In this document: positions 1-64,000 of the stretch, piece by piece
Position numbering within the stretch: the stretch's first letter is position 1
How the letters are laid out: each line of letters begins with the position of its first letter
NCBI RefSeq assembly: GCF_000244895.1
Contig: NZ_CM001441.1
Span: forward strand, 1,426,001 to 1,490,000
From: Desulfosporosinus youngiae DSM 17734
GTDB taxonomy: Bacteria; Bacillota; Desulfitobacteriia; Desulfitobacteriales; Desulfitobacteriaceae
Direction of reading: 5' to 3'
DNA: 64,000 nucleotides
Notes under the pieces: model-generated
What the model saw: the letters and a program-made list of their open reading frames with translations, nothing else
What the model was told of the DNA's origin: nothing
Database searches by the model: none
Translations under genes and position numbers: made by a program

Positions 1-16
1 GCAAACAGGGGGGCGT

Positions 17-655
17 ATGACCAAAATAAAGATTTGCGGTCTGACTAGAGAGTGTGATATCGACGCGGTTAATGACGCTTATCCGGACTACGTCGGCTTT
101 GTGTTTGCAGACAGCAAACGGCGGATCACCCCCCAGGCTGCACTTAAACTTAGAGAGCGTCTTAGTAAAAGAATTCAGACCGTGGGTGTATTTGTCGATG
201 AGAGTATCGAGCAGATTGACGACATTTGTGCAAAGGGTATTATAGATGTCATTCAACTTCATGGGCATGAAAATCAGGCCTATATTGAACGGCTTCAAGA
301 GAAGCTTGGCAAACCTGTCATCAAGGCTGTCCGGGTGCGTTCCAGGGAAACCATTGAGGCAGCGGAGACATTGAACTGCAATTATCTCCTGCTGGATTCC
401 TATTCTGACAAGGGTGCCGGCGGAACAGGGGAGACCTTCGATTGGAAGGTTATCAACGAAGTCAGAACCCCTTTTTTCCTGGCAGGCGGACTCAATAGCC
501 TTAATATCTTGCAGGCAATCAGAACCGTTAAGCCGTTTGGAGTAGATATCAGCAGCGGTGTAGAAATCGATGGGTTTAAGGATAGAGACAAGATAGCAGA
601 AATAGTGGACTTAATAAGAAAGGAAACAGGAGGAGGAGAAACAGGGGAACAATGA
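17..655 (+). CDS. trpF: phosphoribosylanthranilate isomerase TrpF
   Basis: Converts N-(5'-phosphoribosyl)anthranilate to the carboxyphenylamino-deoxyribulose phosphate in cytoplasmic tryptophan synthesis. The N-terminus KIKICGLTR with its catalytic Cys, the QLHGHE stretch, and the C-terminal LAGGLN and GVDISSGVE phosphate-binding loops are all visible, and the (beta/alpha)8-barrel length is about right. The ATG follows a GGGGGG Shine-Dalgarno run. The other trp genes in the window (trpB, trpA) are 20 kb away, so trpF probably ends an operon that lies mostly before the window. The last roughly ten residues (ETGGGETGEQ) are unusual: they are encoded by a palindromic repeat that overlaps the stop codon. 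The family assignment is secure. Confidence 0.96.
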   Translation: MTKIKICGLTRECDIDAVNDAYPDYVGFVFADSKRRITPQAALKLRERLSKRIQTVGVFVDESIEQIDDICAKGIIDVIQLHGHENQAYIERLQEKLGKPVIKAVRVRSRETIEAAETLNCNYLLLDSYSDKGAGGTGETFDWKVINEVRTPFFLAGGLNSLNILQAIRTVKPFGVDISSGVEIDGFKDRDKIAEIVDLIRKETGGGETGEQ

Positions 656-672
656 ACCTGTCCCCTTGTTTC
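638..672. repeat. GGGACAGGT-type palindrome overlapping trpF stop
   Basis: GAAACAGGGGA pairs with TCCCCTTGTTTC and encloses GAACCTGTCCCC. The same vocabulary (AAACAG, GGGACAGGT, CCTGTCCC) recurs at 3670, 13851 and 14339. It lies across the trpF stop codon and may act as a terminator. Confidence 0.6.
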
Positions 673-795
673 AAACATGAAATTGTGTCTTTTAATTCAC
701 CGTGCTTTGATCGATATTTATTGAAAAGTTGACGATTGATCGCTTATTTATTTGAGAAATAGAAACGCCCTCAAGCCATTGAGGAGGACGAGAAC

Positions 796-864
796 ATGGG
801 TGTTGCTCCAAAAGACCAAGGATATAGAGAAACATCATTGTCATTACAAAAACTAAAAAACTAA
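796..864 (+). CDS. possible 22-residue leader or gene fragment
   Basis: An ATG preceded by GAGGAGG opens a 22-codon frame starting MGVAPKDQGYRE. The ribosome binding site is good but the peptide matches no family I know. It could be a leader peptide or the 5' tip of a gene lost when the neighbouring mobile remnant formed. Support is weak. Confidence 0.2.
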   Translation: MGVAPKDQGYRETSLSLQKLKN

Positions 865-949
865 AGACATCTCTGTTCGTCCAGTGACAATTAAGATGGA
901 AAATTTCTCCCGCTCATCTTCTGGAATCCCCAGCAGGAGAAGGGCCTGG

Positions 950-991
950 CAGCAGGTCAAATTCGTCTGCGCCGACGAATTTGACCTGCTG
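950..991. repeat. perfect 18-bp inverted repeat
   Basis: CAGCAGGTCAAATTCGTC (950-967) is followed by TGCGCC and its exact reverse complement (974-991). No T-run follows, so it is not a standard terminator. It sits in a 680-bp stretch without a convincing gene. Confidence 0.7.
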
Positions 992-1174
992 TCGTTATCG
1001 CCGGAAGTAACAGTTGATCTCCGTATTCTTCAAAGAGCTGCATCAGCCTGTGGCTGTTTGCCGGGAATAGCTTTAATAGTTTTAATTACAGTATACGTAG
1101 ACGGGCTTCGGATAGTGCAGTACATAGAAGATCAATCTCACTGCGATTCCTGTATATTATGGCAGTAAGAGTGA

Positions 1175-1265
1175 ATTCGTTTAGCTAAGCCGAACATCGC
1201 GGCTTCGACGAACTCTCCGCTGGAGAGTATCGAGCCGGCACTCCCACTTGCAGAAATGGGAGTCT
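1175..1265 (+). mobile_element. IS200/IS605-like 3' end remnant
   Basis: The segment GCTAAGCCGAACATCGCGGC, then CGGCTTCGACGAAC, a stem ACTCTCCGCTGGAGAGT, and a terminal hairpin ACTCCCA..TGGGAGT resembles the folded 3' ends (omega-RNA region and right-end hairpin) of TnpB-carrying IS200/IS605 elements. This recognition is from memory of that layout. No TnpB reading frame is intact upstream, so at most a decayed remnant is present. Confidence 0.4.
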
Positions 1266-1283
1266 CACGTTAGGAAAAAATTT

Positions 1284-1327
1284 AAAACCCCAAAAGTGAT
1301 AACACGTAGGATCACTTTTGGGGTTTT
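1284..1327. terminator. rho-independent terminator, 17-bp stem
   Basis: AAAACCCCAAAAGTGAT (1284-1300) pairs perfectly with 1311-1327 around a 10-base loop. The stem ends in T-runs on both strands. It sits just past the stop of the minus-strand SPFH gene. Confidence 0.85.
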
Positions 1328-1343
1328 AGTATGTTTAAGGGTT

Positions 1344-2180
1344 TTATTGAGCGCTATTGACATCGACAAACGGAACAGCGCCTCCGGTAACATTCGGGAG
1401 TTTGCCATCCCATTTTTCAATGGCTTTAATCTGTGCTTCAATTTCTCTGAGTTTAACAAGTTCTGTAGTCACTTCTTGTTTTTGGAGTCGAAGAGATTCT
1501 GCTTCAGCTTTTGCCTGTTCAATTTTTTGCTTAGCTTCGATTTCAATTCTTTGAAGATCTAGATTAGCCTTTAGAGCTTGCTGCTCAGCAATTTGTTTTT
1601 GCTCAATCGCATTGTTGAATTCCTCACTAAATTTGAATTCAGTAATGTTAATTTCATCAAGAATCATATAATAGGTAGCTAATTTTAAGGCGAGAGTTTC
1701 TTTAATTTTAGCACTAACCTCGGAACGCTTGGAGATCAACTCTTCAGCAGTGTATTGGGCAGTTATGGCTTTTACCGCTTCTCCAATGGCGGGATCAACA
1801 ATTCGTTCTCCATAGGCTAACCCTACATTCTGATAAAGCTTATTTACTTGATTTGGCTCAAGGTGAAAGTTAACAGCGACTGTTGTGGTGACGATTTGCA
1901 GGTCCTTCGAAGCGGCCGTTTGATCGGATTGAGACTTTTGAACTCGTACATCAACATGTACCACGTCTTGAATGAAAGGGATCTTAAAATGAAGACCTTC
2001 AGTTAATACAACCGGACGGACTGCTCCTAATTGAAGAACGATTCCTCTTTGGCCTGCATTAATAATGACAAATGCATTCAGCGTTACAATAAGAAGAATC
2101 AGTGCAACAAGGCCAAACGTGATGAGGCCTTTACTCATTTTAAATTTAGGAACCATGTTAATAACTTTTCCAGAATCCAA
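1344..2180 (-). CDS. SPFH/prohibitin-family membrane protein
   Basis: A prohibitin/HflC-like protein of 278 residues. One N-terminal membrane segment (about residues 18-40, GLITFGLVALILLIVTL) is followed by the SPFH domain with AGQRGIVLQLGAV near 47. The C-terminal half is rich in E, K, Q and A and should form a long coiled coil (about 165-255). Such proteins make membrane-bound oligomeric rings that scaffold proteases or microdomains. The substrate here is unknown. The TTG start is chosen because AGGAGG lies 7 bases upstream, while the next in-frame ATG (codon 9) has no ribosome binding site. It is transcribed alone and ends at a strong hairpin. Confidence 0.88.
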   Translation of the reverse strand: MDSGKVINMVPKFKMSKGLITFGLVALILLIVTLNAFVIINAGQRGIVLQLGAVRPVVLTEGLHFKIPFIQDVVHVDVRVQKSQSDQTAASKDLQIVTTTVAVNFHLEPNQVNKLYQNVGLAYGERIVDPAIGEAVKAITAQYTAEELISKRSEVSAKIKETLALKLATYYMILDEINITEFKFSEEFNNAIEQKQIAEQQALKANLDLQRIEIEAKQKIEQAKAEAESLRLQKQEVTTELVKLREIEAQIKAIEKWDGKLPNVTGGAVPFVDVNSAQ

Positions 2181-2292
2181 ATCGCTTCCTCCTCTTACGT
2201 TTAATTGTGAAGAATATTACTTCTATACTTACTATACCTTACGCTGCTAGTAAAATGCTATGCTAAATCTGGATTTTTCGCATGAAAATATC

Positions 2293-2332
2293 AAAAACCG
2301 GAGTATCCCCGGCGATAGGGAACTCCAGTTTT
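2293..2332. terminator. imperfect hairpin, possible terminator
   Basis: AAAACCGGAGT and ACTCCAGTTTT form an imperfect stem around CCCCGGCGATAGGG in the gap between the SPFH and anti-sigma genes. It could end transcription of the minus-strand sigma operon, but it is weaker than other terminators here. Confidence 0.4.
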
Positions 2333-2394
2333 CGTATATCTACAGTCACATTAAGCTAAAGGCATCTCTCATGTTACACTTCCTTAATGTCACT

Positions 2395-2438
2395 GAAAAT
2401 ACGGAAATCATCAGAAGCTTAGAGGAGGGATAACGAAT
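2395..2438 (+). pseudogene. 3' tip of an ABC-transporter ATPase gene (remnant)
   Basis: This stretch repeats almost base for base the last codons of the ABC ATPase gene at 11451-11493, including TCATCAGAAGCTTAGAGGAG, the TAA stop and the ribosome binding site of the following gene. Read on the plus strand it encodes ENTEIIRSLEEG then stop, against ENAELIRSLEEG in the intact gene. No permease follows, so it is the scar of a lost or recombined paralogous operon. Confidence 0.6.
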
Positions 2439-2452
2439 TAATTCCTTTGCCA

Positions 2453-2824
2453 TCAGCGTCTGCGCCAAGCGGCTCTCACGCCAAGCACCATCAAGCTTAT
2501 CATCAGCAGGATACCAATTAGCGCAGCGCCGGGCGCGTCATCGGTTTCCCCAATGTAAATGCCAGCGATGCCAATCAATACACCGATGACAAAAAGACAG
2601 ACAGCGATGCACCACGCCTTGCACCTAACTTTCTTCAAAAAGTCCACCTCTTTATCTGTTGTTGGCGGCAGTGGTGTCTGGACAGGGGATTTCATCTTTT
2701 CGTAGTCTGAGCGGCAGTCGTCACATTCCTTCAAATGCTGTTCGACCTCCGCTGTCGTTTCTTCGCCGAGCAGTCCGTCGACATAACCCGGCAATAAGTC
2801 TTTGACGATATAGCATTTCAGCAT
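2453..2824 (-). CDS. zinc-finger anti-sigma factor (RsiW-like)
   Basis: A 123-residue membrane anti-sigma factor. The N-terminal zf-HC2 zinc finger is visible as HLKECDDCRSDY (His, Cys, Cys) about residues 30-41. Two membrane segments follow (about 70-92 and 100-117) and the C-terminus is basic (RAAWRRR). It should hold the sigma factor encoded immediately upstream inactive at the membrane. Its ATG overlaps the end of the sigma gene by a few bases, so the two are translationally coupled. The releasing signal is unknown. Confidence 0.88.
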   Translation of the reverse strand: MLKCYIVKDLLPGYVDGLLGEETTAEVEQHLKECDDCRSDYEKMKSPVQTPLPPTTDKEVDFLKKVRCKAWCIAVCLFVIGVLIGIAGIYIGETDDAPGAALIGILLMISLMVLGVRAAWRRR

Positions 2825-3300
2825 GACAACACCCCCATTATTTTTTGCTTTGCCCTATAAAAAGTTGTCCGCGCCCAGTTTTCGCTTTTGCCAAGGACTT
2901 CCCCGATTTCCGAAAAGGAGAACTCGCCGGAAAGCCTCATATGGACAACTTCTCTCATCGGTTCGCTCAAGGTGTGGATTGCCTTATATAAGGATAACTT
3001 ATCACGGGCCAGCAGAGCAGATTGTTCGGGCGTTGACGAGTCGGGTATATCTTCAGTCAGTTCTTGCGCGGTCTGCCGGTTTCGTTTCCGCAATTCTTGA
3101 TACCAGACGTGCTTAGCAATCTGACAGAGCCAAACCGATATTTTACAGATGCCATCATATTTGTCGATAGAATAGACGGCGCGATAGAAAGTTTCCTGAG
3201 TCAGTTCTTCCGCCGTATCCGCATCGTGAGACAGGGAGAGCAAGAACTTGTACACGCTTCGGGCGTGTTCTTTGTATATTTCTTCAATGCGGTCACTCAC
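2818..3300 (-). CDS. ECF-type RNA polymerase sigma factor
   Basis: A sigma-70 family extracytoplasmic-function factor of about 160 residues. Region 2 is seen in HDADTAEELTQETFYRAVYS and CKISVWLCQIAKH. Region 4 is seen in LSEPMREVVHMRLSGEFSFS and GEVLGKSENWARTTFYRAK, a helix-turn-helix for -35 recognition. The start is the GTG at 3300. A TTG six codons upstream contains the AAAGGAGG ribosome binding site itself and cannot be the start. It forms an operon with the zinc-finger anti-sigma gene. The upstream DNA (about 3335-3360, minus strand) has a GAAAC..CGTTTTCGG pattern that could be an autoregulated ECF promoter, unverified. Confidence 0.92.
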   Translation of the reverse strand: MSDRIEEIYKEHARSVYKFLLSLSHDADTAEELTQETFYRAVYSIDKYDGICKISVWLCQIAKHVWYQELRKRNRQTAQELTEDIPDSSTPEQSALLARDKLSLYKAIHTLSEPMREVVHMRLSGEFSFSEIGEVLGKSENWARTTFYRAKQKIMGVLSC

Positions 3301-3599
3301 TAGCTCGCCTCCTTTCAATCGGTTCTACTTATATATCCCGAAAACGATTGTTTCGTTACGGAGGAAAGAATTATTTTGAACAAAAGCAGAGAGAAATAGT
3401 TCTTCCGCTCAATACTCTGTCTTTTATAAAGTTCTGATTTTGCTAAATGAGTATTATACTCATTATCCGTATAATCTATTGTTTTGAATCATCCTCATAC
3501 TCTTTGATTTTTATTGACAGTAGCTGTTATATTCTTATATCGCATTTCAACGAATTCCAAAACAGAAAAGAAGCCGGGAAAGTATGCGAGCAATAGCAA

Positions 3600-3628
3600 A
3601 GGCAGACAGCTTAATCTGCTGTCTGCCT
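3600..3628. terminator. 11-bp perfect hairpin
   Basis: AGGCAGACAGC (3600-3610) and GCTGTCTGCCT (3618-3628) pair around TTAATCT. It lies downstream of rubrerythrin on the minus strand and between divergent units. It is plausibly a terminator although the T-run is poor. The rest of the 3319-3719 gap shows no gene. Confidence 0.5.
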
Positions 3629-3669
3629 CGCTAAATTACCTATGGTTCACATTATGTTCCTATGGGAAA

Positions 3670-3706
3670 GGACAGGTTCGTCGTCTATGAAACAACGAAC
3701 CTGTCC
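3670..3706. repeat. GGACAGGTTCGT palindrome at rubrerythrin 3' end
   Basis: GGACAGGTTCGT (3670-3681) and ACGAACCTGTCC (3695-3706) pair, followed by CTCTGTTTC. It belongs to the same palindrome family as the elements at 638 and 14339. It sits 14 bases past the rubrerythrin stop. Confidence 0.65.
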
Positions 3707-3719
3707 CTCTGTTTCGCTA

Positions 3720-4265
3720 TTATTTGAAGTAACGGTCAAGCAATCCTTTGAAGGCTTTACCGTGACGGGCTTCATCTTTACACATTTCGTGAACGGTATC
3801 ATGTATCGCATCCAAATTCAGCTTTTTGGCTAATGTGGCAAGGTCTTTCTTACCTTGAGTCGCACCAAATTCTGCATCTACCCGCAGTTGCAGGTTCTTC
3901 TTAGTATCTGCACAAACGACTTCGCCTAGAAGTTCAGCAAATTTGGCAGCATGTTCTGCTTCTTCCCAGGCAATTCGTTTGTAAGCTTCAGCGACTTCAG
4001 GATAACCTTCCCGATCCGCTTGGCGGCTCATTGCCAGATACATACCGATTTCTGTACACTCACCGGTGAAATTAGCTCTCAATCCTTCAAGGACTTCCGG
4101 ATCAACTCCTTGGGCGATTCCTACTTTATGTTCATCAGCCCACTCCAGAACTCCTTCGACTTTTTCTGAGAACTTATCCTTCGCTGCCTTACATTGTGGG
4201 CACTGATCGGGAGCCTCATTTCCTTCATAGATGTACCCGCAGATAGCACAAACAAATTTCTTCAT
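3720..4265 (-). CDS. reverse rubrerythrin (N-terminal rubredoxin domain)
   Basis: A non-heme diiron peroxidase that reduces hydrogen peroxide in anaerobes using electrons from NADH via small electron carriers. The domain order is reversed relative to classical rubrerythrin. The rubredoxin domain comes first ([14 protein letters not shown], two CxxC iron ligands, residues 6-37). The ferritin-like diiron domain follows, with glutamates in TGECTE, WEEAEHA and [10 protein letters not shown]. The start is the ATG at 4265 with AGGAG 9 bases upstream. The in-frame ATG three codons earlier overlaps that site. A consensus promoter overlapped by a PerR-like box lies upstream, which fits peroxide induction. 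Confidence 0.93.
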
Positions 4266-4332
4266 TAAAAACATCTCCTATCTCAATTTCTTATTTATTT
4301 TGGGTTAGCGCTTGTGTTTGTTTACATTTATT

Positions 4333-4360
4333 ATTATATTATAATTATTATAGATGTCAA
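4333..4360 (-). promoter_or_regulatory. sigma-A promoter with overlapping PerR-like box
   Basis: On the minus strand TTGACA (4360-4355), a 16-base spacer and TATAAT (4338-4333) give a near-perfect vegetative promoter for the rubrerythrin gene. The spacer contains CTATAATAATTATAA (4353-4339), which matches the known PerR box TTATAATNATTATAA in all but the first base. Peroxide derepression is inferred from this match. The rest of the 4275-4597 gap is AT-rich with no gene seen. Confidence 0.7.
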
Positions 4361-4597
4361 GGACTTTTTAAAAAAACTAATAAAAAAAATTAGTCCTAGA
4401 CACCAGCTTTGGGACGTAATAACCTTAATCCGCTCTGGTGATGTAGAATTTGCCAGAGGATATGCTCCAGCGCGTAATTTTTCCAGAAACTTATACAAAT
4501 AAAAATAAGACCTTTGCCTTACCCTCAAGGGTGCTGCAAAGTCAATATCAACGATACTTGGTCTCTGGTCCGGTAATTATTTTTCCTCTTCCTCTGA

Positions 4598-4801
4598 TTA
4601 CATTTCCTTAATGTCACTAATAGCTGTCTCTGCTCCGCAACTCGGGCAGATGTAATGATATCCGGGGATGCTCATCTCGATGGATTCAATATCATTGTCA
4701 CTAAAGTCATTGATTTTGTTCATGCCCAATTCCTTTAAGGTGGCTGAGTCCCACTCAATCCCAGAATGAACAGTATTGCAGTAAGGGCATTTATAATTCA
4801 T
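4598..4801 (-). CDS. small zinc-ribbon protein, unknown function
   Basis: A 67-69 residue protein with two CxxC knuckles (CPYC near the N-terminus, CPSC near residue 57), most likely one zinc ribbon. I do not recognise a named family. The ATG at 4801 is preferred because GAGAG lies 6 bases upstream. The ATG two codons earlier directly abuts that site. It follows the DUF3793-like gene at short distance and may be co-transcribed with it. Confidence 0.6.
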   Translation of the reverse strand: MNYKCPYCNTVHSGIEWDSATLKELGMNKINDFSDNDIESIEMSIPGYHYICPSCGAETAISDIKEM

Positions 4802-4823
4802 AATCATCTCTCGCTTTCAATGG

Positions 4824-5417
4824 TTAATCAATATCACCGGCTAATTTTCTCATCATACTTCGAGCTTGCCTGTACTTTTCATAGATTTCATTAGACGGAG
4901 TTTCCTCTCCATAAATCCGCCAGCCTTGAGTTCTCTTATAGGGAAGGGGCAGAAGTCCCATGAAACCCAAGACATCCTTCAATGGATAGCCTAAGAAAAC
5001 TCCGACCTCATGAGGGAATGCCAGAGATGTTATTCTATGCTTTAGAAAACTCAGATAGGCGTTTAGGGAATATTGCTTAGGATAGCTTAAGGTTTTTAGA
5101 AATTCTTGAATTGGCTTTTGCCGCAATACAGAATCAAGCAGCTCTTTTTGATAAAAAATCACTTGCAGCCGTCCGTTTAGTTTACGGATAGTCTTGATCT
5201 GCAGGGCTTTTGGTTGGGTAAATAATCCTTTGAATTCCTTCCAGGCTGTTTCATTCTCTAAGGATACATTTAGGAGCACAGATGGTTTAAACCTCAAGAC
5301 AAGAGGGGCAAGGCTCTCGACGAGAAAGAGATGCTTATGCTGATTGGTTTTGTTTTTAGCCCAGTCTATTAGTTCCGTCAAATGCTTAGTGTCAAGATGA
5401 TCCATCTGTTCCGGCAT
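4824..5417 (-). CDS. DUF3793 family protein
   Basis: About 197 residues. The C-terminal FPHEVGVFLGYPLKDVLGFM stretch and the following IYGEETPSNEIYEKY are typical of DUF3793, a family common in anaerobic Firmicutes with no assigned function. The protein is soluble and predicted mostly helical. The start is ATG 5417 (MPEQMDHL) behind AAGGAG at good spacing. The longer upstream frame has no ribosome binding site. Family naming is from memory of the conserved motif. Confidence 0.78.
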   Translation of the reverse strand: MPEQMDHLDTKHLTELIDWAKNKTNQHKHLFLVESLAPLVLRFKPSVLLNVSLENETAWKEFKGLFTQPKALQIKTIRKLNGRLQVIFYQKELLDSVLRQKPIQEFLKTLSYPKQYSLNAYLSFLKHRITSLAFPHEVGVFLGYPLKDVLGFMGLLPLPYKRTQGWRIYGEETPSNEIYEKYRQARSMMRKLAGDID

Positions 5418-5717
5418 GTTGATCTCCTTATAACAATTTGTCGCTAACATTAGTATTTTTTAACAGTCAGACCTTATTTATTCCTTTTAGTGTTAATTGT
5501 CAGCAGCGATACAAAAAATCACTTAATTGTTTGTAGCTTTATACAAAGGCTTTCTATTCAATTACCAAGAACTATTAGGTATGATAGTATTAGTGATAAC
5601 AATAACAGCTCATTTTACCAATCCATGAATTATAGTTAAGAGTTAAGCTCTTATAAACAACTAACCTACTTGAGTTGGTGAAAACAATCACAAATAGGAC
5701 TATGGAGGATGACTTAA

Positions 5718-6392
5718 TTGATGATTGATAACAATGAAGAACTAAGCCTCTTAGAAGTTCGGGAGTTAATCTACTCCATATTGGGCTCGGTCTTCCTTAC
5801 TCCTCCAAGCATTGACCAAGTCGATATCATTCTGGAGGAAAAGCTTTTTGAATCTTTTCCATTAGAATTAGACGCTGAGGTTTTTCGGCAAGGCTTAGAC
5901 CAGCTATGTCAGTGGGCTGCGAATATTACAGAAAGCAACAAAAATGAAGTCCTAACGGAGCTTAACGATGATTTTAATACGTTGTTTGTTGGACCTCATA
6001 AACTTAAAGCGCCGCCCTGGGAATCTGTTTATCGGTCTGAAGAAAAACTCACCTTTGACGCCATTACTCTGGAAGTGAGGGAATTTTACCGGCGTCATGG
6101 TTTAGAAGTTGCTAAGAAAAACATTGAACCTGATGATCATTTCGGGGCGGAGTTAGAATTTATGGCTGAGCTGATTGGTCGTCAGTATAAAGCCCTTGAG
6201 CTTAAGCACTATGAGGAAGCAAAACTTCTGATGGACGACCAAATCGAATTTTTAAGTGAGCACTTAGTAAAATGGGCCTTTGAATTTACTCAAGATGTTA
6301 TAAGTAATGCCCGTACAGATTATTTTGGTGGATTGGCACGTCTCGCTTCAGCTTATATACAATGGGACTTTGAACGTTTGAAAACGTCATAA
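5718..6392 (+). CDS. TorD/DmsD-family molybdoenzyme chaperone
   Basis: A cytoplasmic redox-enzyme maturation protein of 224 residues that binds the Tat signal and helps insert the molybdopterin cofactor into the reductase encoded next. The family core is visible: FNTLFVGPHKLKAPPWESVY, then EVREFYRRHGL and EPDDHFGAELEFM, corresponding to the conserved E.DH..EL.FM helix. GGAGG lies 9 bases before the TTG at 5718 and 12 before the ATG at 5721, so either may be used. Position directly upstream of dmsA supports the role. The 175 bases before dmsA hold no gene. Confidence 0.88.
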   Translation: MMIDNNEELSLLEVRELIYSILGSVFLTPPSIDQVDIILEEKLFESFPLELDAEVFRQGLDQLCQWAANITESNKNEVLTELNDDFNTLFVGPHKLKAPPWESVYRSEEKLTFDAITLEVREFYRRHGLEVAKKNIEPDDHFGAELEFMAELIGRQYKALELKHYEEAKLLMDDQIEFLSEHLVKWAFEFTQDVISNARTDYFGGLARLASAYIQWDFERLKTS

Positions 6393-6567
6393 AAAAGTTT
6401 TTAAGGATTTACAGCGGACTGGTTTTACAAAGTTAAGAGACTCAAGAAATGAGATATAAAACTAGTTGAGAAAAGACTGCTTAACAAAGAAAGAAAATTC
6501 GATAGGCTTGTAATCCAAGAGCCTAATCAGAATTTTCCTATAGAAGATTGCAAATGGAGGTTGAAAA

Positions 6568-8964
6568 ATGGGAATGAAGAAAGACTTCACAGTTAGCCGC
6601 CGCTCCTTTTTGAAATGGAGCGCTGCAGTGGGAAGCTCCATCTCCTTGGTTGGATGTATGCCTTCCGGTCAAGGCGGAGGTTCGGAACCTGCACTTGCTC
6701 AGGCCGGAAAACGACATGAGGGTGCCAAAGAATTGCCATCAATGTGCTGGCATAACTGCGGCGGTCGCTGTCAGCTTAAGGGTTGGGTAAAAGATGGAGT
6801 GGTCCTAAGTTTTAGCACCGACAATGTGGGAGATGACACATGGGAGAATCCCCAGGCACGCGCTTGTCCCAAGGGCCGCTCACAGCGTCAGCGTTTGTAT
6901 AGCCCAGACCGCTTGAAATATCCTATGAAGCGCGTTGGAGAGCGCGGATCAGGCAAGTTTGAGAAAATTTCCTGGGATGAAGCGCTGGATACCGTCGCTT
7001 CTGAACTAAAACGAGTTATTAGCACTTATGGCAATGAGGCCCTCTATTTTAATTATGCTTCCGGAGCAGGCGGTGTTGTCAATCAAAGCTATGTCGGCGG
7101 ACCTGCTGCAAGATTATTCAACATGCTTGGCGGATTTCTCAGTTTTTACGGAAACTATAGTCAAGCGAATTATATGTATGCCGTCCCTTACATGTTTGGT
7201 GCAGCCTACGGAGGAAGTTCTCCCACCACATTCCTTAAGGCGAAGCTGATTGTAATGTTTGGAGATAACCCGGCGAATACCCGGGTAGGCGGCTTAAACT
7301 CATCTTATTATTTGAAATTAGCCAAGAAAAATGGGGCCAGAATTATCGTCATCGATCCTGTTCATACGGATACAGCATCTACCTTTGCAGATCAATGGAT
7401 TCCTATTCGCCCAACCACAGATAGTGCTTTAGCGGCGGCTCTTGCTTATGTCATGATTACTGAAGGGTTGCATGATCAGGAATTCCTGGACAACTACTGT
7501 GTAGGCTTTGATGAAGCCCACATGCCGGAAGGAGTCCCTGCAGGAAATTCCTACAAAAGCTATATCTTAGGAGAAAGCGATGGCGAACCAAAAACTCCTG
7601 AATGGGCGTCTAAGCGTTGTGGTATTCCTACGGATACAATTATCAAGCTGGCTAGAGAAATTGGTGGAGCGAAACCTTGCTTTATTCTCCAAGGACGGGG
7701 AATGCAGCGGCATGCTTATGGAGAAACCATGGCTCTCTCCGTCGCATTGCTCGGTCCGTTGACAGGCAACGTCGGAATTCCGGGATCAAATCCGGGAATG
7801 TATGAAGGTGGTCCAGCCATCAAAATGGGATCATTTCCCACAGGAACAAACCCTGTGAAAACTAAAATCTCCTTTTATCTCTTCACAGATGCCATTGAAC
7901 GCGGAAAAGAATTCACGAAGGCTAATGCCGGCTTACAGGGAGCGGATAAATTAAGCACTGATATTAAATTCATCTTCAATTATGCAGGTAATGCTCTGAT
8001 TAATCAGCACGGAGATACGGGTCGAACGGCTAAACTCTTAAAAGACACCAGTAAATGTGAATTTATTCTCGGTATGGATACCTTTATGACCTCGAGCATG
8101 CAGTACTGTGATATTGTCCTGCCCGGAACCACTCAGTTCGAGTCCGAAGATATCTGCAGCCGTTCACTAAGCGTCGGCATGGCGGTCTTCGGCCATAAAC
8201 TCGTAGAACCGCTCTATGATTGTCGTACACCTTATGATATTTTCACTGACCTAGCCGATCGATTTGGTCTAAAGGATCAGTTTACCGAAGGGAAAACAGA
8301 GGAAGATTTCCTTAAGGCCGCAGTTGCCGCTGCTCAGGCAGCTCACAAGGACTTCCCAAGTTATGAAGAGTTTAAGGCTAAAGGAATTTACAAGACGAAA
8401 CCAACGGAAGTCGTTGCTTATAAGGACTTTAGAGAAGACCCGGCGGCTAACCCCCTGAAAACTCCTTCCGGCAAGATTGAACTATTCTCGAAACAACTCT
8501 TTGATATGAATAATCCTAAAGAAATTCCGGCGATTCCCAAATATATTCCTGCCTGGGAAGGTCCGGAAGATCCCTTAAAGGCTACCTATCCTTTACAGTG
8601 TATCGGTCACCATTCCAAGCGCCGGGTCCATTCCACCTTTGATAATATTCCCTGGCTTGAAGAAGCAGAGGCGCAAAGAGTCTGGATCCATACCAAGGAT
8701 GCCGAAGCAAGGGGCATTAAGAATGGAGACCTGGTGAAAATCTTCAATGAGCGTGGAACGGTTATGATCCCAGCCAGAGTAACTCCCCGAATCACCCCCG
8801 GTGTCTGCAGTATTCCTCAGGGTGCCTGGTATACGCCGGACAAAAATGGTGTCGACATCCGAGGCTGCATGAACACCTTAACAACCTGGAAGCATACTCC
8901 ATTAGCCTGGGGTAATCCTCAGCACACCAATTTAGTTCAAATCGAAAAAGTGAAAAACGTTTAG
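6568..8964 (+). CDS. dmsA: DMSO-reductase-family molybdopterin oxidoreductase, catalytic subunit
   Basis: A 798-residue anaerobic terminal reductase subunit. A twin-arginine signal (SRRSFLKW, residues 10-17) precedes a hydrophobic stretch ending LVGC, which could be a lipobox. CWHNCGGRC near residue 60 with a later Cys supplies the Fe-S cluster. The region GGFLSFYGNYSQANYMY (about 190) has Ser where DmsA carries its molybdenum ligand, unlike the Cys or Asp of nitrate and formate enzymes. The C-terminal MoCo dinucleotide domain has HSKRRVHSTFDN. It is followed 12 bases later by the Fe-S subunit and a membrane anchor. The true acceptor (DMSO, TMAO or another S- or N-oxide) cannot be told from sequence. 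Confidence 0.93.
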   Translation: MGMKKDFTVSRRSFLKWSAAVGSSISLVGCMPSGQGGGSEPALAQAGKRHEGAKELPSMCWHNCGGRCQLKGWVKDGVVLSFSTDNVGDDTWENPQARACPKGRSQRQRLYSPDRLKYPMKRVGERGSGKFEKISWDEALDTVASELKRVISTYGNEALYFNYASGAGGVVNQSYVGGPAARLFNMLGGFLSFYGNYSQANYMYAVPYMFGAAYGGSSPTTFLKAKLIVMFGDNPANTRVGGLNSSYYLKLAKKNGARIIVIDPVHTDTASTFADQWIPIRPTTDSALAAALAYVMITEGLHDQEFLDNYCVGFDEAHMPEGVPAGNSYKSYILGESDGEPKTPEWASKRCGIPTDTIIKLAREIGGAKPCFILQGRGMQRHAYGETMALSVALLGPLTGNVGIPGSNPGMYEGGPAIKMGSFPTGTNPVKTKISFYLFTDAIERGKEFTKANAGLQGADKLSTDIKFIFNYAGNALINQHGDTGRTAKLLKDTSKCEFILGMDTFMTSSMQYCDIVLPGTTQFESEDICSRSLSVGMAVFGHKLVEPLYDCRTPYDIFTDLADRFGLKDQFTEGKTEEDFLKAAVAAAQAAHKDFPSYEEFKAKGIYKTKPTEVVAYKDFREDPAANPLKTPSGKIELFSKQLFDMNNPKEIPAIPKYIPAWEGPEDPLKATYPLQCIGHHSKRRVHSTFDNIPWLEEAEAQRVWIHTKDAEARGIKNGDLVKIFNERGTVMIPARVTPRITPGVCSIPQGAWYTPDKNGVDIRGCMNTLTTWKHTPLAWGNPQHTNLVQIEKVKNV

Positions 8965-8976
8965 GAGGTGACCTGA

Positions 8977-9549
8977 ATGACTAAACAATTAGGATTTCAC
9001 ATTGATCAACAAAGCTGTATAGGCTGTTTTACTTGTCAAATTGCCTGTAAAGATAAAAATGGTTTAGAAGCCGGAGAATACTGGCGTGAAGTTCATGAAT
9101 TTACAGGGGGCAGCAGTGAGGAACAAAACGGTGTCATTCGCAGCAATGTCTATGCTTACTGGTTGTCCATGGCCTGCAATCACTGTGAGCGGCCAAAATG
9201 TGCAGCCAACTGTCCGACGGGTGCTATGCATAAACGAGAGGAAGACGGCATTGTCTTAGTCGACCAGGAGAAATGCATCGGCTGTGGCATGTGCGTATGG
9301 TCCTGTCCTTATGGAGCTCCTCAATTAATCAACAAAACTTCGAGTAAGTGTAATTTCTGCATCGACCTGCTTGAAGAAGGTAAACAGCCTGCCTGTGTCG
9401 GAGCCTGCTTTATGAGAGCCTTGGACTACGGTCCTATTGATGAGCTGAAAGCTAAATATGGTGCTCTGGCCGATGTTAAAGGACTTCCTTCCTCCAGTGT
9501 TACAGGCCCGTCAGTGACCATTACTCCTCATAAGGACTCGATTAAATAG
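8977..9549 (+). CDS. dmsB: DmsB-type four-cluster ferredoxin subunit
   Basis: A 190-residue electron-transfer subunit with four Cys clusters: CIGCFTCQIAC near residue 15, CNHCERPKCAANCPTG near 67, CIGCGMCVWSCPYG near 98, and CNFC..CVGAC near 125-145. It passes electrons from the membrane anchor to the catalytic subunit. AGGAGG lies just ahead of its ATG and overlaps the end of dmsA. It belongs to a three-gene dmsABC-type operon. Confidence 0.94.
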   Translation: MTKQLGFHIDQQSCIGCFTCQIACKDKNGLEAGEYWREVHEFTGGSSEEQNGVIRSNVYAYWLSMACNHCERPKCAANCPTGAMHKREEDGIVLVDQEKCIGCGMCVWSCPYGAPQLINKTSSKCNFCIDLLEEGKQPACVGACFMRALDYGPIDELKAKYGALADVKGLPSSSVTGPSVTITPHKDSIK

Positions 9550-9565
9550 AAAGGAGGGCGTAACT

Positions 9566-10393
9566 ATGCATGATTTGCCATTGATTATTTTCACGTTAAC
9601 TGTACAAGCAGCGGTCGGGGTCTTCTTGTGGTCCACTATTTCACGCCTCAGAAATCAGGAAGTGCCCTATGCCAAAACCACGACCTTAACCGCACTGATT
9701 TTAACAACGGTCGGCATTATTTTCTCCCTCTTTCACCTGGGAAAGCCCTTCATGGCTTTTAGCAGTTTGAGTAAACTGTTCAGTTCACCTTTAAGCCAGG
9801 AAATTTTCTTCAGTGGCGGTTTCTTTGTCTTGGTAGCCATTGCTTACTATTTTGAACGATCTGCCCAAATCAATGACAAACTTAAGGCGATATGGAGCGT
9901 TGTCACTAGTTTTGTAGGATTGGTAGCTGTCAATTCCATGGCGATCGTCTATATGAATACGGTCTTTTCGGCTTGGCAGAGCTGGAACACGCTGGTGGAC
10001 TTTTATGCAGCGACCCTCATCTTGGGGGCAGTGGTCTTTCTGCTGACTACATGTGAACATAAAACGGAAAAAATGTTCAGATTAGACTTGATTATGCTCG
10101 TAGTCGTGCTGGTGCAGATGGCATTAGTCCCCAGCTTCATGGCAAGCTTAGGCGCAGCCTCCGGCGCGGCTCAGCAGAGTGCAGCTTTGCTGACAGGTGC
10201 TTACGGAGTAGCCTTTGTAGTTCGCTGGGTCCTGGTTCTGGGCGGCGTATTCTTGATGCTGATCTCACAAAGCGGACGATTAGCCGGGAAAGCCGGTACT
10301 TTATATGTGGCTTCCGGGGTTCTGATCGTGGGTATGTTCATTGGCAGATATCTCTTCTATGCTACCGGTGTAGCCTCGGGTATTGGTTTGTAG
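9566..10393 (+). CDS. dmsC: DmsC-type membrane anchor subunit
   Basis: A 275-residue integral membrane protein with about eight hydrophobic helices. It matches the DmsC layout in length, in the FHLGKP motif (residues 54-59) and in the C-terminal GRYLFYATG. It should oxidise menaquinol and anchor DmsAB. AAAGGAGG precedes the ATG and spacing to dmsB is 16 bases, so it is the third operon gene. A strong terminator follows. Quinol specificity is inferred. Confidence 0.88.
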   Translation: MHDLPLIIFTLTVQAAVGVFLWSTISRLRNQEVPYAKTTTLTALILTTVGIIFSLFHLGKPFMAFSSLSKLFSSPLSQEIFFSGGFFVLVAIAYYFERSAQINDKLKAIWSVVTSFVGLVAVNSMAIVYMNTVFSAWQSWNTLVDFYAATLILGAVVFLLTTCEHKTEKMFRLDLIMLVVVLVQMALVPSFMASLGAASGAAQQSAALLTGAYGVAFVVRWVLVLGGVFLMLISQSGRLAGKAGTLYVASGVLIVGMFIGRYLFYATGVASGIGL

Positions 10394-10434
10394 CAAGCAG
10401 AAGTCTTAAGGTTAAATCAAGGAAAATATACTTC

Positions 10435-10465
10435 ACCCGTGAACATGAAGGTCATGTTCACGGGT
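10435..10465 (+). terminator. terminator of dms operon
   Basis: ACCCGTGAACATGA and TCATGTTCACGGGT form a perfect 14-bp stem with loop AGG, followed by TTTTCTTATT. The remaining bases to 10715 show no gene. Confidence 0.9.
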
Positions 10466-10715
10466 TTTCTTATTCTATCAGACGTAAGATTCAACTAAAT
10501 ATTGGGAAACATTGGCTGATTTGTTTTTTCAAAACTTAATTAAAGGGAATCTTGCTGACAAAGGCGAATTCTTAATGCAATAAATTCAGCTTCAGTGATT
10601 ATTCCTCACTAAGATGTACGATACTAAACGCAGAAGCTTCGCATCAGTTAGTCCGAAGATAAAACTCACTGAATCTTTAAACCAAGGATGAAGTGAGAAT
10701 AAAGGAGAGCTATTC

Positions 10716-11489
10716 ATGGAACATGTCTTAATAAAAACCCATCAGTTAACAAAACGATATGGCCCTGTGTCCGTTGTCAAAGGTCTAAACCTGGAGGTTA
10801 AGAGCGGAGAAATCTTCGGCTTTTTGGGACCGAATGGTGCCGGTAAGACAACCACCATCAAAATGTTAACCGGCCTGCTGGATCCCAGTGAAGGAGAGGC
10901 TTATATTTGCGGTTACGATATTAGCCGGCAGTCGACTCAAGCCAAAGCAATGATGGCCTATGTGCCTGATCAGCCGAAATTATATGGCAAACTTTCGGCA
11001 AGAGAATTTTTACATCTCGTCTCCGCCCTTTACCGGGTACCTAAAAATGTCATGCAGGAACGAGCGGAGCAGCTTTTAGCCATGTTTGGGCTTCAGAACC
11101 GGGCGGATGAGTTATTGGAGGGCTATTCTCACGGTATGCGGCAAAAGGTCGTATTGGCGTCGGCCTTGATCCATCAGCCCAAGGTAATCCTTCTCGATGA
11201 ACCGACCGTCGGTCTTGACCCCGCCAGTGCGCGGCTGTTGAAAGATGTCCTGCAGGAGATGGCCCGACAGGGAGTCGCCGTTTTTGTGTCGACTCATATT
11301 CTGGAGATCGCTGAAAGAATGTGCCATCGTGTCGCTATCCTCAAAGACGGTCAACTGATCGCGCAGGGCAGCCCGGATGAACTGCGTCAAAAGGTCGGAC
11401 ATGGCGGAGAAAGCTTGGAGGATATCTTCCTGGAGCTGACGGGCGGTAACGAAAATGCGGAACTCATCAGAAGCTTAGAGGAGGGATAA
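10716..11489 (+). CDS. ABC transporter ATP-binding protein
   Basis: A 257-residue ATPase of the ABC-2 export type. Walker A GPNGAGKTT (about 38-46), the variant signature YSHGMRQK, Walker B VILLDEPTVGLDP and the switch His in FVSTHILEI are all present. It energises the permease encoded 4 bases downstream, and that gene's AGAGGAGGG site lies inside the end of this one. The substrate is unknown. A near-copy of its last 40 bases sits at 2395-2438. Confidence 0.93.
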   Translation: MEHVLIKTHQLTKRYGPVSVVKGLNLEVKSGEIFGFLGPNGAGKTTTIKMLTGLLDPSEGEAYICGYDISRQSTQAKAMMAYVPDQPKLYGKLSAREFLHLVSALYRVPKNVMQERAEQLLAMFGLQNRADELLEGYSHGMRQKVVLASALIHQPKVILLDEPTVGLDPASARLLKDVLQEMARQGVAVFVSTHILEIAERMCHRVAILKDGQLIAQGSPDELRQKVGHGGESLEDIFLELTGGNENAELIRSLEEG

Positions 11490-11492
11490 CGA

Positions 11493-13352
11493 ATGAAACT
11501 ATTATTTCCACCTCCTCTGATGGACCCACCGCCGGAGCAATCCTTCAGACAAGACTTTATGTTGCTGCTAAAAAACCAGCTGCGGGTGAGCTGGAACAAG
11601 ATGCGACATAGGTCGGTGGGTGCGTTAATCGGAATGGTTGTCGTGTTGATTGGGTTAAGCGCCATGATCGGTTCCTTGGGGTATTTTGCCTATGGAGCTT
11701 TACAGACCATGCCTCCACAAACAGTCCAGGGTTTTCTCTCCTTGTTATTTATGGTTGGATTAGGCGGTCAGATTTTCTTTGGCATTACTGCGGCCTTTGC
11801 TACCCTATACATGTCTGATGATCTGGAACTGCTTTTCATGGCCCCCGTACCTCTCAAGGTGGTTTTTGCTGTAAAGTCCCTGTCGGTGATCGGAAGCAAC
11901 TTATTGACAGCCCTTTTGTTTGCCTTCCTGCCGGGAGTTTTTTATGGCTTACTCTTTCAAGCCGGAGCCTCATTTTATGGTCTGGTACTCTTAGTCGGTT
12001 TAGGATTGTGGGCAAGCGGAACTGCCGTAGCCGAACTAATCAATCTGCTGGTGATGCGTATTGTACCCCCTCATCGGAGCAAAGAAGCGATTGGCTTTAT
12101 CGGTGCTTTAGCAGGTATTTTAATTGCAATCCTTTTTCAGATCCCCAATATGCTGATCAATAGGGAAGAGGAATTCAACCTCGGAGCGTGGCTGGCAGGA
12201 CAGGAGCAATTGCTCAGCGTAATGGACTTCTTCCCCTGGGGATGGGGCGCACGGGCTTTAGTGGCGGGGATTTCAGGAAACGTTCTTGAAGGACTCGGGT
12301 GGAGCGTGCTGATCCTCTGTATGGGCGTGTTCCTTTTTGTGCTGGCATTCAATCTGGTCGAGCGGGGCTTCCGGCGCGGATTTATTTCCCTCAGCCAAGG
12401 AGAAGGCGGCAGACGCCGCAAAAAGAGGGTTGCTGCGGTCAATGGAGAAGCCTATCGGCAAAAGGAGACTAATTATTTAGTCTTTAAGGAAGAAGCCGCC
12501 CGTTCTGCTTCGCCTTGGCTGGGAATGTGGGCAGTAGCCAAGAAAGATTTACTGTCTATGAAACGTGACACCCGGGAATGGTTTGGCTATATGGTTCCTT
12601 TGATTATCATGCTTTTCTTTATTGGCCAACACCTGTTTCTGAAGGTGCAATCCAGCAATAGCAGCTTAATAACCGTTTTAATAATGTACACCATTATGTT
12701 CAGCGGTAATATGGCGTTGCAATCCTTCGGCCGGGAGGGAGAATCCGACTGGCTCCTAAACAGTGTTCCCCTTGCCGGCTGGCCGGTGGTATGGGGGAAA
12801 TTAGTGGCCGCAATTCTTCCAACCCTAGTCTTAATGGAGGCTCTATTAGTCGGTACTGCGTTAGCAATTGGCGTTTCCCCGACTCTCATAGTTGCCCTGG
12901 CCTTTGGAGCGGTGCTTCTTTCCTTGGGATCCAGCGCGATCGGGCTCTTTTATTCCATTAATAACTGCCGCTATAATCCGGACACTCCGCAACAAAGGAT
13001 TTCCCCCGGTGCTTCCTTAATTATGTATCTCATTAACTTGTTTTTTATCCTCTTCTTAGCACTGGGTCTTATCTACCTGTTTCAGCCGGATGAGCTGGTC
13101 AGAATTGTCCGGGAAATTCCGCCGGTTTCCTTTGAAGGGGGTTTTCTGTCAGGGATAATTTACGGATTGTATCTCTTGAGCAGGCCATTGCTGTGGGCGG
13201 CATCCTGGCGGATTTTACTGGGAATAATCGTGACCCTGGGAGTATGGTCCTTAATGTTCTTCGGCTTTATGGCTGCTACCGTCCGGCAAAGCAGGAAAGG
13301 TTTCCGGGTTGCGATCGTGACTGGTAAAAAGACCAGGAAGAAGCGGAGATAA
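11493..13352 (+). CDS. ABC exporter permease, ABC-2 type
   Basis: A 619-residue membrane protein with two blocks of hydrophobic helices (about residues 45-300 and 365-600) separated by a basic stretch GGRRRKKRV near 307. It resembles the putative ABC exporter family in which one long permease pairs with a single ATPase. Coupling to the ATPase gene is tight (4-base gap), so the two form one exporter. Cargo cannot be deduced. The extreme C-terminus is strongly basic (KKTRKKRR), as expected for a cytoplasmic tail. Confidence 0.87.
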   Translation: MKLLFPPPLMDPPPEQSFRQDFMLLLKNQLRVSWNKMRHRSVGALIGMVVVLIGLSAMIGSLGYFAYGALQTMPPQTVQGFLSLLFMVGLGGQIFFGITAAFATLYMSDDLELLFMAPVPLKVVFAVKSLSVIGSNLLTALLFAFLPGVFYGLLFQAGASFYGLVLLVGLGLWASGTAVAELINLLVMRIVPPHRSKEAIGFIGALAGILIAILFQIPNMLINREEEFNLGAWLAGQEQLLSVMDFFPWGWGARALVAGISGNVLEGLGWSVLILCMGVFLFVLAFNLVERGFRRGFISLSQGEGGRRRKKRVAAVNGEAYRQKETNYLVFKEEAARSASPWLGMWAVAKKDLLSMKRDTREWFGYMVPLIIMLFFIGQHLFLKVQSSNSSLITVLIMYTIMFSGNMALQSFGREGESDWLLNSVPLAGWPVVWGKLVAAILPTLVLMEALLVGTALAIGVSPTLIVALAFGAVLLSLGSSAIGLFYSINNCRYNPDTPQQRISPGASLIMYLINLFFILFLALGLIYLFQPDELVRIVREIPPVSFEGGFLSGIIYGLYLLSRPLLWAASWRILLGIIVTLGVWSLMFFGFMAATVRQSRKGFRVAIVTGKKTRKKRR

Positions 13353-13399
13353 AGGATTGTAATAGGTCAGAGGAATTAGTAAAATAAGGTATGGTGCTT

Positions 13400-13636
13400 A
13401 TGCCGAAAAATGAAGACTATTTGAATTCAAAATTAGAATGGAGTCAACGCCGAATGGATGCCTTAGACCAAATCGAGGCAAAACTTAAAATGATGAAAAA
13501 GCTTGCTGAATTTGCCAGAGACTATAAACTTAACAGCAAGCAAATTGAACAAATAAACGCTAAACTGCATAGATACCGGCAAGAAGTTATCTTTTTGGAT
13601 GAACAAAGTAAAACCTTCTGGCTTGATGCCCACTAA
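13400..13636 (+). CDS. small coiled-coil protein, unknown function
   Basis: About 78 residues, highly charged and predicted as two long helices (ALDQIEAKLKMMKKLAEFAR, then QIEQINAKLHRYRQEVIFL). No family is recognised. An in-frame ATG at 13391 is possible, but 13400 has the better upstream AAGGT. It lies 11 bases before the YjfB-like gene and is probably co-transcribed with it. Confidence 0.6.
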   Translation: MPKNEDYLNSKLEWSQRRMDALDQIEAKLKMMKKLAEFARDYKLNSKQIEQINAKLHRYRQEVIFLDEQSKTFWLDAH

Positions 13637-13654
13637 TTTTAAGGAGGAGTGAAT

Positions 13655-13852
13655 GTGGATATTGCCGCACTGTCAATTGTCCATAATCAAAACAAAGTTC
13701 AAGAACAAGCGAGTCTGGCCGTTATGAAGATGGCTATGGATGCTGCCCAAAATCAAAGCGATTCCCTGATAGCATCTCAAGGGATACAGACTAAAGCCAT
13801 GGAAACATCGATTCAGCCTTTCCTTGGAGCAAATCTGGATATCAGAACGTGA
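13655..13852 (+). CDS. YjfB-family putative motility protein
   Basis: A 66-residue protein beginning MDIAALSIVHNQNKVQEQAS, with a mid-region VMKMAMDAAQ. This matches the short YjfB family that is often found near flagellar or spore genes and whose role is unknown. The GTG at 13655 is the start: AGGAGG lies 7 bases upstream, while the GTG two codons earlier overlaps that site. The stop codon overlaps a partial GGGGGACAGGT palindrome. Confidence 0.75.
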   Translation: MDIAALSIVHNQNKVQEQASLAVMKMAMDAAQNQSDSLIASQGIQTKAMETSIQPFLGANLDIRT

Positions 13853-13877
13853 AACAGGGGGACAGGTGAGGTGTTTC
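13851..13877. repeat. partial GGGACAGGT-family element
   Basis: GAAACAGGGGGACAGGT followed by GAGGTGTTTC carries the left-half motif of the palindrome family and starts at the stop codon of the YjfB-like gene. Confidence 0.5.
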
Positions 13878-13933
13878 AGGTAAGAATCATGGGAATGGTT
13901 AGTTGTAGCTGTTCCTGGTAAAGAGAAACATTT

Positions 13934-13975
13934 AAGACAGGTCTGTTGTTTTTGAAAAAGCAACAGACCTGTCTT
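13934..13975 (+). terminator. terminator, 15-bp stem
   Basis: AAGACAGGTCTGTTG and CAACAGACCTGTCTT pair around TTTTTGAAAAAG, followed by TTTT. The stem also contains GACAGGT, so it may derive from the same palindrome family. Confidence 0.85.
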
Positions 13976-14071
13976 TTTTGCTGACAATACTTTTGGGCTT
14001 TATTGCCAACATAATGTTAGCTGTTTAGGCAAGAATAAGCTTTGGAAATAAACAATTAGGAGGCTTCTTTA

Positions 14072-14320
14072 ATGAATAAGACAACTAATTCTCAAGGAAC
14101 ACAACAAACTCCTCAACAATTCGAACAACAAGCTCAGCAGGCCCGGCAAGGTGAGCAAAAAGCTGAAAACTTTAACGCTCAAAATTCCGGCAGTCAGAGC
14201 GGTCAACAAGGTCAGGCACAACAAGCTCAATTTACAAGCGCTGCCCAACAGCAAAACCAAACTATGACCCAAGCGGAAATGAATCAGAAGCAACAAGCAT
14301 TTAAACAAAGTCAAAATTAG
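14072..14320 (+). CDS. Gln-rich small protein, possibly spore-related
   Basis: An 82-residue hydrophilic, low-complexity protein with about one third glutamine. It has many QQ pairs, no Cys or Trp, and no hydrophobic core. AGGAGG lies 8 bases before the ATG, so translation is well supported. The composition and QQ-rich repeats recall gamma-type small acid-soluble spore proteins, but the defining repeats of that family are not clear, so this is only a suggestion. A 21-bp palindrome follows as the likely terminator. Confidence 0.6.
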   Translation: MNKTTNSQGTQQTPQQFEQQAQQARQGEQKAENFNAQNSGSQSGQQGQAQQAQFTSAAQQQNQTMTQAEMNQKQQAFKQSQN

Positions 14321-14338
14321 TTTGACCGTAATAGTCGT

Positions 14339-14393
14339 GAAAACAGAGGGACAGGTACGTGCTTCAAAACACCGTACCTGTCCCTCTGTTTTC
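14339..14393. repeat. 21-bp perfect GGGACAGGT palindrome / terminator
   Basis: The arms 14339-14359 and 14373-14393 are perfectly complementary. The core is AGAGGGACAGGTACG and the loop is TGCTTCAAAACAC. It lies 19 bases past the stop of the Gln-rich gene. Confidence 0.8.
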
Positions 14394-14407
14394 AACGATT
14401 TTCACCG

Positions 14408-15409
14408 ATGAAGCAACTTGTGTTATCCTATAAAGAGATAGAAAGATCGATGGGGTGGAGATACTTGAAGGCAATTATGCTTGGGATATTGGCGTCACTA
14501 TTTTTTGCAGTGACTTTTGTTTTAAACCGTGCTATGGATTTATCGGGCGGGAGCTGGATATGGAGTGCAGTTCTCAGATATGTTTTCATGGTCCCGCCTC
14601 TGCTTATTCTTGTCTTGGCAAGAAGAAATCTAAAACCGCTCTTAATAGATATGCGTCAAAGACCCATGATTTGGCTTGTCTGGAGTACTGTAGGCTTCGG
14701 GATTTTTTATGCACCCCTTTGCTTCGCAGCAGATTATGGACCCTCTTGGCTGGTCGCAAGCATGTGGCAGATTACGATTGTAGCCGGTTCTCTGCTTGCT
14801 CCATTCTTTCATACCGCAATCCAAACCGAATCGGGATTGAAGATAGTCCGTTCATCTATACCTGTGAAAGGGCTGGCTGTTTCCCTGATCATCCTCTTGG
14901 GAATTGCGCTGATTCAGCTGCAGCAGGCTCAGGTTCTTACGGCTAAAGAGATCACCTTCGGAATTTTACCCGTGTTAATGGCTGCCTTTGCTTATCCTTT
15001 GGGTAATCGTAAAATGATGGCTGCTTGCGGGGAACGATTTGACACTTATCAAAGAGTTCTTGGAATGACCCTGGCCAGTCTCCCTTTTTGGCTCATATTG
15101 TCCCTTATCGGGGTGGCGAAAGTAGGACTCCCGAGTGGCAATCAGATGCTGCAATCGGTGATTGTTGCCCTTTCCTCCGGTGTCATAGCTACGATCCTTT
15201 TTTTCTCGGCAACGGATATGACAAAGGGCAATGTCCGCAAGCTTGCAGCTGTGGAAGCAACCCAGTCCGGGGAAGTGATTTTTGCTCTTCTCGGAGAACT
15301 GCTAATCCTTCATGGACCGTATCCTACGCTTTGGTCTATCCCGGGAATGCTTCTAGTCGTTCTGGGCATGATTTTGCATAGTTTTCTCGGGCGGGGGAAA
15401 AAGGGCTAA
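14408..15409 (+). CDS. DMT-superfamily multidrug-resistance-type exporter
   Basis: A 333-residue membrane protein with about ten hydrophobic helices. It resembles the EmrE-like putative multidrug efflux family (PF13536 type): AIMLGILASLFFAVTFVLNR at the first helix, GPSWLVASMWQITIVAGSL in mid-protein, and VEATQSGEVIFALLGE before the last helices. The substrate is not known. The start is uncertain: 14408 gives the longest form, but no strong ribosome binding site precedes it, and ATG 14450 or 14477 would keep all helices. It is monocistronic. Confidence 0.78.
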   Translation: MKQLVLSYKEIERSMGWRYLKAIMLGILASLFFAVTFVLNRAMDLSGGSWIWSAVLRYVFMVPPLLILVLARRNLKPLLIDMRQRPMIWLVWSTVGFGIFYAPLCFAADYGPSWLVASMWQITIVAGSLLAPFFHTAIQTESGLKIVRSSIPVKGLAVSLIILLGIALIQLQQAQVLTAKEITFGILPVLMAAFAYPLGNRKMMAACGERFDTYQRVLGMTLASLPFWLILSLIGVAKVGLPSGNQMLQSVIVALSSGVIATILFFSATDMTKGNVRKLAAVEATQSGEVIFALLGELLILHGPYPTLWSIPGMLLVVLGMILHSFLGRGKKG

Positions 15410-15521
15410 GTTTCCGGATACTATTCCAGATGAACGTATTTGGGGAAAAACTTCAGAAACCTTATGATCAGATTACCAATACTAAATTATTGAGAAAACT
15501 TATAGGGGGATAAATGTACAT

Positions 15522-16863
15522 ATGCTAATGAACAATAATTCTATGGGCAGAACTCTTGAAGAATGGAAATTGAAACATCCCTTACTTGCGGATCTGGTTT
15601 CTGCCCAAGAAGTCTTCTGGACAAATCCAGGGTACAAACCATCAAACAACCCTGTTCCCATCAAAGAGACAGAGATCCAGGAAGCGGAGACAAGGCTGAT
15701 CCGATTCGCTCCCTATATCGCCCAAGCCTTCCCGGAAACTCAACGTACCGGGGGATTCATTGAATCCCCTCTTATTCCTATCCCGAACATGCAAGGTTAC
15801 CTTGGTAAACGTTATAATATTGAAATTCCTGGTCATCTGTGGCTCAAATGTGATAGTCATCTCCCAATTTCCGGCTCGATCAAAGCTCGCGGCGGAATAT
15901 ACGAAGTCCTCAAGCATGCCGAAAGATTGGCTCTGGCTCATGGTTTGCTCAAACTCGATGACGACTGCTGTCTTAAATTCTTCGAAGTTTAGAGAATTCT
16001 TCTCCCGCTACTCCATCGCGGTCGGATCGACAGGGAATCTTGGCTTAAGTATCGGTGTGATTGGAGCGAAGCTCGGCTTTCGTGTCACCGTCCACATGTC
16101 CTCTGATGCGAAAGCCTGGAAAAAGGAACTTCTACGCTCCAAAGGAGTCCAGGTAATTGAATACACCTCAGATTACAGCAAAGCGGTCGAAGAGGGGAGA
16201 AGACAGGCTGAAAACGATCCCAGCTGCCACTTTGTCGATGACGAGAACTCCCGCGATCTGTTCCTGGGTTATGCTGTGGCCGCTTATCGTTTGAAAAATC
16301 AATTGGCTGAGTTAAAGATAGCAGTAGATTCTAATCACCCGCTCTTTGTTTATCTGCCCTGCGGTGTAGGAGGCGGGCCGGGAGGAGTAACTTATGGGCT
16401 GAAGCAAGTATTTAAACAAGATGTTCATTGTTTCTTCGCTGAGCCGACTCACTCTCCGTGTATGCTTTTAGGGCTTGCGACGGGTCTGCATGATCAAATA
16501 TCGGTTCAGGATATTGGTTTGGATAATAGGACAGAAGCTGATGGCTTAGCCGTAGGCAGGCCCTCTGGTTTCGTAGGAAAAGCGATCGAAACTTTGCTGA
16601 GCGGAGCCTGCACCATTAAAGACGAAGAGTTATTCGTATTGCTTCAGGCCTTAAGTAAAACCGAGAACCTCCGGCTTGAGCCGTCAGCACTTGCCGGAAT
16701 GCCCGGACCGGCAAGGTTGTTAAAAACCGAATCGGGACTGGAATATCTGAAGCGGTTTGATCTGGAGAAAAAAATGTCCCAAGCCAGCCATATTGTCTGG
16801 GGGACCGGGGGGAGCCTAGTTCCAAAAGAAATTATGGATCACTATCTGAACCGAATAGATTAG
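15522..16863 (+). pseudogene. dsdA: D-serine ammonia-lyase, frameshifted
   Basis: A PLP enzyme that deaminates D-serine to pyruvate. The first 148 codons include [14 protein letters not shown] with the PLP-binding Lys. At about 15966 the frame must shift by one to continue as [20 protein letters not shown], followed by [11 protein letters not shown] and GVGGGPGG. Known DsdA proteins read DDY at the break. Here GAC-T-GCT suggests loss of two bases from a Tyr codon. Without correction, translation stops after 156 residues. Both halves are otherwise intact and collinear to the end, so the lesion is recent or a sequencing error. Confidence 0.9.
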
Positions 16864-16998
16864 GCAATGATCATCCTCTTTTGCGATCCCCAATGGGTGA
16901 ACCTATGGAAAAAGGGGAATGGTATAGCTAATGCTTCAGGACGGAGAAGTTGACCTGTAATATAAATTAGTAACTTTTGGTATAAGGAGTTGGTGTTC

Positions 16999-17435
16999 AT
17001 GTCGCTGGGAAGGGTAAAAGAACAGCCAATAAAGAAAATCGACGGGAACTTAGAGAAAAACCAGACTCTGAAGAAGTGGTTTTAAAAGACCGGAAATTAA
17101 TCAGAGAAGAAGTCACCCAGAGACTTGTGTCCGGCTTAAAAACCCAAAACCTTCAGTATGACAATCTATTTAATGAAGAGAAGGCTCGTTTAAACAAGGA
17201 CTTTGATCTATTAAGTCTGCTTTATCATAGAATGTTTTTCTATAAGCTGAATGAAAAACTCTCAGGATTAGTATGCGATCATACCTTTCGTCTGAGTGAG
17301 CAGATACTTACACAGATGCAGTTCAAACGAGGAAAAATAAATGAAATTATAGAGATTTTCAAAAAGAATGGCGGGCATTGTGATTGTGAGGTTATTTATT
17401 ATGTGGAGAGTCAATTAATTGGCAACCAGGCCTGA
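16999..17435 (+). pseudogene. DUF2695-like protein with apparent 5' frameshift
   Basis: The C-terminal part (about 17076 onward) is a charged helical protein ending in KKNGGHCDCEVIYYV, the Cys-containing motif I associate with DUF2695. A strong ribosome binding site (AAGGAGT) and ATG at 16999 are in a different frame that ends after 28 codons. The other frame reads GKGKRTANKENRRELREKPD immediately downstream and continues into the protein. One missing base between about 17002 and 17020 would unite them. Alternatively translation starts at the GTG at 17076, giving 119 residues. Confidence 0.55.
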
Positions 17436-17507
17436 GTTCCTATTTTTAAGGTTCAAAGTTTTATTGGTTTCGTGTTATAATATGGAAAAGCCAAAGGGGA
17501 TGTCGAT

Positions 17508-18095
17508 ATGCCGTCTACTCCAAAAGGGTCGCCATTGTTATATAGCTATACAGACTACTTGACCTGGCCGGAAGACGAGCGCTGGGAACTGATTAACGGA
17601 GTTCCCTATAATATGACCCCGGCACCTACGCCAAAACATCAGGAGATTTTGGGAGAAATCTTTCGACTATTGGCTAACTGGCTCAAAGGAAAGAAATGCA
17701 AAGCCTATATGGCGCCATTTGATGTTCGGCTTGTTGAGTCCGAGACGATAGATTCAATGATAGATAAAGTGGTTCAGCCAGATATAACGGTTGTGTGTGA
17801 TCCACAAAAGATTGATGGGCGAGGGTGTTTAGGTATACCGGACATGATTATAGAGATACTCTCCCCTTCAACGTTTAAAAAAGATTTGGGAATAAAACTT
17901 GCTCTTTATGAAAGTTCAGGGGTTCAAGAGTATTGGGTGGTTCATCCCATGGATGAAACAGTCCTGGTATTCCAGATTCAGAACGGTCAGTATGGAAAAC
18001 CTACGGTCTATTCTGCCCCAGACATGATTCCGGTAGGGTTATTCGAAGGTTTTGTTATACCGCTGGAGTCCGTTTTCCGCGATGCATTGCTTTAA
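17508..18095 (+). CDS. Uma2-family (DUF820) putative endonuclease
   Basis: A 195-residue PD-(D/E)XK-fold protein. The family markers are visible: ERWELINGVPYNMTPAPTPKHQ near the N-terminus, QPDITVVCDP (catalytic Asp), IEILSPSTFKKDLGIKLALY with the Glu and Lys of the motif, and GVQEYWVVHP. Uma2 proteins are abundant in some bacteria but their biological role is unsettled. AAGGGGATG precedes the ATG. It stands alone and is followed by a terminator. Confidence 0.88.
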   Translation: MPSTPKGSPLLYSYTDYLTWPEDERWELINGVPYNMTPAPTPKHQEILGEIFRLLANWLKGKKCKAYMAPFDVRLVESETIDSMIDKVVQPDITVVCDPQKIDGRGCLGIPDMIIEILSPSTFKKDLGIKLALYESSGVQEYWVVHPMDETVLVFQIQNGQYGKPTVYSAPDMIPVGLFEGFVIPLESVFRDALL

Positions 18096-18107
18096 ATATG
18101 GCATTGC

Positions 18108-18139
18108 TGCACCCCACTTGGATGCATGGATGGGGTGCA
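18108..18139 (+). terminator. terminator after Uma2 gene
   Basis: TGCACCCCA and TGGGGTGCA form a 9-bp stem around a 14-base loop, followed by AATAATTATTTTTTC. Confidence 0.75.
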
Positions 18140-18238
18140 AATAATTATTTTTTCAAGATTAATCAAGCCCAAATGGGCATTTTTTTATTGAAATGCTGTA
18201 TTTCGGGAAAGATTTTAAATGGGGAGGAACACTTTTAA

Positions 18239-18955
18239 TTGGACCAACTGTGTATTAGAGATCAAATGATTCCGTATGAAGAACGACGGAGCGCACGTTA
18301 TCGAAGAGTTACGCTGACTATTCTTGAAGATCGTCTTCGCATTACAGCGCCTAAGAATGTATCCGCTAAGCAGCTAAAGGAATTATTACTTACCAAACAA
18401 GAGTGGATTTTAAAATCATGGCTCAAGAATCAAGACAGGCAGAAACCCCCAGCGGAGTATCACGACGGGCAGCAGTTTCTGTATCAAGGAGAAAACCTAG
18501 AGTTAAGAATTCAAAGGCATAAACGCAAAATGCTGAGAGTTTCTCCGGAAGGCCAGGTGCTGAGGGTTTATATACCTGAGGACTTGCCGGTGCAAGCCTG
18601 GGTTCCAAATATCCAGGCGGCGCTCATATCATGGTACAAAGATCAGGCACGCAAGGTGCTCCAGGACAAGCTTGATAAGCAGGCCAAGCGAATGGAAGTG
18701 ACCTTTCAGACCTTCCGACTGAAGGCACAAAAGACCCGCTGGGGGAGCTGTTCCAGCAAAAGAAACATTAACTTGAATTGGCGGATTATCATGGCTCCTG
18801 ATGAAGTAATCGATTATGTTATTATTCATGAATTAGCTCATTTGACCTATCTCAACCATTCCGTGCAGTTTTGGGAAAGGGTTGCCCAGTTTATGCCTGA
18901 GTACAAGCAGTGGAGGAAGTGGTTAAAGGATCATGGGCAGAAATTGTCAGTCTGA
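18239..18955 (+). CDS. YgjP-like (DUF45) zinc metallopeptidase
   Basis: A 238-residue SprT-like or M48-related metallopeptidase. The family signature WGSCSSKRNINLNWRI is followed by the zinc site IIHELAHLTYLNHSVQFW (HExxH plus a downstream His, about residues 196-214). In other genomes such proteins are often linked to restriction or housekeeping loci, and the substrate is unknown. The start is TTG with GGGGAGGA upstream. No earlier in-frame ATG exists. Confidence 0.88.
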   Translation: MDQLCIRDQMIPYEERRSARYRRVTLTILEDRLRITAPKNVSAKQLKELLLTKQEWILKSWLKNQDRQKPPAEYHDGQQFLYQGENLELRIQRHKRKMLRVSPEGQVLRVYIPEDLPVQAWVPNIQAALISWYKDQARKVLQDKLDKQAKRMEVTFQTFRLKAQKTRWGSCSSKRNINLNWRIIMAPDEVIDYVIIHELAHLTYLNHSVQFWERVAQFMPEYKQWRKWLKDHGQKLSV

Positions 18956-18980
18956 AAAAGAGCATAGATCATATTAGATT

Positions 18981-19124
18981 ATGTACAAAGGACCCTATAA
19001 GAAAATGGGGCCTGCTTATGAAGCAATGACCAAATGGGTGAATGAACAGTATAAAAACGAACGTCATTGGAAAATCCCGTATTATACCGAACCGACAAAA
19101 CTACACTTCAGGGAGAGTACTTAA
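18981..19124 (+). pseudogene. GyrI-like effector-binding domain fragment
   Basis: A 47-codon frame reading MYKGPYKKMGPAYEAMTKWV matches the mid-part of GyrI-like/AraC effector-binding domains, which continue further in intact proteins. Here a stop follows shortly, 2 bases before the next gene's ATG. It is probably a truncated remnant. Confidence 0.45.
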
Positions 19125-19125
19125 T

Positions 19126-19527
19126 ATGCGTCTATGGCATGAAAATCTGCTCTCGCTTTTGCCAAGGCAACAACTTTTGGGGCAGCACAGAGAATGTTGT
19201 GCCCTGCGCGGGAACAGCTGGGGAAAACCTCATTCCGTGGTTAATTATGTTTTTCGCTATTCCCGCGAGCGGCTCTGGACCTATCACATGCGGGTAATGT
19301 CCGAGATGCAGAGGCGCGGGTACATTCCTGACAGTTGTTGGCTTGATCCGGGATACCGGGGAAAATCAGCGCCGCGATTCGAGCCGGATCCTAGAGAACT
19401 TCAACGGCTGAAAGACGAGGAAAGTGGGATATCCTTTGTGTATCCCGAACATAACAATGAGTACCTTACTGAGTGTTTAGTAAACCTACGCGGTAAAGAG
19501 ATAATCATTTGCCCTGATACGGTTTGA
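19126..19527 (+). CDS. pyrimidine-dimer DNA glycosylase-like protein (TIGR02328 type)
   Basis: About 133 residues beginning MRLWHENLLSLLPRQQLLGQ, then HRECCALRGNSWGK and VNYVFRYSRERLWTYHMRVM. This strongly resembles the family related to phage T4 endonuclease V (Pyr_excise, PF03013) that is widespread in Firmicutes. Its repair activity is presumed, not shown by sequence. The start ATG 19126 has GGGAGAG 9 bases upstream. The in-frame ATG 28 codons earlier lies inside the GyrI-like remnant and has no ribosome binding site. Confidence 0.82.
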   Translation: MRLWHENLLSLLPRQQLLGQHRECCALRGNSWGKPHSVVNYVFRYSRERLWTYHMRVMSEMQRRGYIPDSCWLDPGYRGKSAPRFEPDPRELQRLKDEESGISFVYPEHNNEYLTECLVNLRGKEIIICPDTV

Positions 19528-19589
19528 ATTAGGGCTTCCGTTGATTGAAAGACTATCCTGGGTTACCCCGAAAAGAGCGGAGTAAACTT

Positions 19590-19628
19590 AAAACGAGGGT
19601 CAAATCTTAAAGATGCAACCCTCGTTTT
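19590..19628. terminator. bidirectional terminator
   Basis: AAAACGAGGGT and ACCCTCGTTTT form an 11-bp stem with A- and T-runs on both sides. It separates the convergent glycosylase-like and xpt genes. Confidence 0.8.
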
Positions 19629-19698
19629 CGGTATCTTTATCCAAATAGAATGTGGATCATCCTTATTCCAAAACTTGCCGGTCAAGAATGCGGAGCGT

Positions 19699-20271
19699 TT
19701 ACCTAAAAACTACCTGACCATCTTTAAAGGATTCAATGATGGCCAAAGACTCTAATTGCAGGCCCTTTTCTTCTATGAGCTTTCGGCCCTCTTGAAATGT
19801 TTTTTCTATAACGATACCCACTCCGGAGATTTCAGCGCCGCTCTGAGATAATAAACTATACAACCCCATAAGAGCACTTCCGCTCGCCAGAAAATCGTCG
19901 ATAATCAATACTTTATCACTGGGGCATAAAAAGCTCTTTGATATTTTTATAGTATATTCCTGATCTTTTGTATAAGAATAAACCTTAGCTTCGTAAACAT
20001 CTTGATTCATATTAAGACCTGCGTGTTTTTTTGCAAAAACAACAGGGACATTATTAAAATATTGAGCGGTGATACTAGCAATAGCAATACCGGAAGTTTC
20101 GAGGGTTACAATCTTTGTAACTTCTTTATTAGCAAATCTGCGCTTAAATTCTTTGCCTATTTCATTGAACAATGTAATATCTAATTGATGATTTAAAAAG
20201 TTATCAACTTTAATTATTCGATTTTCTACTATTTTTGCGTCTCTGCGAATTTTGTCCTTCAAGAGTTGCAT
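19699..20271 (-). CDS. xpt: xanthine phosphoribosyltransferase
   Basis: A purine salvage enzyme (xanthine plus PRPP to XMP), 190 residues, cytoplasmic. The PRPP-binding loop VLIIDDFLASGSALMGL (about 125-141) and the early TLETSGIAIA match Xpt rather than adenine phosphoribosyltransferase. The length matches the Bacillus enzyme. AAGGAG precedes the ATG. I looked for a purine riboswitch upstream and did not see its conserved core. The leader instead carries AT-rich repeats (CATTATAAA type) of unknown meaning. No xanthine permease gene adjoins it. Confidence 0.93.
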   Translation of the reverse strand: MQLLKDKIRRDAKIVENRIIKVDNFLNHQLDITLFNEIGKEFKRRFANKEVTKIVTLETSGIAIASITAQYFNNVPVVFAKKHAGLNMNQDVYEAKVYSYTKDQEYTIKISKSFLCPSDKVLIIDDFLASGSALMGLYSLLSQSGAEISGVGIVIEKTFQEGRKLIEEKGLQLESLAIIESFKDGQVVFR

Positions 20272-20506
20272 GTGATAAATACTCCTTCCTGATTATAAAC
20301 CATTATAAAATTATAAAACATTATAAAGCCGACTGAAAATCAGATCATAAAATTAAAACACTATGAAAACAGTATGAAAAGGTATAATGTATAGGATATC
20401 GCGATAATCCTAAAAAATCAATGAAAATATTTTCTTCTTGTAGGCATTTAAATGGTTTTTAGATATCTCATTCATCTAGCGTATACTTAATATCGCTTTA
20501 TGGCGA

Positions 20507-20535
20507 TTGACAACCAGGCAAATCTGGACTATAGT
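20507..20535 (+). promoter_or_regulatory. sigma-A promoter of trpBA
   Basis: TTGACA (20507-20512), a 17-base spacer and TATAGT (20530-20535) are positioned to start the T-box leader near 20542. Confidence 0.75.
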
Positions 20536-20540
20536 ATTAA

Positions 20541-20820
20541 AAACATAATAAAACCGTTGAGCAAGAGAAGTACGAAGGATCGGGTATATCCAGAGAGCTG
20601 TAAATGGTGTGATGCAGCAGTACAGATTTTTCCGAATGGACTTGCGAGGGCAGCTTGAAACTGTGATACAGGAGTAGACGCTGACGGGAACCCTGTCCGT
20701 TATCAGTGGGGTGCATATGATGGTATGCAAAATGAGTGGGCGGTTTTTATCGTCAATTTGGGTGGTAACGCAGAAGTTATAAGCTTTTGTCCCTTTAGGG
20801 GGATAAAGGCTTTTTTATTT
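20541..20820 (+). promoter_or_regulatory. tryptophan T-box leader (UGG specifier)
   Basis: A tRNA-sensing leader upstream of trpB. The loop E/AGTA motif (AGAAGTACGAAGG) and a 3' strand CCGAATGGAC place TGG, the Trp codon, at 20637-20639 in the specifier position. The T-box sequence TTTGGGTGGTAACG lies at 20757-20770. The intrinsic terminator (20783-20810, GCTTTTGTCCC paired with GGGGGATAAAGGC, then T6) follows at once. Uncharged tRNA-Trp should favour the antiterminator and switch trpBA on. Confidence 0.88.
20783..20810 (+). terminator. T-box terminator
   Basis: An 11-bp stem with loop TTTA followed by TTTTTTATTTTT. It competes with the antiterminator that includes the GGGTGG bulge just upstream. 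Confidence 0.85.
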
Positions 20821-20840
20821 TTAAAAAAGGAGATGTGTTT

Positions 20841-22025
20841 ATGTCAAAAGGACGGTTCGGAATTCATGGCGGGCAATATATTCCAGAGACACTCATGAAT
20901 GCAGTGATCGAGTTGGAAGACTCGTATAACCGCTGCAAAAACGATCCTGAGTTTAAGCAAGAATTGGAGGATCTCCTCAATAATTATGCGGGTCGGCCTT
21001 CTCTGCTCTATTATGCGGAAAAGATGACCAAAGACCTCGGTGGTGCGAAGATTTATCTTAAGCGGGAAGATCTCAATCATACCGGCTCGCACAAGATTAA
21101 CAACGTTCTCGGCCAGGTTCTCCTGGCTAAACGAATGGGCAAGACCCGCGTGATCGCGGAGACCGGCGCGGGGCAGCATGGAGTTGCCACTGCCACTGCT
21201 GCAGCTCTTATGGGGATGAAATGCGAGATTTACATGGGAAAAGAGGATACAGACCGCCAGGCGCTCAATGTCTATCGCATGGAGCTGCTGGGTGCTAAGG
21301 TGCATTCCGTGACGAGCGGTACGCAAACCCTCAAAGATGCGGTGAACGAAACGATGCGAGAATGGACGGCGCGGGTGGAAGATACTCATTATGTACTCGG
21401 TTCAGTTATGGGGCCGCATCCGTTTCCAATCATTGTGCGTGACTTTCAGAGCGTCATCGGGCGCGAAGTCAAACAACAGATGCTGCAAAAGGAAGGCAGG
21501 CTGCCTGACGCGCTTATAGCCTGCGTTGGCGGCGGCAGCAACGCCATGGGATTATTTTATGATTTTATCGGAGATTCAGGGGTTCGTCTAATTGGCTGTG
21601 AGGCAGCCGGGCTTGGAGTCGATACAGATAAGACCGCCGCTACCATGGCAACCGGAACCGTTGGTATCTTCCATGGAATGAAGTCATATTTCTGCCAGGA
21701 TCAATATGGTCAGATTGCGCCGGTCTATTCCATTTCGGCGGGACTTGACTATCCCGGGGTGGGTCCTGAACATGCTAATCTGCATGATATTGGACGGGCG
21801 GAATATGTGCCGGTCAATGATGATGAAGCAGTGGAGGGATTCGAATACCTCTCGCGTATGGAGGGAATTATTCCGGCCATCGAAAGTGCACACGCCGTTG
21901 CTTACGCAAGAAAACTTGCGCCTGCAATGGGCAAAGACCAAATTATGGTCATAAATCTTTCTGGCAGAGGAGATAAAGATGTCGCTGCAATAGCGCGTTA
22001 CAGAGGGGGAGAGATCTATGAGTAA
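20841..22025 (+). CDS. trpB: tryptophan synthase beta subunit
   Basis: Joins indole and serine to give tryptophan with PLP. It is 394 residues, the TrpB1 size. The N-terminus [16 protein letters not shown], the PLP-lysine segment [14 protein letters not shown] (about residue 84) and the phosphate-binding GGGSNAMG (about 230) are all present. The start is ATG 20841 with AAGGAGA upstream. A GTG two codons earlier overlaps the site. It overlaps trpA by 8 bases and is controlled by the Trp T-box. It lies 20 kb from trpF, so the trp pathway genes are split. Confidence 0.96.
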
Positions 22026-22821
22026 AGTGCAACAGGCATTTGCCAAGGGTAAGGCGTTTATTCCATTTATCACGGCGGGCGACCCAAGCCTGGAAATCAC
22101 TGAACAATTGGTGATAAAGATGGCAGAGGAAGGCGCGGACCTGATCGAACTGGGCATTCCCTTTTCCGATCCGATTGCGGAGGGGCTTGTTATTCAGAGA
22201 GCAGATGAGCGTGCGTTGTCCGGCGGGGCAACCACCGACAAGATCTTTGATATGGTGCGGCGTGTCCGCAGGGTATGCAAGGTTCCATTGGCGTTTATGA
22301 CCTATATGAACCCGATCTTTACCTATGGTACTGAGCGATTTATGCAAAACTGTCAGGAGACAGGTATTGATGCAGTGATTGTTCCTGACGTTCCCTTTGA
22401 AGAAAAAGATGAACTTAGGCCTTTTTCTTTAAACTATGGTGTTGACTTGATCTCCCTGATCGCGCCGACCTCTCAGGATCGCATTCGCATGATTGCCAGT
22501 GAGGCCCAGGGATTTGTTTATTGCGTATCCTCCATGGGCGTAACCGGCGTGCGGCAGGAAATCAGTTCCGATGTGGAAGAAATGGTTAAGCTTGTTAAAC
22601 AGGCAAGGGATATTCCTTGTGCCGTTGGCTTTGGTATCTCCACGCCTGAACAAGCGGCGAGGATGGTTCAGTTTTCTGACGGCGCTATTGTGGGAAGCGC
22701 CATTGTAAAGATCGTTGAGCAATATGGTGCAGACTGTGTGCCTTATGTAGCGGAGTATGTGCGAAGGATGAAGCAAGCGGTTACGGAACCGAGCCATGAA
22801 GCAAGTAATGACTCTAACTAA
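22018..22821 (+). CDS. trpA: tryptophan synthase alpha subunit
   Basis: Cleaves indole-3-glycerol phosphate and channels indole to TrpB. It is 267 residues. The catalytic Glu lies in [11 protein letters not shown] (about residue 45-55), and the catalytic Asp falls in the [23 protein letters not shown] region. The C-terminal phosphate site is [11 protein letters not shown] and VGSAIV. Its start is inside the 3' end of trpB, giving translational coupling. No clear terminator is seen after it. The 258 bases before icd contain only a promoter-like region and a CCTAGT triplet repeat. Confidence 0.96.
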
Positions 22822-23025
22822 GTTTAGCCTCCAAGCAGTTGCCTCTTGATAAGAATAATAAGGGTTTTACTGGACAAAGCTAATTAATAATACGGGAATA
22901 ATGCCTAATGCCTCTAATGTCAATGATAGACAGTTATGACAAAATTCTTGTATACTTACGAAACAAGCCTAAATGAAAAGGAGAATATCTATATTTGTCG
23001 AAGTATATAAGATCAGATTTTAGGA

Positions 23026-23043
23026 CCTAGTCCTAGTCCTAGT
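23026..23043. repeat. three tandem CCTAGT hexamers
   Basis: CCTAGT is repeated three times just upstream of the icd ribosome binding site, followed by TATTCTAGGAGG. The function is unknown and chance is possible. Confidence 0.5.
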
Positions 23044-23079
23044 TATTCTAGGAGGCATCACTAAGGAGGAAACGGAATC

Positions 23080-24291
23080 GTGCAGAAAATTCAAATGAAT
23101 GTCCCATTAGTTGAAATGGATGGAGACGAGATGACTCGAATCATCTGGAAATCCATTAAAGAAATCTTGCTCCTGCCCTATATTGACTTAAAAACAGAGT
23201 ATTATGATCTGGGACTCCAGAAACGGGATGAGACAAACGATCAAATCACCATCGATGCTGCTATGGCTAACAAGAACTATGGGGTAGCGGTTAAATGTGC
23301 GACGATTACACCCAATGCTCAGCGGGTGGAAGAATATAAGCTTAAGCAGATGTGGAAAAGCCCTAATGGTACCATTCGGGCGATTCTTGATGGAACTGTT
23401 TTTCGTGCGCCAATCATTGCCAAGGGCATTCAGCCTTTAATACCTACCTGGAAAAAACCGATTACGATAGCACGTCACGCTTATGGCGATCTTTATAGAA
23501 ATGTTGAATATAGAGTTGGTGAGCCTGGTAAGGCAGAGCTTGTCTTTACCAATGAAAAAGGGGAAGAATCCCGGCAGACAATTTTTGAATTTCAGGGAAA
23601 GGGCATTCTCATGGGAATGCACAATCTGGACCGCTCTATTGAAAGTTTTGCCCGCTCTTGTTTTAATTACGCCCTTGAAGTAAAGCAGGATTTATGGTTC
23701 TCTACTAAAGATACGATTTCTAAACAATACGATCATAGGTTTAAGGATGTTTTCCAGGAGATTTATGATCAAGAGTACAAAGCCCGTTTTGAGGAAGCAA
23801 ACATTGAATACTTCTATACGCTGATTGATGACGCCGTCGCCCGGGTTATCCGCTCCGATGGAGGATATATATGGGCCTGCAAAAACTATGACGGGGATGT
23901 CATGTCAGACATGGTGGCTACGGCCTTCGGCAGTTTGGCAATGATGACCTCAGTATTAGTGTCACCGGAAGGTAATTTCGAGTTTGAAGCTGCCCATGGT
24001 ACAGTTACACGGCACTATTATAAACACCTTAAAGGAGAAGAAACCTCGACGAATTCCATGGCCACCATATTTGCTTGGACAGGTGCCTTAAAAAAACGCG
24101 GAGAGCTCGATGGGATCAATGAGTTGGTTGAGTTTGCGGATCAATTAGAGGCTGCTTCCTTAAAAACCATTGAGGCGGGAATTATGACAAAAGATCTGGC
24201 TCTCATTTCAGATCTTCCGGATAAGAAAACGGTTAGTACGGAACAATTTCTTATAGAAATTAAGAAGACTCTTGACAATATGCGCCAATAA
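23080..24291 (+). CDS. icd: NADP-dependent isocitrate dehydrogenase
   Basis: Oxidatively decarboxylates isocitrate to 2-oxoglutarate. It has 403 residues and is of the homodimeric type more like eukaryotic cytosolic enzymes than E. coli Icd: [13 protein letters not shown] at the N-terminus, [20 protein letters not shown] with substrate residues, [20 protein letters not shown] and [15 protein letters not shown]. The GTG start has AAGGAGGA 9 bases upstream. It is monocistronic and ends in a good terminator. It supplies glutamate precursor in an anaerobe that may run a partial TCA route. Confidence 0.95.
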
Positions 24292-24296
24292 TAATG

Positions 24297-24331
24297 AGCC
24301 GGCTAAAGTGTTTGAAATGCTTTAGCCGGCT
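24297..24331 (+). terminator. icd terminator
   Basis: AGCCGGCTAAAG and CTTTAGCCGGCT form a 12-bp stem with an 11-base loop, then TCTG. The T-run is short but the stem is strong. Confidence 0.75.
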
Positions 24332-24465
24332 TCTGAATTTAGGTTAGGATTCTATGCTTGAACATGGGATTAAAATTGTATAACTGAGGGTAAAGATGTT
24401 AGAATGCTTTTGAGGCTGTTAATGGGTAAGAGATGTTATATAAATCGCAGCCGAGGAGGGTATTG

Positions 24466-25713
24466 ATGATCGAATTTATCATGGATTGGTTTATTGGCTA
24501 TGGCATTAATGAGGGTACGGCAAGAAACCTTGCCGCCGGAATATTATTGCTGATTATCGTTCTGCTCAGTCTAATTGTCAATTTTATCACCAAAAAAATT
24601 GTCCTCAGGGCCCTTTCTCATATCATCAGCAATAATAAGGTCAAGTGGGACGATGTCATGTATGAAAAAAACGTTTTTCATAAACTATCCCACATTGTTC
24701 CGGCCCTGATTATTTATTCGTTTGCTCCGGCATTTCCGGAGAAGATAGGCCTTGTTATTCAGAGATTTTCATCAGCTTACATAATTCTGGCCGGGATTTT
24801 TGTTATGGATGCCTTATTGAATTCGGTAGACGATATTTATAGAACCTATGAGGTCTCCAAAAATAAACCAATTAAAGGATATCTTCAGGTAGCCAAGATT
24901 TTTGTCTATATCATCGGCGGAATCCTAATGATTGCCACGATCATCGGAAAGAGTCCATTATTGCTGCTAAGCGGTATTGGAGCCTTAACAGCAGTTTTGC
25001 TGCTGGTATTCAAAGATTCACTGTTAGGTTTGGTTGCCGGTATCCAATTGTCTTCAAATGACATGGTCCGCCTGGATGACTGGATTGAAATGCCTAAATA
25101 CGGCGCAAACGGGACTGTGATTGATATATCTCTGAATACGGTTAAAGTTGAGAACTTTGATAAGACGATTACGACCATCCCCACCTATGCACTCGTCTCA
25201 GATTCCTTTAAAAACTGGCGCGGCATGACCCAGTCCGGCGGCAGAAGAATCAATCGTTCTATCTATATAGACACTACCAGTATTGATTTTTGTACGGAAG
25301 AAATGTTGGACCAGTTCGAAAAAATTCATTATCTGACGGACTATATAAGGAATAAGAAACAAGAAATAGCCTTATACAATTTAGAGAATCAGATCGATAC
25401 AAATCACCCGGTTAATGGCAGGCGCCTTACAAACCTGGGCACCTTCAGAGCCTATATCCAGAGTTATCTGAAAAACCATCCCAAGATATATGGAGAAATG
25501 GTCCAGATGGTGAGACAATTGCCTCCGGGAGAACACGGGATCCCTCTGGAGATTTACGTCTTTACCAATGATACGGTTTGGGTCAATTATGAAAGCATAC
25601 AATCAGATATTTTCGATCATATATTGGCTGTTGTTCCTCAATTTGGCCTGCGGGTTTTCCAGAAACCCACTGGCTATGATTTTAGATGCTCTTTAAGCAG
25701 TCTAAGAGATTAA
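24466..25713 (+). CDS. MscS-family mechanosensitive channel (YbdG-like)
   Basis: A 415-residue membrane channel that should open on hypo-osmotic shock. It has about five hydrophobic helices in the first 190 residues, and the pore-lining region PLLLLSGIGALTAVLLLVFK precedes DSLLGLVAGIQLSSNDMVRL, the MscS signature. A beta domain follows with TVIDISLNTVKVENFDKTIT and NWRGMTQSGGRRI, the latter typical of the longer YbdG/MscM branch. The start is ATG 24466 with GAGGAGGG 5 bases upstream. An earlier in-frame ATG lacks one. Confidence 0.9.
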   Translation: MIEFIMDWFIGYGINEGTARNLAAGILLLIIVLLSLIVNFITKKIVLRALSHIISNNKVKWDDVMYEKNVFHKLSHIVPALIIYSFAPAFPEKIGLVIQRFSSAYIILAGIFVMDALLNSVDDIYRTYEVSKNKPIKGYLQVAKIFVYIIGGILMIATIIGKSPLLLLSGIGALTAVLLLVFKDSLLGLVAGIQLSSNDMVRLDDWIEMPKYGANGTVIDISLNTVKVENFDKTITTIPTYALVSDSFKNWRGMTQSGGRRINRSIYIDTTSIDFCTEEMLDQFEKIHYLTDYIRNKKQEIALYNLENQIDTNHPVNGRRLTNLGTFRAYIQSYLKNHPKIYGEMVQMVRQLPPGEHGIPLEIYVFTNDTVWVNYESIQSDIFDHILAVVPQFGLRVFQKPTGYDFRCSLSSLRD

Positions 25714-25730
25714 TAATCGGAAAGTTGGCA

Positions 25731-25771
25731 GGGGCTGGGATAAAACTTGGTGATCGTTTTATCCCAGCCCC
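25731..25771. terminator. bidirectional terminator with AAAACTTGGTGATCGTTTT core
   Basis: GGGGCTGGGATAAAAC and its exact complement surround TTGGTGATC. It sits between the convergent channel and UxaA genes. The core and the trailing CGCTTTC recur at 28460-28500 with a different outer stem. Confidence 0.85.
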
Positions 25772-25813
25772 GCTTTCATCATCATTATCGGTATTATAAT
25801 GAAGAAAATGGTA

Positions 25814-26971
25814 TCAATACGTTGAGCCTATGCGATAGATGCCAAACTCTTTATAGCCTAAACTCTCTGCTTTGGTTCTTCGTCCATTGGCTACGGCAAT
25901 AATTTCCTCAAAGATTCGTTGTCCGGCTTGTTCTATGGTTTCTTCCCCAGTAATAATTGGGGATGCATCAAGGTCGATGTTGTCTTCCATCATTTTATAC
26001 GTACGGTTATTAGCCGTGATTTTAATGACGGGGGCAATCGGTGAACCGGTTGGAGTTCCCCGCCCTGTTGTAAATATCACAACAGTCGCCCCGCCGGCGA
26101 GCATTCCTGTTATGGATTCAATATCCTGACCGGGTGTATCCATGATATAAAGCCCTTTTCCCTGAGGAATTTCCCCATAGCTGAGAACATCCTGAATGGG
26201 TGCATGGCCTGCTTTGTAAATACATCCTAAGGATTTTTCCTCAATAGTGCTTATACCTCCGGCAATATTACCGGGTGTGGGTTGTCCCTCACGAAGATTG
26301 ACGTTTGAGAATTTTGCGCGTTCTTCGCAGTCATGCACAATTTTAAAAAGTTTCTCAGCAACCTCCTGTGACTTAGCGCGGCGTGCCAGGACATGCTCCG
26401 CTCCGATGAATTCTGTGGTTTCCGACAACATGACGTTGCCCCCTGCCGCGACTAGCAAATCGGCAGCAATCCCGGCTGCCGGGTTAGAGGCGAGCCCTGA
26501 GGTAAAGTCAGATCCCCCGCATTCAATGCCCAGACTTAGTTCACTGACAGGGACTTTTTCCGGGTGGAGGTGAGCGACTTGGCGGACCAATTCACTTAGT
26601 TTGCGCAGGCCTTCAGCTTCTGCTTTCAAGGTGCCGCCGGCTTCCTGGATCACGATGACTTCCACCGGTTTACCGGAAGCGGCAATTTCAGCGGCTGTTT
26701 CACGTATGGGTATCCCTTCACACCCAAGTCCTACTACCAGAACAGCAGCCACATTTGGATTTTTGCCGAAACCTATCAAGGTTCTGACTGTTTGCAGGTG
26801 ATCGGCACCGATTTGACAGCAGCCATGCTGATTAGGAAGGGCTACGGCTTCAGGGATCTGATTTGCAAGGTTCATGGCGACAGTGCTCGAACAGACGGAT
26901 GTGGGAACAATTAAAATATGATTACGAATGCCTACGTTACCATCAGGACGCCGGTAACCTAATATTTCCAC
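25814..26971 (-). CDS. UxaA-family dehydratase, large (C-terminal) domain protein
   Basis: About 385 residues, matching the catalytic part of altronate/galactarate dehydratases: VEILGYRRPDGNVGIRNHIL at the N-terminus, the GCCQIGAD motif (about 59-66), GLGCEGIP, IECGGSDFTSGLASNP with a conserved Cys, and TTGRGTPTGSPIAPVIK near the end. Related two-subunit enzymes include sulfolactate sulfo-lyase, so the substrate is open. The start is GTG 26971 with AGGAGGGG at good spacing. The upstream in-frame ATG is poorly placed. It pairs with the SAF-domain gene just upstream. Confidence 0.88.
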   Translation of the reverse strand: MEILGYRRPDGNVGIRNHILIVPTSVCSSTVAMNLANQIPEAVALPNQHGCCQIGADHLQTVRTLIGFGKNPNVAAVLVVGLGCEGIPIRETAAEIAASGKPVEVIVIQEAGGTLKAEAEGLRKLSELVRQVAHLHPEKVPVSELSLGIECGGSDFTSGLASNPAAGIAADLLVAAGGNVMLSETTEFIGAEHVLARRAKSQEVAEKLFKIVHDCEERAKFSNVNLREGQPTPGNIAGGISTIEEKSLGCIYKAGHAPIQDVLSYGEIPQGKGLYIMDTPGQDIESITGMLAGGATVVIFTTGRGTPTGSPIAPVIKITANNRTYKMMEDNIDLDASPIITGEETIEQAGQRIFEEIIAVANGRRTKAESLGYKEFGIYRIGSTY

Positions 26972-27056
26972 GAGTACCCCTCCTATTGATAAACTCTGAA
27001 GGATTAGCATACACTAGAGCATGCGTTTAAGATTTTCAGCATCTGTAAATTGGAGT

Positions 27057-27344
27057 TCATTGGTCATTGCGGCCGCGCTGACTTTCCATGTTGTGAATAT
27101 GAACATGCTGTCCGGGCAGAATCTTCTCAGTGGCTGTCCCGATACTCTTCGCATATTTGAGGATGTCTTCCCCGGCATTGATCTCTTTAATAGCGACTTT
27201 ATGGCCAAGGGGAATGTCTTCAATTAATTGGATCGACTGTTCTGCTTGATGGTTGAAAAAATGGATGATCGTACCGGCCGGGAAGTCGTCCACTACTGTG
27301 GCAACGTTATCTTTGGGGTTTATGACGACCGCTTGTTTTTTCAA
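27057..27344 (-). CDS. UxaA-family small subunit (SAF domain)
   Basis: A 95-residue protein equal to the N-terminal SAF domain of altronate dehydratase: MKKQAVVINPKDNVATVVDD, IPLGHKVAIKEINAGEDILK and IGTATEKILPGQHVHIHNM. It forms the small subunit of a two-component hydro-lyase with the gene that follows (gap about 85 bases). GGAGG lies upstream of the ATG. In single-chain UxaA the two parts are fused. Here they are separate, as in SuyA/SuyB and GarD-like systems. Confidence 0.86.
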   Translation of the reverse strand: MKKQAVVINPKDNVATVVDDFPAGTIIHFFNHQAEQSIQLIEDIPLGHKVAIKEINAGEDILKYAKSIGTATEKILPGQHVHIHNMESQRGRNDQ

Positions 27345-27542
27345 AGGGTTACCTCCTAATTGGTTCAGATTATATCCTTAACCTTAGAATATCGGAAACA
27401 ACAGGGTATTGTAAATACTTCAAATAAAAGTAGGCGTGAACTCCTAAAATGGTTTATAATAAGGTCTAAACTATAGGTTTAAACTATCAGAAACTTAGGA
27501 AAACGCTGGAATAGCTCTTGTTTGGAAGGATGGATGGTTTGA

Positions 27543-28433
27543 TTGCTTACCGTAAACCAATTGGTTGATAAATTTAATTTTGAGGTACTGGCAGGGCATG
27601 TGGGGCTAAACAAAGCTATTACGGAATATAGTTTAAAACGTCCAAGTGCAGAATTGGCGGGATACTTAGAACATTTAACCCCCAAACGAATTCAAGTATA
27701 CGGCCGGACTGAATTAGGGCTGCTTCAGCAATATGATGATGCTGTCCGCCGCTCTAAACTCTCTCAGGTCATGATTGCAGACGTTCCTTGTGTGATTATT
27801 ACCCGGGGTTTAACCATTCCCCTGGAGTTCATCGAATTGGCCAGTGAACGGAAGATCCCGCTCCTGACCACTCCCCGCTCTACGACTCAGCTTTTTTATC
27901 TGTTGATTCGTTACCTTATTAACCAGTTGGCTCCCAGCACGGCTATTCAGGGAGTGCTGGTTGATGTTTATGGGGTAGGAGTTATGATCACCGGGGAACG
28001 GGGAATCGGTAAAAGTGAGGCTGCTTTAGAGTTGATTAAGAGCGGTCATTTGTTGGTTGCGGCTGATGTCGTGAAAGTTCGCCGGCTTGATGAAGAACGG
28101 TTACTGGGTACTGCTCCCAACAAAATCCGGCATCTGCTTGAGGTCCGCGGCCTAGGCATACTTGATGTCACGACGCTTTTTGGAGCTGGTTCTGTGCGGG
28201 ATGAAAAGGCTATTAACTTTATTGTTCACCTAGAAGAATGGCAGCATGATAAAATCTATGATCGTGTGGGCATTGATCCTCCCAATACACGGGAACTCTT
28301 AGGGATCTCGGTTCCTGAGATCTCAATTCCGGTCCGGCCGGGGCGTAATCTTGCCACACTTATTGAAGTTGCTGTGATTCAGAATTGGAATAATAATTCC
28401 AAAAGGCAAGCCAATCCTTCATTTAGAGTTTGA
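27543..28433 (+). CDS. hprK: HPr kinase/phosphorylase
   Basis: Phosphorylates Ser46 of HPr/Crh in carbon catabolite control. It is 296 residues. The N-terminal domain begins LTVNQLVDKFNFEVLAG. The kinase domain has the P-loop GERGIGKSE (about 154-162), then a region reading RHLLEVRGLGILDVTTLFG and the conserved ISVPEISIPVRPGRNLATLI. The start is TTG 27543. The nearby ATG (27534) is in another frame and stops at once. No ptsH or crh gene is in the window. Its neighbours are unrelated. Confidence 0.93.
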   Translation: MLTVNQLVDKFNFEVLAGHVGLNKAITEYSLKRPSAELAGYLEHLTPKRIQVYGRTELGLLQQYDDAVRRSKLSQVMIADVPCVIITRGLTIPLEFIELASERKIPLLTTPRSTTQLFYLLIRYLINQLAPSTAIQGVLVDVYGVGVMITGERGIGKSEAALELIKSGHLLVAADVVKVRRLDEERLLGTAPNKIRHLLEVRGLGILDVTTLFGAGSVRDEKAINFIVHLEEWQHDKIYDRVGIDPPNTRELLGISVPEISIPVRPGRNLATLIEVAVIQNWNNNSKRQANPSFRV

Positions 28434-28459
28434 TCTGACCAGTAACTGATATGAAAGGA

Positions 28460-28494
28460 GGTGTGCTAAAACTTGTTGATCGTTTTAGCACACC
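28460..28494 (+). terminator. hprK terminator, same core as 25731
   Basis: GGTGTGCTAAAAC and GTTTTAGCACACC form a 13-bp stem around TTGTTGATC, with CCGCTTTCG after. Only the outer stem differs from the element at 25731. Confidence 0.8.
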
Positions 28495-28520
28495 CCCGCT
28501 TTCGTTTAAATAATCATGAA

Positions 28521-28569
28521 AGAAAGGCGTCCTTATCTACACGTTTATCGTGAGAGAAGGACGCTTCTT
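28521..28569 (-). terminator. terminator of NlpC/P60 gene
   Basis: GCGTCCTT (28527-28534) pairs with AAGGACGC (28557-28564), with flanking AGAAAG and TTCTT extending the stem. It lies downstream of the minus-strand peptidase gene. Confidence 0.65.
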
Positions 28570-28622
28570 GTTACCTGTACCCGCTTTGAAGTTGGAGAAT
28601 TATAGTCTGAGCAAAGAGCTGG

Positions 28623-29348
28623 TTATAGTACTCGTTTCGCTCCTACAAAAGCAGATTTCCAATAGGCTCCTAAGGTATAAATGGTCACACCTTTAGAACT
28701 TGAAGCGTTAAGAAACTGGCTGTTGCCAACATAGATTCCCACGTGATCCACCACTCCGTTTTTGGCCAGGGAGAAGAAGACTAAGTCTCCGGCTTGCAGG
28801 TTGTTAAAGGAGACTGAAGTTCCGACTTTAAATTGGTCACGTGAAACTCTGGGAAGATTTATGCCATTTTTAGCAAAAACATATTGGGTGAAACCGGAAC
28901 AGTCAAATCCTGAGGGTGTAGTTCCGCCGTATACATAGTTTACTCCAATATATTGCTTACCGGTCGCAATAACCGCACTGGCTTTTGAGGCAGGTTTGGC
29001 GGCGGCGGTACTTGCTGTTGTTGCCGATTTCTTTGCTGTACTGCTCGTACTCGTTGATCGTGAAGGCTGTGGCTGTACCTTTTTCACCGGAGCTGAAGCG
29101 GTTTGAGCCGGGGCTGGCGCGGCTGGTGTGGAAGGTGCAGTTGCAGCCACTTGAGGGCTGGGAGTGGGTTGGGGTTCTGGGACATTCTTGGCAGCTTCAG
29201 CCGGCACGACAGCAATGGTTTGAATTTCTTGATTGTCCATTTTTTCGGTGATCGTTGTTGGAGATGTTGTGATAATTGTCACAAAGGAGAATACAGAAAT
29301 GACTGGAATGACGATCAGAGACCATTTTATAGTTTTAAATGTTTTCAA
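28623..29348 (-). CDS. secreted NlpC/P60 peptidoglycan endopeptidase
   Basis: A 241-residue cell-wall hydrolase. It has an N-terminal signal or membrane anchor (about residues 8-30), then a Pro/Ala/Ser/Thr-rich linker (about 50-125). The C-terminal NlpC/P60 domain (about 130-241) has the catalytic Cys in GFDCSGFTQYVF, His in GVVDHVGIYVG, and a downstream polar residue. It cleaves gamma-D-Glu-diamino acid bonds, a family property. The start is TTG with AAAGGAA upstream. It has no SH3 or LysM wall-binding domain. Confidence 0.9.
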   Translation of the reverse strand: MKTFKTIKWSLIVIPVISVFSFVTIITTSPTTITEKMDNQEIQTIAVVPAEAAKNVPEPQPTPSPQVAATAPSTPAAPAPAQTASAPVKKVQPQPSRSTSTSSTAKKSATTASTAAAKPASKASAVIATGKQYIGVNYVYGGTTPSGFDCSGFTQYVFAKNGINLPRVSRDQFKVGTSVSFNNLQAGDLVFFSLAKNGVVDHVGIYVGNSQFLNASSSKGVTIYTLGAYWKSAFVGAKRVL

Positions 29349-29663
29349 TGTTTTTCAATTCCTTTCGCTGATAAAGTTTAACCAGATAAAGTTTAAGAAT
29401 TTTATTGTAAAGGGAATCGGATCCTGAAAGAGGTCTAACTCACAACTGAATGGCTTGGCTGAAGTTGTTTCCTAGTATATCGTATATTTAGGAACTTGTC
29501 CTTGGTACATGTTGGGTTTAATAGAAAATGAAAACATTCTTGTTCTGTGTTCAGAAAGGACAGATTTGCCTATATCCTTCTCTGAAGTAAGTGCGGCTAA
29601 GGGCTGCCGCCTGAGTCTGTGACTTACGCCAGTCAAGGTGATTGGGAGACAGGAGGACGAGGA

Positions 29664-29726
29664 GACAGAGAGGGAGGGGGTTGTTGACACATTCAAAGAA
29701 TGTGTCAACAACCCCCTCCCTCTGTC
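29664..29726. repeat. large palindrome GACAGAG..CTCTGTC
   Basis: A near-perfect palindrome with arms of about 29-31 bases, loop AAA, and core GGGAGGGGGTTGTTGACAC. It carries the GACAGAG/CTCTGTC ends and is followed by TTCACCGTGCT, which also occurs at 698-708. It lies in the 537-bp gap 29349-29885, where no gene is seen. Confidence 0.75.
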
Positions 29727-29885
29727 ACACGTTCACCGTGCTGAAAGGTTTATTACCTAAGTTGCCGGAATTTTATAACGTGTAGCTTCCAAACTCGCAT
29801 AAATGCCGAAAAGTATACTTGTTATAAAGATTAAATTGCAGCGATGATCTATGACGATTAAAATGGTGCACTTAGGTTATTAAGA

Positions 29886-30677
29886 TCAAGGCTGCGGCTG
29901 CCTGTCGGTGAGCAAGAATTGGGGTACGTGGTGTACAGGGTGATTAATCATAATCAGTTCAGTTTTATAAACGGCAGAAATCGCAGCGGGCTGCAGCACA
30001 GTGTGGACTTCTCCGCAGCTCTTAATGCGCCCGTGATCCAGGAGCAGAAGCCGCTCACAGTATTGACTGGCAAGGTTTAAGTCATGCAATACCATAATCA
30101 CGGTGATTCCCTGGGAGCGGTGCCATTCTCTGACGTGTTCCATTACCAGCATTTGATGTCCGATATCTAAATAAGTGGTCGGTTCGTCAAGAATTAAAAT
30201 CTGTGGCTGTTGAGCCATGGCTCTTGCCAAGGAAACCATCTGACGTTGTCCGCCGCTTAGGTTATTAACTGGTTTGGTACGTGAGTTCCAGAGATTCAGC
30301 TTTTTCAGTACGGCTTCGACAATCTGTTCGTCTTCACGTGATAGGTCGGAAAGGGGATTTAACCATGGATAACGTCCCATGGCAACGACTTCTTCCACCG
30401 TGAAGGATAGGGGAGGGATGCCTTCTTGTTCTAAAACGGCTATGAATTTTGCTAGGTCCCGTTTCCGGTAAGAGCCAATCAAGCGATTATTTAAGAGAAT
30501 TTTCCCCTGGCTGGGTTTTAAGAAGCCGCTCATGGCATGAATCAGGGTGGATTTCCCGCTGCCGTTGGGGCCGATAATCCCAAACGTTTCGCCTGCCTTA
30601 ACCTGGAATTGGATATCCTGAAGCACGGGGATTGTTCCATACTGGTGCTGAACCTGTATTATATCGAAAAGGCTCAT
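29886..30677 (-). CDS. btuD: cobalamin/iron-siderophore-type ABC importer ATPase
   Basis: About 263 residues. Walker A GPNGSGKST (about 37-45), signature LSGGQRQMVSLARAMAQ, Walker B ILILDEPTTYLD and the switch His in VLHDLNLASQY are present, the FecE/BtuD type. The ATG at 30677 overlaps the permease stop as ATGA. A longer upstream frame is an artefact of permease coding in another frame. B12 rather than heme or siderophore is inferred from the cobalamin riboswitch upstream of the binding-protein gene. Confidence 0.9.
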   Translation of the reverse strand: MSLFDIIQVQHQYGTIPVLQDIQFQVKAGETFGIIGPNGSGKSTLIHAMSGFLKPSQGKILLNNRLIGSYRKRDLAKFIAVLEQEGIPPLSFTVEEVVAMGRYPWLNPLSDLSREDEQIVEAVLKKLNLWNSRTKPVNNLSGGQRQMVSLARAMAQQPQILILDEPTTYLDIGHQMLVMEHVREWHRSQGITVIMVLHDLNLASQYCERLLLLDHGRIKSCGEVHTVLQPAAISAVYKTELIMINHPVHHVPQFLLTDRQPQP

Positions 30678-31717
30678 GCTTGCTTCCTCCTCAATCCTTT
30701 TTTCAGTAAGTAGGCAAAAAAGGGTGCCCCGATAAATGCGGTTATAACGCCGATGGGAATTTCCCGTGAGGGAATGATGCTTCGGGCCAAGGTATCTGCC
30801 CATAATAGAAAGATTCCTCCTGCCAGTGTGGATATTGGTATCAAAATCCGATGGTCAGGGCCAACGATTAAACGCATTAAGTGAGGGACAATGAGACCGA
30901 CAAATCCGATGATTCCGGCAACCGAAACGGCTGCCCCTGTCAGCAAAGAACCAACGATCAGTACCCAGAGTTTCTTTTTTTCAACCTCCATGCCAAGATG
31001 GGTTGCCGCACTTTCACCCAGCGAAATAAGATTAAGGTCGCGTTTTTGGAGGGATAAATAGAGGAACCCAAGGGCGAGATAGGGAATCAGCATCCCCACA
31101 TCCTGCCAGGAACGGTTGGCTAAACTTCCCATCATCCAGAACACGATTTCTTGCATTTGCTGACCGGATATGGCAATCAAGAAGGAAAGAAATGCCCCAA
31201 TTAATGATTGAACAACGACTCCGGCAAGAATTAAGGTTTCACGGTCACGTTGACCGTGATGCTTAGCCAATACCATGACAAACCAAAGAGAGAGCAAAGC
31301 ACCCAAAAACGAAAAAAGCGGCGTGGTTAAGTATCCCGGCAATGAAGACTGTCGGAAAAAGAGGATTGAGGTTGCCGCTCCGAAAGCGGCACCCACAGAA
31401 ACACCTAAGATGTATGGATCAGCCAAAGGATTGCGCAGCATGCCTTGAAAAGCAACCCCTGTGGAAGACAGCAAGGCACCGATAACAAGTGCCAGGAAAA
31501 TACGGGGAAGGCGCAGGTCCCAGACGATGGCTTCCTGTGCTAATGACCAGGTTGGGGTCAAGTCCAGGAACGGAAGGTGGCTGATTAAAATTTTCAACGA
31601 TAGAGTAAAGGGTAAATGAACAGAGCCGATCATAACACTCGCTACTACAGAGAAAAGGAGGAGTGCCCAAAGAGCACCCGTCCATGCTATTCGTTTGATG
31701 TTTAGAACTTTTTCCAT
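30674..31717 (-). CDS. btuC: BtuC/FecCD-family importer permease
   Basis: A 347-residue permease with about ten helices, the BtuC/FecCD size. LPRIFLALVIGALLSSTGVAFQGMLRNPLADPYILGVS is the conserved N-terminal block, seen here from about residue 68. The GIIGFVGLIVPHLMR loop that contacts the ATPase is near 265, and GREIPIG-type residues (SREIPIGVITAFIGAPFFAY) end the protein. It overlaps btuD by 4 bases. Its binding protein lies 284 bases upstream on the same strand. Confidence 0.92.
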   Translation of the reverse strand: MEKVLNIKRIAWTGALWALLLFSVVASVMIGSVHLPFTLSLKILISHLPFLDLTPTWSLAQEAIVWDLRLPRIFLALVIGALLSSTGVAFQGMLRNPLADPYILGVSVGAAFGAATSILFFRQSSLPGYLTTPLFSFLGALLSLWFVMVLAKHHGQRDRETLILAGVVVQSLIGAFLSFLIAISGQQMQEIVFWMMGSLANRSWQDVGMLIPYLALGFLYLSLQKRDLNLISLGESAATHLGMEVEKKKLWVLIVGSLLTGAAVSVAGIIGFVGLIVPHLMRLIVGPDHRILIPISTLAGGIFLLWADTLARSIIPSREIPIGVITAFIGAPFFAYLLKKGLRRKQA

Positions 31718-31739
31718 AATAATTCCACCCTTAAGGATC

Positions 31740-31990
31740 AGCGTTTTTTAGAGTTGTGAGCTTGATTAAGATGAGAATCCTGATTTTATCCGATGACTGC
31801 CAGCCGTAAAACTCCCATCTTCTATAAGTACGAAAGCATCCAGTGGACGCTTTCGCCGAACCGCAAACTAGACAGAACAACTTTAGCGGTGAGGATGAGA
31901 TAACGGCTGCTACGTCCCTGGATAAGTTCTTCTAAGCTTCAGCTGGAGTAAGTATCCTCTTGGGCAAACTCCATCTGAAGCTAAGAATCA
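31740..31990 (-). other. structured gap between btuF and btuC
   Basis: No gene is seen here. Two hairpins are visible: CGAAAGC..GCTTTCG with inner TCC/GGA (about 31829-31855), and AGCTTCAG..CTGAAGCT with inner GGAGT/ACTCC (31935-31982). They could attenuate btuCD relative to btuF or be remnants of a mobile element. Confidence 0.4.
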
Positions 31991-32001
31991 CTTGATCGGA
32001 T

Positions 32002-32967
32002 TTACTTATAAAGGTCCGGATATAGAGCTTTGGAGATGGACTCTAATCCATCGACAATTCTCGGTCCGGGGCGGGATACCAGATTATTGTCTAAACCTAT
32101 GACACGTTTATTTTTGACAGCATCGATGGTTTGCCAACCATTACGCGCCAAAATAGTGGCTATAGCATCTTTTTGATAGTAGTCGTAGGTTTCGAAAATA
32201 ACTTGGGGATTTTTGCTGATGACTTGTTCACTATTATATTGCCCCCAGCCTTGGACATCATCGGCAATATTGATTCCGCCTGCTTTGGTCAGTAATTCAT
32301 TGAGAAAGGTACCTTGCCCGGGAGTGAAGAGGTTTTCATCCACTTCTGTCCATACCCTCAGACGGTCCGAAGTTTCTATGGAGGCTACTTTTTTGGCAAT
32401 GGATTGTTGCTTTTCTTTCATGCCGGAAACCAGCTGTTTGGCCTGCTCTTGTGTGTCTGTAAGCTGCCCGAAGGTCTCGATGCTCAGATAGGTCGCTTCG
32501 ATGGTTTGAGGATCAACGACAAAGATGGGAATGTTCAGATTACGGATTGATTCAACGGTTTTAGGGTTCGTGCCCATTATGCCCATCACAACCAGGTCGG
32601 GGTTTAAGGCTAAAATCTGTTCGAGATTGGGATTGACGCCGTCCTGGAAGACGTATTCGACCTTTTTCTGAACATCCGCGGGATAGTCATCCCATTTGGT
32701 CACGGCCAAAACGTTTTCTTCTAATCCTAAGGCAAAGAGGGTTTCAGTGGTTGCGGGAACCAGGGAAACGATCCGTTTCGGCTGGGAAGCTATAGTCACA
32801 CTGGCTCCGGAATCATCCTTTAAGGTTAAGGGATAGGTTGTCTGAGTTGTTTGCGCCTTAGGGACTTCGGCCTGTGGGTTTGACTTGGGTGTTGTGCTCC
32901 CGCAACCGGCCAGCAAGGTAAGAGCAACTATTAGGATTAGGAGTGAGCACAGCTTATGTTTAAACAT
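32002..32967 (-). CDS. btuF: cobalamin-type ABC importer substrate-binding lipoprotein
   Basis: About 321 residues. The lipoprotein signal has the lipobox LLAGC near residue 25. A class III periplasmic-binding fold follows: ASQPKRIVSLVPATTETLFA, LEENVLAVTKWDDYP and NLEQILALNPDLVV, then a C-terminal lobe with WGQYNSEQVISKNPQVIFET. It delivers B12 to BtuCD. ATG 32967 has AAAGGA 10 bases upstream. An ATG three codons earlier is inside that site. A cobalamin riboswitch precedes it, so expression should fall when adenosylcobalamin is abundant. Confidence 0.92.
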   Translation of the reverse strand: MFKHKLCSLLILIVALTLLAGCGSTTPKSNPQAEVPKAQTTQTTYPLTLKDDSGASVTIASQPKRIVSLVPATTETLFALGLEENVLAVTKWDDYPADVQKKVEYVFQDGVNPNLEQILALNPDLVVMGIMGTNPKTVESIRNLNIPIFVVDPQTIEATYLSIETFGQLTDTQEQAKQLVSGMKEKQQSIAKKVASIETSDRLRVWTEVDENLFTPGQGTFLNELLTKAGGINIADDVQGWGQYNSEQVISKNPQVIFETYDYYQKDAIATILARNGWQTIDAVKNKRVIGLDNNLVSRPGPRIVDGLESISKALYPDLYK

Positions 32968-33006
32968 AGTTATCATCCTTTCATTTCATTTAGCTGCGGC
33001 AATAGA

Positions 33007-33040
33007 ACCCCCCTTTTATCGTTTGCGATAAAAGGGGGGT
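33007..33040 (-). promoter_or_regulatory. expression-platform hairpin of the B12 riboswitch
   Basis: ACCCCCCTTTTATC and GATAAAAGGGGGGT form a perfect 14-bp stem with a 6-base loop, between the aptamer and btuF. On the minus strand it is followed by TCTATT rather than a long T-run, so it may be a weak terminator or a structural switch. Confidence 0.7.
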
Positions 33041-33113
33041 AAATCATGGTGCCTGACTGCGTTTAAGCCTATAGCGCCTTAATCCCTTTCCGCGAAGGAT
33101 ATAAGCCCGTTTT

Positions 33114-33280
33114 GATAAATAGGCAGGTCTCCTGGCTTATGGCTCTGTAGTTCCACGCCTTCCCATCATTCGACAGTGGACTTTGTGGAATACTTCCAAT
33201 TACAGTGGCGGGACCGCGTCGGTATTTCCGAACTTCCCTTTTCATCCTTCTTACAGCGTAAGTAAGGAAACCTATTTATC
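33114..33280 (-). promoter_or_regulatory. cobalamin riboswitch aptamer
   Basis: On the minus strand the B12 box AAGCCAGGAGACCTGCC (33138-33122) and the GCCACTGT core are present. The outer P1 helix pairs CCTATTTATC (33271-33280) with GATAAATAGG (33114-33123). It lies upstream of btuF. The DNA from about 33300 to 33540 has no gene. It includes a GC-rich stretch (33380-33500) I cannot assign. Confidence 0.93.
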
Positions 33281-33550
33281 AGAGGATATGCTATTCCTTC
33301 TATTGTAGTCTATCTTGAGTGAATAGCCAAGAATTTGGAGCATGAATTGCCAATATTTCTTAATTTGATTTGGCGGGTGATTTAGAGTAGCGCCGTCAAG
33401 CAGGCAGCACGGGCTTCCCTTTGTCGTTTTGAGTCCAATACACTGGTTACGTCAAGTCCCCTCGTCTAACTAAAAGACACGGGGGGGCTAACCTGCTGTT
33501 TCAGCCTAAACTAATACTATTTTTTAAGAAATAAGCAATAAATTAAAAAT

Positions 33551-33581
33551 AGAAGGGCATTGTATTTTTAAATGCCCTTCT
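33551..33581 (-). terminator. terminator of secreted-protein gene
   Basis: AGAAGGGCATT and AATGCCCTTCT form an 11-bp stem with loop GTATTTTTA. The flanks are AT-rich, and it sits just past the minus-strand stop at 33597. Confidence 0.8.
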
Positions 33582-33596
33582 TAAAAGTAACAATTT

Positions 33597-34442
33597 CTAA
33601 TAATAATATTGAATTGTCTTAGAAGCTTCTTGATTTACGCTTGAAGAAAATGTGAAGTAAATGCCCCAAGGATAACCTAACGAAGGATTGGATGTGGTAA
33701 TTTGGCTATGTCCGTAAGCAATTCTCATTTGCATATCTCTAACCTTGCCAGCTTTAGTAACTTTTACATAACCAGATCCTGAATCAGCCCAATCATACCA
33801 ATCCCAATTGGGGTCATGTCCACCAGACATAGCGAACGAAGATTGGGCGCAATTTAAGTTACTTAGGGTAAAGGGCTTGGTGCTTGTCCATGTGGCACCA
33901 GTTGTGTTTCGCTTATATCTAACTTTTTGGTATGAGCTTGAAGTTGATGTAACTAATGAGAAGTCAGGGGACCAGCCTGATCCAATTATATCTTGCAACA
34001 GCCAAAATGGTTCGCTGGACCAAGACCAGTCAAAAGAAACTGTCCAATACGATCTGTCAAGGGCAGAATCATAAGTCAGGCCGTTGTTTTCAACATTAAG
34101 GTTCACAGAAGCTGCTAAAGCAATAATCTCTGCTTCTGTGCCTTGAAAATCCTGAAGTTGCTCAATTTGAACATTACTATAGCCCATGTTTTTTAGAATT
34201 TTTTTATCAAGTTTAGACCGTTCTTTTAATCCTTTACCATAATCAAGGTTTTTAAGTTCAGTAATTTGGTTGTCGTCTAAACCCATGTCTTTTAATTCAA
34301 TATCAGATTTTTGTTTAAGTTCTTTAATGTATTGGTATTCATTAATGGATTTGCTTTCAATTACTTTTTCTTGAGCAAAAGCCGGACTTACTAACGAAAT
34401 CGAGAGAAGTAGCGTACACAACAATGCTAAGAGTTTTTTCAT
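33597..34442 (-). CDS. secreted protein of unknown function
   Basis: A 281-residue exported protein. A clear signal peptide (MKKLLALLCTLLLSISLVSP, cleavage near AFA-QE) is followed by a helical part with two similar short repeats (DMGLDDNQITELKNL about 55, NMGYSNVQIEQLQDF about 88). Then comes a Ser/Thr/Trp/Tyr-rich likely beta domain (about 128-281, with YWTVSFDWSWSSEPFWLL). The last residues are aromatic (IQYYY). I do not recognise a named family. It is monocistronic, with its own terminator and an AT-rich 380-base upstream gap without a gene. Confidence 0.75.
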   Translation of the reverse strand: MKKLLALLCTLLLSISLVSPAFAQEKVIESKSINEYQYIKELKQKSDIELKDMGLDDNQITELKNLDYGKGLKERSKLDKKILKNMGYSNVQIEQLQDFQGTEAEIIALAASVNLNVENNGLTYDSALDRSYWTVSFDWSWSSEPFWLLQDIIGSGWSPDFSLVTSTSSSYQKVRYKRNTTGATWTSTKPFTLSNLNCAQSSFAMSGGHDPNWDWYDWADSGSGYVKVTKAGKVRDMQMRIAYGHSQITTSNPSLGYPWGIYFTFSSSVNQEASKTIQYYY

Positions 34443-34825
34443 AAAATAACACGCTCCTCAATAAAAGTAGTTTTAAGATAACTGAATTTTATAAAACTAC
34501 CACCTCCTATCCGGCAATAAAGCCTTAACCCGATATTTTCCAATACCTCATAACACTCCTTTCACTTAAAGACTGCGATATAGTTTATTGTTCCTACATA
34601 CTATAGAGGGATTGAACATGTAATAAGGTTACAAAATTATTTTAATAATTTTCTTAGTTAGAAGGATTTCTTCTGATTTTCTTGAATATGTATTTATAGG
34701 TATAAAGGCTGGCCCTAGTAATAAGTAATAGATTACCCATAACCTAACAAAGCACAAAATCGTAATTTATATACTTTAAATTGAATATAAGAAGTAACTT
34801 TCGATTAAATAAGGGGGGTTAAATA

Positions 34826-35029
34826 GTGGCGATAATAACAGTTGCAATGACAATGGTGCTATTTTACATCTTGGTTTTTATTTTTGGGGAACCTATTAGT
34901 AGCGCCATTTTTCTAAATCGTGGTGGTCCAGATTCTTATTATCATCCAATATATTTGGGAATAATCGTCTTAAGCGGCTTAATTGTTGGATGTACTTATT
35001 ATCTTGCGAAATTAATTAAAGGTCTTTAA
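34826..35029 (+). CDS. small two-helix membrane protein, unknown function
   Basis: A 67-residue protein with two hydrophobic helices (about 4-20 and 42-61) joined by a loop LNRGGPDSYYHPIY. The GTG start is preceded by AAGGGGGG, a credible ribosome binding site. No family is recognised. It is divergent from the secreted-protein gene. The function is unknown. Confidence 0.55.
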   Translation: MAIITVAMTMVLFYILVFIFGEPISSAIFLNRGGPDSYYHPIYLGIIVLSGLIVGCTYYLAKLIKGL

Positions 35030-35279
35030 TTCTAAGCCGATCAGCGGCAAGGAAGTGACGAAGATCTCACCGGAATTATAGAATGTTGTCTTAGTTAATT
35101 TAATTCATAACCTTTTAGACCCAGTACCAGCGAAGCCGTCATTATCTATACTAAGAAAAAGGATGGGATTCATAGTACAAAATGAATAAACTATCCTTTA
35201 TTTCTTTACTGTATTAATAGCTTAACTATACTAAATAAACAACGTATTATTCATAGTATACAACGTAGCCAGTATGTCC

Positions 35280-35460
35280 TAGGTTGTTGATCGAACTATC
35301 GGATTAGTTGCCAGGGTGCCACGAGGGATACCGGAGCTGAAGGCGAGGATATGCTCGTTGGCATCCCATAGACAACAGCTCATGTAACAGGCTAGAGGCC
35401 CGAAGGAATATTTTCCTCCTCAGAGGAAAATATTCCTTCGGGCCAGCATCGAGCGTTGTA
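35280..35460 (+). ncRNA. candidate structured RNA ending in 22-bp hairpin
   Basis: An intergenic, comparatively GC-rich segment. It has internal stems (CGAG/CTCG; GGGATACC..GGCATCCC-type) and ends in a perfect 22-bp inverted repeat (35397-35418 with 35423-35444, loop CTCA, ends GGCC/GGCC). It matches no riboswitch I know (TPP, SAM, FMN, lysine, glycine, c-di-GMP, T-box considered). It could be an sRNA, an unknown leader for the gene at 35620, or a mobile-element end. The 35030-35280 part is AT-rich without a gene. Confidence 0.35.
35397..35444. repeat. perfect 22-bp inverted repeat
   Basis: GGCCCGAAGGAATATTTTCC plus TC, then loop CTCA, then the exact reverse complement. This is a very stable hairpin with no T-run after it. 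Confidence 0.85.
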
Positions 35461-35619
35461 ACCCTTTCCCGTCAGTCTAAATTTGAGGTTAAAGCCTTAT
35501 CGGAAGTAAGTTTATACAACCTCTAAATACCAAGGTTTAAAATAAAAGATTTAATCTGTAACCTTTTGTACCACTTTGCCCCTCTATATATCAGAACAAA
35601 AGAAAGAGGGGCGATTGTA

Positions 35620-36054
35620 ATGAAGAAACTAATACCTATACTTCTAACTATCTTTATGATGTTACTGGGCGTACAAGTGGCTTTGGGATCTGTGGTAGTC
35701 AAAATGAGTGGGAGTGGTGTGATAAGCCCAGCTGCATACCAATTAATTTCGGATGGACAATGCCATATTGTTAACAACGGTAATGGGACAATCGGGATTA
35801 CTGGTTCAACATCAACCAACTATGTGGTTAAGGAAATAGGGGTAATTATTAGCTTGCAATATTACTCCGGCGGAAAGTGGTCTACATTAAGTAGCTATAG
35901 TTACAGTAACCCTAATTCGGATTATGTTTTTGGAGGTAAGGGAATTAGTGTACAAAGGGGATATAACTACAGGGTAACGGCACAACACACAGCATTGAAT
36001 GGTACTGTAAACGAGAGCGGTCAATCATACTCGGAAAGTATCTATGTTCAATAA
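35620..36054 (+). CDS. secreted DUF6147-like protein
   Basis: A 144-residue exported protein. The signal peptide is MKKLIPILLTIFMMLLGVQV. The mature part is rich in Ser, Tyr and Gly and looks all-beta: SLQYYSGGKWSTLSSYSYSN, then GKGISVQRGYNYRVTAQHTA. This resembles a small-secreted-protein group I recall as DUF6147, with no known function. The start is ATG 35620 (GAGGGG upstream). The longer frame begins in non-coding sequence. The 36060-36306 gap has no gene, only imperfect repeats. Confidence 0.65.
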   Translation: MKKLIPILLTIFMMLLGVQVALGSVVVKMSGSGVISPAAYQLISDGQCHIVNNGNGTIGITGSTSTNYVVKEIGVIISLQYYSGGKWSTLSSYSYSNPNSDYVFGGKGISVQRGYNYRVTAQHTALNGTVNESGQSYSESIYVQ

Positions 36055-36306
36055 GTTTTAAATGCAACCAAACTAGGAACTAAATAATCAAAGCCTTTAG
36101 TAACTCTTTTTCAGCACCCTTCGTAAGAAAACGAGATGCGATGCGGCTTTCAGGGGGGCTTATTTTCACTAAAACCTGTGAATCCGCTTAAATCAAGGAC
36201 TTTTGACTAAGGGTGAATGTCAGTTAGCAAAGGGCTGTCCTGAAAACATTCAAGGTAGCCCCTTGTGAAAGCACAACAAAACAAGCCTGTCCATTTAGAT
36301 GGGTTT

Positions 36307-37012
36307 TTTATTTCTGAGAATTCTCATCAGAGACCTTTCTCAAATTTAAGCTATTACCTTTTTTCGCGCAGCAGAGAAACTTTACAACTCGTATTTTCCA
36401 TGAATTAACCTTCCTTCGCGTGATTCTTTCAGCGTTTGTCTCATTAAAATAATTGCTTCTTACATCAATAAAATGCTTTTTATCTTTCAAAATGTGGTAA
36501 ATAGCTAGGTGCACACCGTGTGCAACCGCAATTAATGCTCTGTTGCTCCGCGCCTTGCAGCAATTTTACAGTATTTTGCATAATAATAACTGTCCTTATG
36601 CCGTATGCGGCTCTAGCATATTCAACGATAGTTGCTTTCAAGAATTTATTTCCTTTACAGATACGTGTACTTTTTTAACGGCACTTTCGTTGCATTGAGG
36701 CACAATCCCTGACCATGATTCAAAAATGATCTGCATTTTTTAAACTGCTCCATAACAATTCCGACTTCTGATATAATACGTTCCGCGCTGCGGATGCCTA
36801 TTCCATGCATTTCATTCAGGGGTTCTATTTGTTCCTTTGCGAATTCTGTTTTTTAAGGACTTCATCGTTCAGTCTTCCGATTTCTGTTCCAAGAAATCCA
36901 ATATGACGTAGTTGATGCCCCAACATCTGTTGCTGATGGATTCCAATGCTCCCCTTTAAGGCACGCTGTAGTTCAGGAATTTTACTTTTGCCCTTTCCCT
37001 TTGCCATCAAGC
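36307..37012 (-). pseudogene. decayed IS110-family transposase (C-terminal half)
   Basis: Minus-strand fragments in several frames line up with IS110/IS116/IS902 transposases in order: MAKGKGKSKIPELQRALKGS and HQLRHIGFLGTEIGRLNDEV (36840-37010), GIRSAERIISEVG (about 36760), KFLKATIVEYARAAYGI (about 36600-36650), then ARRGATRALIAVAHGVHLAI and YHILKDKKHFIDVRSNYF (36430-36560). The N-terminal RuvC-like half is missing and there are several frameshifts, so it is inactive. No intact element ends were identified. Confidence 0.8.
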
Positions 37013-37220
37013 TTAATTTCTTTTCCTCAGGATCTCCAGGATGGAAAGCTTGACGATCTAATCAGGTCTCCACGGACTTGGTTAGTTCCAATCACCTTAC
37101 GACCTTATACCGGCTCCTTTATTGTAGTACTGTCAAAACTTTTGATGACAAACCGTTTTCATACGATGTGGCTGATGTTTCATCATGATTGTCTGTCTCA
37201 TAATGATCTAAAACATGTCA

Positions 37221-37262
37221 AGAGAGTAAAATTAGCAAGGACTTCTGCTGATTTTACTCTCT
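37221..37262. terminator. hairpin between IS110 remnant and anti-sigma-like gene
   Basis: AGAGAGTAAAAT and ATTTTACTCTCT form a 12-bp stem with an 18-base loop, followed by CATTTTTTTT on the plus strand. Confidence 0.75.
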
Positions 37263-37329
37263 CATTTTTTTTATATAGTAAAAAGAGTACCATTTCATAT
37301 AAATTAAACTGTGAAGACAGCCCTCTTCT

Positions 37330-38082
37330 TTAGTTAATAGATTGTGCCATCTTTGTAATCTCTTCTTCGGTTATTTCTCCTTTTATTTGTAGTATCAAAC
37401 CCCTTGATTGCCAATTCAAAGTATTTATACCGTTCTTTCTTATGAATAAGATAGCGGGGCTACCGTTAACTGTTAGATCTTTTATAACAGTATCATCTGT
37501 ATCATATAATGTTCCACGTGAAGCTCCATTAGAACTAATTTGTTGGCTAAAAACGATTACGCCGTCATTATGATTATATTCGATAGAAATCTGATATACT
37601 TCTGCACTTAGAGATGCAATGACAACCTTTCTAGTATTAGCTCCATGGGGGAGATAGCTTGGGGTGGCTAACTTAAAAGGGATCAAGGCTTGCGCCTCAG
37701 ATAGAGTAACTTCTTTTTCAAAAATATCCCCTATATCCTCTATTTTTGGTACACCAGGGTCGATAGCCGTATAAGTTTCAGTTTTATTTTGTGTTGTTTT
37801 TCCAACTATATAATTAAAAAATTTAGCGATCTTCCCCCCTACGGCATTTGCATTGCTAGGATATAAGAAGTTCATAGAACCGATTGAAATGACAATTACA
37901 GCAGCCACCACAATTCTAGTTCGATTTGGAGAAGTTTTTCCGATTACTTGATTTTCTTTTAATAGTTTACTTTTAATCTTCTGCCATTGGTCCTCAATAT
38001 CTGGAACCTCAATATTGGCATCTAAATCTTTTGACAGCTGACTTTTTATTAGTTGGTCAAGTTCTTTTTCAGATAATGCCAT
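37330..38082 (-). CDS. DUF4367-containing anti-sigma-like membrane protein
   Basis: A 250-residue protein with a soluble N-terminus (1-60, ELDQLIKSQLSKDLDANIEV), one membrane segment (about 58-76, IVVAAVIVISIGSMNFLYPS) and an extracellular domain with SEAQALIPFKLATPSYLPHG, the DUF4367 hallmark. Such proteins are encoded next to ECF sigma factors and act as their anti-sigma or sensor partner. GGGAGG at the end of the sigma gene serves as its ribosome binding site. That sigma gene is now split by an IS21 element, so this protein may have lost its partner and native promoter. Confidence 0.78.
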   Translation of the reverse strand: MALSEKELDQLIKSQLSKDLDANIEVPDIEDQWQKIKSKLLKENQVIGKTSPNRTRIVVAAVIVISIGSMNFLYPSNANAVGGKIAKFFNYIVGKTTQNKTETYTAIDPGVPKIEDIGDIFEKEVTLSEAQALIPFKLATPSYLPHGANTRKVVIASLSAEVYQISIEYNHNDGVIVFSQQISSNGASRGTLYDTDDTVIKDLTVNGSPAILFIRKNGINTLNWQSRGLILQIKGEITEEEITKMAQSIN

Positions 38083-38088
38083 TAAGTT

Positions 38089-38235
38089 TCAACCTCCCAT
38101 ATTTTCATTCATATCCTTATTGATAAGTTTCCTAAATGCTTCCTTTGCCCTATGTAATCGTACTTTCGTATTTGAGAGCTTATTGCCTAGTAAATCCGCT
38201 ATTTGTTGCACTGTTAAGTCAGCATAATATGTTTG
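38089..38235 (-). pseudogene. ECF sigma factor, 3' part (interrupted by IS21)
   Basis: Encodes YYADLTVQQIADLLGNKLSN and TKVRLHRAKEAFRKLI, the region 4 helix-turn-helix of an ECF sigma factor. It continues exactly from the 5' part at 41329-41718 once the IS21 element (38230-41328) and one copy of the 9-bp duplication are removed, giving KYYADLTV. It overlaps the ribosome binding site of the DUF4367 gene. Confidence 0.88.
38221..38229 (+). repeat. target site duplication AGCATAATA, left copy
   Basis: The nine bases AGCATAATA directly precede the TG end of the element and recur exactly at 41329-41337. Confidence 0.85.
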
Positions 38236-38380
38236 TTGTAAGATAAAAATACCGAAAGTTGCAAATGAAAAATCCAGAAAGTTGCAAGTGGAAATTCCAT
38301 AGTATTGCAAAATCCATTGCAGGCATTAACCCAAACCTCTATCCTTGTATCTGACCAAAGAATGCAAGGAGGAAAGGAGA

Positions 38381-39910
38381 ATGCTCACAATGGACAAGAT
38401 ACATACTATCAGATTTAGATTTCACGTGAAAGGAGAGAAAATTTCCCAAATTGCACAGGATATGAACCTAGACTGGAAGACCGTACGGAAGTATGTCGAT
38501 ATGACCGACTTCAACGCGCCAGCCCCTAAACCCGCTTCTGAAAAGCTGGTTTGTCCTAAACTAGATCCTTACAAAGCTACCATTAATCGATGGCTTGAGG
38601 AAGACAAGCAAGCACCACGCAAACAGCGGCATACTGCCAAAAGAGTCTTTAACCGGCTTAAACAAGAGTTTCCTGATTTTAACTGCTCCTATCGAACCGT
38701 CGCCGCCTATTATGCTGTTAAACATCAGGGGTTATTCAGCCAGGCTAAAAAGGGGTATTTGCCCTTAGATCATCGTCCCGGCGAAGCGCAAGTTGATTTC
38801 GGGACCGCCGATTTTTACGAAAACGGGACGCGGAGGACCGGGAAATATCTTGAAGTATCGTTTCCTCACAGCAATAAAGGGTATCTGCAGTTGTTTTATG
38901 GGGAAAACATGGAATGCCTTCTGGAAGGAATGGATACCATCTTTCGTCACATTGGAGTGGTCCCGGCAGAGGTATGGTTTGACAACACCAAAACCATCGT
39001 GACCAAGATCCTTCGGGGCGGCCGTGCTCTCACAGAGCGCTTTGAGCGGTTCCAGGAGCACTATGGCTTTCAGAGTGTGTTCACAAACCCTGGAGAGGGC
39101 CAGGAAAAAGGTAATGTAGAAAATAAAGTAGGTTACCATCGGCGCAATCTCCTGGTTCCGATACCCCGTTTCCTTGCGCTGGCTGGTTTCAACCGGCAAC
39201 TTCTTAAGCAATGCGATGACGATGCAGCCAGAGAGCACTACCGCCATAATGAAACCATCGAAGAGCTATTCAAGGAAGATCTGTTGCACTGTCATCCCCT
39301 CCCTAACATTGACTTTGACTTAAGCGGTAAGCAGAGCATCGTCACGAATAATTGGGGGAAATTTTATCGGCATAAAGGTATGCACGAATATTCGGCTTCC
39401 CCGAAGCATGCCAACGAAGTGGTCAACTTGAAGCTCACGTCCTCACACATCATTGTCATGGATGAAAATTACCGCGAAATCGTCAGGCACCGCCGACTAT
39501 ACGGTAATACCAAGCAGCAGAGTATGGAGTGGCTCCCCTATCTTAAACAGCTTTCCATCCGTCCACGTGCCTTGAAATATTCCGGTGTCTACGACATGAT
39601 GCCGCCTTCCCTGAAGCAGTTTCTGGAAAAATGCTCTCATTCAGAAACCGGAAAGGTGCTTAAAGTACTGGCCGAACTTACGGATCGAACCGGCTTTGAC
39701 AGTGCTCTGAATACAATTAACCAGGCTCTTACTTACGGAGCATCCGATGCGGATAGCCTGCAGAATCTTTACCGCCGCCTTTATGCGGATGTTCCAGAGC
39801 TGCCCCCCATGCCGACCGGTCCCCAAATGCCCAACATCGGTCAGATGTCAGCGAACCTCATGGCTTATGATGTCTTTCTGGGAAAAGGGGGTGTCATGAA
39901 TGCTCGATGA
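38381..39910 (+). CDS. istA: IS21-family transposase IstA
   Basis: About 509 residues. The N-terminal helix-turn-helix is ISQIAQDMNLDWKTVRKYV. The DDE integrase core is seen in RPGEAQVDFGTADF (first Asp), EVWFDNTKTI (second Asp) and EGQEKGNVENKVGYHRR (Glu). The C-terminal domain has SPKHANEVVNLKL. ATG 38381 has AGGAGG 7 bases upstream. An ATG at 38390 is also possible. It overlaps istB by 11 bases, the usual IS21 arrangement. No frameshift is visible, so it should be active. Confidence 0.94.
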   Translation: MLTMDKIHTIRFRFHVKGEKISQIAQDMNLDWKTVRKYVDMTDFNAPAPKPASEKLVCPKLDPYKATINRWLEEDKQAPRKQRHTAKRVFNRLKQEFPDFNCSYRTVAAYYAVKHQGLFSQAKKGYLPLDHRPGEAQVDFGTADFYENGTRRTGKYLEVSFPHSNKGYLQLFYGENMECLLEGMDTIFRHIGVVPAEVWFDNTKTIVTKILRGGRALTERFERFQEHYGFQSVFTNPGEGQEKGNVENKVGYHRRNLLVPIPRFLALAGFNRQLLKQCDDDAAREHYRHNETIEELFKEDLLHCHPLPNIDFDLSGKQSIVTNNWGKFYRHKGMHEYSASPKHANEVVNLKLTSSHIIVMDENYREIVRHRRLYGNTKQQSMEWLPYLKQLSIRPRALKYSGVYDMMPPSLKQFLEKCSHSETGKVLKVLAELTDRTGFDSALNTINQALTYGASDADSLQNLYRRLYADVPELPPMPTGPQMPNIGQMSANLMAYDVFLGKGGVMNAR

Positions 39911-40667
39911 TGAGCTCAGAGATTGCTGCAAGAATCTGAAGCTGAGCCGCAATCTAGCGGATATGGCCCAGACAACGCAGGGTAATACCCACCAGGACTA
40001 TCTGCATCAATTGCTGGTTGCAGAGCTGAAAAACCGCGAACGAGGGCGGACCGAAAAGCTGATTAACAGTGCCGGTTTTTATAGCATCAAAACCTTTGAC
40101 CGATTCCGCTTTGATGAAATTAATCTCCCCTCCCAATTGACACCTGAAAGTCTGAAGTCCCTTGATTTCATTAGCGAAAAAAAGAACATCATTATGTACG
40201 GCAGAACAGGAACAGGAAAAACCATGCTGTCTACTGCACTAGGCGTTGAGGCCTGCCGGAAAGGAATTCCCGTTAAGTTCTACCGAACTGCGGCTTTGGT
40301 CAACCAGCTTTCGGAAGCTAAGAAAGGTGAAGTCTTGGGACTGCTGCTGAAAAAGCTGAGAAAAGCCTCTGTCATTATTCTTGATGAATGGGGTTATGTT
40401 CCTTATGACCGTATCGGTGCCCAGTTACTCTTTGACTTTCTCTCCGAGATCCACGAACAGAAATCGATTATACTGAACACGAACCTGGAATTTTCACGCT
40501 GGGTTAACGTGCTTTATGATGAGCAAATGACGGCTGCCCTGATCGGCAGGCTGATGCATAACTGCTATCTTCTTCTGTTTCCCGGAGAGAACAACCGGTT
40601 AAGAGAATCCAGTATCCATGAAATCTACGGCTCAATAGCACCGACTGTTCATAAGGAGGATAACTGA
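39900..40667 (+). CDS. istB: IS21-family helper ATPase IstB
   Basis: A 255-residue AAA+ ATPase that assembles on DNA and directs IstA to target sites. The Walker A MYGRTGTGKTML (about 99-110) and Walker B VIILDEWGYVPYD (about 158-170) are present, followed by SIILNTNLEFSRWVNVLYD (sensor region). It is DnaC-like. The start overlaps the istA end. The gene is intact. Confidence 0.94.
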   Translation: MLDDELRDCCKNLKLSRNLADMAQTTQGNTHQDYLHQLLVAELKNRERGRTEKLINSAGFYSIKTFDRFRFDEINLPSQLTPESLKSLDFISEKKNIIMYGRTGTGKTMLSTALGVEACRKGIPVKFYRTAALVNQLSEAKKGEVLGLLLKKLRKASVIILDEWGYVPYDRIGAQLLFDFLSEIHEQKSIILNTNLEFSRWVNVLYDEQMTAALIGRLMHNCYLLLFPGENNRLRESSIHEIYGSIAPTVHKEDN

Positions 40668-40668
40668 C

Positions 40669-41049
40669 ATGATCATAACCCGTAAAATGCTAAATGAGAT
40701 AGAACAAAACTACAGAAAGTCGTTCCCCCAAGAATTCAAACAATATGTGCTGGTAAACTATGCTGAAGAGCCGTTCCCTTACGAATACAGCGAGCAGGAC
40801 CTTTATGAGCACATCCGGCGTGATATCCGCGACTATGACCAGGGGAACTTGGACATTGCCGTCAAGAGTCCATCCGAACGCTGGCAGGAAGAGCGTGACT
40901 ATCTGCAAACTCTCTGTAGAGAGCAATCCTCTAAGATACGCGATCGTGAAGACTATATCCTGGAGCTAGAACACGTGCTTGCGGAGAATGGCCTGGAAAC
41001 GCCCAGAATGGCAAACCATCGACTGGAGAAAGGAGATGTGTCTTTCTAA
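40669..41049 (+). CDS. IS21 third gene, unknown function
   Basis: A 126-residue hydrophilic protein encoded inside the IS21 element, starting 2 bases after istB with AAGGAGGA upstream. It is therefore co-transcribed with the transposition genes. It is acidic and helical: an N-terminal KMLNEIEQNYRKSFPQEFKQ and a C-terminal coiled-coil-like region with REQSSKIRDREDYILELEHV. It has no recognised domain, no Cys pair and no membrane segment. It could be an accessory transposition factor or a passenger gene. Confidence 0.75.
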   Translation: MIITRKMLNEIEQNYRKSFPQEFKQYVLVNYAEEPFPYEYSEQDLYEHIRRDIRDYDQGNLDIAVKSPSERWQEERDYLQTLCREQSSKIRDREDYILELEHVLAENGLETPRMANHRLEKGDVSF

Positions 41050-41328
41050 ACCAAGAAGATAACCAATGATGTTGGTTGGGGTAGAAGTCCACTAATATCC
41101 AATTAAAATTTAACCTCAAGATTGATCTGTGGATATTGTGGATACTGTGGATAACTATCCTGACCAAATATGTCTGTTTTAAACTTCAATGTACCCAATT
41201 AATGCCTGCAATTCATAGATTATCCTTTAATGGGTATGAAACGGAACTTGCAACTTTGTGGAAAATGGAGTTGCAATACTATGGAAAAATAGTTTGCAAC
41301 TTTCATGAAAAATGTCTTGCAAAAAACA

Positions 41329-41337
41329 AGCATAATA
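41329..41337 (+). repeat. target site duplication AGCATAATA, right copy
   Basis: An exact copy of 38221-38229, adjoining the CA end of the IS21 element. Confidence 0.85.
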
Positions 41338-41718
41338 CTTATATACTAAGATTTCCATATCTTTTTGCTTTAATTTTTTAAGGACATTGCCAACATCCTC
41401 TTTTAGTTCTATATCAAATTCCTTACTATCTTGTAGCCTGTTTAAGTGAAATTCCGTAATTGAGGTAATCGTAGTATTGTTTTTATTATTTAGCATTCGT
41501 TTTGCTTCATTTAATGCAATTGAAGTTACCCACGAAGCAAATTTATCCTTAGAATTTAATTGATGAAGTTTCTTATAGGCTATCAAAAATGCCTGTTGGA
41601 CTGCATCCTCGGATATATATTTATCTTTAGTATAAGTATAAACTGTTTGGTAGACTTTTTTATAATGTTGCTTAACAAGGATCTCGAATATATTTAAATT
41701 CGCACCGGAAAATGACAT
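41329..41718 (-). pseudogene. ECF sigma factor, 5' part (interrupted by IS21)
   Basis: Encodes about 130 residues of an ECF sigma factor: FEILVKQHYKKVYQTVYTYT, YISEDAVQQAFLIAYKKL, KFASWVTSIALNEAKRML (regions 2.1-2.4) and the start of region 4 (KQKDMEILVYKYYA). The frame then runs into the IS21 end and stops 33 codons later, so region 4 (-35 binding) is lost. The ATG 41718 has AAAGGAGGG. The remainder is at 38089-38235. Confidence 0.9.
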
Positions 41719-41981
41719 TGTCAGCCCTCCTTTGAATGTATAATTCGAGGAATTATTAAATAAATCCTTTAAATGAAGAATAATTAATTAATGTAATTAC
41801 TTACCATAAGCCACTAGAGTTGCATTAAAATGATTTATCTATGTCAAGACGATAAATGTAGCATATCCACCCAGTAATCTTAACCCTTATTTGGTACATA
41901 CACGCAAAGACTATTTTCAACACTGAGGAATTTGGCCACCACTTAGGGTGTAGTCCATATCTGCATTTATTGGTTTTGATC

Positions 41982-42119
41982 TTAAGGAATCTCTGTGCTA
42001 TAAATTAGGTCATCCAGGTCTCCAGAAAGTACTCGATTCATCGTTTCTTCGTAGACTCGTTCCAAATCTTGTCGCTGACGTCTTTTTGTGGTCTTGCCTT
42101 TCTTGTGAAGTTTTTGAAC
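41982..42119 (-). pseudogene. C-terminal fragment of an unknown protein
   Basis: A minus-strand frame with no start encodes about 45 residues, basic then acidic (KLHKKGKTTKRRQRQDLERV, then RVLSGDLDDLIYSTEIP and stop). It ends where the group II intron remnant starts on the other strand. It could be the tail of a disrupted mobile-element or host gene. I do not recognise the family. The DNA 41719-41981 holds no gene. Confidence 0.3.
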
Positions 42120-42565
42120 AGAGGAGGTGAAGGGATCATATTACTCAATGATAAACTGATGGCTGAAAGCTGGAGTTATGGAAAACGGAAGGAATACAGG
42201 AGAGCGAAGTTGGTACTCCTCAAGGAGGATTATGCTAAGCTTTGCATAATCCTTTTCTTTGCATAAGGCGGAGTTATGTGGATCAAGTGTAAATATTGAA
42301 ATACACCCCGTCAAGAAATTGAAAGACCTCGAATGAAACGAATGATGGCAATGAGAAGAAGAACACTCGCCGTATGTCTTGATTGCCACGCCAAAATCCA
42401 CTTGGGTAATATGACAGCAAAAGACTTATAAGCGCTCATGTCGGCTGATAGTTAATCGCTGGCGAGCGGAGTGCACAGGAAACTTGCATGCTCCGTTCTG
42501 AGAGGGGCATTTGGAAAAGTACTATTTTAAAATAGTAACTCGTTGGGTGCCTACTCTACTTCAAG
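42119..42565 (+). mobile_element. 3' remnant of a group II intron with maturase tail
   Basis: The fragment MKRMMAMRRRTLAVCLDCHA and KIHLGN (about 42330-42410) is the HNH/zinc-type C-terminus of an intron-encoded reverse transcriptase, with a preceding in-frame stop. Next comes a hairpin GAGCGGAGTGCA..TGCATGCTCCGTTCTGAGAG, the characteristic structure after the maturase gene. The domain V/VI-like end is GTGCCTACTCTACTT near 42550-42563. The reverse transcriptase body and the 5' intron half are missing, so it cannot splice or move. Confidence 0.65.
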
Positions 42566-42599
42566 TCCGGTTCCGTGAGAAGTTGAGGGTGGGATTCCC

Positions 42600-42730
42600 C
42601 AGCTTGACTCGACTTCCCCACGCCAGCTTTGTAGGCCTTACCGTCCCTACCTGCAATGGGTTCACTCCTCGTAGGCGAAGCTGCCTGGCTTTAAGGTCTG
42701 CGGATTGTTCAGGTTATTTTTAGAGGATCT
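42600..42730 (+). repeat. dispersed GC-rich repeat, copy 1
   Basis: The segment around TGCAATGGGTTCACTCCTCG is similar over about 105 bases to the minus strand of 55995-56098 (shared TGCAATGGGTTC, GGTCTG, GGATT, TCTTTA-like blocks). It is not a gene. It may be intron-associated or a structured RNA. Confidence 0.55.
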
Positions 42731-42871
42731 TTTTTAGAGTAATCGTTAACCATCGCATAAATAAGTTGAACGGTTTTTGTAAACAATCATTAGTGTAACT
42801 AAAGATATTTACGTTATAATGATACGTATAAATCAATTTAGGTCAAATCAGATTAGGGAGGGAGATCGATT

Positions 42872-43162
42872 ATGAAAGATCTTATTAAAAAGGGATTGTC
42901 CCTGGGTTTAGGTTTAGCTGCAGTAAGTAAGGAGCAGATCGAGAAGCTTGTGGATGAATTGGTGAAAAAAGGGGAGGTTTCTGCTTCAGAATCTAAGGAC
43001 CTTATCAATGAACTGGTAGAGAAGGGGCAAGCGGAACAGAAACAAATGAATGCCCGGATTCATGAGCAGCTGGAAAAAGTACTCAAAGATTTAAACGTGC
43101 CAAGCAAAGCGGATTTAGAGCGTTTGGAAAAACGAATTGAAGAGCTGGAGAATAAGCAGTGA
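42872..43162 (+). CDS. phasin-like coiled-coil protein
   Basis: A 96-residue helical protein of the phasin or PHA-granule-regulator-like group: MKDLIKKGLSLGLGLAAVSK, EKLVDELVKKGEVSASESKD, and a C-terminal coiled coil (ADLERLEKRIEELENK). In Firmicutes this small gene is often found directly before a UbiB-type kinase, as here (gap 126 bases). AGGGAGGGAG precedes the ATG. Its exact role is not known. Confidence 0.8.
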   Translation: MKDLIKKGLSLGLGLAAVSKEQIEKLVDELVKKGEVSASESKDLINELVEKGQAEQKQMNARIHEQLEKVLKDLNVPSKADLERLEKRIEELENKQ

Positions 43163-43288
43163 TCTAAGCAAATGATGGTTGGAACAATTCAAGGGCCTGA
43201 ATAATCATTCGGGCCCTCTATTGGCAGACTTCAGCGGGTTGTCATCGAGCTGCAAACAATGAACCTTGAATAAAGGGGATAAATTCTT

Positions 43289-44968
43289 ATGATTGGGAAA
43301 CGAATACGCCATATTAAACGGTATCGGGATGTCGCTAAAGTCTTAGCTCGCCACGGGTTTGGTTTTTTCGTGGAGGAGGTGGGGCTTTTACATATGCTTT
43401 CTTTGCCGAAACGGCTTTTTACCCATACGGAAGAGCTGGACCCCATGTCGGTTGGGGAACGGATACGCCTGGTGATTGAGGAACTGGGTCCTACATATAT
43501 TAAAATCGGACAGATAGCCAGTACCCGGGCGGACATTATCCCGCCGGGGATTCTTAATGAACTGGAAAAGCTCCAGGAAAACGTGCCATCCTTCTCTTTT
43601 GAGGAGGTCTCGGAGATTATTGAAGAGGAATTAGGCTCCCCTCTGGAGGAGATTTTTTCTTCCTTTGATGCAAATGTGATGGCTGCAGCCTCGATTGGTC
43701 AGGTTCATCGTGCCACATTACGGTCAACAGGAGAGCTGGTTGCGGTTAAGGTGCAGCGCCCTCAGATTAAGGGTATGATAGAAACCGATTTAGAGATCCT
43801 CCTGGACTTAGCCGGGTTGGCTGAAAACCGTATGAAACGGATGGAACGGCTGCAATTACGGGATGTTGTAGAGGAGTTTGCCAAGTCCCTTCGCAGCGAA
43901 CTGGATTATACCATCGAAGGCAGAAATGCGGAGAAAATTGCTAAGCAGTTTAAGAATGATAAGTCGGTTCACATTCCTTCGATTTATTGGGACTATTCGA
44001 CAAAAAAGGTACTCACAATGGAGTTTGTTGAAGGGTTAAGGCTCAATCAGTTTGAAGCACTTGAAAAGAAAGGGTATGACCATAAGGTATTAGCTGAACA
44101 ACTTGTTCAAGCGCTCTTCCAGCAGATTTTAATTGAAGGGTTTTTTCATGCTGACCCGCATCCCGGGAATCTATTCATCTTGCAAGGCGGCGTGATTTCC
44201 TTTATTGACTTTGGCATGGTGGGAAGACTCACCTTAGATATGAAGCATAATTTTGCCTCCTTAATAATTGCTATGATGCGTCAGGATACAGACCGTATGA
44301 TAAAAGCGGTCTTGCGCATAGGGATCGTTCCGGAAGATGTCAACCTGCCCAGTTTAGTCAATGATGTTGATGAACTGCGGGAAAAGTACATGGATGTGCC
44401 CCTGAGCCGGATGAGCCTGGGTGAGGCGATCAGCGATCTTTTTGAGGTTGCCTTTCGTCATCAGATCCGGATTCCCTCTGATTTCACCATGGTTGCCAAG
44501 TGCTTGCTGATTATGGAAGGAATCGTGGAAAAGCTGGATCCTAATCTGAGCATTATGGATATGGCCGAACCCTTTGGAATTCAGCTTTTAAAAGAACGTT
44601 TCAGACCAAGAACGATTGCGGGAAGGCTCTGGCATAATGTCTCGGATTATGGTGATCTGTTAGTGGATCTGCCTAAACAAATGAAAGATTTGATGAGGAA
44701 TCTGGTGCGGGGACGTATCCGCATTGAGGTCAGTGTTCCGGAACTGGATAGTTTCCTGCGGAAATTAGACCGTATTACAAATCAGATATCTTTCAGTATA
44801 GTGCTGCTTTCCTTTAGTATTGTTATGGCAGGGATTATTATTGCTTCCGCCTTAGGTCAGCAGCCGATTATGTTTTGGCAGATATCCGTGATCGAGATTG
44901 GTGCCGGAATGGCAGGTCTTATGCTGCTCTGGCTGTTTATTTCTATTTTTAAATCAGGGAAGTTTTAG
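43289..44968 (+). CDS. ubiB: UbiB/AarF (ABC1/ADCK) atypical kinase
   Basis: A 559-residue membrane-tethered protein kinase-like ATPase. The KxGQ motif (YIKIGQIASTR, about 70-80) and the A-rich loop (VMAAASIGQVHRATL) replace the usual Gly-rich loop. VAVKVQRP has the Lys, and the catalytic HADPHPGNLF and metal-binding ISFIDFGMVG follow. Two C-terminal membrane helices span about 500-555. In other bacteria it supports quinone synthesis. An anaerobe of this type would use menaquinone. AAAGGGGA is upstream of the ATG. Confidence 0.93.
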   Translation: MIGKRIRHIKRYRDVAKVLARHGFGFFVEEVGLLHMLSLPKRLFTHTEELDPMSVGERIRLVIEELGPTYIKIGQIASTRADIIPPGILNELEKLQENVPSFSFEEVSEIIEEELGSPLEEIFSSFDANVMAAASIGQVHRATLRSTGELVAVKVQRPQIKGMIETDLEILLDLAGLAENRMKRMERLQLRDVVEEFAKSLRSELDYTIEGRNAEKIAKQFKNDKSVHIPSIYWDYSTKKVLTMEFVEGLRLNQFEALEKKGYDHKVLAEQLVQALFQQILIEGFFHADPHPGNLFILQGGVISFIDFGMVGRLTLDMKHNFASLIIAMMRQDTDRMIKAVLRIGIVPEDVNLPSLVNDVDELREKYMDVPLSRMSLGEAISDLFEVAFRHQIRIPSDFTMVAKCLLIMEGIVEKLDPNLSIMDMAEPFGIQLLKERFRPRTIAGRLWHNVSDYGDLLVDLPKQMKDLMRNLVRGRIRIEVSVPELDSFLRKLDRITNQISFSIVLLSFSIVMAGIIIASALGQQPIMFWQISVIEIGAGMAGLMLLWLFISIFKSGKF

Positions 44969-45009
44969 TTGCCCGCTCTTAGGGCAACCTATTCCTGAGG
45001 TGAGCAAAA

Positions 45010-46053
45010 ATGACCCGAGAATTTATACCTGCCCGAGTATTTTACGAGCCGGGTGCGCTGGATTATCCCTTAGGAAAAAGCTTAGCTGAGGATTTTCGGC
45101 AGATGAAGATACCGCTGAGTCCTGCGACCTCCCATAACCGGATTACAGGAATTCCGGGCAATACCCCGGCGGCTCAGTATCGGGAAGCTAAGCGGACCTT
45201 GGTGATCGGGGTACGCCGCGGTGAAAAATTTCAAACCTGTAAACCATCTGCCCATTATCAGCTGCCCTTGGTAACGAGCTGCCCGGGTATGTGTGAATAT
45301 TGCTATTTAGCCACCACATTAGGGAAAAAACCTTATGTGCGGATTTATGTCAATCTCGAAGAGATCTTAGGTATCGCTTCAGAGCTGATCCGGGAACGGC
45401 TTCCTGAGATTACCCAGTTTGAAGGGGCTGCCACTTCTGATCCACTTCCTGTGGAGAGATATTCCGGGGCGTTGAGGCAGGCTATTGAATTTTTTGGCCG
45501 GGAGTCCAACGGCCGTTTTCGCTTTGTCACAAAGTACACGGATGTGGATAGTTTGCTTGATGCCAAACATGAAGGGCATACTCGTTTTCGCTTTAGTTTA
45601 AATTGTTCCGAAGTCGTGGAGAGGTATGAACATGGGACACCTTCTCCGGAAGAGCGGATTATTGCCGCGGGAAACGTCTTGAAGGCTGGTTATCCGTTGG
45701 GTTTTATTTTTGCACCGATTTTTCGATTTGACGGATGGCAGGAAGCGTATCGGCGGCTCATGGAACGTTCAGCCGAAGAATTAACGAAAAGGGCTCCGTC
45801 CGGTTGGTCTTCCGAGCAGTTGACCTTGGAATTTATCTCCCATCGCTTTACTTCGAGAGCAAAAACCAATATATTAGGGGTTTTTCCGAACTCTTCTTTA
45901 CCCATGGAAGAGACTGAGCGTAAGTTTAAGTACGGGCAATTCGGCTACGGAAAATATGTTTACCAACCGGAAGAAATGAAGGAAATGAAGGAGTTTTTCC
46001 TGGAGCAGGTTAAGGTTTATTTTCCCTGGGCCCAGGTAGAGTATTTTGTTTAA
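45010..46053 (+). CDS. splB: spore photoproduct lyase (radical SAM)
   Basis: Repairs 5-thyminyl-5,6-dihydrothymine in germinating spores. It is 347 residues. Radical-SAM cysteines lie in SCPGMCEYCYLATTLGK (CxxxCxxC, about residues 90-106). KFQTCKPSAHYQLPL and PYVRIYVN, with the two Tyr used in radical transfer, are conserved, and the C-terminus is PWAQVEYFV. Compared from memory with Bacillus SPL, the FEASCTSD region reads FEGAATSD here, so the hydrogen-donor Cys (Cys141 in B. subtilis) appears to be Ala. It is convergent with lutC, overlapping by 4 bases. Confidence 0.93.
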   Translation: MTREFIPARVFYEPGALDYPLGKSLAEDFRQMKIPLSPATSHNRITGIPGNTPAAQYREAKRTLVIGVRRGEKFQTCKPSAHYQLPLVTSCPGMCEYCYLATTLGKKPYVRIYVNLEEILGIASELIRERLPEITQFEGAATSDPLPVERYSGALRQAIEFFGRESNGRFRFVTKYTDVDSLLDAKHEGHTRFRFSLNCSEVVERYEHGTPSPEERIIAAGNVLKAGYPLGFIFAPIFRFDGWQEAYRRLMERSAEELTKRAPSGWSSEQLTLEFISHRFTSRAKTNILGVFPNSSLPMEETERKFKYGQFGYGKYVYQPEEMKEMKEFFLEQVKVYFPWAQVEYFV

Positions 46054-46748
46054 CAGTCAAGCACTATAACGTAAACTTCGATGGGGCCGTGTACTCCGAT
46101 GGATAAATCCATCTCGATATCCGATGTACGGCTCGGACCGGAAATCATTTCAACGGCTGCGGGAGGAGTTCCTAAGGCCGACACCTCTTCCAGAACTTCG
46201 AAGAGGTTATTTCTAATTCTGGCCGCTTCGATGACAGCGAGATGGCGGGGAGGAAGAAGACTTACCGCCCGTCCCCGCTGAGGGCCGCTGGGCATTACCA
46301 CCGTACCTGACAGGGCTATTCCCCAATCAGAGCTCGTAATGCCAAGCTCTGCATTAGCCGCAGTAAAGTACCGGCCTCGGGAGTCTTCGGCTGATTGAGT
46401 ATAGCGGGTGAGGGGCCAATCCAAGCTGGAAAAAGCTGACTCGGCTGCCGGAGGGAGCTTATCCCAAGCTATTAGGGCTTGGGGATTATTTTTTAACCAG
46501 GAAATTGGTTCATCTCCAAACCATTCTTTTAAAGACTGAAGAATTTCGTCGGCTGATCTGACAATGGCTCCTTTTCCTCCCAGAGCTTCCCAGTTTTGCA
46601 GAAAGATAGAGGTGCGTTCTTCAACGCTGGCTAATCGAAACTGAGGGACGGATAGTTCTACGGGAGGAGGAGTTTGCGTAGGGGTAGGACGCCCTAATTT
46701 AGACGAAAGTTGCTTGATAAACTCATGGGTATTGCTCATTGCTCTCAC
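46050..46748 (-). CDS. lutC: LutC-type lactate utilization protein
   Basis: A 232-residue LUD-domain protein: ELGITSSDWGIALSGTVVMP, GRAVSLLPPRHLAVIEAARI and SGPSRTSDIEMDLSIGVHGP, the last a strong LutC signature. It is one of three proteins needed for L-lactate oxidation to pyruvate, probably at the membrane-cytoplasm interface. It overlaps the lutB stop by 4 bases and ends the lutABC operon. Confidence 0.92.
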   Translation of the reverse strand: MRAMSNTHEFIKQLSSKLGRPTPTQTPPPVELSVPQFRLASVEERTSIFLQNWEALGGKGAIVRSADEILQSLKEWFGDEPISWLKNNPQALIAWDKLPPAAESAFSSLDWPLTRYTQSAEDSRGRYFTAANAELGITSSDWGIALSGTVVMPSGPQRGRAVSLLPPRHLAVIEAARIRNNLFEVLEEVSALGTPPAAVEMISGPSRTSDIEMDLSIGVHGPIEVYVIVLDC

Positions 46749-48160
46749 CTCTTTTTATTTAGATCAGCCCACATCTGCATGAAGGGTTTAGGTGCGACCA
46801 TAGGAAGAGTGCGGCTTTTGGTCCAGTTGGAAAGCGGCGGGGGACCGCCGGAGATCCGGTGATTCCGGACAAAGGGAAATTGCAGCCGGGCACCTAGCTT
46901 AAGTACTCTGCGCAAGGTTTTTTCACGGGTAAAGAAGTAGCGGTAGGCTTTAAAGATCTGCTGCTCGATTTGAGGAGTGTGTCCGCTCTGGGTTTTTCGC
47001 ATCCGAAGTCTTACTAAGAGGTCATGGAGAGGGATTCGTACGGGACAAGCTTCTGAACAAGCTCCGCATAATGAGGAGAAATAGGGCAGATGACCCCACT
47101 TTTTCCAGTCTTTCTCCAATAAGGGAGTGATCACAGATCCGATGGGGCCGGAGTATACGGAACCATAAGCATGCCCGCCAAGCTGGCGGTAGACTGGGCA
47201 GACATTAAAGCATGCTCCGCAGCGGATGCAGTTTAAGGCTGTGCGAAACAGTTTGTCGCCAAGAATTTCCGAGCGATTGTGATCGAGGATCACCAGGTGG
47301 TATTCTTCCGGACCATCCGGATCGGCTGTGTGCCTGGGGGGAGTAAGGATGGTTGTATAACTGGAAAGACGCTGGCCTGTGGCACTGCGGGCGAGCAAAT
47401 TCAGCAGAATATCAAGTTCACGGAAGGAGGGGACGATGCGCTCCATGCCCATGAGCGTGATTTGAACCCGGGGAAGTGTGCTTACCATTCGTCCGTTTCC
47501 TTCGTTGGTCACCATGACGATGCTTCCCGTATTTGCCACGGCAAAATTGCAGCCGGTTATCCCGATATCCCCGCGGAGAAATTTCTCGCGCATTTGCTGG
47601 CGGACGAAGCGGGTGAGAGTGGGGGTGTCTGAGCTTAAGGCGTGACCGGCGATGGGCTCGAATAAATCCGCAACTTGCTGGCGGGTTTTGTGCATGGCGG
47701 GTACAATGATGTGAGAGGGAGGCTCACCGGCAATTTGGATAATATATTCCCCTAAATCGGTTTCAATGGCAGCTACGCCATCCTGTTCTAAGGCATGATT
47801 GAGATGAATTTCTTCAGAGATCATGGACTTTGATTTGAGTACATTTTTAGCATCCTGATCGCTCACGATTTTACGTACAACCGCGACAGCATCCTGAGGG
47901 GTTTTGGCTAAATGAACATGGACGCCGCGTTTTTCCATCTGTTCGATGAGTTGATTTAAATAGTAATCCAGGTTGGCAACAACATGTTTGCGGATGGCTT
48001 CCCCGGCGGCACGCCAGTCTTCCCAATTGCCCAGTTCATCGGCGGCTTGATATTTTTTCGCTCTTAAACGATCGGTAGCCCGGCGCGTGGCCTGGCGTAA
48101 GAAATCATTGGCGAGGGCCTTATCCACACGCTGATCAGTGGTCAGGTTATACATAGTCAT
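46745..48160 (-). CDS. lutB: LutB-type iron-sulfur protein
   Basis: About 471 residues. A LUD domain spans the first 300 residues (HIIVPAMHKTRQQVADLFEP; GDIGITGCNFAVANTGSIVM). A ferredoxin-like part follows with CIRCGACFNVCPVYRQLGGH and LCGACSEACPVRIPLHDLL, two [4Fe-4S] motifs. It moves electrons from lactate oxidation towards the quinone pool or another acceptor. The start is ATG 48160, overlapping the lutA stop as ATGA with GGGAGGG upstream. The longer frame is lutA sequence read out of phase. Confidence 0.93.
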   Translation of the reverse strand: MTMYNLTTDQRVDKALANDFLRQATRRATDRLRAKKYQAADELGNWEDWRAAGEAIRKHVVANLDYYLNQLIEQMEKRGVHVHLAKTPQDAVAVVRKIVSDQDAKNVLKSKSMISEEIHLNHALEQDGVAAIETDLGEYIIQIAGEPPSHIIVPAMHKTRQQVADLFEPIAGHALSSDTPTLTRFVRQQMREKFLRGDIGITGCNFAVANTGSIVMVTNEGNGRMVSTLPRVQITLMGMERIVPSFRELDILLNLLARSATGQRLSSYTTILTPPRHTADPDGPEEYHLVILDHNRSEILGDKLFRTALNCIRCGACFNVCPVYRQLGGHAYGSVYSGPIGSVITPLLEKDWKKWGHLPYFSSLCGACSEACPVRIPLHDLLVRLRMRKTQSGHTPQIEQQIFKAYRYFFTREKTLRRVLKLGARLQFPFVRNHRISGGPPPLSNWTKSRTLPMVAPKPFMQMWADLNKKR

Positions 48161-48885
48161 GATTTCATTCCCTCCCCCAATAACTGAATGATATGCATAG
48201 TCTTCACGGGCTTGTTGATTTTTTCTAAATAACCGGAAATGTTCATCAGACAACCCATATCAAGTCCCAGGAGGATATCTGCGCCGGATTCGAGAACATG
48301 CCGAGCTTTTTCGGCCACCATTGCCTCCGAGATTTTAGGCATTTTTACAGAAAAGGTTCCGCCGAATCCGCAGCAAAGCTGGGCCTCAGGCAGGGGGAGG
48401 AGTTCGAGTCCCTTCACGTTTTGAAGCAATTTCAGGGGAGCTTCGCCTATGCCTAAAAGCCGGGTTGCATGGCAGGAAGGATGATAGGTAGCTTTTGCTG
48501 TGTAGTGTGCTCCCAGGTCAGGCTTCTTCAAGACATCGACGATAAATTGGGTGAATTCATAACTCTTATGGATAAGGTCTTCTGCTTTTTTCAGGTAAGC
48601 CGGTTCCTTCTCAAAGAGGGTGGGGTAGTAGTGATGAATCATCGCGATACACGACCCGCTGGGACCGACTACCACTTCGCTGCGTTCAAAAGCATTGATA
48701 AGTGTCCGGGCAACTTCCCGGGCATCGTCTATGTAACCGGAATTGAAAGCTATTTGCCCGCAACATACTTGCCCTTCGGGGACATCGACGGTATGCCCCA
48801 AGTGTTGGAGTATTCTGGCCATCGTCAGATCCACTTCTGGATAGAAGGCATTCGTAAGGCAGGTTGCAAAGAGGGAAACCTTCAT
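48157..48885 (-). CDS. lutA: LutA-type CCG-domain iron-sulfur protein
   Basis: About 242 residues with two CCG domains of the heterodisulfide-reductase/glycolate-oxidase type: PEGQVCCGQIAFNSG (about 40-54) and EAQLCCGFGGTFSVKMPKIS (about 175-194), each for an unusual iron-sulfur cluster. It is the first gene of the lactate-oxidation operon lutABC. The start ATG 48885 has AAAGG 9 bases upstream. Earlier in-frame ATGs overlap that site. Confidence 0.93.
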   Translation of the reverse strand: MKVSLFATCLTNAFYPEVDLTMARILQHLGHTVDVPEGQVCCGQIAFNSGYIDDAREVARTLINAFERSEVVVGPSGSCIAMIHHYYPTLFEKEPAYLKKAEDLIHKSYEFTQFIVDVLKKPDLGAHYTAKATYHPSCHATRLLGIGEAPLKLLQNVKGLELLPLPEAQLCCGFGGTFSVKMPKISEAMVAEKARHVLESGADILLGLDMGCLMNISGYLEKINKPVKTMHIIQLLGEGMKS

Positions 48886-48981
48886 AAACACCATCCTTTT
48901 GTAAATCACTATAATCTCTGGATTAGATCTTAGTATTTCCTAATAAATTAGGTTTTGATGCGAGTTGAGAATAATAAAAAG

Positions 48982-49012
48982 AGCGCCGCCTAACTTTAGA
49001 GTAGGCGGCGCT
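48982..49012 (-). terminator. terminator of the 57-residue gene
   Basis: AGCGCCGCCTA and TAGGCGGCGCT form an 11-bp GC-rich stem with a 9-base loop, followed on the minus strand by CTTTTTATTATT. Confidence 0.85.
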
Positions 49013-49047
49013 TCCGCTTAATTTTGTATGAGTTCTGATACAGTCCT

Positions 49048-49218
49048 TTAACCCAGAATCGGTACATTGGGCTCCTCATACCAAATAGAGAGGACAGTGC
49101 TTGCTCCCGTACTCTGAGTAATATTGATCACCTTAACCCAACGGTTGTCTTCCAACCATTGGTTTACCTCTTTTTCCAGTATGCGGGAATCCGGGGAACT
49201 GAAAATTTTGACCTTCAT
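49048..49218 (-). CDS. small conserved protein, unknown function
   Basis: About 56 residues: MKVKIFSSPDSRILEKEVNQ, then TGASTVLSIWYEE. It has a compact alpha/beta pattern and a hydrophobic middle strand. No family name is certain. ATG 49218 has AAAGGA 8 bases upstream and is preferred over an upstream in-frame ATG. It has its own terminator. It is divergent from fadR. Confidence 0.65.
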   Translation of the reverse strand: MKVKIFSSPDSRILEKEVNQWLEDNRWVKVINITQSTGASTVLSIWYEEPNVPILG

Positions 49219-49404
49219 CTGGATCGTCCTTTCCATAACTATCGTTCACTGATAAGGGTTTGGTCTGATTGAAGTATGTCATGACTTAATCATAAAGCAG
49301 ACAGGTTTCTTGTCAAGGCTGAAAAAAATTTCGAGAAGCAGGCTAAAATTTCTGAAAACTCTATTTATTTTTTTGAGAAGCTATGGTATTATAGATAAAG
49401 TAAG

Positions 49405-49422
49405 TGAATGGTCATTCATTCA
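49405..49422. promoter_or_regulatory. FadR-like operator before fadR-fadNAE
   Basis: TGAATGGTCATTCATTCA closely fits the Bacillus FadR box TGAATGANTANTCATTCA (recalled). It lies 42 bases before the regulator's ATG, suggesting autoregulation. Confidence 0.7.
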
Positions 49423-49463
49423 TAGGGAATAATTGCTAGTATGAGAGGTGAGGTGCAGATTTC

Positions 49464-50063
49464 ATGGACGTGCAGCGCGAGGTTAAATTCCAGCGGATTC
49501 TCGATGCTGCCATTGAAGCTTTTGCAGAATCCGGCTTCCACCAATGTCAAGTCAATAAGATTGCCCGCTTGGCAGGAGTCGCAGATGGTACGATTTACTT
49601 ATATTTCAAAAGCAAAGAAGATATTCTCATAAAGGTTTTTCAGGATCGGATGGGGAAATTTATTGCTGGTATGAGCAGGGAACTCTCCCGGTGTAAGACG
49701 ACTGAAGAACGGCTAGAGACGATTGTCAGAACCCATTTTTCCTATATGGAGGAAAACCGGACGATTGCCATTGTGACTCAATTGGAGCTCAGGCAGTCTG
49801 ATCGGCGTGTACGGTTACCCATAAATAGTACAGTCTCAGATTATTTCAACCTTATTGAGGGGGTGATCAAGCAAGGTATCGATTGTGGAGAAGTTCCTGA
49901 AATTGATACACGGATTGCTCGTCAAATGATCTTCGGATCTTTAGATGAGGCCACAACCGATTGGGTGATGGCCCGAAGTCCACGGACACTTACAAGTGGT
50001 ATTAAGCCCATGTTAGCTTTGTTTGAGGGCGCACTTCGGTTAAGTGAAAAACCGAAACTATAA
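49464..50063 (+). CDS. fadR: TetR-family regulator of fatty acid degradation (FadR-like)
   Basis: A 199-residue repressor. The TetR helix-turn-helix is VNKIARLAGVADGTIYLYFK (about 30-49) and the C-terminal half is the acyl-CoA-binding type (ELRQSDRRVRLPINSTVSDY; TDWVMARS). It resembles B. subtilis FadR and heads a cluster with fadN, fadA and fadE, which supports the assignment. Palindromic TGAATGA-type boxes lie before this gene and before the MBL gene at 56328. Long-chain acyl-CoA should release it. Confidence 0.88.
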   Translation: MDVQREVKFQRILDAAIEAFAESGFHQCQVNKIARLAGVADGTIYLYFKSKEDILIKVFQDRMGKFIAGMSRELSRCKTTEERLETIVRTHFSYMEENRTIAIVTQLELRQSDRRVRLPINSTVSDYFNLIEGVIKQGIDCGEVPEIDTRIARQMIFGSLDEATTDWVMARSPRTLTSGIKPMLALFEGALRLSEKPKL

Positions 50064-50103
50064 AAACGAGGTGCAGATGAGCAGAAACGAGAGGAGGATG
50101 GAA

Positions 50104-52491
50104 ATGCAGATTCATAAAGTTGCGGTCATAGGGTCAGGCGTGATGGGCAGCACCATCGCGGCACATCTGGCCAATGCAGGAATCCCGAGTCTGTTGTTGG
50201 ATATTATTCCTTCCAAGCTGTCGGCTAAAGAAGAAGCAGCCGGATTAACATTGGAGGATCGAAAGGTTCGAAATAGTATTGCAGAGGGCAATAAGGTTAA
50301 GTTATTAAAGATGAATCCCGCGCCATTATTTGTCCCGGAATTTGCAGATCGCATTGAGGTTGGAAACCTGAGCGACGATTTAGCTCGCTTAAGCGAAGTC
50401 GATTGGGTCATTGAGGTTGTGGTGGAACGCCTGGACATTAAGGTGGATCTTTTCAAGAAAATCGCTGCCCATGTCCGCCCGGGGACAATCGTCAGTTCGA
50501 ACACCTCAGGGATTTCTTTGAAGGCAATGGTCAGTGATTTGCCAGAGAGCTTTACCCGCTATTTCTTAGGAACCCACTTCTTTAATCCGCCGCGCTACAT
50601 GAAACTTCTGGAAATTATACCTGGCCCCGACACCGACCCGGAAATCGTTGCTTACTTATCCGAGTTTGGCGAGAGAGTCTTGGGAAAAGGGGTTGTCCTG
50701 GCCAAAGATACACCGAATTTCATCGCTAACCGCATCGGTGTCTTCGGTTTGGCAATAACTCTTCAGGAAATGATCCGTTCCGGTTTAACCATCGATGAAG
50801 TCGATGCTCTCACCGGTCCGGTGATGGGGCGTCCGAAGAGCGCCTCCTTCAGAACGGTTGATCTTGTCGGACTTGATACCTTTATTCACACAGCTAATAC
50901 TGTGGCTGTAGGAGTACCTGAGGAAAAAGATAATTTTACCTTACCTGAATTTGTGCATACAATGCTGGCCAATGGCTGGCTGGGGGATAAAACCAAGCAG
51001 GGCTTCTATAAGAAGTCCAAAGGACCTCAAGGCAAAGTCGTTGAAGTTCTCGATCCTCAGACGATGACCTATGTTCCCAAGAAAAAGGTCAAGTTTGCTT
51101 CCTTAGATAAAGCTAAAGCAGCCGGCGGCTTGACGGAAAAGATGCGTACCTTGGTAAATGGCAAAGATGCGGGGGCAGAGTTTGCCTGGAATGTTTTAAA
51201 ACCAGTCCTGCTCTATGCAGCGACGATTGCTGAGGATATTGCCGATAACCTTTCCGGAATTGATGAAGGTATGTGCTGGGGCTTTAACTGGCAGATGGGA
51301 CCCTTCGAAATATGGGATGCCCTGGGGGTCAAAGCAGTCGCGGATCGTGTGGTCGCCGAAGGCGGAACCCTGCCTCCTCTTGTTGAAAAGGTTCTTGCGG
51401 AAGGAGACGGGCGATTCTATCAAAAATCCGAATCCGGCCAGGTCTCTTACTTTGGAGATGGACAGTATCATCAAAAAGCAGTCAGTCCCTATGCCTTTTC
51501 CCTTAAGCAGGCCCATAAAGACGGCAAGGAAATTCTGGGCAATTCCGGAGCAAGCCTGATTGACCTTGGTGATGGGGTAGCCTGCCTCGAATTTCACTCT
51601 CCGAGCAATTCGATCGGCGAAGATATTTTAACCATGATTCATAAATCCTTGGCAGAAGTCGAGAAGAACTATCTGGGAATGGTCATCGGCAATCAAGGTA
51701 AGAATTTCTGCGTAGGCGCTAATTTGATGCAGATTCTCTTAGAAGCAGAAGATGAAAACTGGGATGACCTGGACTATATGGTTCGCCAATTCCAAAACGG
51801 AACAATGGCTCTGAAATTTGCCAAAAAACCTGTGGTAGCAGCTCCTTTCGGAATGACTCTCGGCGGCGGTGCGGAAGTCTGCCTGCACTCCCACGCTATT
51901 CAAGCTTCATCGGAAACCTATATGGGTCTGGTTGAGGTTGGAGTCGGCTTAATTCCCGGCGGCGGAGGAACCAAGGAAATGGCTATACGGGCTATGGAAG
52001 GAATTCTCCCGGGAGTACAAGTATCTCCTGATTATTTCTTTGCCAAACGGTTTGAAATAGTAGCTATGGCTCAAGTTTCAACAAGTGCGGAAAAAGCGCG
52101 TCAGCTTGGTTTCCTGCGAGCCCATGACCGCTACAGCATGAATCCGGATCACGTGATATTGGATGCCAAAGCACGGGTTATTGACATGGCTCGTAATTTC
52201 AGACCTAATTTGCCAACGAAGTATAAAATCGGCGGTGCCGGCGTGCGGGCAACCTTGGAAATGGCTCTGAATGGTATGCGGGAAGGGAATTATATTTCCG
52301 ATTATGATCAGCACATCGGCAAAAAAATTGCCTACGCCATAACCGGCGGAGATCGCCCGGCAGGAATGCTCGTGGATGAACAATATCTCTTAGATCTCGA
52401 ACGTGAAGCCTTTATGAGCTTAGTCGGAGAACCAAAGACCCAGGATCGTATCCGCCATATGCTCGCCAAAGGCAAGCCATTACGGAATTAG
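50104..52491 (+). CDS. fadN: FadN-type 3-hydroxyacyl-CoA dehydrogenase/enoyl-CoA hydratase
   Basis: A bifunctional beta-oxidation enzyme of about 795 residues. The N-terminal Rossmann motif VAVIGSGVMGSTIAAHLANA (residues 5-24) begins the dehydrogenase. A SNTSG motif and THFFNPPRYMKLLEIIPG carry catalytic His and Asn. A second dehydrogenase C-domain (GMCWGFNWQMGPFEIWDALG) follows, and the C-terminal third is crotonase-like (APFGMTLGGGAEVCLHSHAI; GVGLIPGGGGTKEM). The start is ATG 50104, 6 bases after AGGAGG. It is first in the fadNAE order, as in Bacillus. Confidence 0.93.
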   Translation: MQIHKVAVIGSGVMGSTIAAHLANAGIPSLLLDIIPSKLSAKEEAAGLTLEDRKVRNSIAEGNKVKLLKMNPAPLFVPEFADRIEVGNLSDDLARLSEVDWVIEVVVERLDIKVDLFKKIAAHVRPGTIVSSNTSGISLKAMVSDLPESFTRYFLGTHFFNPPRYMKLLEIIPGPDTDPEIVAYLSEFGERVLGKGVVLAKDTPNFIANRIGVFGLAITLQEMIRSGLTIDEVDALTGPVMGRPKSASFRTVDLVGLDTFIHTANTVAVGVPEEKDNFTLPEFVHTMLANGWLGDKTKQGFYKKSKGPQGKVVEVLDPQTMTYVPKKKVKFASLDKAKAAGGLTEKMRTLVNGKDAGAEFAWNVLKPVLLYAATIAEDIADNLSGIDEGMCWGFNWQMGPFEIWDALGVKAVADRVVAEGGTLPPLVEKVLAEGDGRFYQKSESGQVSYFGDGQYHQKAVSPYAFSLKQAHKDGKEILGNSGASLIDLGDGVACLEFHSPSNSIGEDILTMIHKSLAEVEKNYLGMVIGNQGKNFCVGANLMQILLEAEDENWDDLDYMVRQFQNGTMALKFAKKPVVAAPFGMTLGGGAEVCLHSHAIQASSETYMGLVEVGVGLIPGGGGTKEMAIRAMEGILPGVQVSPDYFFAKRFEIVAMAQVSTSAEKARQLGFLRAHDRYSMNPDHVILDAKARVIDMARNFRPNLPTKYKIGGAGVRATLEMALNGMREGNYISDYDQHIGKKIAYAITGGDRPAGMLVDEQYLLDLEREAFMSLVGEPKTQDRIRHMLAKGKPLRN

Positions 52492-52503
52492 GGGGGGAAA
52501 AGC

Positions 52504-53661
52504 ATGCAAGAAGCCTTCATTATAGATTCTAAACGGACAGCGATCGGTAAAGCGGTCAAAGGTGCCTTGGCTCTGGTTCGACCGGACGATTTAGGTGCTT
52601 ATGTTATACAAGATATTCTGAAAAGGGTTCCTTCTCTCAATCCGGCTGAGATAGAAGACTGTGTTATTGGCTGCTCTTTTCCTGAAGGAGAGCAAGGGAT
52701 GAATATGGCCAAGATCATGGCTCTGCGCGCTGGATTGCCCATTGATGTCCCAGGGGTAACCATCAATCGTTTTTGCTCTTCGGGTCTGCAGGCGATTTCT
52801 ATGGCCGCCGACCGAATTCGTTTAGGCGAAGCAGACGTGATGATCGGCGGAGGAGCAGAGAGCATGTCAGCGGTTCCTCTCGGCGGTATGAAACCTGCAC
52901 CCAATCCTTATTTAGTGGAGCATGTTCCTCAGGCCTATGTCTCAATGGGTATAACCGCTGAGAATGTGGCCAAGAAATACGAGATAACCCGTGAACAACA
53001 AGATGCGTTTGCTGCGGCAAGCCATCAAAAGGCTTGGGCTGCTCAGAGCAGCGGTCGTTTTGACGATGAGATTGTACCTGTTCCTCTTCCCATGTATGGA
53101 AAACCGGGGGAGAAGTGGTTCTCCAAAGACGAGGGGATTCGTCCCGAGACCACAGCAGAGTCCCTTGCCAAATTAAGGACAGCTTTTAAAAACGGAGGTT
53201 CCGTAACAGCAGGGAACTCGTCCCAGACTAGTGACGGTGCAGCTATGACTCTTCTGATGTCTGAACAAAAAGTCAAGGCTCTGGATTTGAAACCCATTGC
53301 TGTTTGGCGCGGATACGCTGTTGCAGGCGTGGAGCCGGAACTGATGGGCATTGGTCCGATAAAGGCTATTCCTAAAGTATTAAAGCAAGTCGGCATGACC
53401 CTTGACCAAATCGACTTATTTGAATTAAATGAAGCGTTTGCTTCCCAATCCTTGGCGATCCTTAAGACCTTAGGAATTGATCCGGCTAAGGTCAATGTCA
53501 ATGGGGGAGCTATCGCCTTCGGACATCCGCTGGGCTGTACGGGTGCAAAGCTGACCGCTACTCTCCTGAGCGAAATGACCAAGCGTAAGCTGAAGTACGG
53601 TATGGTCACCATGTGTATCGGAGGCGGCATGGGAGCAGCCGGGATATACGAGTTATTGTAA
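52504..53661 (+). CDS. fadA: acetyl-CoA acyltransferase (thiolase)
   Basis: A 385-residue 3-ketoacyl-CoA thiolase, the last step of beta-oxidation. The nucleophilic Cys lies in TINRFCSSGLQAISMAAD (about residue 91), ELNEAFASQ near 310, the base His in NVNGGAIAFGHPLGCTGAK (about 340), and the second catalytic Cys in MCIGGGMGAAGIYE. GGGGGG upstream and a 12-base gap to fadN support co-transcription. A palindrome follows the stop, before fadE. Confidence 0.95.
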   Translation: MQEAFIIDSKRTAIGKAVKGALALVRPDDLGAYVIQDILKRVPSLNPAEIEDCVIGCSFPEGEQGMNMAKIMALRAGLPIDVPGVTINRFCSSGLQAISMAADRIRLGEADVMIGGGAESMSAVPLGGMKPAPNPYLVEHVPQAYVSMGITAENVAKKYEITREQQDAFAAASHQKAWAAQSSGRFDDEIVPVPLPMYGKPGEKWFSKDEGIRPETTAESLAKLRTAFKNGGSVTAGNSSQTSDGAAMTLLMSEQKVKALDLKPIAVWRGYAVAGVEPELMGIGPIKAIPKVLKQVGMTLDQIDLFELNEAFASQSLAILKTLGIDPAKVNVNGGAIAFGHPLGCTGAKLTATLLSEMTKRKLKYGMVTMCIGGGMGAAGIYELL

Positions 53662-53698
53662 AATGAAGTTCCCCAAACAGGACGAAGTACAGGAAGCG

Positions 53699-53742
53699 TG
53701 GGAACGGTTCTCCGCATGGCTAAAACCCGGGGAACCGTCCCA
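53699..53742. repeat. imperfect palindrome after fadA
   Basis: TGGGAACGGTTCTCC and GGGGAACCGTCCCA pair with one mismatch and one bulge around CGCATGGCTAAAACCC. The placement just past a stop codon is like that of the GGGACAGGT family, but the sequence differs. The 180-base gap holds no convincing gene. Confidence 0.5.
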
Positions 53743-53843
53743 GCCGGCAGAACGTTATTTTTTGAAAACAAGAAAAAGATACGGGGTGCAGAGCAGAGCA
53801 TTTGGGTCCGAACCTCGTACCTCGATAAAGAGGAGGCATAATT

Positions 53844-55616
53844 ATGGAATTAGAATTACGCGGAGGCGGGTTTTTACTGACTGAAGTTTCTCCGGATCAG
53901 GTATATGTCCGTGAGGAGTTAAATGAAGATCATAAGCAGCTTAAGAGAATGGCCCACAATTTTATGACCAAGGAGGTTGCTCCGAAAATCGAAGAGATGG
54001 AGGAGCAAAAAGATGGTGTTGTCCGGGAGTTTATGCGTCAGGCCGGGGAATTAGGCTTATTGGGGCTGGAAGTTCCGGAACAGTTCGGCGGGCTGGACAT
54101 GGACAAAGCCTCTACTGTGGTCGTGGGTGAAGAGGTTCCCCGCGGAGGTTCGTTTGCAGTTTCTTACGCGGCACATACAGGAATTGGCAGCTTGCCTATC
54201 GTCTATTTTGGTACTCCGGAGCAAAAAGCCAAGTATCTGCCGGGGCTGGCCGACGGTTCTAAAATTGCGGCTTACTGCTTAACTGAACCCGGTTCGGGAT
54301 CCGATGCCCTGGGAGCAAAAACGACGGCGGTTCTGAATGCAGAGGGAACCCACTATCGCCTGAATGGGACAAAGCAATTCATCACGAATGCCGGATTTGC
54401 GGATATTTTTCTGGTCTATGCCAAAGTTGACGGAAAAATGACCAATTTCATTGTTGAGCGGGAAATGCCGGGGCTGTCTTTCGGACCTGAAGAACAAAAG
54501 ATGGGAATTAAAGGCTCCTCTACCCGGCAAGTTATCTTGGAAGACGTCATGGTGCCTGTTGAAAATGTAGTCGGAGAACTCGGCCGCGGGCACGTTGTTG
54601 CCTTTAATATATTGAATGTCGGACGCTTTAAGCTGGCAGCTGCGGCCATGGGGGCTGTTCATACGGTTATCGAAACAAGCTTAAAATATGCCTCTGAGCG
54701 CAAACAATTCGGAACTGCACTCAATGCCTTCGGAGCAATTCAAAGTAAGGTTGCCGAAATGGCGACTCGGACCTATATGGCAGAGAGCGTTGTTTATCGT
54801 ACTGCCGGCCTTATGCAGGCTGGATTCCATGGCCTCGATCTGACCGGAGACTGCCGCAAAGAGGCTGGCAAGGCCTTAGAGGAATATGCTGTGGAATGCT
54901 CTCTTAATAAAGTCTATGCATCTGAAGTTCTGGATTACGTTGTGGACGAAGGAGTCCAGATCCATGGCGGTTACGGCTTTATTAAGGAATATCCGATTGA
55001 GCGTATGTATCGCGACTCCCGCATCAATCGTCTCTTTGAGGGAACGAACGAGATCAATCGCCTTCTTGTACCGGGAACTCTCCTGAAACGGGCTATGACC
55101 GGTGAACTGCCCTTGCTCCAAGCAGCTGCTGCCGTAAGTAAAGACCTTATTTCTGCGGGAATGGGCGGTCAGGCAGAAGGGTTGGAAGCTCTTAACCAAA
55201 TGACCCAAAAAGCGAAAAAATTATGTTTAATGGCAGCCGGATTAGCAGCTCAAAACGTTGGCATGGCTTTGCAGGAGAACCAATATGTCTTAACAGGCAT
55301 GGCAGAGATGGTCCTTCAAGTCTATGCCATGGAAAGCGGCGTTCTTCGGGCGCAAAAAGTTCAAACCATGGATGTTTCTGAGGAGCATAAAGCCTTCGTT
55401 GAGAAAGCAGCGACCTTAGGAGCCTACACTGCCTTTAATATTCTTGAGCAGCAGGCTAAAGAAGTACTCTGTGCAGTCGAGAAGGGGGATGCCCTCAACA
55501 CTGTCTTAGCCGGAATGCGTAAGCTCGTCCGCAGACCCAATGTAGATATGATCGGACTCCGCCAGGAAATCTCTAAATATATTATCGAAAAAGAGGGATA
55601 TCCGGTAAACTACTAA
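53844..55616 (+). CDS. fadE: acyl-CoA dehydrogenase, FadE-type
   Basis: A 590-residue FAD enzyme for the first step of beta-oxidation. GELGLLGLEVPEQFGGLDMD starts the domain. AAYCLTEPGSGSDALGAKTT binds FAD and substrate, QFITNAGFADIFLVYAK and RKQFGTALNAFGAIQ follow, and the conserved C-terminal IHGGYGFIKEYPIERMYRDS has the FAD contact. A roughly 180-residue extra C-terminal domain makes it longer than ordinary 380-residue enzymes and matches Bacillus FadE. AGAGGAGG precedes the ATG. It ends the fad operon. Confidence 0.94.
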   Translation: MELELRGGGFLLTEVSPDQVYVREELNEDHKQLKRMAHNFMTKEVAPKIEEMEEQKDGVVREFMRQAGELGLLGLEVPEQFGGLDMDKASTVVVGEEVPRGGSFAVSYAAHTGIGSLPIVYFGTPEQKAKYLPGLADGSKIAAYCLTEPGSGSDALGAKTTAVLNAEGTHYRLNGTKQFITNAGFADIFLVYAKVDGKMTNFIVEREMPGLSFGPEEQKMGIKGSSTRQVILEDVMVPVENVVGELGRGHVVAFNILNVGRFKLAAAAMGAVHTVIETSLKYASERKQFGTALNAFGAIQSKVAEMATRTYMAESVVYRTAGLMQAGFHGLDLTGDCRKEAGKALEEYAVECSLNKVYASEVLDYVVDEGVQIHGGYGFIKEYPIERMYRDSRINRLFEGTNEINRLLVPGTLLKRAMTGELPLLQAAAAVSKDLISAGMGGQAEGLEALNQMTQKAKKLCLMAAGLAAQNVGMALQENQYVLTGMAEMVLQVYAMESGVLRAQKVQTMDVSEEHKAFVEKAATLGAYTAFNILEQQAKEVLCAVEKGDALNTVLAGMRKLVRRPNVDMIGLRQEISKYIIEKEGYPVNY

Positions 55617-55668
55617 AACCCTTTAACAGGCGACTTGCCTTAAGTGCTAAATGAACATGTATCACAAC

Positions 55669-55702
55669 AGAAGGCCATAGTCAGTTAATGACATGGCCTT
55701 CT
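55669..55702. terminator. bidirectional hairpin after fadE
   Basis: AGAAGGCCAT and ATGGCCTTCT form a 10-bp stem with a 14-base loop. It lies between convergent fadE and the small zinc-knuckle gene. Confidence 0.65.
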
Positions 55703-55719
55703 CTGCTAATCCCTGAAGT

Positions 55720-55892
55720 TTAAGATTCCGAGACATTGGGTTCATCCATAAATTGAGAGCATTTCTCGCATAAGGCATAGATGGTTTCTCTCTTGTCAGT
55801 GCCGGAAAAAATATCATTTTGCGGCAATACTCACATACAACCTGATATGGAAGAGGAATAAATTCTTGGGCGGTTTGAGTTTTATCAATCAT
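55720..55892 (-). pseudogene. small double-CxxC protein, frameshifted at a homopolymer
   Basis: The start (MIDKTQTAQEFIPLPYQVVC) with CEYC is followed by a T6 run (minus strand, 55811-55806). In the present frame the protein becomes unlike a zinc protein. Shifting frame after the run gives SGTDKRETIYALCEKCSQFM and an orderly end (DEPNVSES stop at 55720), which restores a second CxxC pair. One lost T therefore explains the break. The intact form would be a 57-residue zinc-binding protein. A good ribosome binding site (AGGAGG) precedes the ATG. Confidence 0.6.
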
Positions 55893-55989
55893 TGGTATCC
55901 TCCTGACTGTAATTCTTTATCCGGAGATTTGTAAGAGACAGTTTAGATTAGGTTTATCATACTGTAATCACTTTTTATAGTCTACCCCG

Positions 55990-56235
55990 AAAAAGACCCT
56001 AAAGACATGCGGAAGAATCCCCAGACCCGCAAGCAGGGCAGATTCGTCCACAGAAGCGAACCCATTGCATGTAGAGGCGGTAAAAGCCCACAAGCCGGTG
56101 CGGGAAGACGGAGCCACAGGTTCACATCAGGTATTACCCTGAGGTTTGGCGGAGTCCCGCACCGGCGAGTGGGCGAGCCTCGGAATGCTGCGGTGAGCGG
56201 ATGTGGGCGAAGCTGCCCGGCCCGGGAGTACTCTC
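55990..56235 (-). repeat. dispersed GC-rich repeat, copy 2
   Basis: This intergenic DNA is more GC-rich than its surroundings. The minus strand of 55995-56098 resembles 42624-42730 (shared TGCAATGGGTTC). The plus strand near 56203 (TGGGCGAAGCTGCCCGGC) resembles 42672-42689 (TAGGCGAAGCTGCCTGGC). An open frame across it is not convincing as a gene. Confidence 0.5.
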
Positions 56236-56290
56236 TTTTCATCCTCTGATGGTAATGTGACAGCGGCATGAGGGTCTATTTGCCTAACAA

Positions 56291-56310
56291 TGAATGAATA
56301 TTCATTTTCA
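56291..56310. promoter_or_regulatory. FadR-like operator before MBL hydrolase
   Basis: TGAATGAATATTCATTTTCA fits the TGAATGANTANTCATTCA box in 16 of 18 positions. It lies 18 bases before the ATG at 56328, overlapping the likely transcription start, so repression by the linked FadR is likely. Confidence 0.7.
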
Positions 56311-56327
56311 CAGGAGGGAATAACAAA

Positions 56328-57230
56328 ATGCCAGACATTAAAGAAGTCTCTCAGAATGTTTATAAGTTAACAATTCCTGTTCCCATCAATGTTGAGGCTG
56401 TTAACCTATATTTATTCGCGGGGGAGGTTCCAACGCTGTTAGATGCCGGGACGAATACTCCGGAAGTCATCGAAGCAGTCAATGAAGGAATGAAAAAGGT
56501 GGGGATTAAACGGCTGGAACAGGTAGTGGTTTCCCACTGGCATGTTGACCATGCAGGAGCAGCAAATACCTTTGCTAAAGAAGGGGCAAGAGTTCTTGTT
56601 AGTTCAAGGGATCACCAGGAGTGGGCAAGTTTTGTACATGGAGATGCCTTTTCCCTGCTTAATGAATGGGCAATTAAAGAGTGGGGTGTCCCGGAGACGG
56701 AAATTTCAGGAATGCTTAAAATATCCAAACGGCTTCAGCACTTAACTGCCTTACCTGAGCAGGTGACTTTTATCGAACCGGAACAGACCATTATGGCGGG
56801 TGATAACTTATTGCGCGCGGTTGCCACACCTGGCCATACGGCCGGGCATCTCTCCTTTTATAATGAGAAAGATTCCATCCTCTTTTCCGGAGATATGCTT
56901 CTGCCGGATGAGATTCCTTATCCGGGGATCTGGCAGGAAAACGGTCAAGCGGTGAGCGGTTTGCCAAGTTATTTAGAAAGCCTCAAGAAAATAGAAGCTC
57001 TCGGTACTCAGCAGTATTTTCCCGGACATGGGTCGGCAAGTGAAAACCTGGCAGCACGTTGTCATGAAATTCGAGAACAGTTGTACCGCCAAATTAATGA
57101 TTTCTCGGCAGCGGAGACCGTCTATTTAAGTGCCACAAGCATAGGGGAGCAAAGGATTCACCCAGGGGTGCTTTTCATACAATTACACTATGTTTATGGG
57201 TGGAAGCAACTGAAAAAACAGGTGGGATGA
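56328..57230 (+). CDS. MBL-fold metallo-hydrolase
   Basis: A 300-residue metallo-beta-lactamase-fold hydrolase. The metal site [11 protein letters not shown] (about residues 69-79) is the HxHxDH motif. [14 protein letters not shown] has the next His, [12 protein letters not shown] the Asp and [11 protein letters not shown] the last His. Proteins of this subgroup hydrolyse thioesters or lactones, and the FadR-like box plus the adjacent fad operon suggests an acyl-CoA-related substrate, which is inference. AGGAGG precedes the ATG. It ends 5 bases before the chemoreceptor start. Confidence 0.88.
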
Positions 57231-57235
57231 TAAAT

Positions 57236-58573
57236 ATGGAAGTTGCTAATGAGAAAGGAAAACCAAAAAAACAAACAATTAGCTTGGTTAAGTATATAGG
57301 TCAAACATTAGTAACAGTGGTTCCTATGATCTCAGCCATGGGAGTTGTCATTGCTTATGCAATGCAGCTCGACCGGTCTAAGTCAGTTTTAATGGTGATC
57401 TATTTTATCTTATCAGGTATTCTGGTAGGAATCTTTGCTTCGTTAAAGAATTATATTCGGTTTTTAAAACCCATCTATAGTATGCAGCAAAAGATTTTTC
57501 TGGTAGCCCAGGGGGATCTGACGCAAAGAGTCAAGGTTTCAGAAAAAAGCGAAATTGCTGAGTTGGGGCGCTCATTTAATCACATGATGAATAACTTCGG
57601 AACGATTATTACTAAGTTACGCGAGATGTCAAAAGTTTGGGTTGCTTCCTCTGAGGAATTATCAGCAAGCTCGGAAGAAGTGACTGCTTCCAACAGCAGT
57701 GTCGCGGATTATACAACTCAAATGGCTTCGGATGCCCAGGAACAAGCAAGGAATCAACAACAGCTGCTGGTAATGGTCAGAGAAATCGAAAATGCTGCTC
57801 AAATGATCGCGGAAAGGGCTACGTCTGTTTCTCATGAGGCCATCGGATCTGAGAAGCATTCGGGGGACGGCTTGGCCAAACTTTTAATCATTGTGAATAC
57901 GATGGAAGAGACAAATGAATCGGTAACTAATTCTATGCGGACAATAGAAGATCTGGCTGAGCAATCAAATCGGATCGGTACAATCACGGAGACGATTGCT
58001 CAGGTGGCACGCCAAACCAATCTTTTAGCGCTTAATGCCGCCATAGAAGCTGCACGAGCGGGAGAACACGGAAAGGGCTTTGCCGTTGTTGCCGATGAAA
58101 TTCGTAAACTGGCAGAAAATGTAGCCTCATCCACTCAGGAAGTTGCCGTTATCACGACCCTTATCCAAGAGAGTATCGGCCACTCTGTTCAAGGAATGAT
58201 GCAGACCGATTCTAAAGTTAAAGAAAGTGTGCGTTCTATTCAGGAGGCACAAGAAACGTTAACTACTATAGCCAATTCGACTCAGGAAGTGTCCCGCGAT
58301 ATTTCTGATATTGCAGCCTCCAGCGAGCAAATGCTTAGCAGTATAGAAGAAATAAATCAATATGTTGACAGAGTCAGGCAAGTTTCTGAAGAAGCGGTAT
58401 TTAAAACAGAAACCATCAGGGAGTCGACTGTGGAAGTGACGGCAACAATGCAAAGTGTTGCCGCAACAGCTCAAACCTTAGCCCACAGTGCAAACCAGAT
58501 ACAAGATGTGGTTGAACAATTTAAGGTAGAAACACGACCACTGATGGAATTAAAACCAACGGTAAATGCATAG
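57236..58573 (+). CDS. methyl-accepting chemotaxis protein without extracellular domain
   Basis: A 445-residue chemoreceptor. Two membrane helices (about 20-42 and 52-70) are separated by only a few residues. A HAMP domain follows ([20 protein letters not shown]), then a signalling domain with the hairpin tip [20 protein letters not shown] and [20 protein letters not shown]. With no periplasmic sensor it must sense membrane or cytoplasmic state. It may be co-transcribed with the MBL gene under FadR, which would tie taxis to fatty acids. GGTGGGATG precedes ATG 57236. Confidence 0.9.
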
Positions 58574-58623
58574 AATCCCGATTATGGAAAACAATATAAA
58601 GCAGAATAAGGAGGTGCTTTATA

Positions 58624-59130
58624 TTGATTCAATTATCCGAGAAGGAAAAATTACTATTAATGGACCAAAAAACTCATGAGGAAATCTGTGTCGACAAATA
58701 CGCCAAATATGCTAACCAAGCTCAAGATCCTCAATTGAAGCAGTTATTTAACTCTTATTCGGGTAAAGAGCAAGTACACTTAGATACAATCAATCAGTTA
58801 TTGAGCGGACAGATGCCTAACATGGGGGGGCAACAAAACCAAGGTCAGCAAGGGCAAAATCAGCAAGGACAACAAGCTCAGCCCCAGCAAATGCCAAACC
58901 CGCAACAGATGGCCGGCGGCAATCAAGCTTATAATCAAGTGGATGCTAAACTTTGTACAGACATGTTAATGACTGAGAAGTATGTGTCCGGTGCATATGA
59001 TACTGCGATATTTGAATTCAGAGATCCTAATATACGTCAGATCCTCAATCATATCCAAAAGGAAGAACAGGAACACGGCGAAGGAATTTTCCAATATATG
59101 CAGGGTCATGGGATGTATCAAGTCCACTAG
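58624..59130 (+). CDS. CotF-like spore coat protein
   Basis: A 168-residue ferritin-like helical protein of the spore coat F family: LMDQKTHEEICVDKYAKYAN near the N-terminus and LCTDMLMTEKYVSGAYDTAI later, with a Gln-rich insert (about 65-100: QQNQGQQGQNQQGQQ type) between the two helical halves. It should be laid down in the coat during sporulation. The start is TTG with AAGGAGGTG upstream. A strong terminator follows. Confidence 0.88.
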   Translation: MIQLSEKEKLLLMDQKTHEEICVDKYAKYANQAQDPQLKQLFNSYSGKEQVHLDTINQLLSGQMPNMGGQQNQGQQGQNQQGQQAQPQQMPNPQQMAGGNQAYNQVDAKLCTDMLMTEKYVSGAYDTAIFEFRDPNIRQILNHIQKEEQEHGEGIFQYMQGHGMYQVH

Positions 59131-59165
59131 GATAGATCAATTGATTTGACATAGCGTGATCCATG

Positions 59166-59199
59166 TTAAGCGCGGCTTTTTTAAGAAAGCCGCGCTTAA
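59166..59199 (+). terminator. terminator after coat gene
   Basis: TTAAGCGCGGCTTT and AAAGCCGCGCTTAA form a perfect 14-bp stem with loop TTTAAG. Confidence 0.85.
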
Positions 59200-59289
59200 T
59201 TTATGCTTTATTGGGTTATAAAAACAATAACTTTGCCTGAGAAACAAAGTTAGTTTTTTTTATATAAGATATTGCATTAAGCAAGTTTT

Positions 59290-59335
59290 TGAATATAATT
59301 AAAATATGAACACATAAGCATATGATCATATATGA
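59290..59335 (+). promoter_or_regulatory. promoter with ArsR/SmtB-like operator candidate
   Basis: The AT-rich GAACACATAAGCATATGATC and following ATATATGA contains overlapping dyads around CATATG, the style of SmtB/CadC operators, upstream of the cadC remnant and the ATPase. The assignment is tentative. Confidence 0.35.
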
Positions 59336-59378
59336 AAAATGCTTGGTCATGGCAAAAAAGAAGGAGGAACTTGGAAAT

Positions 59379-59644
59379 AATCGTTCTTAGAACTGTCCCT
59401 GGATAGTCCGATTTGTGAATCAGTATGTGTCTATACTGATTTGAGCGAGTCAGTTAGTCAAACACTGAATATCAAGTGGGCAGGTATATCAATCCTCTGC
59501 ATCTCTTTAATTGCGTGTTATCATGAGCAACAGTCTGGTAAATACTCCAGAGAAGGAAAGCCGGTTTATGATTCTTTAGATGATGGGCATGTCAAATCCC
59601 TTTATCGTGATGGCCTGGAGCTTATCTCAGAAGGCCGCGGATAG
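59379..59644 (+). pseudogene. cadC-like ArsR regulator remnant with internal deletion
   Basis: An open frame without a proper start reads SPICESVCVYTDLSESVSQT, like the metal-binding N-terminus of CadC (CxxxC), and ends with KYSREGKPVYDSLDDGHVKS, the ArsR wing and dimer helix. The DNA-recognition helices that should lie between are replaced by an unrelated short stretch (ILCISLIACYHEQQSG). The regulator has therefore lost its helix-turn-helix. It lies 37 bases upstream of the Cd/Zn ATPase gene. Confidence 0.6.
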
Positions 59645-59680
59645 AAATTTACAGATATAATTGATTTGGAGGAGAAAAGA

Positions 59681-61831
59681 ATGAATGGAGAACAAGAAGG
59701 TCAAAAACGGATTAAGTACCGGTTAGAAGGTTTATGTTGTGCAAATTGTGCGATTAAAATTGAAAAAGCCTTTTGCTCTGAAGAAATGATTGGAGAAACC
59801 TCCCTGAATTTTGCTACGCAAACGGTCTACCTGCCTCCTGCGGCGCTTGAACTTGCTCAACGTATTGTTGACCGGATTGAGCCAGGTGTTATCTTAAAAC
59901 CATTGGACCAAATAAGCAGGCGTCTGCAAAAAGAAGAGAATGCTTCAGACGCCGGCCGGCAAAAAGTACGCATGCTTGCTGCAGGCTCTTTGCTTGCCAT
60001 AGGACTGTTATTGCCCATAATTGGGGTAAATCTTCCGAGGATCATAGAATACCCGCTTTTTTTAACAGCCTATCTTCTGGTTGGCTATGAAGTCCTGGTT
60101 ACAGCCTTGCGAAATATGACAAGAGGGGCGCTATTTGATGAAAACTTTCTAATGTCCATTGGAACCCTCGGAGCAATTGCCATTAACCAATTGCCTGAAG
60201 CGGTTGGGGTAATGTTATTTTATACGGTTGGCGAGTATATACAAGGCTTGGCATTCAACCGCTCACGGCACTCAATTCAGGCTTTAATGGATATTAGACC
60301 GGATTATGCAAATCTCGTTCATCAATTGGAGGTATTGAAGGTTGCCCCTGAAGATGTTCAAATTGGACAATTCATCATGGTGCGTCCCGGGGAAAAGGTT
60401 CCTCTGGATGGGGAAGTGGTTAAAGGCACTTCCTTTGTAGATACATCTGCTTTGACAGGAGAGTCTGTTCCACGGAAAGTTGAAGCAGGAGACACTGTTT
60501 TGTCTGGAATGGTCAATTCCAGCGGGGTCCTCACAGTTAAAGTTACCCGGGTATATGCGGAATCCTCTGTGCAAAAAGTTCTTGATCTTGTGGAAAATGC
60601 CAGTGCGCGTAAAGCCCCTACGGAGAAATTTATAACCACATTTTCCCGATATTACACCCCTACTGTTGTGTTAATTGCCCTGGGAATTGCCATAGTTCCG
60701 CCTCTGCTTGGCGGGGGGGCGTTTAGTGAATGGATTTATCGGGCCTTAACAATTCTCGTCATTTCCTGTCCTTGTGCTTTAGTAATCTCGGTTCCCTTAG
60801 GGTATTTTGGCGGGATCGGCGGAGCTTCACGACATGGGGTTCTTGTCAAAGGGGCCAACTACCTGGAAGCACTGACTAAGGTGAAAACCGTCGTTTTTGA
60901 CAAAACAGGAACCCTGACCCAAGGAGTTTTTGAAGTAGTAAACGTGAACCCAGCCAAGGAATTCAGCTCCGAATTCCTCATGGAGATTGCGGCAACCGCG
61001 GAAATTCACTCCAGTCATCCGATTGCCAAATCTATTCGCAATAGTTACGCTTTACCTCTTGACCCGGAGGTAGTTGAAGATTATAAGGAGATCAGCGGGA
61101 AGGGAGTCCAGGCCAAAATCAAAGGGCTTGAGGTTTTAGTAGGAAAGGCCGCTTTATTAAAAGAAGCCGGAATTCAGATTCCCGCTACCCAGGCCAATGG
61201 GCAAGGAACTCTGGTTTATGTTGCGGTTTCGGGAGACTATGCGGGAGATCTTCTTATTGCTGATCGCCTTAAATCCGGCGCGAAGGAAACCATTAAAGCG
61301 TTGGAGAACTCTGGGATTAAAACGGTTATGTTAACAGGAGATCTGCAAACGGTTGCCCAAAGTGTCGCAGATGATTTAGGGATATCCGAATACCATGCAG
61401 ATTTGCTGCCCCAAGACAAAGTGGCATGGTTAGAAAAGCTGATGGCGGGAAAGGACCGCAGTGAGAAGGTTATTTTTGTGGGGGACGGGATTAATGATGC
61501 GCCGGTCCTCACCCGTGCGGATGTTGGAATAGCGATGGGCGGATTGGGTTCGGACGCCGCAATCGAGGCTGCTGATGTAGTCCTTATGGAAGACCAGCCC
61601 ACTAAACTTCTGACCGCCATTAATATTGCCGGTTTTACCAAGAAGATTATTTGGCAAAATATTTTCTTTGCCTTGGGAATTAAACTGGGTTTTGTCTTCT
61701 TTGGAGCCTTAGGAATGGCCACTATGTGGGAAGCGGTGTTTGCTGATGTGGGAGTTGCTCTCTTAGCTGTTTTGAATGCAACCCGCGTGAGCCGGTATAC
61801 CAGCCCGGGGATAGATATGATAAAAAATTAG
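59681..61831 (+). CDS. cadA: Cd/Zn/Pb-exporting P1B-type ATPase
   Basis: A 716-residue heavy-metal efflux pump. An N-terminal metal-binding domain has CCANC (about residues 20-24). Eight membrane helices include the metal-transport motif VISCPCALVISVPLGYFGGI. The phosphorylated Asp lies in VVFDKTGTLTQG, the HP motif is SSHPIAKSI, and MLTGDLQTVAQ and VGDGINDAPVLTRADVGIAM complete the ATPase core. The CPC with the SVPLGYFGG continuation points to Cd/Zn/Pb rather than Cu. The start is ATG 59681 with GGAGGAG. The nearby regulator is degenerate. Confidence 0.93.
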   Translation: MNGEQEGQKRIKYRLEGLCCANCAIKIEKAFCSEEMIGETSLNFATQTVYLPPAALELAQRIVDRIEPGVILKPLDQISRRLQKEENASDAGRQKVRMLAAGSLLAIGLLLPIIGVNLPRIIEYPLFLTAYLLVGYEVLVTALRNMTRGALFDENFLMSIGTLGAIAINQLPEAVGVMLFYTVGEYIQGLAFNRSRHSIQALMDIRPDYANLVHQLEVLKVAPEDVQIGQFIMVRPGEKVPLDGEVVKGTSFVDTSALTGESVPRKVEAGDTVLSGMVNSSGVLTVKVTRVYAESSVQKVLDLVENASARKAPTEKFITTFSRYYTPTVVLIALGIAIVPPLLGGGAFSEWIYRALTILVISCPCALVISVPLGYFGGIGGASRHGVLVKGANYLEALTKVKTVVFDKTGTLTQGVFEVVNVNPAKEFSSEFLMEIAATAEIHSSHPIAKSIRNSYALPLDPEVVEDYKEISGKGVQAKIKGLEVLVGKAALLKEAGIQIPATQANGQGTLVYVAVSGDYAGDLLIADRLKSGAKETIKALENSGIKTVMLTGDLQTVAQSVADDLGISEYHADLLPQDKVAWLEKLMAGKDRSEKVIFVGDGINDAPVLTRADVGIAMGGLGSDAAIEAADVVLMEDQPTKLLTAINIAGFTKKIIWQNIFFALGIKLGFVFFGALGMATMWEAVFADVGVALLAVLNATRVSRYTSPGIDMIKN

Positions 61832-61946
61832 TATTGAATGATGGGCGTTTCTCGACTATGATATTAGTAGGGTCAGCTGCTGATAGTTAAAGCAGAGCTG
61901 ATATAGATAGAAGAAGAACGTTCATGTATTAAACCTGGGGGTTATT

Positions 61947-62387
61947 ATGATTCATTGTTCATCTTTAGGCAAAACGGCCTTACTGATTGCTATGGCCGAA
62001 GGAAATGAAACTGACGATTATGTTTCTCTTGCTCGGGAAAAGGGTTTCGATGTGGTAACGGGTAAGGTGGGCTCTATGGACGTGCAAAAGATTATCGCGG
62101 CCGTTGAAACTGCAGCTAAACGCCAGGGTTTGACCGATGACAGTTATCGTTCTCAACATGCACTTTATCATGCTATTCTTGATGCTTTGCAGGGGTTGGG
62201 CCGGGGGCCTCTTCAATTGGGAAATATTTTGCGTACAGTAGGACTTCGCTTTGCTATTGTCAAAGGGCCGCGCACGCTGGAGGATTTAGATGACCTTTGG
62301 ATTGCTGTCAGCATGTATGGAATGATTGGCGCCCCGATTAAAGGGCATGAACATGAGGTTTGCGGTTTAGGAATAAATCATTTGTAA
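61947..62387 (+). CDS. hutP: HutP antiterminator
   Basis: A 146-residue histidine-activated RNA-binding antiterminator. Family motifs are visible: DSYRSQHALYHAILDALQGL (His residues that bind metal), LQLGNILRTVGLRFAIVKGP and GMIGAPIKGHEHEVCGLGIN. As a hexamer with histidine and Mg2+ it binds UAG repeats near a terminator ahead of the hut genes. GGGGG precedes the ATG. It lies directly before hutH with a hairpin in the gap. Confidence 0.92.
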   Translation: MIHCSSLGKTALLIAMAEGNETDDYVSLAREKGFDVVTGKVGSMDVQKIIAAVETAAKRQGLTDDSYRSQHALYHAILDALQGLGRGPLQLGNILRTVGLRFAIVKGPRTLEDLDDLWIAVSMYGMIGAPIKGHEHEVCGLGINHL

Positions 62388-62439
62388 AGATTTGCAGTTT
62401 GCTCTTATTTTCAGAAATGTATTGAACTATGAAAGTTGC

Positions 62440-62520
62440 AATAAAATAGGGTATGCTCAGAGTTATTAGATGTTTGAGGGCTAAGCTATAGACGAAGGTT
62501 TATAGCTTAATCCTCTTTTT
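62440..62520 (+). promoter_or_regulatory. HutP-responsive attenuator between hutP and hutH
   Basis: The stem GAGGGCTAAGCTATA/TATAGCTTAATCCTC (62476-62515) is followed by TTTTT, an intrinsic terminator. UAG/NAG triplets (ATAGGG, TTAGATG, TATAGACGAAG) occur before and inside it, spaced as for HutP sites. Histidine-bound HutP should prevent the hairpin and allow hutH transcription. Confidence 0.7.
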
Positions 62521-62544
62521 CATTGCTCTAGAAGGAGGCCGAAT

Positions 62545-64000
62545 ATGAGCGTAGTATTAGCAGAAAAAGCCAAAGTGACTTTAGATGGTGAAACCCTTAC
62601 CTTAGAGCAAGTAGTTGCGGTTGCACGGTACGGTGCCCAGGTGGAATTACATCCTGCAGCTAAGGAAAAAGTCCTGAAATCCCGGGAGTATGTGGATCAG
62701 TTAATTGAAGGAAATCAAACAGTCTATGGAATTACCACGGGCTTCGGCAAGTTCAGCGATGTCCTGATTTCCAAAGATGATGCTAAGAAGTTACAACGCA
62801 ACCTTATTATGAGTCATGCAACCGGAGTAGGGGAGCCCCTATCGCCGGAGGTCGTGAGAGGAATTTTACTTCTGAGAGCAAATGCTTTAGCAAAAGGCTT
62901 TTCAGGTATTCGTCTTTCAACTTTGCAGGCCTTGCTTAACATGCTGAATGCAGGAATTGTGCCTGTTGTACCAGAGAAAGGATCACTTGGCGCAAGCGGT
63001 GATTTAGCTCCTTTATCCCATATGGTTTTAGTTTTGCTTGGAGAGGGGGAAGCGTTCTATAAGGAGCGCCGCATGAGCGGGCGGGAAGCCTTGGCCCTGG
63101 CCAAGCTAGAACCTGTGGTTCTGGAAGGAAAAGAGGGGCTGGCTCTTATTAACGGTACTCAGGTCATGACAGCCATCGCAGCCTTGGCCGTCTGGGATGC
63201 TGAGATTCTTTGTGAATCGGCAACCATTACAGCCGCTTTAACCCTTGAAGCCCTTGAGGGTATTCTCAAGGCTTTTGATCCGAAAATTCATGCGGCACGT
63301 CCTCACCAGGGACAAATTGCTGTGGCGCAGCAAATCCGTCGGCTCACGGAAGGCAGCACGTTTGTCGCGGATGAACAGCACCCCAGAGTGCAGGATGCCT
63401 ATGCACTCCGCTGTGTTGCTCAGGTTCATGGCCCTTCCCAGGAAGCAGTTGCGTATGCCAAAAAGATCGTGGAAATCGAGATCAATTCTGCCACAGATAA
63501 TCCTTTGATTTTCCCGGAAGAAAATACCGTGCTCTCGGGAGGGAATTTTCACGGTCAGCCTATTGCTTTAGCCATGGACTTTCTTGGCATTGCGGTGGCA
63601 GAGCTTGCTAATATCGCTGAACGCCGCCTGGAGCGTTTAGTTAATCCAAACCTAAGTGGCCTGCCGGCGTTTTTGACCCCCAACGGAGGGCTGAATTCCG
63701 GGTTTATGATTGTGCAGTATTCTGCAGCCTCGTTGGTTTCCGAAAACAAGGTTTTAGCCCATCCGGCCAGTGTCGATTCCATTCCTTCTTCGGGTAACCA
63801 GGAAGACCATGTAAGTATGGGAACGATTGCAGCCCGTAAGGCTCGAAGTATTATAGAGAATACGGCTCATGTATTGGGGATGGAACTTTTAGCTGCCTGC
63901 CAGGGCTTGGATCTGAGAGCCGGGAAAGGAGAACTTAAACTCGGAAAAGGAAGCGAAGGTGCTTATCGGCTTGTCCGGTCAAAAGTGGCTGCTCTTGAAG
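62545..64000 (+). CDS. hutH: histidine ammonia-lyase, 3' end beyond window
   Basis: Deaminates histidine to urocanate, the first step of histidine use. 485 codons are visible and the frame is still open at the window end. Full enzymes are about 500-510 residues, so only the last part is missing. The MIO-forming Ala-Ser-Gly lies in EKGSLGASGDLAPLSHM (about residue 140-156). GITTGFGKFSD, NSATDNPLIF and HGQPIALAMDFLGIA are conserved. AGAAGGAGG precedes the ATG. It is controlled by the attenuator upstream. Confidence 0.95.
   Translation, partial: MSVVLAEKAKVTLDGETLTLEQVVAVARYGAQVELHPAAKEKVLKSREYVDQLIEGNQTVYGITTGFGKFSDVLISKDDAKKLQRNLIMSHATGVGEPLSPEVVRGILLLRANALAKGFSGIRLSTLQALLNMLNAGIVPVVPEKGSLGASGDLAPLSHMVLVLLGEGEAFYKERRMSGREALALAKLEPVVLEGKEGLALINGTQVMTAIAALAVWDAEILCESATITAALTLEALEGILKAFDPKIHAARPHQGQIAVAQQIRRLTEGSTFVADEQHPRVQDAYALRCVAQVHGPSQEAVAYAKKIVEIEINSATDNPLIFPEENTVLSGGNFHGQPIALAMDFLGIAVAELANIAERRLERLVNPNLSGLPAFLTPNGGLNSGFMIVQYSAASLVSENKVLAHPASVDSIPSSGNQEDHVSMGTIAARKARSIIENTAHVLGMELLAACQGLDLRAGKGELKLGKGSEGAYRLVRSKVAALE

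Follow-up and report, generated by a model that had tools for sequence, protein, structure and literature searches.

How an insertion sequence came to lie inside a regulatory gene, and what its arrival took from the host, are the questions raised by a locus of Desulfosporosinus youngiae DSM 17734, analysed here within a window of 64,000 nucleotides. The interrupted gene encodes an ECF sigma factor and spans 38089-41718 on the minus strand. The reading that we favor, with a probability of about 0.8, is that a foreign IS21-family element broke the sigma gene of a small cassette, which would silence one local target and cut the DUF4367 gene from its upstream promoter (Table 1).

Table 1 Features of the interrupted locus, in window coordinates.
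Feature	Position	Strand	Remarks
Segment of 13.2 kb absent at the syntenic place	29535..42756		4/4 relatives examined
Predicted sigma-dependent promoter of the 144-aa gene	35558..35586	+	GTAACCTTTT-N14-CTCTA
144-aa probably exported protein	35620..36054	+	convergent with DUF4367 gene; predicted sigma target
DUF4367 protein, 250 aa, intact	37330..38082	-	putative membrane anti-sigma factor; PF14285 68.6 bits
Sigma gene, C-terminal part	38089..38229	-	46 codons and stop; region-4 helix-turn-helix
Target-site duplication, left copy	38221..38229		AGCATAATA; abuts element end
IS21-family insertion sequence, complete	38230..41328	+	ends and abutting duplication; NF033546/NF038214 above cut-off
Left terminal repeats	38235..38280	+	two 23-nt units; probable IstA sites
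istA, DDE transposase	38375..39910	+	ORF as listed opens at 38345
istB, AAA+ helper ATPase	39900..40667	+	PF01695 182.3 bits
Third ORF, 126 aa	40669..41049	+	follows istB; unknown function; all-helical model
Right terminal repeats	41248..41322	+	three units, 23-nt spacing
Target-site duplication, right copy	41329..41337		AGCATAATA; abuts element end
Sigma gene, N-terminal part	41329..41718	-	130 codons; region 2; frame continues into element to 41227
Conserved stretch upstream of sigma gene	41742..41768	-	possible sigma-gene promoter

The element is 3099 bp long, has the ends TGTTT.../...AACA, and carries two or more repeats at 23-bp spacing inside each end, as IS21-family elements do. Its transposase is of the IstA type (NF033546, 245.1 bits, cut-off 160) and matches the IS5376 IstA chains 8q4d/8b4h at E of about 1e-17; a Pfam scan of IstA gave no family above cut-off. 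The catalytic D, D, and E residues line up with those of IS5376 IstA in an alignment judged by eye. The helper is of the IstB type (NF038214, 211.4 bits, cut-off 200; also PF01695) and matches the IS5376 IstB chains with E = 3.8e-30. The reading frames of istA, istB, and a third ORF are all open. The ends, profile matches, and open frames agree with a preliminary description of the locus, which had called the element complete, with TG..CA ends and intact istA and istB. As to its source, 9 of 60 genomes (own included) have a match; the best long match outside the own genome in this set is 79% over 2.3 kb, and the best IstA relative found is at 82%. In a plasmid collection 3314 records match the element, every one below 60%.

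Perfect copies of a 9-bp target duplication abut both ends, as had been described. When flank lengths of 4-13 bp were tried, the flanks were equal at 9 bp only, and the chance match of a given 9-mer is about 1 in 260,000. We rejected as exceedingly unlikely that an assembly error produced the split gene: a search of the own genome, which is a single contig, found the element once, so mis-joining of another copy is impossible, and the perfect duplication at both ends is the trace left by transposition.

Removal of the element and one copy of the duplication had been said to restore the sigma frame, and a script join of the flanks indeed gave a single 173-aa frame through ...LVYKYYADLTVQQ.... 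The gene is broken after codon 130, where the region-4 helix-turn-helix begins, consistent with the earlier statement that the sigma lost its -35-binding region. The N-terminal part retains region 2 (PF04542, 51.4 bits, cut-off 24; TIGR02937, 52.7 bits, cut-off 42.9), followed by 33 residues encoded by the element. Scored alone, the C-terminal fragment reached 24.2 bits with PF08281 (cut-off 25.7), and the homologues extend through region 4. Because region 2 is parted from the region-4 helix-turn-helix, no working sigma would be expected. The genome has 14 sigma matches including the broken gene, the next best being 36% identical.

An uninterrupted relative of the gene was sought and found. 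The sigma of locus L003 (genome G026) shares 165/173 residues (95%) with the joined protein in a gap-free alignment that reads through the join, and this locus carries the insertion site once, as TATTATGCC, where the present genome has TATTATGCT (sigma strand). All ten closest loci (L003-L012) align continuously over the join; the refuting case named in the preliminary description, an intact gene whose sequence breaks off between the two fragments, was sought among the close homologues without success. Of nine more distant loci from the same search seven match, one of these (L013) ending at residue 124 and so not reaching the join. The sigma fragments differ from the uninterrupted relative by 8 nonsynonymous changes, with 7.9 expected at the DUF4367 rate, and in the C-terminal part three changes are nonsynonymous and none is synonymous. 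If constraint had been wholly absent for 30% of the time elapsed since the two copies diverged, P would be 0.015, and for 20% of it 0.07. Compared with this relative, the fragments carry no sign of decay, and any loss of constraint would cover no more than about 20-30% of that time. The view that the absence of decay marks a recent insertion is supported in this relative sense, the insertion being apparently fairly recent on the scale of the age of the cassette.

The cassette is made up of the ECF sigma, which would be its regulator, the DUF4367 protein, and the 144-aa probably exported protein. The DUF4367 protein, reported as intact in the preliminary description, is so, and is probably the anti-sigma factor of this sigma. 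Its homologue adjoins the sigma in 10/10 of the closest loci, and in L006 it is split over two frames. The 144-aa gene, listed as 162 aa when opened at an upstream TTG, has a homologue in 8/10 loci (L003-L012, as fetched), and its product has no match in Pfam. Literature searches for the domain name DUF4367 and for LCxxNW found neither the term nor the motif in the papers searched. The cassette lies inside the 13.2-kb segment, at whose ends a search for direct repeats gave just 7-8-bp matches with E above 1. The dS of the cassette to one relative was 0-0.20 versus 0.91-1.59 for six core genes compared with the same genome (estimates from one genome pair and few sites), which points to lateral movement, and placement on different contigs in 4/4 genomes was also counted for it. 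We infer that the cassette is accessory and has moved laterally among related bacteria.

Pieces of the 1089 bp at 36104-37192 match IS110-type loci of the same genome in three frames. A Pfam Transposase_20 search did not list this stretch, and neither of the two ORFs in it has a Pfam match, so its reading as an IS110 relic stays probable only.

A promoter-like motif, GTAACCTTT-N14-16-CTCTA, co-occurs with the sigma across the genus. At least one site is present in 11/11 genomes with the sigma versus 3/18 without (Fisher P = 1e-5). Restricting the count to sites lying over 5 kb away from the sigma gives 9/11 versus 3/18 (P = 0.0013), and taking for these sites only genomes of 90% or higher completeness gives 9/11 versus 3/13 (P = 0.012); all these P values are too small because the genomes are related. 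The 29 genus genomes hold 54 sites versus 5 for a reversed control, and since the motif came from sequence next to the sigma, 26 of the 54 are linked by construction. Five sites in three genomes without the sigma are unaccounted for by this co-occurrence; one of them, in G019, lies before a gene for a 144-aa-protein homologue. GTAACC is invariant in 9/9 regions upstream of the cassette 144-aa genes, and in relatives with an intact sigma the sites precede several genes, many for exported proteins. Judging from conservation and co-occurrence, the sigma probably directs transcription from TGTAACCTTTT-N13/14-CTCTATA promoters, the TGTAAC-type element of which resembles Bacillus ECF -35 elements. 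A different ECF sigma might also serve this promoter, given the 14 sigma matches in the present genome.

In relatives a divergent motif site lies upstream of the sigma; the present genome lacks it, the best match there having 6 mismatches in 14 positions. The conserved stretch found there, AGG-TT-N-CC--GAATT, was rejected as a regulon promoter: the pattern has five matches in the own genome (control, 0), and its conserved form occurs only at the sigma, so no regulon follows from it.

The preliminary description had further suggested that the strain may have its stress regulon switched off. Stress responses are a frequent role of ECF sigma factors, and this gene is plainly broken, as would suit a core stress regulator whose loss shut down a broad regulon. 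We regard this as very unlikely, since the cassette appears accessory and laterally moved, a close sigma homologue (E <= 1e-30, a limit that we set) occurs in just 11/29 genus genomes, own included, and the own genome has just two exact motif sites, one of them before the cassette's own 144-aa gene; weaker sites may exist because zero mismatches were allowed. No evidence of a stress role was found, so this part of the earlier interpretation is not supported, while the element, the duplication, the lost helix-turn-helix, the DUF4367 partner, and the recency stand. Because the cassette seems accessory and mobile and the exact motif occurs just twice, the predicted loss is one local target.

Under the favored reading, the foreign element would have transposed once into the sigma gene, duplicating 9 bp, an event legible in the sequence itself. 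The likely effect is that the 144-aa gene is left without its sigma and silenced, and the insertion would separate the DUF4367 gene from its promoter. It is unlikely that the system still works in part, through an element promoter driving the C-terminal part or the DUF4367 gene, or through an active region-2 fragment, for example one binding the DUF4367 protein. The C-terminal part is open from a TTG within the element, and IS21-family fusion promoters are described in the available part of PMC9330008; however, the element genes are oriented against the DUF4367 gene, the left end of the element has zero minus-strand promoter-like sites, and the region has 12 such sites versus 12.4 expected from shuffles. 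An outward promoter at the left end was rejected on these counts.

An IS21-family element would be expected to have two ORFs only, and the third ORF of the element is an extra gene; because the transposition genes and ends are those of the family, the element is treated as an IS21 variant. A homologue of this ORF occurs in 6/23 related IS21 elements. The model predicted for it consists of helices only (mean pLDDT 83.5, pTM 0.55), and Foldseek returned 8 matches with the model, zero at E <= 0.001. Pfam and NCBIfam gave sub-cut-off matches only (NCBIfam NF033850, 18.8 bits, cut-off 40), and PHROGs weak ones only.

More tentatively, and with somewhat less than an even chance that both halves hold together, the sigma, DUF4367, and 144-aa genes would form a mobile ECF module that controls scattered exported proteins within the genus through the same promoters, and the element would belong to a three-gene IS21 branch. 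The module would be lineage-specific, and the element, by taking away its regulator, would have made a natural knock-out in which a target is orphaned. The third gene would be conserved in the branch as a component of the transposition unit, and variable duplication length may be linked to it. The locus yields predictions of the promoter and genes of an ECF/DUF4367 module, of which the strain would be a natural loss-of-function case, together with the third gene of some IS21 elements.

The insertion in itself is ordinary. Insertion sequences inactivate regulators by simple gene inactivation with target duplication, and the present case is the same in kind. Target duplications of the IS21 family are known to range from 4 to 8 bp. 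Of the related elements whose two ends were both located, 7/15 have abutting repeats of 5-8 bp, two of them at a common site. In IS5376 of Geobacillus stearothermophilus, as far as the available sections of PMC10122671 and PMC11208146 describe it, an IstA-like DDE transposase, an IstB-like AAA+ helper, end repeats at 23-bp spacing (PMC10122671), and a direct target duplication are likewise found, whereas the element here has a third ORF after istB and a duplication of 9 bp rather than the 5 bp given in PMC10122671. The sigma system, with region 2 and a probable region 4 only and an adjacent co-oriented gene for a partner with one apparent membrane segment (judged by eye), resembles Bacillus SigV/RsiV and SigP/RsiP as described in the available part of PMC8844934. 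Compared with those systems as presented there, the partner here carries DUF4367, and the cassette adds a convergent 144-aa exported protein and appears to move laterally.

The minus-strand ECF sigma gene in the window is interrupted by a 3099-bp element that starts with TGTTT, ends with AACA and is abutted on both sides by the same 9-bp target site; among the flank lengths tried (4-13 bp), only 9 bp gave equal flanks. The element ends carry repeats at a spacing of 23 nt, with two units at the left end and three at the right. The encoded IstA and IstB exceed the NCBI equivalog cut-offs and align with PDB chains of IS5376. Joining the flanks by script, with one duplication copy kept, gave a 173-aa sigma factor without stop or frameshift. 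Its closest homologue (locus L003, genome G026) is identical at 165 of 173 residues with no gap and carries a single copy of the target site. The alignment is continuous across the join in all ten closest loci (L003-L012), none of which holds an orthologue that fails to continue across the two fragments. A homologue of the DUF4367 protein, a putative anti-sigma factor, adjoins sigma in each of the ten, the L006 copy being split between two frames. The preliminary description of a sigma gene split by a complete IS21 element with a 9-bp duplication thus stands, and the element is a genuine IS21 insertion, ordinary in kind.

That description had also called the insertion recent. In the comparison with G026, synonymous and nonsynonymous changes number 13 and 5 in the N part of sigma, 0 and 3 in the C part, and 24 and 11 in the DUF4367 gene. 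Had sigma evolved at the DUF4367 rate, 7.9 nonsynonymous changes would be expected, and eight are observed. Assuming dS = 0.16 and equal rates on both lineages, finding eight or fewer has P = 0.015 if sigma was unconstrained for 30% of the interval since the copies diverged, and P = 0.07 if for 20%. The absence of a nonsynonymous excess and the open joined frame indicate an insertion that is recent when set against the age of the cassette, in agreement with the earlier claim; this is a relative age and gives no date in years.

On sequence comparison, the cassette of sigma, DUF4367 and a convergent gene for a 144-aa, probably exported protein is accessory. In G026 it lies on contig C10 with 94-96% nucleotide identity and different flanks, and the core genes flanking the window cassette are found on contig C11 at 82%. 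Against G026, the two parts of sigma have dS values of 0.196 and 0, DUF4367 one of 0.163 and the 144-aa gene one of 0.065, whereas the values of six core genes are 0.91, 0.93, 1.13, 1.14, 1.47 and 1.59. In all four relatives that were compared, out of the 28 listed for the genus, core synteny jumps from ~29.0-29.5 kb to ~42.8 kb of the window, and 14 bases only separate the synteny edges in G026. Because core synteny passes across, these 4/4 relatives lack a 13.2-kb segment at the syntenic place. This segment also encodes an ABC transporter (ABC_tran, FecCD and Peripla_BP_2 parts).

Features of the window and one further motif site (window positions unless stated)
Feature	Position	Strand	Remark
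Sigma gene, interrupted	38089-41718	minus	
IS21-family element	38230-41328		
Target-site duplication AGCATAATA	38221-38229, 41329-41337		copies identical, both abutting the element
Third ORF	40669-41049		126 aa, after istB
144-aa protein gene	35620-36054		convergent with DUF4367; export-type N terminus by eye
Motif site	35558-35586		before the 144-aa gene
Motif site	contig position 5394478		script found no ORF
Accessory segment	29535-42756		
Cobalamin riboswitch	33105-33290	minus	within the accessory segment
Probable IS110 relic	36104-37192		1089 bp
Group II intron match	42462-42559		RF00029
Likely interspersed repeat	55981-56279		
T-box leader	20548-20797	plus	

Some other features were seen in the window. 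The 1089-bp stretch is missing from the G026 and G012 cassettes; its pieces correspond in three frames to IS110-type loci in its own genome, a Pfam search had no listing there, and it is probably a decayed IS110 relic. The group II intron match (52.2 bits, gathering 40) lies just inside the segment end, and no reverse-transcriptase-sized ORF was seen beside it in the ORF list. A further sequence matches G006 in many places and G026 in several, with identities of roughly 73-100%; it is probably a repeat interspersed in this genus.

The 144-aa gene has homologues at eight of the ten closest loci as retrieved; L007 and L008 gave no match, the retrieved loci ending near the expected position, and L011 has a second, partial match divergent from sigma. 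Upstream of 9/9 such genes GTAACC is invariant, with CTCTA 13-14 nt after the T run, and the motif also lies upstream of sigma in several relatives, oriented away from it. An exact search for GTAACCTTT-N14-16-CTCTA in 29 genus genomes gave 54 sites, versus 5 for the reversed pattern. Sites were present in 11/11 genomes with a close sigma homologue (E <= 1e-30, a limit set in this analysis; own genome included) versus 3/18 without (G019, G021 and G025, five sites together; Fisher P = 1e-5). When the 26 sites lying no more than 5 kb from sigma were removed, 9/11 versus 3/18 genomes retained sites (P = 0.0013), or 9/11 versus 3/13 among genomes at least 90% complete (P = 0.012); all these P values are optimistic because the genomes are kin. 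Downstream ORFs were surveyed for 30 of the 54 sites as loci plus two larger loci (41 rows, some sites twice), and 28 rows contained an ORF with a stretch resembling a ribosome site and 13 did not. About 17 of the 28 ORFs (by eye, some sites listed twice) start with an export-type or membrane stretch; six are 144-aa homologues, and some others seem to be in the wrong frame.

The sequences themselves show the broken gene, its target duplication, the empty site in the relative and the lateral pattern of the cassette. From these and the motif survey we infer that the motif is the promoter of this sigma factor, that DUF4367 acts as its anti-sigma factor, that sigma activity is lost and that the 144-aa gene is silent in this strain. 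The genome itself has two exact sites, and no counterpart of the divergent site lies upstream of the interrupted sigma gene (best candidate, 6 mismatches of 14), from which the direct effect of the insertion is predicted to fall on one neighbouring gene, the 144-aa gene. The suggestion that a stress regulon may be off was not upheld, since the cassette is accessory and the motif points to a single neighbour; a better fit is a local export module that moves laterally.

The 5.66-Mb one-contig genome holds one copy of the element, and the remaining istB-like genes of this genome are at most 36% identical. The DNA of the element was matched in 9 of 60 genomes searched (own included), the best long match elsewhere among them being 79% over 2.3 kb. 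The G014 match covers query 1-2269 (2284 bases, 79%), and a BRH_c37 contig has a match of the same extent. Relatives are encoded at 23 loci of the GTDB-based collection, the best IstA (82%) being from Desulfosporosinus sp. BRH_c37. No donor was found in the 60 genomes by DNA or in that collection by protein. The single copy, the distant istB-like genes and the distant matches elsewhere together suggest that the element probably arrived from outside.

A third-ORF homologue follows istB in 6 of the 23 related-element loci; no match came from the others, some of which are truncated at contig ends. Searches with this ORF matched 4/60 and 7/398 genomes (own included in both). Among 13 loci inspected, an istB match adjoins the ORF in ten and not in the other three, one of which lacks even the third ORF itself; L068 and L078 are the same place. 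Distant elements match its N-terminal part only. The protein model is all-helical, with no PDB match at E <= 0.001.

Of the 15 related elements for which both ends were placed, seven have abutting repeats of 5-8 bp (5 bp in L036; 6 bp in L033, L034, L045 and L046; 7 bp in L040; 8 bp in L049), and eight have none, one of them ending at a contig end. L045 and L046 have one insertion site in common in differently named MAGs, and the L047 element has their right flank and a different left flank; these shared flanks may reflect contamination or a collapsed repeat. In IS5376, a studied member of the IS21 family, 23 bp separate the repeats and insertions carry 5-bp repeats (PMC10122671); the element described here has end repeats with a spacing of 23 in common with it, whereas its target duplication is 9 bp.
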